Below, piece after piece: positions 1 to 36,243 of a stretch of 36,243 bases of DNA. The DNA is from Mucilaginibacter sp. (lineage in GTDB: Bacteria > Bacteroidota > Bacteroidia > Sphingobacteriales > Sphingobacteriaceae). Both the position numbers and the translations under genes were made by a program. Under the pieces are notes generated by a model. It saw nothing but the letters and a program-made list of their open reading frames with translations, ran no database searches and had not been told where the DNA came from. Position 1 is the stretch's first letter; each line of letters opens with the position of its first letter. The stretch lies in the NCBI GenBank assembly GCA_028287865.1, contig JAQBOU010000253.1, positions 1-36,243 on the forward strand. The letters run 5' to 3'.

Positions 1-1
1 T

Positions 2-295
2 GAACTGGCCATGCGGCTAGGTAATATCTTTACCATCTGCCGGAGCAAACAGCAGGCATTTAAGAGGCTGGCTATCTGGTATAATGACGTGGAGACGGCA
101 GGTGTCGAATCATTTAAGACCGTTTCAAAGTCCATCGAAAACCATTACCTGTCTATTCTGAACTTCTTCAATAACCGAAGCATTGATGCTTCGGCCGAAT
201 CTTTTAACGCAAAGATAAAAGCCTTCAGAGCTACTTCCAGAGGCGTTAGAGACACCACTTTCTTCCTGTTTAGACTAGCTAAAATCTATGCTTAA
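2..295 (+). CDS. C-terminal fragment of ISL3-like (IS204/IS1001/IS1096/IS1165 type) transposase, truncated by window edge
   Basis: Frame is open to the window start. The C-terminal motif ...AESFNAKIKAFRATSRGVRDTTFFLFRLAKIYA* is typical of ISL3-like DDE transposases in Bacteroidota. Confidence 0.75.
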   Translation, partial: ELAMRLGNIFTICRSKQQAFKRLAIWYNDVETAGVESFKTVSKSIENHYLSILNFFNNRSIDASAESFNAKIKAFRATSRGVRDTTFFLFRLAKIYA

Positions 296-458
296 AAGCT
301 ATTCCCCCAAGAATTCAACTTGATCCATAATCTATTAAAGTACAATCAAATAAGTTATATCTTAGCTACTTAATTTAATTAAAAATAGATAGGATAAGTT
401 GACATAGTTGAATTTAGCTTTCTTGCCAGATTCGTAATTAACCAAACCGTAAATTTAC

Positions 459-665
459 ATGAACGTTGATAGCTTGCTTGGATTTCTTTCGCCCTTATCC
501 TTCTTAATTATAGGGGTCATGTATAGGTTCTCGCATAACGATAGATGGAGTAAAAATAAAAGACTGTGGCCGTACTTTATTATTGGTGGTTTATCATTGA
601 TGATTTTTAAAATCTTTAAATATTGGGTAATCATCTCCCAAATTATATCCCATTATTTATTTTAA
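459..665 (+). CDS. small hypothetical membrane protein (2 predicted TM segments)
   Basis: 68-aa ORF with two hydrophobic stretches (LLGFLSPLSFLIIGVMY; WPYFIIGGLSLMIF). No recognised family. Confidence 0.4.
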   Translation: MNVDSLLGFLSPLSFLIIGVMYRFSHNDRWSKNKRLWPYFIIGGLSLMIFKIFKYWVIISQIISHYLF

Positions 666-860
666 TATAAAGGAAGGTAAGTCAATGATTGAAAACTATG
701 AAGATCAGCCAAGGTTTAAGGCGACTTGAACAGAAATGAATTATCGAGTCGGCAGCCCATCTTGTGATCCAATTGAATCACACTAACTATTTCAACCCAC
801 TGTAATCAATAATTAAAAGGGGGTTTTGTACCTCTTAACATCTTGCTTCCTGGCGCTCTT

Positions 861-2207
861 TTAAATTCTTTGTTTTGCCTTGAGCTCCAGGTAGCGGTTA
901 ATGGTATTGATGGTTAGGTTTTGCGGAGTGCTTAAAATAGACTGGATATTATATTTTGCCAGTTCTTTAACTATCAGTTTTTTATCGTAAGCAAACTTTT
1001 CGGCAATGGTTTTTATGTAAATTCCTTCCACATCGCCGGCAACGGTTTCACTTACTTTTTTAAGCTCGGTATTTTCAAAAAACACCACCAGCAATAAGTG
1101 GAACTTCGCGATCCGTTTTAAAAACGGAAGCTGCCTTTGCAAAGCCGACATACTTTCGTAATTCGTAAAAAACACCACGAGGCTACGCTGTTTGATTACG
1201 CTGCGAATGGTTGCATAAAGCAACTCCATGTTTGTTTCCAGGTAGCGGGTTTTCTCTTTATATAAAACCTCCAGTATTTTATTGATCTGCGTAGGGCGCT
1301 TATCGGCGGGTATTACGGCGCCTATTTTTTCAGCCACGGTGATCAGGCCCGCTTTATCTTCTTTTAGTAAAGCCACTTTTGATAATACCAGGCTGGCATT
1401 TATCGCATAATCCAACAGGCTCAGGCCGTCAAAAGGCATTTTCATCGCCCTTGATTTTTCAATTATGCAATATACATGCTGTGATTTTTCATCGGTGTAA
1501 GCATTGGTCATTAAATTACCCTGCCGTGCCGTTGCCTTCCAGTTTATGGTACGATAATCATCGCCCTGCACATAATTTTTTACCTGTTCAAATTCAAGGC
1601 TATGGCCCAGTCGGCGCATTTTTTTTATTCCAATGTCCGTCAAATTATTGGAGATGGCCATTAATTCAAACTTACGCATCTGCAAAAAAGAGGGGTAAAC
1701 CGGCAAGGTCTCTGCCTGGTTAAAATTATACCGTCGCCTTACTAAGCCCAACTGCGATTTAACAAACACCCTGATAAAGCCAAATTCGTACTCGCCGCGT
1801 TTTGTAGGACGCAGAACATAATTGATGAGTTTGCGTTGGCATGGCTTTAAATCCGTTTTAAACCAGATGTCTCTTTTTTGAAACTGGAATGGAATTTCAT
1901 CAATAATTCCAACGCTGATATTAAAAGGATACCAATTTTCAATATAGATGCCCAATTGATTATCATCACTGTTACTTAACCGTTCGGGTGCATGGCGTTT
2001 TGCAAACACACCTCTTTTAGTGCGATATAGCATCATCATATCGATAAAAGTGAGTAGCAGGAGCGTATAGAATACCAATTCGGGTATAATACCCAGCCAC
2101 GGAAAAAAGAAACCGAACATAAACAGTACTACGCAGCAGCCAAGCCCTGTAAACAGCCGGTTAGTTAAAAACAGGTTTTTATAAAATAGGCTGAATATTT
2201 TTTTCAC
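861..2207 (-). CDS. DUF58 domain-containing protein
   Basis: N-terminal TM pair followed by the DUF58 motif region (GHSLEFEQVKNYVQGDDYRTINWKATARQGNLMTNAYTDEKSQHVYCIIEKSRAM). Downstream of a MoxR ATPase. Confidence 0.93.
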   Translation of the reverse strand: MKKIFSLFYKNLFLTNRLFTGLGCCVVLFMFGFFFPWLGIIPELVFYTLLLLTFIDMMMLYRTKRGVFAKRHAPERLSNSDDNQLGIYIENWYPFNISVGIIDEIPFQFQKRDIWFKTDLKPCQRKLINYVLRPTKRGEYEFGFIRVFVKSQLGLVRRRYNFNQAETLPVYPSFLQMRKFELMAISNNLTDIGIKKMRRLGHSLEFEQVKNYVQGDDYRTINWKATARQGNLMTNAYTDEKSQHVYCIIEKSRAMKMPFDGLSLLDYAINASLVLSKVALLKEDKAGLITVAEKIGAVIPADKRPTQINKILEVLYKEKTRYLETNMELLYATIRSVIKQRSLVVFFTNYESMSALQRQLPFLKRIAKFHLLLVVFFENTELKKVSETVAGDVEGIYIKTIAEKFAYDKKLIVKELAKYNIQSILSTPQNLTINTINRYLELKAKQRI

Positions 2208-2256
2208 GCAGATATAATAATTAGACTTTGACCGGCTTTAAATTTTGGCTTTCACC

Positions 2257-3234
2257 TTATCTAGGGACTTCAATTTTTTGAATAAGCTGTGCTATCACGT
2301 CATCGGGCGTTACACCTTCCATCTCTTTTTCGGGGGTAAGCATAATCCGGTGCCTTAGCACGGGGGCTGCCACGTAAATAACATCATCAGGCGTAATAAA
2401 ATCGCGGCCTTTAATGGCAGCTATTGCCTTTGCCGAATTTACTATAGCTAGCGAAGCACGCGGCGAGCCGCCCAGGTACAGCGATTTATTATTGCGGGTT
2501 TCGTGAATGATCTTAGCTACATAAATCAATAGTTTTTCGTCAACGTGGAGACCTAAAACCTGCTGGCGCAATGCAACTATCTCCCCTCCGGATAATACAG
2601 GCGTAATATCTTTAAGCTGATCGGTTGTTTTGTGCTGATGTTGCCTGGTAATAATGGCTATTTCCTCATCAAGGGACGGGTACTGTATTTCTATCTTAAA
2701 AATAAACCGGTCCAGCTGGGCTTCGGGCAAGCGATAGGTGCCTTCATGTTCCACCGGGTTTTGCGTGGCCAAAACGGTAAACGGCTCTTCCATTTTATAG
2801 GTTTTTCCATCTATAGTTAGCTGGCGCTCTTCCATCACCTCAAATAAGGCCGATTGTGTTTTAGCGGGCGCCCGGTTTATCTCATCAATCAGGATGATGT
2901 TACCGAAAATAGGGCCGTGTTTAAATTCAAAATCAGCAGTTTTTGGATTAAAAACCGAAGTGCCCAAAATATCCGAAGGCATCAGATCCGGCGTAAACTG
3001 GATACGTGAATATTTTGCTTCAATTGATTTTGCGATCAGCTTGGCCGTTAAAGTTTTGGCCACACCTGGCACACCTTCAATTAAAATATGTCCGTCTGCC
3101 AGTATGCCTGCAATAAGCAGGTCAATACTGCTATGCTGGCCAACAATTATTTTGGCAATTGTCGCCTTTATTTGTTCAACAGCAGTATTGAGCTTGCTAA
3201 GGTCTGTTCTTTGTTCAAATAATTCATCTTCCAT
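2257..3234 (-). CDS. MoxR family AAA+ ATPase
   Basis: Walker A-like EGVPGVAKTLTAKLIA, Walker B ILIDEINRAPAKTQSALFEVMEE, sensor LATQNPVEHEGTYRLPEAQLDRF. Confidence 0.96.
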   Translation of the reverse strand: MEDELFEQRTDLSKLNTAVEQIKATIAKIIVGQHSSIDLLIAGILADGHILIEGVPGVAKTLTAKLIAKSIEAKYSRIQFTPDLMPSDILGTSVFNPKTADFEFKHGPIFGNIILIDEINRAPAKTQSALFEVMEERQLTIDGKTYKMEEPFTVLATQNPVEHEGTYRLPEAQLDRFIFKIEIQYPSLDEEIAIITRQHQHKTTDQLKDITPVLSGGEIVALRQQVLGLHVDEKLLIYVAKIIHETRNNKSLYLGGSPRASLAIVNSAKAIAAIKGRDFITPDDVIYVAAPVLRHRIMLTPEKEMEGVTPDDVIAQLIQKIEVPR

Positions 3235-3236
3235 AT

Positions 3237-4415
3237 TTACCTGGATTTGATATAAAATTGTTCTATAAGTTTGTTTAATTCAATTAGTTCGTGATCAGTG
3301 ATCCTGTCTTGTACGGTGATGTATTTAATATAATTAACCAGTTCATTTGCCAGCGAACGGTTAATATCCAATTTTGCCGTAAGCTTTTGCACAAATTCGT
3401 CATCCAGTTTATTGGTTTTTAACTGGTGCTCATCCCTTAGGTGTTCTAAAAAATAGAGGATCTTTTTTTGGGCGATATTAACATTGTTTCGCTTTTCGTA
3501 ATAAACCTGCCCCACCACGTTAACAAACTCTAAGGTTGAATTGCTTAGTGGTTCAATAACCGGGATAATGCGCTGCCGGCGCTTCATTTCAAAAAGAACA
3601 AAGATCAATAAGCTAAAAATAGCAATATAGTACGCCCATTGTAATGCCGGGTTACTCAAAAATACCCGCATTGGTGAAGCATTCCCGCCATTACCCTGCG
3701 AATAATATTCGTCAACAACCAGCCGGTTAGTGCTTTTTATGAAAGACAATGCAGTGGCGGCATAAACGGCGCCCTGGTAATTGAGCAAACTATAATTACT
3801 GAAAGATTTTGGATTTGACATGAGGTATAACGATCCTTTGCCAAAGCTGTATTTTATGAAGTTAGCCTGATGATCCACATTTTCGCCGATTACAACTGTG
3901 TGTAACGTATCAAACTTACTAAAGTAAATACTCCCTGCGCCCTTGTCTAAGGTATACAGCTTTTTTGTATCTAAATTAGGATTAAGGAATCGCACAGGCA
4001 TATTTTCCTGTTTTATGGTGTATTTATATTCTGTGCTGATGTCCAGATTTTTATTGAGCAAGGTCCCAAAATATTGGGCGGCAATAAAAACATCGTTACC
4101 CGCCTTTATATATTTAATAAGTTGCGTATAATCTGCTGTCGACAGCTCAATTTCCGGGCAGATAATCAGGTAGGACGACTTTGATATTGAATCTTCAGCA
4201 ATTACATTGTAAACAGGCTGGCGGTAAGTGATTATTTGCGAGCCATGGAAAATATCGTTAAGGCGGTTATTTAAAATATAAGTACCAAAAGGTATTTTGT
4301 CTTTACTGCTTAAAGTATTGGACCAGTCAATTTTTTTAGGCCGGTTTAACTGCGCAAGGATATAAATAAGAAGTATTACGCCGCCCACTATTAAATATAA
4401 TTTCAAACTTTTCAT
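3237..4415 (-). CDS. DUF4350 domain-containing membrane protein
   Basis: N-terminal TM, DUF4350-like region (GTYILNNRLNDIF...FIAAQYFG), second TM near residue 260; position directly upstream of moxR in the operon. Confidence 0.8.
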   Translation of the reverse strand: MKSLKLYLIVGGVILLIYILAQLNRPKKIDWSNTLSSKDKIPFGTYILNNRLNDIFHGSQIITYRQPVYNVIAEDSISKSSYLIICPEIELSTADYTQLIKYIKAGNDVFIAAQYFGTLLNKNLDISTEYKYTIKQENMPVRFLNPNLDTKKLYTLDKGAGSIYFSKFDTLHTVVIGENVDHQANFIKYSFGKGSLYLMSNPKSFSNYSLLNYQGAVYAATALSFIKSTNRLVVDEYYSQGNGGNASPMRVFLSNPALQWAYYIAIFSLLIFVLFEMKRRQRIIPVIEPLSNSTLEFVNVVGQVYYEKRNNVNIAQKKILYFLEHLRDEHQLKTNKLDDEFVQKLTAKLDINRSLANELVNYIKYITVQDRITDHELIELNKLIEQFYIKSR

Positions 4416-5140
4416 GGCAGGCGATTTTTAAAGTTTTGAAATAGCTCGTTAATGCTGGTAAAAGCCTGCTTATCAATTAAAAAATTGCCGTACCAAGCGT
4501 ATTCAAATTGCCTGGTAAGTAAACCAAAAATGTGTTTCTGTTCCGGGTCTTTTAATTCATACAAATAGGCAGCATTAGTTTTATCAATCTGCCAATGGAT
4601 TAAATTATTATCGCTTAATTGTTTTAAGCATTTTAAATATTGTAACCGTACAGCAAGGCGGTAATTATGCTGAGCGGCTGCTTTTTCAATTTCATCATCG
4701 AAATTTATTTCATGAATATTTTCGAGTGATTCACTATATGGGACGTTTATTTTTTGGGCCTCACCGCGTAATATCCTGATTGCGTCAATACCGAGCGATT
4801 TAAATATTACGAAGATCAAAAGCGCCGCAGCGAGCGCTAAGAAAAAGTATTTTACAATGGTTCCTCCAAACGGAATGCGGTTGAAAAAATTAGAAATGGC
4901 GTTCCATAACCAATTCCAGAAAACCTCCCATACGGAGATCCTATCAGGAGAATTGCCATTGTATTTAAAATCTTTGTCGGCCTTAAACTTAGCTATAGCT
5001 TGTGCATTAAAAATTTTTACCTGAACTTTTGACGTATCAGGTTTAATTTTTGCAGGTTGTTTTTTACTAACGGCAAACGCTGTGCTTAACAGTAAAAATG
5101 TAAGCATCAGGGCAGCAGTAATAGTAAATAACTTTAGCAT
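4412..5140 (-). CDS. DUF4129 domain-containing protein
   Basis: C-terminal DUF4129-like sequence (AAAQHNYRLAVRLQYLKCLKQLSDNNLIHWQIDKTNAAYLYEL). Start moved from 5179 to the internal Met (MLKLFTITAALML), which avoids overlap with the upstream gene ending at 5145 and gives a signal-peptide-like N-terminus. Confidence 0.85.
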   Translation of the reverse strand: MLKLFTITAALMLTFLLLSTAFAVSKKQPAKIKPDTSKVQVKIFNAQAIAKFKADKDFKYNGNSPDRISVWEVFWNWLWNAISNFFNRIPFGGTIVKYFFLALAAALLIFVIFKSLGIDAIRILRGEAQKINVPYSESLENIHEINFDDEIEKAAAQHNYRLAVRLQYLKCLKQLSDNNLIHWQIDKTNAAYLYELKDPEQKHIFGLLTRQFEYAWYGNFLIDKQAFTSINELFQNFKNRLP

Positions 5141-5144
5141 AAAC

Positions 5145-6029
5145 TTAGTACTCTTCGGAAGGTAAAGTTGAATGGTCATCAGGATTTATACCTAACCTGG
5201 CTATACGATTGAGCAGGCCGGTGCCATTTTTCTCTTCTTCGAGGTTAAAATAACACAGGCATACTGCTATAGCAGGTAAAACATAGGCAAGTAACAATAT
5301 ATTCCGCAGGATGCTGAAAAGAATAATAAGTGGAGTGGTAAAACTGTGAAGCGAAAAAAACTTGCTCCCCATAGTGATACTGCTTATAGGGATACTGATA
5401 AGAGCACCTGCTACCCCAATTATTAATGACATGATGAATATCACACCAAATACAAGCCACCAATTATCTTTAATAAGCCTGAAGCTTTTGTTGAACGCAT
5501 ACCTGAATGAAGAATTCTCAATAACTATGATAGGGATAATAAGGTAAGTAATGGGTAACAGGTAAATTCCGGGAATTAAGCACAACATACATCCAATAAC
5601 AATAATAAAAAATATCAATATGCCGCTTCCCATCACCCTAAAGAAATAGTATTTAAAATACCCCCATACTTCTGCCAAAGTGGGCGTGGTATTGTTTTTT
5701 TGCAGATAAACAGAAATGTAACACAGCGTAACCAGGTGAATAAACACCTGTGTAAATACCGTTATAAAAGCGTTTAACATGGCTGACAGCGCGTAGGATA
5801 AAGGCCTTGACGTAGTATTATTATAGGAGCTGGAACCAAATGTCTGCAACGAGGTGGTTATATTCATATAGGTAAACACTGTTGAAACAGTGCTTATCAC
5901 TATAAAAAAACCACATATTATAAATAATGCTTTAAATAGTGGTTTAAAATTTTCCTTTAAAAAAATGAACGAGTCGTTGATGATCTGGCCAAAGTCGCGT
6001 AAATGTCTAAGTTCAATAGGTTGTTTCAT
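5145..6029 (-). CDS. multi-pass membrane protein of the MoxR/DUF58 locus
   Basis: 294-aa polytopic protein in the operon. Overlaps the end of the SpoIIM-like gene by 17 nt. Confidence 0.8.
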   Translation of the reverse strand: MKQPIELRHLRDFGQIINDSFIFLKENFKPLFKALFIICGFFIVISTVSTVFTYMNITTSLQTFGSSSYNNTTSRPLSYALSAMLNAFITVFTQVFIHLVTLCYISVYLQKNNTTPTLAEVWGYFKYYFFRVMGSGILIFFIIVIGCMLCLIPGIYLLPITYLIIPIIVIENSSFRYAFNKSFRLIKDNWWLVFGVIFIMSLIIGVAGALISIPISSITMGSKFFSLHSFTTPLIILFSILRNILLLAYVLPAIAVCLCYFNLEEEKNGTGLLNRIARLGINPDDHSTLPSEEY

Positions 6030-6990
6030 TAATGTTGGGGTTATTGTGATTGATTTTTCGGTTTAGGTTTGCGGGATATAGTATTACATACCATATAATA
6101 AATGAGAGAGATAAAATTAAAATAGTAAGGCTGAGCCAAACAGGCATTTCGGTATGCCGGGTAACAAATCCCTCGAAAAAGGCAGCGGTTAAAAATACGG
6201 GTATCAGGCCAATTCCAATTTTTAATCCGTCTTTTGCGCCGTTTTTTACAGATACGATCCGTTTATATGTTTTGGGAAACAATAAACTGTTACCTAAGAT
6301 TAGTCCGGCACCGCCTGCCAGTATTATAGCAGATATTTCCAGGGTTCCGTGCAGCCATATTACAAGTATAGACTGCCAGCCCAGGCCTTTGCTAAAAAAG
6401 TAATATTCAAATGATCCAAGCATAATTCCGTTAAGCATTAACTGGTAGATGCTTCCCACCGAAAAAATAATCCCCATCACAAACGTTATCAATTCAACCT
6501 TTATATTATTAAATGCTATCTGGACGAACATTAAAAATGGGCTGCCATGTTTATATACACCGAATGGATCGCCCTTTGCAATGTTTTCGTTGGTCTTGTT
6601 CATGTATTCGTCGCCTAATATCAGCCTGATAAAGTTATGATCGTACTTAGCAGAAAGCGCCCCCATCAGGCTAAATGCCATAAAAAACAAAAAAGAATAC
6701 AATAAGGGTTTGCGATGTTTATAAAAAACCAGGGGCAATTCATGTTTCCAGAAAGTAATAAACCTGCTGGTTTTTTCTTTTTTGTTTTTATAGATGGTTT
6801 GGTGAAAGGTTGCGGCAAGTCCGTTTAAATATTTGGTTGTATTTGATTTTGGATAAAATGTTTTAGCATAGGCCAGATCGTCTGTTATGCTGATAAAAGA
6901 TTCGGCAAGTTCATCAGGCCCCGCTGCTTTTAAATCCTCATAATCTTTCCACCTTTGGGTATTTTGTTTTATAAACAAAGCTTCGCGCAT
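6013..6990 (-). CDS. stage II sporulation protein M-like (SpoIIM/DUF95) membrane protein
   Basis: FGVYKHGSPFLMFVQIAFNNIKVELITFVMGIIFSVGSIYQLMLNGIMLGSFEYYF...WLHGTLEISAIILAGGAGLILG is characteristic of the SpoIIM family. Confidence 0.9.
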   Translation of the reverse strand: MREALFIKQNTQRWKDYEDLKAAGPDELAESFISITDDLAYAKTFYPKSNTTKYLNGLAATFHQTIYKNKKEKTSRFITFWKHELPLVFYKHRKPLLYSFLFFMAFSLMGALSAKYDHNFIRLILGDEYMNKTNENIAKGDPFGVYKHGSPFLMFVQIAFNNIKVELITFVMGIIFSVGSIYQLMLNGIMLGSFEYYFFSKGLGWQSILVIWLHGTLEISAIILAGGAGLILGNSLLFPKTYKRIVSVKNGAKDGLKIGIGLIPVFLTAAFFEGFVTRHTEMPVWLSLTILILSLSFIIWYVILYPANLNRKINHNNPNINETTY

Positions 6991-7060
6991 TCTGCGTTCT
7001 ATTTTTCTTTAAAATTATCATAAAACTTTAAACTGCAACTATAAATCTCCCGAACAATTT

Positions 7061-7068
7061 TATATTTG
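7061..7068 (+). promoter_or_regulatory. candidate Bacteroidota -7 element (TATATTTG) for RDD gene
   Basis: Match to TAnnTTTG in a divergent intergenic region, ending 7 nt before the ATG at 7076. No clear -33 element. Confidence 0.45.
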
Positions 7069-7075
7069 TTTAAAG

Positions 7076-7807
7076 ATGGAAATAATTACAGTACGCACCA
7101 CTCAAAATATTGATATTGATTATGAAATAGGAGGCCTTGGCGAACGGATTTTGGCCTATATGATTGACCTCGGGATTTTTGTAGCGCTCAGTATAATAGG
7201 TGGTATTTTATCGGTAAGTTTATTCAACAATGGCGGCGGTATTAGCGTGTATTTTATTGTTATTGGCGTAATGCTGCTTTTTTATGACCTTGTTTGCGAA
7301 AGTCTTTTTAACGGACAAAGCCTGGGGAAAAGAATAATGAAAATAAGGGTGATCAGTTTAGATGGAACAAGGCCCAAATTCAGCCAGTATCTGTTACGCT
7401 GGCTTTTCAGGATAATAGATTTTTCACTTACCTCCTATTTGGCAGGGCTCCTCACTATCATATTAACAGATAACGGGCAGCGTATTGGTGATTTAGTTGC
7501 CGGAACGGCTATCATCAGAACCATCCCAAGGTCAACAATGAATAATATTATCTTCCATAACGTTGACGATAATTATCAGCCGGTATTTATACAATCAACT
7601 CAGTTAAGCGATCAGGACATAGCATTGATACATGAGGTAATTAATAATTATTTAAAAACCGGTAATAGCGTACTTGTTTACAATATGGCCGATAAAATAA
7701 GAGAGCATTTATCTGTATCGCTGCCGCCAAATATGAACAGCATGCTTTTTTTGCAAACCATTGTAAAAGATTATAGTCACCTTACCGCTCAGGCCGATGC
7801 TTTATAA
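7076..7807 (+). CDS. RDD family membrane protein
   Basis: YEIGGLGERILAYMIDLGIFVALS...FNGQSLGKRIMKIRVISLDGTRPKFSQYLLRWLFRIID...GQRIGDLVAGTAII: RDD domain motifs. Confidence 0.93.
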   Translation: MEIITVRTTQNIDIDYEIGGLGERILAYMIDLGIFVALSIIGGILSVSLFNNGGGISVYFIVIGVMLLFYDLVCESLFNGQSLGKRIMKIRVISLDGTRPKFSQYLLRWLFRIIDFSLTSYLAGLLTIILTDNGQRIGDLVAGTAIIRTIPRSTMNNIIFHNVDDNYQPVFIQSTQLSDQDIALIHEVINNYLKTGNSVLVYNMADKIREHLSVSLPPNMNSMLFLQTIVKDYSHLTAQADAL

Positions 7808-8112
7808 TGCGCATAGCCCCAAAGCTTAATGCTGTAACTAACAATAATAATTGCCACAACGCTGATATACAAAATATTCTTAATGGTGTGGTGGTTGTTT
7901 AAGCGGTACTTAATATCAAAAAGTAAGAAAGCGCACATTATTAAAACAGGAATTGTTGCAGGGTAAAGAAGGAGACTTTCCCTTAAATCTCCTTTTAATA
8001 AGGCAATAAAAGATCTTTGAAAGCCGCAGCCCGGACAATCAATTCCGAAAATTGATTTATAGGCACATGGCAGCATGTGCTTCTCCAGCCAATTTATCAC
8101 CTCCATTGTCAT
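7789..8112 (-). CDS. DUF2752 domain-containing protein
   Basis: LPCAYKSIFGIDCPGCGFQRSFIALLKGDLRESLLLYPATIPVL matches the CPGCGxxR DUF2752 signature. Confidence 0.92.
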   Translation of the reverse strand: MTMEVINWLEKHMLPCAYKSIFGIDCPGCGFQRSFIALLKGDLRESLLLYPATIPVLIMCAFLLFDIKYRLNNHHTIKNILYISVVAIIIVSYSIKLWGYAHYKASA

Positions 8113-8130
8113 CAGACGTAAAATCGTTTG

Positions 8131-8424
8131 TTATTGTTGATTCATATTGCTTAAGATACTTAAAGCGGTACCGCCCACTACAATAAAATACAATGTATAT
8201 AAGCCACCAAGTACAGTACCTATAATAGACATAATAAAGCCTGCGTTTAATGAACTATACCCATCATAAAGAGCCGGATTTTCCCTGTAAAGCTTTCTTC
8301 CCCTGCCTGAAAGTGCTATTCCGATAATGCCTAAAATAAGGCCGACAAAGAAACAGCCAAATACTAATGAACAAATGCCAAGAACAAGTACTGCGGTTGC
8401 GTTTGGTAAAGTTTGTTTTTCCAT
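8131..8424 (-). CDS. CCC motif / DUF4190-like small membrane protein
   Basis: Two TM segments with small-residue-rich LGICSLVFGCFFVGLILGIIGIALS; commonly next to DUF2752 in Bacteroidota. Confidence 0.75.
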   Translation of the reverse strand: MEKQTLPNATAVLVLGICSLVFGCFFVGLILGIIGIALSGRGRKLYRENPALYDGYSSLNAGFIMSIIGTVLGGLYTLYFIVVGGTALSILSNMNQQ

Positions 8425-8554
8425 TTTTTTAATTGTGATAAGCGGTTGATATGTAATGCAAAGTATAAATATTTTTTTATTTCAAGTGGCGTTTAATAAT
8501 AAATTTTTCACAATTGCTATTTGTTCATTCATTATTAAATGGCCTCATTATGCG

Positions 8555-8562
8555 TAAGTTTG
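8555..8562 (+). promoter_or_regulatory. candidate -7 element (TAAGTTTG) for L-serine ammonia-lyase
   Basis: Exact match to TAnnTTTG, ending only 4 nt before the ATG at 8567. Confidence 0.4.
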
Positions 8563-8566
8563 CCAA

Positions 8567-9994
8567 ATGCAAAGAGAACAAATTTCTGTTTTTGATATGT
8601 TTAAAATCGGCATAGGGCCGTCAAGCTCGCATACGCTTGGCCCCTGGCGTGCTGCGCAGCAGTTTGTTCAGCTATTGGAAGAAAAGCAGGTATTAAATAT
8701 TGTAGTACAATTAAAGATTTTATTATATGGCTCACTTGCCAAAACAGGTAGGGGGCATGGTACAGATATAGCGATACTGTTAGGCTTAAGCGGTGATGAT
8801 CCGGTTACTTTTGAAGTTGACCAGGTTATCCCTAAAACAGAACAGATCAGGCAGTCGGGTAAATTATTGCTTACCGGTAAGCACGAAATTGAATTTTCTG
8901 ACAATGACGATCTGTTATTCTTATTTAACGAAAGTCTGCCTTATCATCCCAATGCGGTAACCTTCCAGGCATTTTTAAGTAACGGAACAGCAGTTTCTGA
9001 AACTTACTATTCCATAGGCGGAGGATTTGTAGTGCATGAGGGCGGTCAGCATCATTCAAAAACTGAAGTTGATTTGCCCTTCCCGATAGAGACTGCCAAT
9101 AATTTGCTGCACTGGTGTATTAAAACCGGGCTTAAAATATCGGAAGTAGTAATGGAAAATGAGCTTGCCTGGCGCAGCGAGCAGGAAACGCTTGTTGGGG
9201 TGCTGAATATTTTCAACGCTATGAAAGAATGCATTTACCGGGGCTGCCATACCACCGGTTTATTACCCGGCGGATTAAACGTAGCCCGGCGCGCAGCAAA
9301 CCTTAATAGAAAGCTGGTGGGTAACTATGCTTATAACAATTTTGACGAATGGGTAACCGCAATCCGGAAAACGGGCAACAGCTTCCAGAATACGCTGGAT
9401 TGGGTAAGCTGCTTTGCACTGGCGGTAAATGAAGAAAATGCATCCTTCGGCAGGGTGGTAACGGCACCTACCAACGGTGCCGCCGGCGTAATACCTGCGG
9501 TTTTGCAATATTACCTTGTTTTTTGCGATGGTTATACCAACGGGCGCATTGTTCAGTTTTTGTTGACGGCATCAGAGATTGGCAGCATATTTAAAAAGGG
9601 AGCTACCATTTCTGCCGCTATGGGTGGTTGCCAGGCGGAGATCGGCGTATCATCGGCAATGGCAGCAGCTGCGCTTACCGAGTGCTTAGGCGGTACGCAG
9701 CGCCAGGTATTGATGGCGGCAGAGATTGCCATGGAGCATCACCTTGGCATGACCTGCGACCCGATAGGCGGCCTGGTTCAGGTACCCTGTATCGAACGAA
9801 ACACGATGGGCGCCATCAAAGCGATCACAGCTTCACAGCTTGCCCTGCAAACTAACCCTGATAATGCCAAGGTAAGTTTAGATGCCGTAGTTAAAACCAT
9901 GTGGCAAACAGCATTGGACATGAATTCGAAATACAAAGAAACATCCGATGGCGGATTAGCTATTAACATACCATTGAGCTTGCCGGAATGTTAG
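8567..9994 (+). CDS. sdaA: L-serine ammonia-lyase (iron-sulfur-dependent L-serine dehydratase, single chain)
   Basis: [25 protein letters not shown]-terminus; [74 protein letters not shown]. Confidence 0.96.
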
Positions 9995-10083
9995 ACTGCT
10001 ATTGGGTTGGCAGGACGTAGTATGAAATTTAGTAATATTTCATAAATAATTGAAATATAGTTATTTATATCATTTAATTCAAG

Positions 10084-10125
10084 TGTTCCACCCGTTCCAA
10101 ACGTTCCGTCCCAAAAAATGGAACA
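10084..10125. repeat. cluster of GTTCC repeats with 9-nt period plus an inverted TGGAACA
   Basis: GTTCC at 10085, 10094 and 10103; TGTTCCA (10084-10090) is the inverse of TGGAACA (10119-10125). Confidence 0.6.
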
Positions 10126-10150
10126 ATTCTTTCGCGCTTAGAAGTTTATT

Positions 10151-10172
10151 TTTATCCAGAATTTATCCAGAA
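10151..10172. repeat. perfect 11-nt tandem duplication TTTATCCAGAA x2
   Basis: Read directly: tttatccagaa|tttatccagaa about 30 nt upstream of the YncE-like start. Confidence 0.85.
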
Positions 10173-10204
10173 TTAATAATTAATTATATAAAAAAATCAC
10201 CGTC

Positions 10205-11239
10205 ATGAAATCAATTATCAAACCACTTTGCTTGCTGTTATTCAGCATAGTTATGATTGCACCAAACCACTTGTTTGCGCAGAAAAAAACAGGCTTTCAC
10301 GTGCTGACCGACTTTCCTATCCATAGCTCAGGAGGGTGGGATTATATAACTGTTGATGGATCAACAAAACTAATATATGCATCGCACGGCACACAGGTAA
10401 ATATTTTAAATGCAACAACCGGCGATTCAGTTGGTTATATTCCTGATACCAAAGGTGTGCATGGTATTGCTATCGCCCATGAATTTAATAAAGGCTATAC
10501 CAGCAATGGCCGGGCAAATAATGTCACTGTTTTTGATTTGAAAACCAACCGGGTATTAAAAACGGTAGATGCAGGTACCAACCCTGATGCTATTTTTTAT
10601 GATGATTTTTCGAAGAAAGTATATGCATTTAACGGCCGCAGTAAAGATGCAACCGTAATTGATGCCGCTACCGATGCCGTGGTTGCAACCATACCTTTAG
10701 GCGGCAAACCGGAAACAGGTGTATCAGACGGTAAAGGAAAAGTGTTTGTTAATATTGAGGATACAGGAGAAGAAGTTGAAATTGATGCAGCTACTTATAA
10801 AATACTGAACAGGTGGAAACTTACCGGGGGCGAAGAGCCGTCGGGTTTGGATATTGACCGTAAAACTGAACGCCTGTTTATTGGCTGCGGCGGCAATCAA
10901 ACGATGATCGTTTTAGATGCAACCAATGGCGCCATATTAGGTAAGTTCCCGATTGGAAGATGTGACGGGATGGCTTTTGACCCCGAATTAAAACTGGCTT
11001 ACAGCTCAAACGGCGAAGGCACCATATCCGTAGTACGCGAAGTAAATGCAAACAAATTTGAGTTTGTAGAAAACATTCCTACCGAAGCAGGTGCAAGGAC
11101 TATAGGCATTGATGTTTATTCGCACAAGCTATATCTGCCAACTGCCCAAATGAAACCCGTTGAACCCACTGCCGAAAATGCGCATCCAAGGCCACAGCAA
11201 ATTCCCGGTACCTTTCATATCGTGGTTGTAGGTAAGTAA
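10205..11239 (+). CDS. YncE family beta-propeller protein (secreted)
   Basis: Signal peptide (LCLLLFSIVMIAPNHLFAQ) and repeated propeller blades (VTVFDLKTNRVLKTVDAGTNPDAIFYD, ATVIDAATDAVVATIPLGGKPE). Confidence 0.88.
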   Translation: MKSIIKPLCLLLFSIVMIAPNHLFAQKKTGFHVLTDFPIHSSGGWDYITVDGSTKLIYASHGTQVNILNATTGDSVGYIPDTKGVHGIAIAHEFNKGYTSNGRANNVTVFDLKTNRVLKTVDAGTNPDAIFYDDFSKKVYAFNGRSKDATVIDAATDAVVATIPLGGKPETGVSDGKGKVFVNIEDTGEEVEIDAATYKILNRWKLTGGEEPSGLDIDRKTERLFIGCGGNQTMIVLDATNGAILGKFPIGRCDGMAFDPELKLAYSSNGEGTISVVREVNANKFEFVENIPTEAGARTIGIDVYSHKLYLPTAQMKPVEPTAENAHPRPQQIPGTFHIVVVGK

Positions 11240-11257
11240 TTAAATAAACTTTTATAT

Positions 11258-11288
11258 AATGCCCGGCTCACAAAGTCCGGGCATTTTT
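11258..11288 (+). terminator. intrinsic terminator downstream of YncE-like gene
   Basis: AATGCCCGG (11258-11266) / CCGGGCATT (11277-11285), running into a T-tract. Confidence 0.9.
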
Positions 11289-11331
11289 GTTATTGGTATC
11301 CGAAGAGAATTACACAGGCATAATTTATTAT

Positions 11332-11973
11332 ATGATATTTGGCAAATACCGGAAAAAAGTTACCTACTATGTGCTCGGCAGCATCATTGCCGGATTTATT
11401 TTACTCACCATACTTGTACTAGCTTTCCCCCATTCATTTATTGACCTCGAATTTTCGCAGGAAGTACAGGAAGATCAAAACCCACTATTAGATACTTTGA
11501 TGAAGCTGGTGAGCTGGTTTGGGTATTTCCCCGGCTCTGTTATCATTGTGCTTTTGGGCGCATTGCTTTTCTTTATTTTTAAATACAAAAGGGAGGCTTT
11601 GTTCATATTAATAACTTCTGCTTCAAGCCTGGTAACTACCCTGATTAAAATGCTTGTTAACCGGCCAAGACCAACAGAGCCATTAGTTAGGATAGTTCAA
11701 AAAGTTAATCAACAAAGTTTTCCGAGTGGGCATGTGGTTTTTTATATAGTTTTTTTTGGATTTATAACGGTGCTGATGTACCGTTTAAAAAACATCCCTA
11801 AATATATCAGGATACCGGTTGCCGTAATATCCATGCTGTTGATCTTTACAATTCCGTTTTCAAGGATCTATCTCGGCGCTCATTGGTTTTCGGACGTGCT
11901 GGGCGGTTTCCTGCTGGGGTTGCTCTGCCTGTACTTGCTTTGTTTTTTCTATTTCCGTAAAGCTGTTAAATAG
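11332..11973 (+). CDS. PAP2 superfamily phosphatase
   Basis: KMLVNRPRP, FPSGH and SRIYLGAHWFSDVLGG motifs. ATG at 11332 preferred, because the longer ORF starts inside the preceding terminator. Confidence 0.9.
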   Translation: MIFGKYRKKVTYYVLGSIIAGFILLTILVLAFPHSFIDLEFSQEVQEDQNPLLDTLMKLVSWFGYFPGSVIIVLLGALLFFIFKYKREALFILITSASSLVTTLIKMLVNRPRPTEPLVRIVQKVNQQSFPSGHVVFYIVFFGFITVLMYRLKNIPKYIRIPVAVISMLLIFTIPFSRIYLGAHWFSDVLGGFLLGLLCLYLLCFFYFRKAVK

Positions 11974-12049
11974 ATTGATGGTCTTAAACAGGCAAAAATG
12001 AAACGCCTTTTGGGAATAGTAAGGCCATTATTGTATTTTAGCAGGCTAA

Positions 12050-13249
12050 GTGAGCGAAGAATCAAATAACCAAAAAACACCCCGGCAGTTAAGAATAGCC
12101 TGTGCAATATTCTATTTTATTTCGGGTTTTGGATATTCCACCTGGGCTTCGCGGATCCCTACAATAAAACATCAATTGCATTTAAATGATGCACAATTGG
12201 GCGCTGTTTTATTCGCCTTGCCTGTTGGCTTAATGCTTACCATGCCGCTTACCAGCTGGTTGTTAAGCAAATATAGCAGCCGGGGCGTTATGCTTTTCGG
12301 TTCGCTGTTTTTAAGTGTGATATTAGTTTTTATAGGCTTTGCCAATAGCATGTGGCAATTAATATTGGTACTGCTATGTTTTGGCTCAGCCCGTAACCTC
12401 ATGACTTTGTCTATCAACACACAAGGGGTAGCAGTGCAGGCATTATACACTAAATCTATTATGGCCACCTTTCATGGGATCTGGAGCCTGGCCGGTTTTG
12501 CCGGGGCCGCATTTGGGCTGGTTATGGTGTATTTTAACATTGCACCCAATTATCACTTTGTGTTTGTAAGTGCGGCGCTAACTTTATTTACCTTTTATTT
12601 TATCAAGGATACCTATTATCAAAAACCAATAAAACAAGGCCGTAAACCGGTATTTTCATTACCCGACAAATACCTTGTTAAGTTTTCGCTTATTTGTTTT
12701 GCTTGCATGGCCTGCGAAAATACCATGTACGATTGGAGCGTCCTCTATTTTCAAAAGGAAGTAAACCCTGATAAAACAATAGCCACTGCGGCCTTCGTAA
12801 TTTACCTGGTAGCCATGACCACAGGCAGGTTTTTTGGAGATAAATTGGTTACCCGGTTGGGAATTAAGATGGTATTAAAATTTAGCGGCCTATTTATTTT
12901 TTGCGGATTAGCAATAGCGGTTGCCCTGCCATATACTTTTACTGCCGCGTTTGGCTTTATACTGGTGGGTTTTGGCGTATCCTGTATAGTGCCGATGATA
13001 TTCAGTTTGGCGGGCAGGTCGAAAAGCATGAGCAGGTCGTCGGCGCTGGCATCTATATCAACTATAGGATATTTAGGTTTTGTGTTGGTGCCTCCTTTTG
13101 TCGGCTTTATAGCGCAAACGGCAAGCTTGCGGTGGTCTTTTGGCATTATTGCCCTGTTTGGGGCCTTAATTGTTTTCCTGGTTTCAAAAATCACCACAGA
13201 TCATGAAGAACAAAACACATCTCCGGTTATTATTGCTGATATGGAATAA
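12050..13249 (+). CDS. MFS transporter
   Basis: 12-TM-like protein; FISGFGYSTWASRIPTIKHQLHLNDAQLGAVLFALPVGLM is typical of YbjJ/FucP-like MFS. GTG start. Confidence 0.88.
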   Translation: MSEESNNQKTPRQLRIACAIFYFISGFGYSTWASRIPTIKHQLHLNDAQLGAVLFALPVGLMLTMPLTSWLLSKYSSRGVMLFGSLFLSVILVFIGFANSMWQLILVLLCFGSARNLMTLSINTQGVAVQALYTKSIMATFHGIWSLAGFAGAAFGLVMVYFNIAPNYHFVFVSAALTLFTFYFIKDTYYQKPIKQGRKPVFSLPDKYLVKFSLICFACMACENTMYDWSVLYFQKEVNPDKTIATAAFVIYLVAMTTGRFFGDKLVTRLGIKMVLKFSGLFIFCGLAIAVALPYTFTAAFGFILVGFGVSCIVPMIFSLAGRSKSMSRSSALASISTIGYLGFVLVPPFVGFIAQTASLRWSFGIIALFGALIVFLVSKITTDHEEQNTSPVIIADME

Positions 13250-13300
13250 TTAGTTCAACTAAATTATAAGTTATCAATAGTTATTGCGTTATCTTCACAG

Positions 13301-13681
13301 ATGCGTACCCTTAAACTTATCACGAGGTTTTATGGCGGGATATTCTTAGGGAATTTCCTGGTAACGCTTAGCTGTATCTTTTTATTTCTGCACGCAGGTC
13401 ATGATGCATATAAAATAATCGGCATTTTATTTTGGTATAAAGTGATCACTATAATCATGATATTTTATACTGCCGATCATTACAAAAAAAACGAGCTTTA
13501 TTATTATCAGAACCTGGGTATTTCAAAATTAAAATTGCTGATAACTACTTCAATTTTTGATTTTTTGCTTTGGCTGGGAATAATATGGATACAATTATTG
13601 ATAGGCATTCCGGCATATTTATCCAACCTGTTCCTTTGGTCGGTTTTATTGATCCATTTATATCTCTATACCAGAAAATGA
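13301..13681 (+). CDS. small multi-pass membrane protein translationally coupled to ABC ATPase
   Basis: 126 aa, about 4 TM. Its stop overlaps the ATG of the ATPase (ATGA at 13678-13681). Confidence 0.75.
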   Translation: MRTLKLITRFYGGIFLGNFLVTLSCIFLFLHAGHDAYKIIGILFWYKVITIIMIFYTADHYKKNELYYYQNLGISKLKLLITTSIFDFLLWLGIIWIQLLIGIPAYLSNLFLWSVLLIHLYLYTRK

Positions 13682-14346
13682 TCCATACCCTTGAAGCAGA
13701 TGGAATTGAACTTGATTTCGGCTTAAGGCGGATTTTATCAGACGTTTATTTAAAATGTGAAACCGGTAAAATTACCGGCCTGCTTGGCCGCAATGGGCAG
13801 GGAAAAAGCTGTCTGATGAATATTTTGCTGGGTAATTTGCAAACTGCCAGCAATTCTGTACGATTTGATGGTAAAGTGATCAAAAAAGCAAGTAAAAGGT
13901 CTGATCTGCTGTTATATCTTCCTCAATTTAATTTTATTCCCAAATCACTTAAAGTTAAACAGGTGCTGGATGATTTTCAGTTAAATTATGCTGATTTTGA
14001 GAACAGGTTTCCCGAGTTCAAGGGGCGGCAGCATGTCAAAGTAAATTCTCTTTCCGGCGGGCAATGGCGCACCGTAGAAATTTATATCATAGTAAAATCG
14101 CCTTCGTTATTCGCCATGCTCGATGAGCCTTTTACGCATCTAAATCCTATTCAGATAGAAAAAATAAAAGAATTTTTGATGGAAGAAAAAGCTAACAAGG
14201 GTTTTTTAATTACCGACCATATGTACAGCCATTTACTTGATGTAAGCGACAACGTTTATTTGTTAAAAGATGGCAAAACACATCCTGCAAAAACCATAGC
14301 CGACCTTGAGTATTTAGGTTACCTGAATATTGGTGTAAGAGACTAG
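13678..14346 (+). CDS. ABC transporter ATP-binding protein
   Basis: Walker A LLGRNGQGKSCL, signature SLSGGQWRTVE, Walker B SLFAMLDEPFTHL, H-loop TDH. ATG at 13678 preferred over ORF start 13570. Confidence 0.93.
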   Translation: MIHTLEADGIELDFGLRRILSDVYLKCETGKITGLLGRNGQGKSCLMNILLGNLQTASNSVRFDGKVIKKASKRSDLLLYLPQFNFIPKSLKVKQVLDDFQLNYADFENRFPEFKGRQHVKVNSLSGGQWRTVEIYIIVKSPSLFAMLDEPFTHLNPIQIEKIKEFLMEEKANKGFLITDHMYSHLLDVSDNVYLLKDGKTHPAKTIADLEYLGYLNIGVRD

Positions 14347-14558
14347 TAATCCAGTTCCTGGCAGTTATAACCTGCTGTTTGTATCAGTGATTCTATGTAC
14401 CTTGGCGAAATATTGCTGCCCTCTATTCTTAAAATATTATCGCAATCGTCCAGGTCAAAATTCCATTGCTTTATAGCCGGAACAGCGGTTAACAAGGGTT
14501 TAACCTCGTCAACCTGTTCGGGCTTTTCAATACTTGTTGCAAATACTAATATTTCCAT
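14343..14558 (-). CDS. hypothetical small protein with HMA-like/ferredoxin-like fold pattern
   Basis: 71 aa, MEILVFATSIEKPEQVDEVKPLLTAVPAIKQWNFDLDDCDNILRIEGSNISPRYIESLIQTAGYNCQELDY. beta-alpha-beta-beta-alpha-beta pattern as in HMA domains, without the metal-binding CxxC. Confidence 0.65.
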   Translation of the reverse strand: MEILVFATSIEKPEQVDEVKPLLTAVPAIKQWNFDLDDCDNILRIEGSNISPRYIESLIQTAGYNCQELDY

Positions 14559-14662
14559 TTTATGAGGTATTAAATCGATAGTCCGGTAGCAGGTCAAAAG
14601 CCTAATTAAGTCCGCCAATAATTCCTGGCTTCAAACTGTCAACTAAACACTTTTGGCATTTA

Positions 14663-15061
14663 TTATTCAGCGGCCTTTTCAGTATCCGTAGCAAAGTTAT
14701 CCCATTTGGTTTCAAACGGATGCTTGTTATCATTCCCCCATTTATCCCAGTTACAGCCGTGTTTGGACAGGCGTTCTTTAAACTTTTCCTTTTCTTCGGG
14801 ACTCATGTTTTTAAACCGCTCGGCCATACGCTGCTTCATCCATGGGCCTCCGCTGCCCATCCTGCCTTTACCAAAGCCGAACAGTATTTTGCATAAAACA
14901 AATATGCCCATGGCCTGCCAAAAGTTAATAATGCCAACATGGAGTATTTCCGGCAACAAATAGTTCCACAAATTCATCACCACAAAGCTGATGAGCGACA
15001 GGAAGGCGGCAACTGCCAATGGAATAAAAATAAATCGCCTTTTATAAAAAAATGGTCTCAT
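14663..15061 (-). CDS. hypothetical membrane protein downstream of ECF sigma factor
   Basis: Two N-terminal TM segments and a charged helical tail (RMAERFKNMSPEEKEKFKERLSKHG); 11-nt gap after the sigma factor gene. Confidence 0.75.
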   Translation of the reverse strand: MRPFFYKRRFIFIPLAVAAFLSLISFVVMNLWNYLLPEILHVGIINFWQAMGIFVLCKILFGFGKGRMGSGGPWMKQRMAERFKNMSPEEKEKFKERLSKHGCNWDKWGNDNKHPFETKWDNFATDTEKAAE

Positions 15062-15072
15062 GTTTTTAATTT

Positions 15073-15642
15073 TTAATATTCTGTAATTTCTAAATACAAT
15101 TGTTTAAGTCTTTTGCGCAGGTGCAATACCGCATAACGTTTGCGCGATACCAGCGTTTGCACATTTTCGCCGGTGCGTTCAGCTATCTCTTTAAATGAAA
15201 TATCTTCCAGCTCCTGCCATATATATACCTGTCGTTGTTCTTCGGGTAATTCATCCAGTGCATAAAATAATTGCTCCCAAAAAAGGTTGCGCAGGTATTC
15301 GGTTTCCGGCGTGTTTGCTTCCGTCATCAGGATGGCTTTAAAGTCCGGCGCTTCGTCGTCATCCTCATCGGTAACCATATCATCCAGCAAAGTTTCTGTA
15401 TGCTTTTTATGTTTATCCAGTATCTTATTGCGGGCCACGCGGTATAACCATGCCCCGGTTTGTTCAATAGGTTCTGAATTGATTACCGAGCTGAACTGGT
15501 ACCAAACATCCTGCAGAATGTCTTCGGCATCGGCATCATTTATAACCCTTCGCCGTATAAAGCCCAGCAAGTTTTTACCATACGAGCTTATTGCTTGCAG
15601 GATGGTCTTGTTTTTTTCTTCGGGCATTCCAGCGGTTATCAA
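15073..15642 (-). CDS. RNA polymerase sigma factor, sigma-70 family (ECF)
   Basis: Region 2 DAEDILQDVWYQFSSV...GAWLYRVARNKILDKHKK and region 4 LPEEQRQVYIWQELEDISFKEIAERTGENVQTLVSRKRYAVLHLRKRL. Confidence 0.94.
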   Translation of the reverse strand: MITAGMPEEKNKTILQAISSYGKNLLGFIRRRVINDADAEDILQDVWYQFSSVINSEPIEQTGAWLYRVARNKILDKHKKHTETLLDDMVTDEDDDEAPDFKAILMTEANTPETEYLRNLFWEQLFYALDELPEEQRQVYIWQELEDISFKEIAERTGENVQTLVSRKRYAVLHLRKRLKQLYLEITEY

Positions 15643-15761
15643 TGTATTGTTGTTTAAATATAAAGACGATTGTGAAATACGAACATTTTAAATGATTTAA
15701 CTTTTTTGTGAAACAGGTTGATTAAGCTAAATTGCAAAATGAATAACAGTTACAAATAACC

Positions 15762-15797
15762 CAATGACGAATGCCACAATGACTATTGGCCAATGAC
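15762..15797. repeat. degenerate CAATGAC intergenic repeat run
   Basis: CAATGAC at 15762, 15777 and 15791; the last copy contains the ATG of the next CDS. Confidence 0.7.
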
Positions 15798-16716
15798 CAC
15801 TACCCAGCTAAACCGTATTAATTATTTTAACATCCTGGCCATGCTGTTGGCTTCGTGCCTGGCTTTTATTGTCCCTTTTGAGTTGTTTTTGTTATCCTAT
15901 GCCATACTAGGCCCGGCACATTATTTAACTGAAATTTCCTGGCTTAAAGGCAAACGGTTTTTTACCTTAAAAAAATACGATTATCTTATTATCACACTTG
16001 TTATCGTCGCCTCTCTGCTGTTAAAATTGCCCTACGCCAACATTATTTATTATACTTTCGGCTTATCATTTATTTTATTAGTTGTAAAAGATCAAATTAA
16101 TCGCCTGCTGGCTTTTATTATACTGGTTGCTGCAGGTTACTTTTTGCTTTCGCATAACCTGCTGCGTACAATTTTTGGCCTGTACGTACCTACACTTATC
16201 CACGTATACGTGTTTACAGGCGCGTTTATGTTATTTGGAGCTTTGAAAGACCGAATTGTTTCAGGCTATATTGCATTATTTGTCTTTTTAATGTGTCCGT
16301 TGTTGCTTTGCTTTTTATTTACGTCCGCCAACAGCATTGCTACCTCATGGGCGATTCATAGCTACAGGAGTTTTTCGCAGCTAAATACTACTACACTACG
16401 CAATCAATCTATTAATATTTATACTAACCAGGCCAGTATCATTTTAACGCGCATCATCGCCTTCGCCTATACCTATCATTATATCAACTGGTTCAGCAAA
16501 ACGCGGATAATCAACTGGCATCGCACTACCATTACAATGGGAGTTGTTTTAGGATTGATATGGCTTTGTTCAGTTGCATTATACTTTTATAATTACCGCC
16601 TTGGCATTAAATGGCTTTTTATACTTAGCCTGATACACGTTATACTGGAATTTCCGCTTAATCACCGGAGCTTTATCGGGATAGGGCGGGAGTTGAAATT
16701 TAAGTTGAGTAAATAG
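15793..16716 (+). CDS. hypothetical polytopic membrane protein
   Basis: 307 aa, many TM segments; no recognised family signature. Confidence 0.75.
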   Translation: MTTTQLNRINYFNILAMLLASCLAFIVPFELFLLSYAILGPAHYLTEISWLKGKRFFTLKKYDYLIITLVIVASLLLKLPYANIIYYTFGLSFILLVVKDQINRLLAFIILVAAGYFLLSHNLLRTIFGLYVPTLIHVYVFTGAFMLFGALKDRIVSGYIALFVFLMCPLLLCFLFTSANSIATSWAIHSYRSFSQLNTTTLRNQSINIYTNQASIILTRIIAFAYTYHYINWFSKTRIINWHRTTITMGVVLGLIWLCSVALYFYNYRLGIKWLFILSLIHVILEFPLNHRSFIGIGRELKFKLSK

Positions 16717-16781
16717 ATTAGGTAAGTTTGAATAGATTTTATTAATTTTCAGCAACCGACCACTAAGCAATTGAACTGAAT

Positions 16782-17120
16782 ATGAAATACAATACCAAGC
16801 TTGCAGACCGTATCAGGGAAGCATTAGTTCACTTACCTGATGTTGAAGAAAAAGAAATGTTTCGTGGCGTGTGTTTCATGGTAGATGGGAAGATGTGCGT
16901 TTGTGTTAGCGGGGATGAAATGCTTTGCCGTATAGGAGCTGATGCAATGGAAACAGCACTGGAGGATAGCAACTGCCGCCAGATGATAATGAGAGATAAA
17001 CCCAATAAAGACTTTGTATTTGTTAGTGAACCGGGTTTTTATAGACAAGATGATTTTGACCGCTGGATAAAACTTGCGCTGGCATTTAATCCAAAAGCAA
17101 AAGCGTCGAAAAAAAAGTGA
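16782..17120 (+). CDS. TfoX/Sxy N-terminal domain-containing protein
   Basis: MFRGVCFMVDGKMCVCVSGDEMLCRIGADAMETALEDSNCRQMIMRDKPNKDFVFVSEPGF is the TfoX-N pattern. Confidence 0.85.
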   Translation: MKYNTKLADRIREALVHLPDVEEKEMFRGVCFMVDGKMCVCVSGDEMLCRIGADAMETALEDSNCRQMIMRDKPNKDFVFVSEPGFYRQDDFDRWIKLALAFNPKAKASKKK

Positions 17121-17177
17121 TTAGAGGTTAGAGACCGGAGATTAGTAAAAGTTTAAGCCAGGTTATACAATAATTCC

Positions 17178-17669
17178 TTAATCTATCCCTAAATATTCTT
17201 TTTGCTTTATTTCAACCAGCCCGGAAGTTTGGTCGCGTCTGAGGTAAATACTAACGTGGTAAAAATTATTATCATACAGATAAATATTGTTGGTTGCATC
17301 CTCGCCTCTGAATTTTAACTCCAGGCCGTATCTTTTCACCTGGCTTATCATATTAAGAATATATAGCGGATCATTGGAGGTGTAATTTACGGTTCTCAGT
17401 ATCGCGCCATCTAACAACTTGGTATACCCTCCCACATTTATTTTTTCGGAGTTAGCTTTGGGGCCAATACTTTTAAAATACTCCATTTCCTGCCCGTTAA
17501 CATCCATGGTATAATCCTGCCTGAAAGCTTTTCCCTGCATCAAATTGTCAAATACCTGCCTGTTGTTGAGGCTTGTTAAGTAAATGAGGTCATTAAATTT
17601 TATACTTTGACAATATACTCCTGAATAGCAAACAAACATTGTGGACAAAAGGAAAAGGCATTTCTTCAT
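17178..17669 (-). CDS. hypothetical secreted protein
   Basis: Signal-peptide-like MKKCLFLLSTMFVCYSGVYCQS at the internal Met. The longer ORF (to 17798) would overlap the acylase gene. Confidence 0.7.
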   Translation of the reverse strand: MKKCLFLLSTMFVCYSGVYCQSIKFNDLIYLTSLNNRQVFDNLMQGKAFRQDYTMDVNGQEMEYFKSIGPKANSEKINVGGYTKLLDGAILRTVNYTSNDPLYILNMISQVKRYGLELKFRGEDATNNIYLYDNNFYHVSIYLRRDQTSGLVEIKQKEYLGID

Positions 17670-17715
17670 AAATAATTTATTCAATCTTCTCTCAAATATA
17701 CCTTTAATTATTGAC

Positions 17716-19890
17716 TCAAGCCCCTGGATGATAGGTTTTTTCCGCGTGTTCCAATACGTCTTTTTTGTAAAAAAGTACATCTTTAAACTTACCTTCAATA
17801 TACATGCCAGCCTGGTCTGTATAGTGTTTTGAAGCAGGATCGAATGATTGACCGCCCGTTATCACGGTTTTTGCCTTAATATGGGAACCAAATTCCACGG
17901 CAGCAATAAAGCTGTTACCCGAATATCCATACCTTTTTTTGGTATTCATAGTGCGGCTCTGGAAGGATGGCAGCTGTCCAAATGCCGATGACGCCAGTCC
18001 AACAGGTAAACTGGATGCATCGTCATTAAAAGTAGCCCCATCTGCAGGGCGCTGGTAACGGTTTATATCTCCCCATGCAACGTCCCATTTTCCGTATCGC
18101 TTTTGAATACTATTCAAAGATTCAACAAGCAGGCCGAGTAGTTTTTTATCATTAATGGTTTGCATCAGGGTATTAACCCGGTCAGTTTGATAGGTGCTTT
18201 CTTCAGTAGTTTTTGCCGGCGGTAATTCCCGCATCACGAGTGTGCCCCATTCAATAGCCACTGTAGTAGCCACGGAATTAGCTGAGGTATTTTTATCCCA
18301 TTGCTGTAAAGCTTTTATTGGTTTCCAAAGCAATTGTTTAATAGAATCCGGAGCTGTGTTATACGCTTTTAACAATGGCGGCAGCATTACGTCAAACGCT
18401 GTAAGGTAATGGTCGTATCCTTTGGTTATTAACTCATCCAGTGTGATATTTTTGGCATTGCTCAACAGCCTGATAGCATTTAAGGCGCGGTAATTTTGTC
18501 CGTTGGGAGCCATATACGCCGGGTATTTACTTTTATCTGGACTGCTCTCGCCCGATGAAGTAAATGGCGTTGAATTGCAATTTTCAATCCAGCCGGCAGC
18601 CGGATTATAAACATGTACTATTTGATTTAAAGCATGCAATCCCTGCCATTCTGTTGCAGCGATGCTGCCATCCACAGGTAAGGTCCAGTCTAATTTTGGA
18701 TCGCGCCGGGGCATAAAGTTACCATACCAAAAAGCAATGTTTCCCTGGTCATCAGCATAAACCGTATTATTAGTAGCGTTTGAGAGCAGGCTCATTGCTT
18801 TTTTATATTCTTCAAACGTATTGGCTTTGGTAATAAGCCACGATTCAAGCAGGGCATTGTACGAACGATTGTTTGCTTTAAGTGCCAGCCATTTTCCTTC
18901 GCGGCTGCCTAACACCGGTCCATGATGCGTGTAATAGCCGGTAATTGTTTTTTGCAGCAATTGACCGTCCTTTTTAACATTAATGAGCAATTTGCGGGTG
19001 GTTACCGGCCTTAATGATCCGTTATATTCATAAAACCATTTTCCATCTTTTTTTGATACCTTTTCGGCATAAAGGTCACCTACATCGGCATTACTGCTTG
19101 TATGCATCCAGCCGCAATGCTGGTTAAAGCCCTGGTAAACAAAAAACTGGCCCCAGGTAACTGCACCGTAAACATTAAGCCCCTCATCACTTACCATCTG
19201 CACCTCGCTGCGAAAATAAAAAGGAACATGCGGATTAATGTACAATAAAGCATGCCCCGTTGCAGATTTTGACGGGGCAATAGCAAAGCCATTGGAGCCT
19301 GTTTCCCGGTCATCTGTGCCTGGTTTGTAAACCGCTCCCAGGCTTTCCACATCACCGCCATAAAAGCTGCGTGTTTCATTTAAATTTATGCCGCCCGTAA
19401 CCGTTGCAGATACGCTTCCGTCCGTAAACATTAATGCGAACCATGGCTCAAAATGGTGAAACACGGTGGGTTTAACCTCCGGATGCTTATATAAATAATA
19501 GTTTACTCCGTCGGCGAAAGCATCCATTAATTTTTTAAACGACGGGGCACTTGCCTTATACTCTTTAATGGCATCGGCAGTATCGGCTATCAATTGTAAT
19601 TGCACATCGGTGTAAAGGCTTTTCTCGCCATCAATTGTTGCTTGTTTGCCTAACTGATATAAATAGTTTTGTTCAATACCTTTAAAATTGTCTTCACATT
19701 CAGTATACATCAGCCCAAAAACAGCATCGGCATCAGTTTTTCCGTATATATGAGGTACGCCCCAATTATCACGTACAATTGTTACCGTCTGCGCTTCCCG
19801 CTTAAGCCGTTCAGCTTCCTTTGCCGTATATTTTTGTGAAAATGAAAATAGCGGTATTAACGTTAGTGTCCAAAATAATCGATTTGTCAT
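17716..19890 (-). CDS. penicillin acylase family protein (Ntn hydrolase)
   Basis: VRDNWGVPHIYGKTDADAVFGLMYTECEDNF; candidate nucleophile Ser in TGSNGFAIAPSKSATGHALLYINPH; N-terminal signal peptide. Confidence 0.93.
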   Translation of the reverse strand: MTNRLFWTLTLIPLFSFSQKYTAKEAERLKREAQTVTIVRDNWGVPHIYGKTDADAVFGLMYTECEDNFKGIEQNYLYQLGKQATIDGEKSLYTDVQLQLIADTADAIKEYKASAPSFKKLMDAFADGVNYYLYKHPEVKPTVFHHFEPWFALMFTDGSVSATVTGGINLNETRSFYGGDVESLGAVYKPGTDDRETGSNGFAIAPSKSATGHALLYINPHVPFYFRSEVQMVSDEGLNVYGAVTWGQFFVYQGFNQHCGWMHTSSNADVGDLYAEKVSKKDGKWFYEYNGSLRPVTTRKLLINVKKDGQLLQKTITGYYTHHGPVLGSREGKWLALKANNRSYNALLESWLITKANTFEEYKKAMSLLSNATNNTVYADDQGNIAFWYGNFMPRRDPKLDWTLPVDGSIAATEWQGLHALNQIVHVYNPAAGWIENCNSTPFTSSGESSPDKSKYPAYMAPNGQNYRALNAIRLLSNAKNITLDELITKGYDHYLTAFDVMLPPLLKAYNTAPDSIKQLLWKPIKALQQWDKNTSANSVATTVAIEWGTLVMRELPPAKTTEESTYQTDRVNTLMQTINDKKLLGLLVESLNSIQKRYGKWDVAWGDINRYQRPADGATFNDDASSLPVGLASSAFGQLPSFQSRTMNTKKRYGYSGNSFIAAVEFGSHIKAKTVITGGQSFDPASKHYTDQAGMYIEGKFKDVLFYKKDVLEHAEKTYHPGA

Positions 19891-19960
19891 TGTAACAACA
19901 ATTTTGCTAAATAATTTGTAAATAAATGCGCCTTTCTATGCATTTTTTTTAGTTAAGTGT

Positions 19961-19968
19961 TAGTTTTG
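19961..19968 (+). promoter_or_regulatory. candidate -7 element (TAGTTTTG) for the putative ncRNA
   Basis: Exact match to TAnnTTTG, about 7 nt upstream of the predicted 5' end. Confidence 0.4.
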
Positions 19969-19974
19969 TATTTC

Positions 19975-20222
19975 TGAATGCAATATAGATTAACACCCGG
20001 CGTTTCGCTATAAGTTCAACAACTAATATAGCTGAAAAGACACAAACGGGGCATAAGTTTCTTATAATAACCCAATAAAATGAAATTAAATTTATTGGCC
20101 CGCCGGGTTGATAAATAAAGAGCTTGGGTAATCTTAAACATGTTATCTGAGATTTAGTTGATCAACATTATTTGAATGATGTTGTGTGCGTTCCGGGGTG
20201 AGATACGGAACGCATTTTTTTT
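19975..20222 (+). ncRNA. candidate structured non-coding RNA (unassigned class) ending in an intrinsic terminator
   Basis: P1 ACCCGGCG (19995-20002)/CGCCGGGT (20101-20108) closes hairpins GCTATA/TATAGC (20007-20032), ATAAG/CTTAT (20053-20065) and CCAATAAA/TTTATTGG (20072-20098). A downstream hairpin CAACATTA/TGATGTTG (20163-20184, one G-U and one A-U pair at the inner end) is followed by the terminator. No CDS on this strand upstream. Confidence 0.6.
20187..20222 (+). terminator. strong intrinsic terminator
   Basis: TGCGTTCCG (20187-20195) / CGGAACGCA (20206-20214) followed by T8. Confidence 0.92.
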
Positions 20223-20293
20223 GGTGCTGATTTAAAAAATATAACAAACATTTTAGACGTTAATAGTATTATAAAGAGTAAAACCAATTACTT

Positions 20294-20806
20294 ATGAAAT
20301 ATGCATTCATCATCGGCTCAAACGCTTTTATAGTACCCAAGGGTATAATATATTGCGGTAATAGGGAAAACGAAAGAATATTTTTACAGGTTAATTCTAT
20401 TTATCACGATACAACTGAAGGATCATTATTAGATATTGATGTTAATATTAAAGATACCGATGGCACTCCTGTTATTATTATAGCTAATCAAGCTGTTACA
20501 GGTGCTCCTTATTCGATAAAAAAACAACGGGACAGTATAAAAATTGTAAGATCAGATGGTTCAATGATCATCCACGTACACCAGCTTGATGACGAAGCCG
20601 CAATGGCCCTCGAACATAATATTGTTGCTGAACTTGAGGTACATGCCCCGATAGCCGTTATCAGGATAAGCGGCGAATTCATGGTTGATTCTCTTCATAT
20701 CAGTGCCGAAAATGAGAAGCTGTATATAAATAGCAACGGTTATGCTACGTCGGCAATGGTTGGTAAAAATAGGCTGACATTTACTTCAGCCGGAGTGGTA
20801 TTGTAA
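20294..20806 (+). CDS. hypothetical protein, predicted beta-rich
   Basis: 170-aa ORF starting 72 nt after the terminator; no recognised motif. Confidence 0.65.
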   Translation: MKYAFIIGSNAFIVPKGIIYCGNRENERIFLQVNSIYHDTTEGSLLDIDVNIKDTDGTPVIIIANQAVTGAPYSIKKQRDSIKIVRSDGSMIIHVHQLDDEAAMALEHNIVAELEVHAPIAVIRISGEFMVDSLHISAENEKLYINSNGYATSAMVGKNRLTFTSAGVVL

Positions 20807-20856
20807 GCATAGTCGCTGGCTCATGATAACAAGAACTTTGAAACATTCATAGCACA

Positions 20857-21948
20857 TTACCTGTGAATGCTGTTTTTATATTGCGCCATCACCAGTAATA
20901 CCATTCTGTTATAAGTAGCAAGTCCTTGTGGCTGGTTATTAGCCTTCAAAAATCTATCATAAAAAATACCGCTCAACTCATCAATTTTGCTTTGATAAGA
21001 GCGCCAATAGGCTCTTTCATACACGAAATCTTTATGAACAGCGACAGATATCCGGGGTTTTAATTCTTTATTTGCCAGGCTATCCCGGTAATAAAGTGCA
21101 TGCATAAATTCGTCGACAGCGAGGTGATAGGCAGAATAGCGCAGCAAACGGTCGTTTGAACCAATTCCGGCCAGGTAACCTGCAAAATCAGCTTCATCCT
21201 CGGCGCCATAGCCCATTTGGTGCGACATTTCATGGCAGGCTATTACCGGCCTGTTAAAAACCGGCACCTGGTAATTGATCTGGGCTTCGCTGGTAAAAGG
21301 GTTATAGTATCCGGAGGTTCCGATGTAATTAAGTAAAAGTGTTAATATAGAGGGTTTAATGCCCGGGCTGTATGTTCGGAAATTAACAGAATCATTTGAT
21401 AGCTTATTGATTGCCCTTACCGCAGTTTGGTATATGACGCTGTTATCTTCTGACAGATCTGCCTTTGTTAAGCGGGCACGACATGCATTAGCACTGTCGA
21501 TGATGATGGATGCTTCCGCTTTCAGCTCTGCGGTTGTATAGCTGGTATCACAGAGCCTTAAACGCTCGCCTGCTGATGGCCGGAAATAATTCATACCCCA
21601 AAAAAGGTAAAAAACCAATATAACGCTTTGTATTCTTATTGCTATTCCGAGCAAAAATATACCGGCCTCTTTAAACTCCTTTTTTACAATAAGTTTTATG
21701 AATTTAATAAAAGCATAAATAATATACGCTATAGCTGTTAAATACAATATATCACCTGCACTAAATGGGAAAATGTTAAATACAGGATGCAGCAGCCGGC
21801 AAATTACCAGATAAAAACCTTTGGAATAATACTGCTCAACCACGTGCGGATAGGAGGCAAGCTGCATCAGCAAAAAAATAGCTAATGCAAGAGATATAAT
21901 AATTATAAGCCGTGTTACTAATAATTTTTTACCTCTTTTATTTAACAT
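20857..21948 (-). CDS. DUF3810 domain-containing protein (membrane-anchored, HExxH-like)
   Basis: TM segments at the N-terminus, then RPVIACHEMSHQMGYGAEDEADFAGYLAG. Internal Met at 21948 (MLNKRGKKLLVTRLIIIISLALAIF) preferred. Confidence 0.88.
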   Translation of the reverse strand: MLNKRGKKLLVTRLIIIISLALAIFLLMQLASYPHVVEQYYSKGFYLVICRLLHPVFNIFPFSAGDILYLTAIAYIIYAFIKFIKLIVKKEFKEAGIFLLGIAIRIQSVILVFYLFWGMNYFRPSAGERLRLCDTSYTTAELKAEASIIIDSANACRARLTKADLSEDNSVIYQTAVRAINKLSNDSVNFRTYSPGIKPSILTLLLNYIGTSGYYNPFTSEAQINYQVPVFNRPVIACHEMSHQMGYGAEDEADFAGYLAGIGSNDRLLRYSAYHLAVDEFMHALYYRDSLANKELKPRISVAVHKDFVYERAYWRSYQSKIDELSGIFYDRFLKANNQPQGLATYNRMVLLVMAQYKNSIHR

Positions 21949-22203
21949 TACACAGGTGTGGAATATGCTGATGTGCAAATATGCAGATTAGCAAGGGTGC
22001 AAAATTAACGAAGCCGTTTTATAATTACCGATGGCACGCCAATATTTTCCTTGTATTTTCTAACGACCTTTTTTGCCAATGGCCAATTTTAGAAGAATAA
22101 CTCTTAGAACGATTGTTTTCAACATATCTTATTTTAAATCCGTCGATATGAAAAACTGTCATTTTAATGCGTTTGCACTGTACAAATGCGATGTAAAGGA
22201 AAA

Positions 22204-22605
22204 TTATCCTTCTTTTGTGTTTTTGTTAATAATATCAAACGGGATTTTGGTATCCGCATAAACCTGCCATAATTTAATTTTACCGTCCTCAATAACGGCC
22301 TTCCAGGCCGACGGCAGGCGCCAGTAGTTTTCATTATTTGCCGTTTTTAAACCTTTAAAAGTCCCTTCGGCAAATCCAAAAGCGACAACAATATCGCCAT
22401 TTTCAAATAATTCGACTATTTCAATTTTATAATCAGGGAACCATTGAAAATAACCGGCCCAGCCAGCCTTCATTTTATCTTTACCGGCTACCGTATTTCC
22501 ATGCGCATCAACAAACAAATGGTCATCGGCCATGAGAGAACAAATTTTATCTGTTTCATGTTCATTGATTGCCCTGGCAAAGTAATACACAATTTGCTTA
22601 TTCAT
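22204..22605 (-). CDS. SnoaL-like / nuclear transport factor 2 family protein
   Basis: ARAINEHETDKICSLMADDHLFVDAHGNTVAGKDKMKAGWAGYFQWFPDYKIEI is a typical SnoaL/NTF2-like fold signature. Confidence 0.85.
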   Translation of the reverse strand: MNKQIVYYFARAINEHETDKICSLMADDHLFVDAHGNTVAGKDKMKAGWAGYFQWFPDYKIEIVELFENGDIVVAFGFAEGTFKGLKTANNENYWRLPSAWKAVIEDGKIKLWQVYADTKIPFDIINKNTKEG

Positions 22606-22628
22606 GATCTAAGGTTCAATTTATAACA

Positions 22629-22658
22629 ACCAACCTGTACCCGGAGGGACAGGTTGGT
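22629..22658. repeat. perfect 10-bp inverted repeat hairpin in divergent intergenic region
   Basis: ACCAACCTGT / ACAGGTTGGT with loop ACCCGGAGGG that can add CCC/GGG pairs; no U-tract on either strand. Confidence 0.8.
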
Positions 22659-22820
22659 AAAATAGTAAGGCTATAAAGTAAAAATATATAATTATAGTGT
22701 TAGTTAAAAATTTCATGAAATTAACCTGTATTAAAATGAATAAATCGTAATCTAATGTTAATTTAAAATCATTATTACACTAATAAGTTGCAAAGGCTTT
22801 ATAAATTCACTAAATAACCG

Positions 22821-22828
22821 TACCTTTG
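22821..22828 (+). promoter_or_regulatory. candidate -7 element (TACCTTTG) for typA
   Basis: Exact match to TAnnTTTG, 24 nt upstream of the typA ATG. Confidence 0.55.
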
Positions 22829-22852
22829 CGCCAAAATTAGAGGCGCATTTAA

Positions 22853-24664
22853 ATGCAAAAAATAAGAAATATAGCGATCATCGCACACGTTGACCACGGT
22901 AAAACTACTTTGGTTGATAAGATTTTACACGCTTGCTCTATCTTCAGAGATAATGAGTCAACAGGTGAACTGATACTGGATAATAATGACCTGGAACGTG
23001 AACGTGGCATTACCATTGTTTCCAAAAATGTTTCAGTAAGGTATAAAGACGTTAAGATCAACATTATTGATACCCCCGGTCACGCCGACTTTGGCGGTGA
23101 AGTGGAACGCGTATTAAAAATGGCTGATGGCGTATTATTATTATGCGATGCTTTTGAAGGCGCTATGCCTCAAACCCGTTTCGTAACACAAAAGGCTTTG
23201 GCATTAGGCTTAAAACCAATTGTTGTTGTAAACAAGGTTGATAAAGAAAATTGCCGCCCCGAAGAGGTTTACGAACAGATATTTGAATTGTTTTTTAACC
23301 TTGAAGCTACAGAAGATCAACTGGATTTCCCGGTTATCTACGGTTCATCAAAACAGGGTTGGATGAGCACCGACTGGAAAGAGCCTACTGATAATATTTT
23401 CCCGTTGATGGATGCGATCCTTGCAAACATTCCGCCGGCGCCTATCAGCGAAGGTACTTTGCAAATGCAGATCACTTCGTTGGATTATTCTTCGTTTGTG
23501 GGTCGTATTGCTATCGGTCGTGTTGCCCGTGGTACTATAAAGGAAAACATGCCGGTATCATTGGTTAAACGCGATGGTACCATACAAAAATCAAGAATAA
23601 AAGAATTATATACTTTTGAAGGGCTCGGAAAGGTAAAAGCTACCGAAGTAAGTTCGGGAGATATTTGCGCCGTTGTGGGTATTGAAGGTTTTGATATCGG
23701 CGATACCATTGCCGATTTTGATAAACCGGAACAACTGGAAGTTATACATATTGATGAGCCTACCATGAACATGTTGTTCACCATCAATACTTCACCATTT
23801 TTTGGTAAGGAAGGTAAATTTGTTACTTCGCGTCACCTGCGCGACCGTCTTTACAAAGAGATGGAAAAAAACCTGGCGCTTAAAGTTGTTGAAACCGATT
23901 CGCCGGATTCATATCTGGTTTACGGACGTGGCATTCTTCACTTATCTGTGTTGATTGAAACCATGCGCCGCGAAGGTTATGAATTACAGGTAGGTCAGCC
24001 ACAGGTTATCGTCAAAGAAATTGATGGGGTTAAATGTGAGCCGGTTGAAACTTTGATAGTTGATGTACCCGGAGAAGTTGCCGGTAAGGTTATTGAGCTG
24101 GTTACCCAGCGCAAAGGCGACCTGCTGGTAATGGAGCCAAAAGGCGATTTACAGCATTTGGAATTTGAAATCCCTGCCCGCGGTATCATCGGCTTGCGTA
24201 ATAATGTACTTACTGCAACAGGCGGCGAGGCTATTATGGCGCACCGCTTTAAATCTTACGAGCCATGGAAAGGTCATATTCCAGGTCGTTTAAATGGTGT
24301 TTTAGTATCAATGGATACCGGTAAAACAACCGCTTTTGCGATTGATAAATTACAGGATCGCGGTCGTTTCCATATTGATCCGGGAGTAGATATTTATGAA
24401 GGACAGGTGTTAGGTGAGCACATCCGCGACAACGATTTAGTAATTAACCTTACCAAAGGCAAGCAGTTAACCAACATGCGCGCCTCAGGTAGCGATACCA
24501 ATGTGCGTATTGCACCGGCTGTTAAATTTTCGCTGGAAGAATCAATGGAATACATACAGGCTGATGAATACATTGAGGTTACGCCTCAGAGTATCCGTAT
24601 GCGTAAAATATTCCTTAATGAAAACGAACGGAGAATTAATGCCAAGAAGTTTCAGAACCAGTAA
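22853..24664 (+). CDS. typA: translational GTPase TypA/BipA
   Basis: NIAIIAHVDHGKTTLVDKIL, ERGITI, DTPGHADFGGEVERVL, NKVDK; EF-G-like domains and a TypA C-terminal region. Confidence 0.98.
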   Translation: MQKIRNIAIIAHVDHGKTTLVDKILHACSIFRDNESTGELILDNNDLERERGITIVSKNVSVRYKDVKINIIDTPGHADFGGEVERVLKMADGVLLLCDAFEGAMPQTRFVTQKALALGLKPIVVVNKVDKENCRPEEVYEQIFELFFNLEATEDQLDFPVIYGSSKQGWMSTDWKEPTDNIFPLMDAILANIPPAPISEGTLQMQITSLDYSSFVGRIAIGRVARGTIKENMPVSLVKRDGTIQKSRIKELYTFEGLGKVKATEVSSGDICAVVGIEGFDIGDTIADFDKPEQLEVIHIDEPTMNMLFTINTSPFFGKEGKFVTSRHLRDRLYKEMEKNLALKVVETDSPDSYLVYGRGILHLSVLIETMRREGYELQVGQPQVIVKEIDGVKCEPVETLIVDVPGEVAGKVIELVTQRKGDLLVMEPKGDLQHLEFEIPARGIIGLRNNVLTATGGEAIMAHRFKSYEPWKGHIPGRLNGVLVSMDTGKTTAFAIDKLQDRGRFHIDPGVDIYEGQVLGEHIRDNDLVINLTKGKQLTNMRASGSDTNVRIAPAVKFSLEESMEYIQADEYIEVTPQSIRMRKIFLNENERRINAKKFQNQ

Positions 24665-24688
24665 TTAAAAAAGAAGCAAGAAGTCAAG

Positions 24689-24731
24689 AGCCAGGAATCA
24701 AGATTCGTTTATCATGATTCCTGGCTTTTTT
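24689..24731. terminator. bidirectional-type terminator between convergent typA and MutS-like gene
   Basis: AGCCAGGAATCA (24689-24700) / TGATTCCTGGCT (24715-24726), T-tract on the + strand. Its 3' edge reaches the MutS-like stop codon. Confidence 0.9.
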
Positions 24732-26094
24732 ATGTGATCTTATTTCTTATATCCTGGCTTGGCTCTGCTGCCTTTTCCAAAATCTCCAGTATCCCTTCAT
24801 TTTTAAAAATAAAAAATCCAAGTGTTTCTTCAGAGACACCTTTAAGCAATCTATATTTAAACACAGGTTTTCCGTCTTCAATTTTTGAAGCAAAATAATG
24901 GAATGATATATTCGGGATATTTGTAAGTTCCGAAGCAATTTCAACTATATGGGTGGAAATTAAAAAGGCACTATTCCTGATATTCGCCAAGGCTTTTATA
25001 GTGGCAAGCGATGAGTCATAGGCATCTTTAACATTTGTACCCCTGAACAATTCATCAAATATGATGAACAAATTACCGTGTTCAAGTATCTTTAGGGCAG
25101 TTTCCTTCACTCTTTTTACTTCGCTGTAATAGTGGCTGTAACCATTACCGATATTATCCGAAAGATTTATAGTGGTGATCAATCCGTTGAATACGCTGGT
25201 TTGCATATCACCGGCCGGTACAGGAAAACCGATATGTGCCAGGTATACAGCTACACCCAACCCCCTTAAAAATGATGATTTACCTGCCATATTTGCGCCG
25301 GTTAAAAATACCAGGTTCTGTTCCTGATCAATTAAAATATCATTCTTAACCGCGCCTTTAATACAGGGATGAAATAAGCCATTTATCTTCACATAAGATT
25401 GCCTTTCAGTACAATATTCAGGAAAACAAAAACCATTATTGGAGGCTGCCTTTGCTGCTGCAGTGTAAACATCCAGTTCATAAACAATATTTATTGCTGA
25501 CCTTATACTTTGTAATTCTGTTTTTCTGAACAGCTTGTCATAATAACATAACTGGATATAGTTTAACTCTTTACCCGGATTATAATGAATTATTTTTTCT
25601 ATTTCTTTCTTTGAAAACAGCTCATTTAAAGTATTAATAATAGTACTTATATGTGCAGGCAATTCTTTATTAGTGAGTTCATTACAAAAACCGTATAGCG
25701 TTTTTACCAATTTAAAAACATCACTTATACCCTCACTTATTACATATTGATCGTTATTCGAACTGAATTTATACCGGATTCCTTTTGCAATGACATCGAT
25801 AAAATTTGTTGCTAATGCCTGTGTATTAAATGCCAGGTAATGTTCTATAAAGTCGAGGCTCCTTTTGTTAACGTCAAGGTTTAACGGGTTTTTATAAAAA
25901 TATTTAATGGAATCACGGCGGGAGGTAAGCACATTGATATCGGCAGATGGGGTTTCCATCATTTGGATCAGTTTCTTTTTCCCTCCTATCGTTTTTGCAA
26001 TATCGAAAAAAGTAAAAATTGAAATTCCGCTGGCAGCTTCATTAAAAACTTCCAGATCATTAATAGTTTGTCTGTCGATCTCGAAAAAAGCCAT
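24730..26094 (-). CDS. MutS-related ATPase (MutS domain V, no mismatch-recognition domain)
   Basis: LTGANMAGKSSFLRGLG, DELFRGTNVKDAYDSSLATIKAL, STHIVEIASEL. Confidence 0.92.
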   Translation of the reverse strand: MAFFEIDRQTINDLEVFNEAASGISIFTFFDIAKTIGGKKKLIQMMETPSADINVLTSRRDSIKYFYKNPLNLDVNKRSLDFIEHYLAFNTQALATNFIDVIAKGIRYKFSSNNDQYVISEGISDVFKLVKTLYGFCNELTNKELPAHISTIINTLNELFSKKEIEKIIHYNPGKELNYIQLCYYDKLFRKTELQSIRSAINIVYELDVYTAAAKAASNNGFCFPEYCTERQSYVKINGLFHPCIKGAVKNDILIDQEQNLVFLTGANMAGKSSFLRGLGVAVYLAHIGFPVPAGDMQTSVFNGLITTINLSDNIGNGYSHYYSEVKRVKETALKILEHGNLFIIFDELFRGTNVKDAYDSSLATIKALANIRNSAFLISTHIVEIASELTNIPNISFHYFASKIEDGKPVFKYRLLKGVSEETLGFFIFKNEGILEILEKAAEPSQDIRNKIT

Positions 26095-26110
26095 TGAGCA
26101 GGTTTAAAGA

Positions 26111-26869
26111 TTAATCATTTGTCCGTTTATTCTTCAGCCAATACCAACCCAAATTAAAGGCAATCACAAAATGATTTAAAACGGTTGGGATTAAACCATA
26201 GTATCGCTTCATGATATTAAACCGCTCTGTTAAGCTCTGTTTATGCCTGCTTTTTGACATCCCCCCAACCAGGTACCTGGCCACATACCGGTTTACGTTT
26301 ACAATTTTTTTAGCCTTCCGGGCTGCGCGGATGATCCAGTCGATATCTGCACTTAGCTGGTATCGTTTATCGTATGGCTCCGTTAGCGTACGGCGGATAT
26401 AAATAGCCTGGTGACTAACGCTCATGCCATATTTAAAACTGCGCCAGTTAAATTGGCCCGGCGCCTTATGGCGGCGTTGCCCAAGGCTTCGGCCTTCGGC
26501 GTCAATCATCTCCGTTTCACCATAATAAATATCAGCACCAGGAGCCGAAGCAAATACCTGCTCAACAGTGTCTGTCGCATAAAACGCATCGCCCGAGTTC
26601 ATAAAAATAATGTAGTCGCCCGTGGCAATTGCAAGACCTTTGTTCATGGCATCATAAATACCGGCGTCCTTTTCACTGATGAATTTTGCAATGCGGCTTT
26701 TATATTTATTAATGACCTCCACGGTGCCGTCGGTTGATAGGCCATCAATTACGATGTATTCTATATTGGGATAAGTTTGATTTAATACAGAAAGTATGGT
26801 GCCTTCAATATTAGGCACGTTATTGTACACCACAGTAATGACCGATAACGTGGGCTTGAAGGCTGCCAT
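26111..26869 (-). CDS. glycosyltransferase family 2
   Basis: LSVITVVYNNVPNIEGTILSVLNQTYPNIEYIVIDGLSTDGTVEVI...DAGIYDAMNKGLAIATGDYIIFMNSGD. Confidence 0.95.
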   Translation of the reverse strand: MAAFKPTLSVITVVYNNVPNIEGTILSVLNQTYPNIEYIVIDGLSTDGTVEVINKYKSRIAKFISEKDAGIYDAMNKGLAIATGDYIIFMNSGDAFYATDTVEQVFASAPGADIYYGETEMIDAEGRSLGQRRHKAPGQFNWRSFKYGMSVSHQAIYIRRTLTEPYDKRYQLSADIDWIIRAARKAKKIVNVNRYVARYLVGGMSKSRHKQSLTERFNIMKRYYGLIPTVLNHFVIAFNLGWYWLKNKRTND

Positions 26870-28134
26870 TATTTTAATATTGATTGGTAAACAGCCATAT
26901 ATTTTTCAGCGACAATTTCATTGGTAAAGGTATTTAATACTTTATTCCGGGCATTCTTTTTTAACTCGTTCTGCCTGTCCGAATTTAAGATGTAATGGAT
27001 CCCGGCAGCAAAATCGGATGCTGATTTAAATTCAGCGAGGTAACCGTTTTGCAGATGCTCCACCATATCAGGGATACCGCCGGTATCAAATGCTACAACC
27101 GGGGTAGCGCAGGCCAGGGCATCCATAATTGTATTGGGGAGGTTGTCCTCTATGGCCGGTGAAACAAATACGTTAGCAAGGCTGTAAACCTCTGCAAGAT
27201 CGCTTTGAGCGGTGATTACATCGAGCTCATAAACCTTGAAAGGTAGCAGATTTACATCAAACGATTTATTTTTACCAAAAATTACGATCTCAATATTACC
27301 CGGACTGGCATAATTATTTTTGAGATCAGTAAGCGCCGCAACCAGGTAATTAATCCCTTTACGCCTGTCCATAATATTTGCAGCGCCAAACAGGATAATT
27401 TTTGATTCTGGATCGATCTTCCATTTTAGGCGTGCCGCAGTTTTATCTTTAGCCGAAAATATTTCGGTATCAATAGGGTTCGGTATTGTTTCGATGCGAA
27501 AATCTTTCAGCAACAAACTTGTACGTGCCACATCAGCCAGCCAATGGCTGCAAGTCACAAAAACAATATTCCCGGCTGCTTTATACATGTTTGCTTTTCG
27601 CATCCATCCGGCATGAGAAATATCTTCATCATTTGGATCGCGCAGCATCCAGCAATTACCGCATTGATTTATAAAGTGATCGCACTCGCCTGCATAATGG
27701 CAGCCGCCTGTAAAAGCCCACATATCATGCAATGTCCATACAATGGGTTTGCCGGTTTCAAATAACCGCTTTAAATTATTGACAGACAGGTAGCCCATGT
27801 TTGTCCAGTGCAGGTGTAAAATAGATGCATCTGATATAGCAGGTTGTTTACTAATATCTGTTCCGATATCAGCGGTCGAAAATGCAAAGCGTACAGATTT
27901 GTCCTTTGCCCTAAACCAGATAAACGGCAGCCGTTCGTAAAAGAATTTGAATTTCCCTTTAAATCTGCCAGAAAAATCCTGACCTATACTTTTAACGCGT
28001 GGTTCGCCGGTCTTTTTTTCCTCAACCTGCATGTGTACATCCACCTGCTTTAATTCCAGCGCTTTTAGCAGGCGCATACAGGCTGCAGGCGCTCCCCCAC
28101 CGGCATCAGCTGTATTGATCAAAGTTACTTTCAT
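26869..28134 (-). CDS. glycosyltransferase family 4 / GT1-like
   Basis: HLHWTNMGYL, WTLHDMWAFTGGCHYAGECDHF, SPAIEDNLPNTIMDALACATPVVAFDTGGIPDMVEH. TAATG stop/start overlap with the GT2 gene. Confidence 0.95.
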   Translation of the reverse strand: MKVTLINTADAGGGAPAACMRLLKALELKQVDVHMQVEEKKTGEPRVKSIGQDFSGRFKGKFKFFYERLPFIWFRAKDKSVRFAFSTADIGTDISKQPAISDASILHLHWTNMGYLSVNNLKRLFETGKPIVWTLHDMWAFTGGCHYAGECDHFINQCGNCWMLRDPNDEDISHAGWMRKANMYKAAGNIVFVTCSHWLADVARTSLLLKDFRIETIPNPIDTEIFSAKDKTAARLKWKIDPESKIILFGAANIMDRRKGINYLVAALTDLKNNYASPGNIEIVIFGKNKSFDVNLLPFKVYELDVITAQSDLAEVYSLANVFVSPAIEDNLPNTIMDALACATPVVAFDTGGIPDMVEHLQNGYLAEFKSASDFAAGIHYILNSDRQNELKKNARNKVLNTFTNEIVAEKYMAVYQSILK

Positions 28135-28225
28135 GAGGCAGCGCTATTTATATCAGCAATTATAACAATTCTAAAATGAAAACTTTTACTTTTGAAAAGC
28201 CCGTGATGACGCGGAATAAAAGGGA

Positions 28226-28298
28226 TGTCACCCTGGGGCACTCGAAGGGCGCGTGCAAAGACCTTTTGCCGCCATGCTTCGAGTGCCTGCCAATGACA
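28226..28298. repeat. REP-like imperfect palindrome
   Basis: TGTCA...GGCACTCGAAG (28226-28247) versus CTTCGAGTGCC...TGACA (28277-28298). Confidence 0.75.
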
Positions 28299-28348
28299 CC
28301 GAAAAAAATTATGTTGCACAGTGAAGCGTGACAAAAGGTAAAAAATGA

Positions 28349-28870
28349 ATGATTAAAAAGATGAACTTTTTTGCTTATTTATTCCAGGACTGGAGCGCTA
28401 ACAGGCAAAACTTTAAAGCGCAGTTAGTTTTATTTATGTTCCGCCTGGTGCAGGTTTTTAACAGGTACATCATTACAAAAATTATTTTTTATCCGTATTT
28501 TATGCTTTACCGGTATTGGATAGAGTGGCATTTGGGGATTGAGCTTCCGCGAAAATTGACGATAGGTAAAGGATTATCGCTTTATCACGGCCAGGCGCTG
28601 GTGGTAAATAAAAGCACCATCATCGGCGACAATTGCGTGTTAAGAAATTCAACCACCATCGGGCATAAGAAATTAGCTGATGGTAGTTTTAGCAGGTGCC
28701 CGAAGATTGGCAATAATGTGGATATTGGCGCGAACGTTTGCATCATCGGTGATATAACCATTGGTGATAATGTGATCATTGGGGCAGGGAGTGTGGTTGT
28801 TAAAGATATCCCGGCTGATTGTAGTGTTGTTGGGAACCCTGCGAGGGTGTTGGAGAAGATAGTTGGCTAA
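28349..28870 (+). CDS. serine O-acetyltransferase-like (left-handed beta-helix) transferase
   Basis: Hexapeptide repeats ...STIIGDNCVLRNSTTIGHKK...IGNNVDIGANVCIIGDITIGDNVIIGAGSVVVKDIPADCSVVGNPARVL. Confidence 0.9.
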   Translation: MIKKMNFFAYLFQDWSANRQNFKAQLVLFMFRLVQVFNRYIITKIIFYPYFMLYRYWIEWHLGIELPRKLTIGKGLSLYHGQALVVNKSTIIGDNCVLRNSTTIGHKKLADGSFSRCPKIGNNVDIGANVCIIGDITIGDNVIIGAGSVVVKDIPADCSVVGNPARVLEKIVG

Positions 28871-28881
28871 CCTACTGGTTT

Positions 28882-28988
28882 ACTCACCCGGACGTTGCTT
28901 CGCTCGTCCACCCTTTCTTTTGCTATAAAAAAGAGGGTAAAAAGAAATTTCAAAACCCTCTTTGCGGCTTGCCGTAGATCGGGTGAGT
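28882..28988. repeat. nested palindromic intergenic element
   Basis: Outer ACTCACCCG (28882-28890)/CGGGTGAGT (28980-28988). Inner GGACG/CGTCC (28890-28909) and AAAGAGGGT (28930-28938)/ACCCTCTTT (28955-28963). Confidence 0.75.
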
Positions 28989-29075
28989 CAATAGGCTAGC
29001 GACATAAAACGTAAATCACTGGTTGTCAATGCGGCATCCTGAGGAAGTAGAAAAATAACACGTACAAAAACATTA

Positions 29076-29825
29076 ATGGAACAAAATTTAACCGACCGTT
29101 CATTCTGGAAATCTTTTTGGGAATCAAGAAAAGGACTTATATTTTATATTAAACCCAATTATATTTTTGGCGATATACTGACCAAGCTGATCGCTGAAAA
29201 AAAAATAAAGACAGCTATTGAGCTTGGCGGATTTCCGGGTTATTATTCTATCTACCTAAAAAAGTATCAGCACCTTGATACCACCCTGTTTGATTATTTC
29301 ATTCACGATGGACTGATAAATGAGCTTCTTGAAAAAAACGATCTTAAACCCGGCGATATCAATGTTATTGAAGCTGATCTTTTTAATTATAAGCCAGCCA
29401 AACTATATGACATGGTGCTTTCATTCGGGTTGATAGAGCATTTTAATGATACCAAAGCCATTATTGAAACGCACCTGCAATTTTTAAAACCAGGTGGGGT
29501 GTTGTTCATCACACTACCCAACTTTAAAAGCGTGAATGGCTGGGTGCAGCGCAAATTTGACAAGGAAAATTACGATAAGCATAACATCAACAGCATGGAC
29601 CTTCAATTACTTGCAGATTGCTGCAGGGAGCTGGGACTTACTGAAGTTGAAAGCTATTATCATGGCAAATTTTCTGTATGGCTGGAGAATAAATCAGCGC
29701 AGAGCGCTTTGGCTAAGGCACTAGTTAAAACCATTTGGTTTACGGGAAAAATATTTACAAAAATTATCCCGGTAGAAAGTAAGGCGCTATCGCCTTATAT
29801 GGTGTTGAAAGCGGTGAAATTATGA
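29076..29825 (+). CDS. class I SAM-dependent methyltransferase
   Basis: KTAIELGGFPGYYSIYLKK, LYDMVLSFGLIEHFNDTKAIIETHLQFLKPGGVLFITLPN. Confidence 0.92.
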   Translation: MEQNLTDRSFWKSFWESRKGLIFYIKPNYIFGDILTKLIAEKKIKTAIELGGFPGYYSIYLKKYQHLDTTLFDYFIHDGLINELLEKNDLKPGDINVIEADLFNYKPAKLYDMVLSFGLIEHFNDTKAIIETHLQFLKPGGVLFITLPNFKSVNGWVQRKFDKENYDKHNINSMDLQLLADCCRELGLTEVESYYHGKFSVWLENKSAQSALAKALVKTIWFTGKIFTKIIPVESKALSPYMVLKAVKL

Positions 29826-29914
29826 ACTTATAATGCCTTGCTGAACAAGAAGCAATCGCCAACTGTTCAGTTCACCATTGCCTTATATTCTGCAATAACA
29901 TTATCAAATTAGCC

Positions 29915-30475
29915 TTACAATTTTGTAATCACCTCATCCGTTGTGCCGGTTTCGCCCATCCTGGGGAAAATGGTTTTCAGGCTGTTTTCATGGGCACTTG
30001 AAACCATATCCGTCATGGCATCAGTGGCAAAAGTAATGTTATAGCCCCGTTCGCTTGCCTGGCGTGCAGTGCCTTCAACACCTATACTGGTTGATATGCC
30101 TGCAAGTACTATCCCGGTAATGCCTCTTTTGTTTAATTCTTCTTCTAAAGCCGTTTCAAAAAAGGCGCCCCAGGTATGCTTGGTAATAAAAATATCATCA
30201 GGCTGTGTCTTTACTTCGGGGGTTATTTCCAGCCAGTCTTCTTTAAATGCAGGAGGCGTTGCAGTGCTTGGATCTTTACGGGTCTTTATCCATTTCGCGC
30301 CTCCCGGGTTTACATTTACAATAACAATGGGTTGTCCGGCTTTACGGAAGGCATCAATCAGCTTTACTGCATTTTCCAGCACATCCTGTATGGGGTGCAC
30401 CAACGGAAGGCCTATTACACCTTTTTGCAGGTCTATTAAAATAAGAGCGGTGTTTTTATCAAGGGTAGTGATCAT
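29915..30475 (-). CDS. isochorismatase family cysteine hydrolase
   Basis: TALILIDLQKGV, KHTWGAFFETALEEELNKRGITGIVLAGISTSIGVEGTARQASERGYNITFATDAM. Confidence 0.94.
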   Translation of the reverse strand: MITTLDKNTALILIDLQKGVIGLPLVHPIQDVLENAVKLIDAFRKAGQPIVIVNVNPGGAKWIKTRKDPSTATPPAFKEDWLEITPEVKTQPDDIFITKHTWGAFFETALEEELNKRGITGIVLAGISTSIGVEGTARQASERGYNITFATDAMTDMVSSAHENSLKTIFPRMGETGTTDEVITKL

Positions 30476-30525
30476 TCTTAGTAAAATTTAATAAGCCGAA
30501 AGTAGGAGTTTACACAGTAATCGAT

Positions 30526-30562
30526 GCTAACTAATTAATTAGCTACAATATTTTTACAATAT
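30526..30562. promoter_or_regulatory. operator-like palindrome and 11-nt-phased direct repeat in divergent intergenic region
   Basis: GCTAACTAATTAATTAGC (30526-30543) and ACAATAT at 30545 and 30556. Confidence 0.35.
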
Positions 30563-30632
30563 CTCAGGCCACTATCAATCAAACGTTAAAATTAGTTGGT
30601 AATTTGGCTACACAATACTTTAGTCAACCATC

Positions 30633-31505
30633 ATGAAATACAATAAACTCCTGTTTTGCCTGTTGCTGTTGCCTTCCGCACTGTGGGCACAAACAACGCC
30701 TGCTGTTATTCCGCTTTGGCCAAAGGGGGCGCCCGGTTTTGAGAATCGCCGTAACGAGCCTGAACAGGCAAAAGATTATTGGGTAAAAAATATCCATAAT
30801 CCTTCGCTTACCGTTTTTCTGCCGCCTAAAGACAAGGCTAATGGCGCCGCTGTGATAGTTTGCCCCGGCGGCGGTCATCGCCTGTTGGTTTGGAACGCCG
30901 AAGGGGTTGATCCGGCTAAATTTTTAAATAATTTAGGTATAGCCGTTTTTGTATTAAAATACCGTTTGGGTCGTGATACCCTTTCGCCTTATAAAGTAGA
31001 AGTACATGCCCGAGAGGACGGTTTGCGGGCCATGCGGCTGGTGCGCAGCAGGGCAGCTGAGTTCGCGCTTGATACCAATCGCATTGGTATGATGGGCTTT
31101 TCGGCAGGTGGAGAGGTGGTTGATATGGTGACTTTCGGGCCTAACAAACCTGACGCTAATGCCCTCGATCCGATAGATCGTCAAAGCGCTAAGCCAAAAT
31201 TTTTAATCCAGATCTACCCTGGCCCTGGGTTTATTCCGGATGTTATCCCGCATGATGCGCCGCCTGTATTTTTACTCGCTGCCAATGACGATCCCTGCTG
31301 TGCCGTATCGGTAATGCAACTGCTGGAAAAGTACCGGGAAGCTAAGGTGCCGGTTGAGGCACACATCTTTACTCATGGACTACACGGATTTAATATGGGA
31401 TACCGGTCAAAATTAAAATCTATTAATAACTGGCCGCAACGCCTGGCCGACTGGCTGTCGGATAATAATATTTTAGAGCCCGAAAAGCCTAAAGTGATGC
31501 ATTAA
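30633..31505 (+). CDS. alpha/beta hydrolase (secreted esterase/dienelactone hydrolase-like)
   Basis: Signal peptide; AAVIVCPGGGHRLLVWNAEG, RIGMMGFSAGGEVVDMV, HIFTHGLHGF. Confidence 0.93.
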   Translation: MKYNKLLFCLLLLPSALWAQTTPAVIPLWPKGAPGFENRRNEPEQAKDYWVKNIHNPSLTVFLPPKDKANGAAVIVCPGGGHRLLVWNAEGVDPAKFLNNLGIAVFVLKYRLGRDTLSPYKVEVHAREDGLRAMRLVRSRAAEFALDTNRIGMMGFSAGGEVVDMVTFGPNKPDANALDPIDRQSAKPKFLIQIYPGPGFIPDVIPHDAPPVFLLAANDDPCCAVSVMQLLEKYREAKVPVEAHIFTHGLHGFNMGYRSKLKSINNWPQRLADWLSDNNILEPEKPKVMH

Positions 31506-31654
31506 GCCTCCCAAGCCCTCAACTAAATTATTTGTAAATGACTTAGCCACCTGCACGGATGGTAGTACTGCACAGTGTTAATTGAATATCCTTTTAAAAA
31601 AAGAATAAACTTTATAGTTTATAAAACTGTTACCTTTAAATAAACCCATTAGTT

Positions 31655-31951
31655 ATGGCAAATTTTCAGGAAGTTATAGCATCTGATAAACCCGTATTGG
31701 TTGATTTTTCGGCAGAATGGTGCGGGCCGTGCAAAATGATGCCGCCGATATTAAAACAGGTAAAAGATACCCTCGGTGACCAGGTAACCATTATAAAAAT
31801 TGATATAGACAAAAATCCTGCCGCAGCCAATGCTTACAAAGTACAAAGCGTACCTACCCTGATGATATTTAAAAATAGCGAAACCAAATGGCGGCAAAGC
31901 GGCGTAATGCAGGCCAGTCAGCTATTGCAAATTATACAGCAATACGTTTAG
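31655..31951 (+). CDS. trxA: thioredoxin
   Basis: [23 protein letters not shown]...[12 protein letters not shown]. Confidence 0.93.
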
Positions 31952-32185
31952 GAGAGGTGTATGAATAAAGGCAAGAAGTGTTTTGTAAACTATCAAGAAA
32001 TCTTTTCACTTCGGACTAACCGTCTTTCCCAACTTTCCCACTCAAACTATCTCTACCACTAATTTCTACTCACTACTTTGTTTATAACAAACTTTTTACT
32101 TAAATTTAACTTATAATAAATAAGGAAAGAGTTTACCCAAAAACAACCTTTTCTTAATTAACCAATTATTTAACAGGAGGTTGTT

Positions 32186-32629
32186 ATGAGCATGGTTCAT
32201 GAAATCGAAAAATGGGGCGACACCCATCATCCAAAAGCCCTGGATATTATTCGTATAGCACTTGGAGTTTTTTTACTGATAAAAGGATTAACATTTATGG
32301 ATAATACCGCTTATCTGAAAAATCTGATTGAAAATCAGGATGTGGTACATATTTCATCAGGATTGTTAATGGCGCTTGTTTACTATGTAACGTTTGCGCA
32401 TTTGGTTGGCGGTATATTGATTGTATTAGGGACCTTAACAAGGTTTGCCTGCATAATACAGATACCTATTGTACTTGCTGCCGCATTTTTAACAGGTATT
32501 TTCCAGGAGCCAATAAATACAATGGTATGGCCCTCAATAACGGCGCTGGTTTTACTGGCTTTATTCACCATTATTGGTTCGGGACCGCTATCGCTGGATA
32601 GATATTTATCAAGTTGGGACGATATGTAG
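32186..32629 (+). CDS. DoxX family membrane protein
   Basis: Four TM segments, LDIIRIALGVFLLIKGLTFM; upstream AGGAGG ribosome-binding site. Confidence 0.8.
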   Translation: MSMVHEIEKWGDTHHPKALDIIRIALGVFLLIKGLTFMDNTAYLKNLIENQDVVHISSGLLMALVYYVTFAHLVGGILIVLGTLTRFACIIQIPIVLAAAFLTGIFQEPINTMVWPSITALVLLALFTIIGSGPLSLDRYLSSWDDM

Positions 32630-32697
32630 TTTGCGGGTTGTAAGCTCATTAGCCTTTTGCTCTTCACCAATGCCCAATGACCCAATGTCAATGAACA

Positions 32698-32967
32698 TCA
32701 ATATTCCGCCATTACTTCGTCTACATAACACCATAGCCATCGTTCGCCGGGCTCGGCAGAAATTGCTACCGGATGATTTGCATCATTTGCATGTTTGCTC
32801 ATGTGCATGTTAGGTGAGCTATCGCAACAAAGCGTTGCACCACAGGTTTGGCAGGTACGCAGGTGTACCCAGCTGTCGTGCGTTTTTACGCATTCTTCAC
32901 ATACATAGTCCTTCGGTTGCTTAAGGGTTTTTATAGCTGCCAGGTGTTTGCAAATATCCTCTTCCAT
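32698..32967 (-). CDS. UBP-type zinc finger domain-containing protein
   Basis: CEECVKTHDSWVHLRTCQTCGATLCCDSSPNMHMSKHANDANHPVAISAEPGERWLWCYVDE: UBP-type ZnF with Cys/His ligands. Confidence 0.92.
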   Translation of the reverse strand: MEEDICKHLAAIKTLKQPKDYVCEECVKTHDSWVHLRTCQTCGATLCCDSSPNMHMSKHANDANHPVAISAEPGERWLWCYVDEVMAEY

Positions 32968-33084
32968 GTTTTAATTCATTATAATAAAGGTATAATTAAA
33001 ACTACACCTTATTTGTTTTTTGATATTTCAGTCTAAGTTAATTAATCCTCCTGTTATCTTTACAGCTCTGCACCAATTAAAACG

Positions 33085-34491
33085 ATGATGACAACAGCTA
33101 TTCAAAGACGGAAGTTAAGCAGCCTTTTATTAATGCTGATTTTATTAGTTGCTTCTTTAAGGGGAACGGCGCAACCAAAGGCTTTCTCTCCCATCAGCCA
33201 GATCCTTAAAAATATCCAACCGCCGCAATTTAAAAAGACAACCTACAACATTACCGCATTTGGTGCAATTGCCGATGGGCAAACTGATGCAAAGCCTGTA
33301 TTGGATAAGGTAATAAATTTATGCAATGTCAGTGGCGGGGGAGAAGTGATCATCCCCAAAGGGACGTTTTTCGTCGGCGGATCGATTGTACTTAAAAGCC
33401 ATGTAAATCTGCATTTTGCTGATGGAGCCGAAATTATTTTTTCTTCTGATGAAAAGGACTATCTGCCTGCCGTACTTACCCTATGGGAAGGGACTGAATT
33501 ATTCAATTATTCACCTTTATTTTACGCTTACGAGTGTTCGGATATTGCAATTACCGGTAACGGTAAGATTAACGGTTCCGCAAGTAAAAACTTTGCCAAA
33601 TGGCGGCCGCAAAACTCTCCGGAGCAAAATACATTGAGACAAATGGGTATTGACGGTACTCCTGTTTATAAACGGGTATTTGGCGAGGGCTTTCATTTAC
33701 CTCCGGATATGATCCAGTTTTTTGGCTGTAAAAATGTACTGATAGATGGTATTTCAATAACAGATGCGCCCTATTGGGTGATCCACCCGGTTTTATGCAA
33801 TAACGTTACAGTTCAAAATGTAACCATTAACAGCCACAACTTAAATAATGACGGCTGTGATCCCGAAGCCTGTACCAACGTGTTAATTCAGCATTGTAAT
33901 TTTACAGTTGGTGATGACGGGATAGCTATAAAAGCAGGCAGGGACCAGGATGGCTGGAGAATAGGTCAGCCTACTGAAAATGTGATCGTCCGCAATTGTG
34001 TATTTAACTCAAAAACCAACGGCCTGTGCATTGGCAGCGAAATGTCGGCAGGGGTGAGGAATGTATACATGTACAATGTAAAGATCACAAAGTGTTTGAG
34101 CGCCATTTATTTTAAATCAAACCTGGATCGTGGCGGCTTTATCGAAAACATTCATGTTAGCGATGTGCAATGCGACAGCGCACGCTCTGCATTTATCCGT
34201 TTTGAAAATAATTACCATGGCTCGCGTGGCGGCCAGCATCCTACCCGGTTCAGTGATTTTACTATCCGGGATGTAAGCTGTACGCGCTCCGGCGAAGTGG
34301 CTATTTATGCAGTAGGGGTAAAAGACCATCCGCTCGAAAATATCTTACTAAAAAATGTAACCGTATTAAGCACTCCAAAAAATGAGATCATTGATAATAT
34401 TCAGAATTTGAGGTATGAAAATGTTTTGGTGAACGGTATCGGCTTAAAAGAGCCGGTAATTACAGGAGTTGTGAAGCTGCATACGGACTAA
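33085..34491 (+). CDS. glycoside hydrolase family 28 (polygalacturonase-like), secreted
   Basis: Signal peptide; pectate-lyase/GH28 beta-helix with NITAFGAIADGQTDAKPVLDK, NNDGCDPEACTNVLIQHCNFTVGDDGIAIKAG, TNGLCIGSEMSAGVRNV. Confidence 0.93.
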   Translation: MMTTAIQRRKLSSLLLMLILLVASLRGTAQPKAFSPISQILKNIQPPQFKKTTYNITAFGAIADGQTDAKPVLDKVINLCNVSGGGEVIIPKGTFFVGGSIVLKSHVNLHFADGAEIIFSSDEKDYLPAVLTLWEGTELFNYSPLFYAYECSDIAITGNGKINGSASKNFAKWRPQNSPEQNTLRQMGIDGTPVYKRVFGEGFHLPPDMIQFFGCKNVLIDGISITDAPYWVIHPVLCNNVTVQNVTINSHNLNNDGCDPEACTNVLIQHCNFTVGDDGIAIKAGRDQDGWRIGQPTENVIVRNCVFNSKTNGLCIGSEMSAGVRNVYMYNVKITKCLSAIYFKSNLDRGGFIENIHVSDVQCDSARSAFIRFENNYHGSRGGQHPTRFSDFTIRDVSCTRSGEVAIYAVGVKDHPLENILLKNVTVLSTPKNEIIDNIQNLRYENVLVNGIGLKEPVITGVVKLHTD

Positions 34492-34516
34492 CTTTCCAGA
34501 TATCTATTTAATAAAA

Positions 34517-34611
34517 TGTCATGCTGAATTTATTTCAGCACCTCACTTGCCAGGTATACACCTTGCAATTCCGCGCATCCTGTGGGGTGCCGAAACAAGT
34601 TCGGCATGGCG
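34517..34611. repeat. REP-like palindromic element with multi-hairpin architecture
   Basis: TGCTGAA/TTCAGCA (34522-34540), TGCCGAA/TTCGGCA (34588-34606) and outer CACCTCAC (34539-34546)/GTGGGGTG (34582-34589), all read directly. Confidence 0.75.
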
Positions 34612-34659
34612 GTTCTGTTTACAGATGAAAGCACCTAATCAACCCATCCAACCAAAGCA

Positions 34660-36243
34660 CTAAACCTCCGCCAAATACTTATGCACAAAGCTTATTGCCA
34701 TAGATCCTTCACCCACTGCGGATGCTACCCGGTTCATAGCGCCGGCACGTACATCGCCTGCGGCAAAAATACCCTTGCAGCTCGTTTCCAGTAAAAAGGG
34801 GTCACGGTTCATTTTCCAGGTCTTTGCAAAGCCGTCATACCGCCTAAGCTCGCGTCCTGTTTCAATAAAACCCTTCTCGTCCTTTATAATATCAAGTTTT
34901 ATCCAGTCGGTATATGGTTTGGCACCGATAAAAACATAAAGCGCAACAGCTTCTTTGGTAACCGTTTCTTTTGTTTTTAGGTTGATGAGCGTTAATTTTT
35001 CCAGGCAATTGCTGCCAGCCGCCTCTGCTATCTCTGTATCCGTAATTACATGAATATTAGGAATGTTTCCGATCTGTGTTATCAGATAGGCCGACATGGT
35101 ATAACTTAAACTATCCTTACGGATAATGATAGATACGTTGCTGGCGAATTTAGACAGATACACTGCTGATTGCCCTGCCGAATTGCCGCCACCTATAATG
35201 TAAACATCTTTTCCTTTGCAGGCCGCCGCCTCTGTCATTGCCGCGCCGTAATAAATGCCTGCACCGGTAAAGTTTTCAATCCCTTTAACATCCAGTTTGC
35301 GGTAATCAACCCCGGTTGTGATCACCACTGTGCGGCTGATAATTTCGGGACCGTCATCCAGCACAATGGTTTTGTAACCGTCTTTTTGAGTGATATTATT
35401 TACCGCCTGCGGCGATAAAAACTCCGCACCCAAACGCTTGGCCTGGCTAATAGCCCGCCTGGTAAGATCCGCGCCGCTTAAACCAGCAGGGAAACCTAAG
35501 TAATTTTCTATACGCGAACTGGAGCCTGCTTGTCCGCCAGGAGCTTTCCGCTCAATCAGCAGAGTCTTTAGTCCTTCAGACGCTCCATACACAGCAGCTG
35601 CAAGTCCCGCCGGACCCGCGCCTATAATTACCACATCATAAATTTCGTTGGTGATCTGCAGGTTTTTGCCCGCTTTTTCGGCGATTTCCCTGATAGTTGG
35701 TTTGCATAAAAAAGAGCCATCCTCGAAAACGATCATCGGCAGCTCGTCTACCTTTACCTTGTTGCGTTCCAAAACTTCTTTTGCATCCGGATTTTTTTCA
35801 ACGTCGAGCCAACGGTATGGTACCAGGTTACTGGCCAAAAAATCTTTAACCGTATGTGACTGCGGCGAATACTGGTAACCAACTACTCTGATGCCTTTAA
35901 ACTCGGGGATATAATTACTTTGCCAGTCATCCAGCAGGTCGTTTAAAACAGGGTATAGTTTTTCTTCGGGAGGGTCCCAGGGTTTCATCAGGTAATAATC
36001 CAGCCGCACATCGTTTATGGCCTTTATGGCTGCTTCGGTATCTGAATAAGCGGTGAGTAAAACCCGTTTAGCATCCGGAAATATTTTTATTGCCTTTTCT
36101 AAAAAGGCCGTGCCCTCCATTTCGGGCATACGCTGGTCGCACACAAACAAAGCAACTACATCCGAGCTGTTTTTCAGGTCGGTGAGGCTTTCCAATGCCT
36201 CGTTTGCCGAGGTGGTGCTTAAAATTTTATATTCTTTTCCATA
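34660..36243 (-). CDS. response regulator receiver domain fused to FAD-dependent (thioredoxin-reductase-like) oxidoreductase; N-terminus beyond window
   Basis: Receiver: VALFVCDQRMPEMEGTAFLEKA...VLLTAYSD...DYYLMKPW. Oxidoreductase: YDVVIIGAGPAGLAAAVYGASEGLKTLLIERKAPGGQAGSSSRIENYLGFP and GIFAAGDVRAG. Listed start 36195 is a TTG in the middle of an open frame continuing to 36243 (YGKEYKILSTTSANEALESL). Confidence 0.93.
   Translation of the reverse strand, partial: YGKEYKILSTTSANEALESLTDLKNSSDVVALFVCDQRMPEMEGTAFLEKAIKIFPDAKRVLLTAYSDTEAAIKAINDVRLDYYLMKPWDPPEEKLYPVLNDLLDDWQSNYIPEFKGIRVVGYQYSPQSHTVKDFLASNLVPYRWLDVEKNPDAKEVLERNKVKVDELPMIVFEDGSFLCKPTIREIAEKAGKNLQITNEIYDVVIIGAGPAGLAAAVYGASEGLKTLLIERKAPGGQAGSSSRIENYLGFPAGLSGADLTRRAISQAKRLGAEFLSPQAVNNITQKDGYKTIVLDDGPEIISRTVVITTGVDYRKLDVKGIENFTGAGIYYGAAMTEAAACKGKDVYIIGGGNSAGQSAVYLSKFASNVSIIIRKDSLSYTMSAYLITQIGNIPNIHVITDTEIAEAAGSNCLEKLTLINLKTKETVTKEAVALYVFIGAKPYTDWIKLDIIKDEKGFIETGRELRRYDGFAKTWKMNRDPFLLETSCKGIFAAGDVRAGAMNRVASAVGEGSMAISFVHKYLAEV

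Follow-up and report, generated by a model that had tools for sequence, protein, structure and literature searches.

What, if anything, is encoded by the noncoding DNA upstream of orf170 (20294 to 20806) in the window, a stretch of 36,243 nucleotides of Mucilaginibacter sp. DNA? The initial annotation had proposed an orphan structured RNA on the + strand, with an upstream promoter box, a multibranched core closed by a helix (P1), two outer hairpins and an intrinsic terminator, and had assigned it no function. Judged from sequence comparisons, the region is very probably a gene for one member of a family of trans-acting small RNAs (sRNAs) that would repress translation of a susC gene through base pairing. 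This reading draws on the observed conservation, structure, complementarity, co-occurrence and pair-preserving variation.

Conservation, architecture and extent of the RNA

The 248-nt segment examined had a predicted folding energy of -64.1 kcal/mol (z = -3.34), which was lower than that of 200 of 200 shuffled sequences. A cmscan of the window against Rfam 15, including 6S, 6S-Flavo, tmRNA, RNase P and SRP RNAs, detected nothing at the gathering threshold, and a scan at a lax threshold returned no convincing family. The best subthreshold match was to RteR (RF04181), with 24.1 bits compared to a gathering score of 72 and an E value of 0.17; this weak likeness was confined to the terminator end, and no further common feature was seen. 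Six orthologs and six paralog-bearing loci likewise matched no Rfam family at the gathering threshold, and a description of any Mucilaginibacter sRNA was not found in the open (nonsubscription) literature searched. Judged from these searches, this Mucilaginibacter sRNA family had not been catalogued before.

A DNA search of 200 genomes produced matches in 84, all except one within Mucilaginibacter, and the best match per genome nearly always covered the 3' part alone (about 20109 to 20224), mostly at 81 to 97% identity. A pattern derived from this 3' part retrieved 26 named records, of which one was a MAG labelled only 'Bacteroidetes bacterium' and all others were Mucilaginibacter. Using a covariance model (R1) with a threshold of E ≤ 0.001, matches were detected in 98 of 151 genomes of the genus. 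Across the family, the model matched 41 of 301 genomes, all of them from Mucilaginibacter, 1 of the 25 genera sampled, and had no match in the other 24. The order of genes at the locus was fixed, with the sRNA lying between a penicillin-acylase-type or p206-like gene and a DUF3810 gene, and this synteny persisted though the neighboring proteins had diverged. No R1 match was found at the DUF3810 locus of 24 genomes that were sRNA negative or weak. The product of orf170, which adjoins the sRNA in a single Mucilaginibacter clade, exhibited a weak subthreshold resemblance to DUF7529.

The sRNA and its parts, together with the elements proposed earlier, are as follows.

20026 to 20222, + strand: sRNA of about 195 nt, placed by conservation and synteny; inferred 5' end, 3' end at the terminator T-run
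20001 to 20018, + strand: candidate promoter region, CGTT...TAAGTTCA, which aligns with CGTTCATTGTGTATCTTTG of the sister clade
19961 to 19968, + strand: promoter box TAGTTTTG of the initial annotation, a possible alternative upstream start
19995 to 20108, + strand: P1 of the initial annotation (19995 to 20002 with 20101 to 20108), present, without conservation
20091 to 20115, + strand: hairpin H0, TTTATTGGCCC-GCC-GGGTTGATAAA, arms 20091 to 20101 and 20105 to 20115, covarying
20119 to 20155, + strand: hairpin H1, 20119 to 20121 with 20153 to 20155 and 20123 to 20129 with 20145 to 20151
20163 to 20184, + strand: hairpin H2, CAACATTAT/ATGATGTTG, 20163 to 20171 with 20176 to 20184
20186 to 20222, + strand: terminator H3, stem 20186 to 20195 with 20206 to 20215, then a T-run to 20222
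20196 to 20205, + strand: invariant terminator loop GGGTGAGATA, with GTGAGAT at 20198 to 20204

The conserved part consisted of about 110 nt with three hairpins. Of the cells in helices H1, H2 and H3, 99.6% were paired, and there were 4 double-change pairs compared to 0.3 in shuffles. The sequence of H0 drifted freely while the hairpin was retained: in 42 orthologs the mean energy was -7.2 kcal/mol, compared to -3.6 kcal/mol for shuffled sequences (mean z, -2.06; Wilcoxon P = 6e-12), and many pair types were observed per inner position. A minimum free energy fold of the window sequence with a start near 20026 contained H0, H1, H2 and H3. The conserved architecture is predicted to be a linear row of H0, H1, a linker, H2 and the terminator. 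Such a row is typical of a base-pairing sRNA, unlike a compact riboswitch- or ribozyme-like fold.

Every sequence element listed in the initial annotation was found in place or within about 2 bases, and its orphan structured RNA with a terminator was borne out by the lack of an Rfam family and by conservation and covariation in related genomes. The terminator was perfect, with a stem of 9 to 10 bp and T8, and was strongly conserved together with the two outer hairpins (20117 to 20222). The multibranched core was not conserved. Pairing of P1 (ACCCGGCG/CGCCGGGT) amounted to 34.9% compared to 33.7% in shuffles, P1 was no better than slid controls, and it is mutually exclusive with H0, the hairpin that is kept in orthologs. 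The three inner hairpins (GCTATA/TATAGC, ATAAG/CTTAT and CCAATAAA/TTTATTGG) exhibited just 50 to 57% pairing in other species, and these helices, like P1, were rejected as conserved elements.

The Bacteroidota -7 box has the consensus TAnnTTTG. The best such box of the sister species, TATCTTTG, was located about 50 bases downstream of TAGTTTTG in the alignment, and the sister-species box CGTTCATTGTGTATCTTTGACAC aligned to CGTTTCGCTATAAGTTCAAC (20001 to 20020) in the window. This alignment suggests that transcription would start near 20026, and with this downstream start the 5' arm of P1 would fall outside the transcript. The box proposed earlier is indeed present at 19961 to 19968, and relatives from the clade of the window have a partly conserved counterpart, TGTTAnTTTTACAG; a promoter at this position, giving a longer transcript, is possible. 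A sigma-70 promoter scan detected no excess over shuffles, the sigma-70 model being ill suited to Bacteroidota.

Complementarity to the leader of a SusC-like gene

Targets were sought through pattern searches only. The pattern TTTAGTTGAT-N-GTGAGAT had six matches in the own genome (reversed pattern, 0), and two of these, which were not sRNAs, fell on the antisense strand of leaders that belong to two SusC-like genes. Read as mRNA, both leaders contained AUCAACUAAAUCUCAAUCUCAUGUUUAAAAG, the first 15 bases of which are the exact complement of sRNA positions 20148 to 20162; this sRNA segment (TGAGATTTAGTTGAT) perfectly complements ATCAACTAAATCTCA, which lies upstream of the SusC-like gene at a distance of five bases from its ATG. 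Two segments of the sRNA face the start of this gene.

20148 to 20162, + strand: main seed UGAGAUUUAGUUGAU, formed by the 3' arm of H1 and the linker, complementary to AUCAACUAAAUCUCA before the susC AUG
20134 to 20142, + strand: H1-loop segment UUAAACAUG, complementary to CAUGUUUAA in the susC start codon region

The longest complementary run was 15 nt, a length reached by 0 of 2,000 shuffles. Of the 151 Mucilaginibacter genomes, 83 had a site of 23 to 24 nt ending in ATG, nearly always once, with no match for the reversed-pattern control, and the same type of protein (MFKSLL(L/R)KGR...) followed the site in 32 of 32 leaders examined. The leader block at the site was nearly invariant while the remainder of the leader had diverged, and the site was predicted to be open (0.86 unpaired compared to 0.55 for the leader). 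In genome G117, the SusC-type protein had a CarboxypepD_reg-like domain and a TonB plug, and the operon consisted of susC, susD and genes for an FG-GAP/ASPIC protein and a PAP2 protein, adjoining those for a GH3 enzyme and an NrtR-type regulator. Most relatives had one such gene; the two SusC-like genes of the own genome (loci L103, G000:C71, and L106, G000:C99) had near-identical target leaders.

Complementarity extended beyond the seed. The run opposite the start codon measured 9 to 11 nt in some species and 4 to 7 nt in others. Furthermore, AUCUCAC, the complement of the terminator-loop motif GUGAGAU, was found in 22 of 31 leaders compared to an expectation of 0.29; these sites occurred further up the susC leader at varying places, with one or more per leader. 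The seed itself was partly buried in H1 (0.24 to 0.31 unpaired), and the unconstrained RNAduplex energy was unexceptional, with 30 of 300 shuffles being as low.

Among genomes that were at least 95% complete, 66 of the 70 that had a strong sRNA match also had the site, compared to 0 of the 46 that lacked such a match. The site was still absent from 24 sRNA-negative genomes when three mismatches were allowed. Four near-complete genomes (G049, G054, G076 and G112) had a strong sRNA match and no site within three mismatches. When the sRNA label was placed on a tree of DUF3810, about three changes were required, so that few independent events underlie the co-occurrence; the distribution was that of a single main clade, inside which a few lineages (G041/G115 and G026/G101) would have lost the sRNA.

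Variation in the seed nearly always preserved the pairing. All seed positions were paired or wobble-paired with the target in 45 of 46 sRNA loci, and the only changes in these 45 were from A to G opposite U, which preserved a wobble pair; the single exception was G112, whose target was not found. In G003, a C-to-T change in the leader (AUCAACUAAAUUUCA) was matched by a G-to-A change in the sRNA (UGAAAUUUAGUUGAU), with the exact complement being retained, and the variant seed combined with the terminator motif was found in no other genome among the 151. The compensated sRNA was not situated at the acylase-DUF3810 locus. Its position was just downstream of a gene for a LacI-type regulator (L224; G003:C8:33000-41000). 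The leader of G462 had the same change as that of G003, yet the variant seed (TGAAATTT) was not found, and G462 was dropped as a second compensatory case.

Proposed mode of action and alternative readings

We propose that the seed UGAGAUUUAGUUGAU would pair with AUCAACUAAAUCUCA, which occupies positions -20 to -6 in the mRNA for a single SusC-like TonB-dependent transporter. The apical loop of H1 (UUAAACAUG) may also pair with CAUGUUUAA in the window species and several of its relatives, and GUGAGAU in the terminator loop could, in many species, pair with one or more AUCUCAC sites in the upstream leader. The burial of half of the seed in H1 suggests that pairing would nucleate at the linker (20156 to 20162), after which H1 would open. 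Pairing would cover the translation initiation region and would presumably, under a triggering condition, repress susC and likewise the downstream susD operon. As the pairing is at -20 to -6, extends over the AUG in some species and meets a site predicted to be open, a block of translation initiation by the sRNA is most simply suggested by these sequences.

Pairing with the susC leader could instead activate the gene, either by freeing an inhibitory structure or by stabilizing the mRNA, and the long leaders with extra AUCUCAC sites in their variable region could serve such a switch. However, the position of the site, the extension of the pairing across the AUG in the window species and the predicted openness of the target all point away from activation, and repression is the outcome for the characterized Bacteroides sRNAs whose pairing is near a start codon (PMC11697453); we regard activation as unlikely. 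Another reading is that the RNA acts mainly as a sponge for an RNA-binding protein that recognizes hairpins with GUGAGAU or GUAAGAU loops and single-stranded UUUAGUUGAU, the match to the susC leader being incidental. An unusually invariant terminator loop is consistent with this, as is a second hairpin, present in some paralogs (L035, L036 and L207), whose loop contains GTGAGAT or GTAAGAT. The susC leader holds the complement and not the motif itself, though, and the sequence variation preserves base pairing, which a sponge would not require, making this reading quite improbable. In the window, orf170 begins 72 nt after the end of the terminator and has the same orientation, which would fit a cis-acting leader, an attenuator or a mere terminator of a neighboring gene with incidental structure. 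A leader of orf170 was ruled out by synteny: orf170 was found in one clade only, and the RNA was retained in a sister clade without it, in which the next gene, DUF3810, is convergent; no same-strand downstream gene was conserved. With paralogs at other loci as well, a cis-acting element is hardly credible.

Repression by pairing may take a more elaborate form, a three-part clamp used by the whole paralog set, converging on one transporter operon and having arisen independently of FopS of Bacteroides. The linker/H1 seed would then act before the AUG and the H1 apical loop at the start codon, and AUCUCAC sites, whose place within the susC leader shifts freely, would be contacted by the invariant terminator loop. 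We put this forward tentatively and give it somewhat less than an even chance, the target common to the paralogs being one that we infer.

Related sRNAs and paralogs

LhrC1-5 of Listeria are multicopy sRNAs that resemble the Mucilaginibacter RNA, as proposed here, in using the terminator loop as a pairing site; they belong to another phylum and differ in having CU-rich seeds and other targets. A closer likeness was seen with FopS of Bacteroides thetaiotaomicron, which comprises 14 paralogs of about 65 to 70 nt. The FopS RNAs have a single-stranded seed at the 5' end, directly before the terminator; they pair with mRNAs for SusC-like transporters close to the start codon and repress susC translation (PMC11697453). 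FopS and the Mucilaginibacter RNA are multicopy Bacteroidota families (the own draft genome had four R1 matches, on C10, the window locus, and on C182, C167 and C148, and other genomes had up to 9 to 10 each), both have an intrinsic terminator at the 3' end and both have a seed directed near the susC start codon, here with 15 nt complementary to positions -20 to -6, a site found in 83 of the 151 genomes. In contrast to FopS, the Mucilaginibacter RNA has a predicted length of about 195 nt, three conserved hairpins, an internal seed (H1 arm and linker), an added start-codon-complementary loop and a complementary terminator loop, and its family was found in Mucilaginibacter only. The Mucilaginibacter sRNA would work in a manner analogous to FopS, yet is set apart by length, seed position and hairpin count. 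FopS is characterized by binding of the RRM protein RbpB and by translational repression both in vivo and in vitro, and has a seed sequence, R1/R1', in common with GibS of B. thetaiotaomicron, which acts on translation initiation regions through two pairing regions, R1 and R2 (PMC11697453). As compared by description, GibS and the proposed Mucilaginibacter sRNA both have more than one pairing region at translation initiation; instead of susC, GibS is reported to target a glycoside hydrolase 13 mRNA and a hypothetical gene.

Control of susC-type transporters by sRNAs is documented in gut Bacteroides (PMC11697453), and in a soil genus a family of different build that is directed at the equivalent step suggests that Bacteroidota arrived at such control more than once. 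A base-pairing terminator loop would also join the sRNA repertoire of the phylum. With one seed, one target, a natural pair of compensatory changes and culturable strains that have both genes (for example, of Mucilaginibacter rigui or M. terrigena), the prediction is directly testable.

Paralogs occupied loci other than acylase-DUF3810 and had in common the linker TTTAGTTGAT, followed by a hairpin and then the terminator with its GTGAGAT loop. Paralogs L035 and L203 kept AACATGAG, which is complementary to the susC start codon region, and had AACAUGAG (complement, CUCAUGUU) instead of the H1-loop segment UUAAACAUG. L220 (G022:C7:59800-61300) had a susC pseudogene preceded by the conserved leader, and an sRNA paralog of the same orientation was located about 300 to 400 bases downstream of it. 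In the own genome, ATCAACTAAAT abutted or overlapped the starts of open reading frames of 500 and 116 amino acids (L100, G000:C14:30689-30699, and L108, G000:C134:3733-3743); these sites are possibly further targets or chance matches, the reversed-pattern control giving five sites. Three paralogs (L216 and L217, G092:C15; L219, G020:C15) were situated directly 3' of the apparent end of an upstream open reading frame (NPVKSLR...), and their seed was altered after TTTAGTTGA; they are possibly a 3'-UTR-derived subfamily with other targets.
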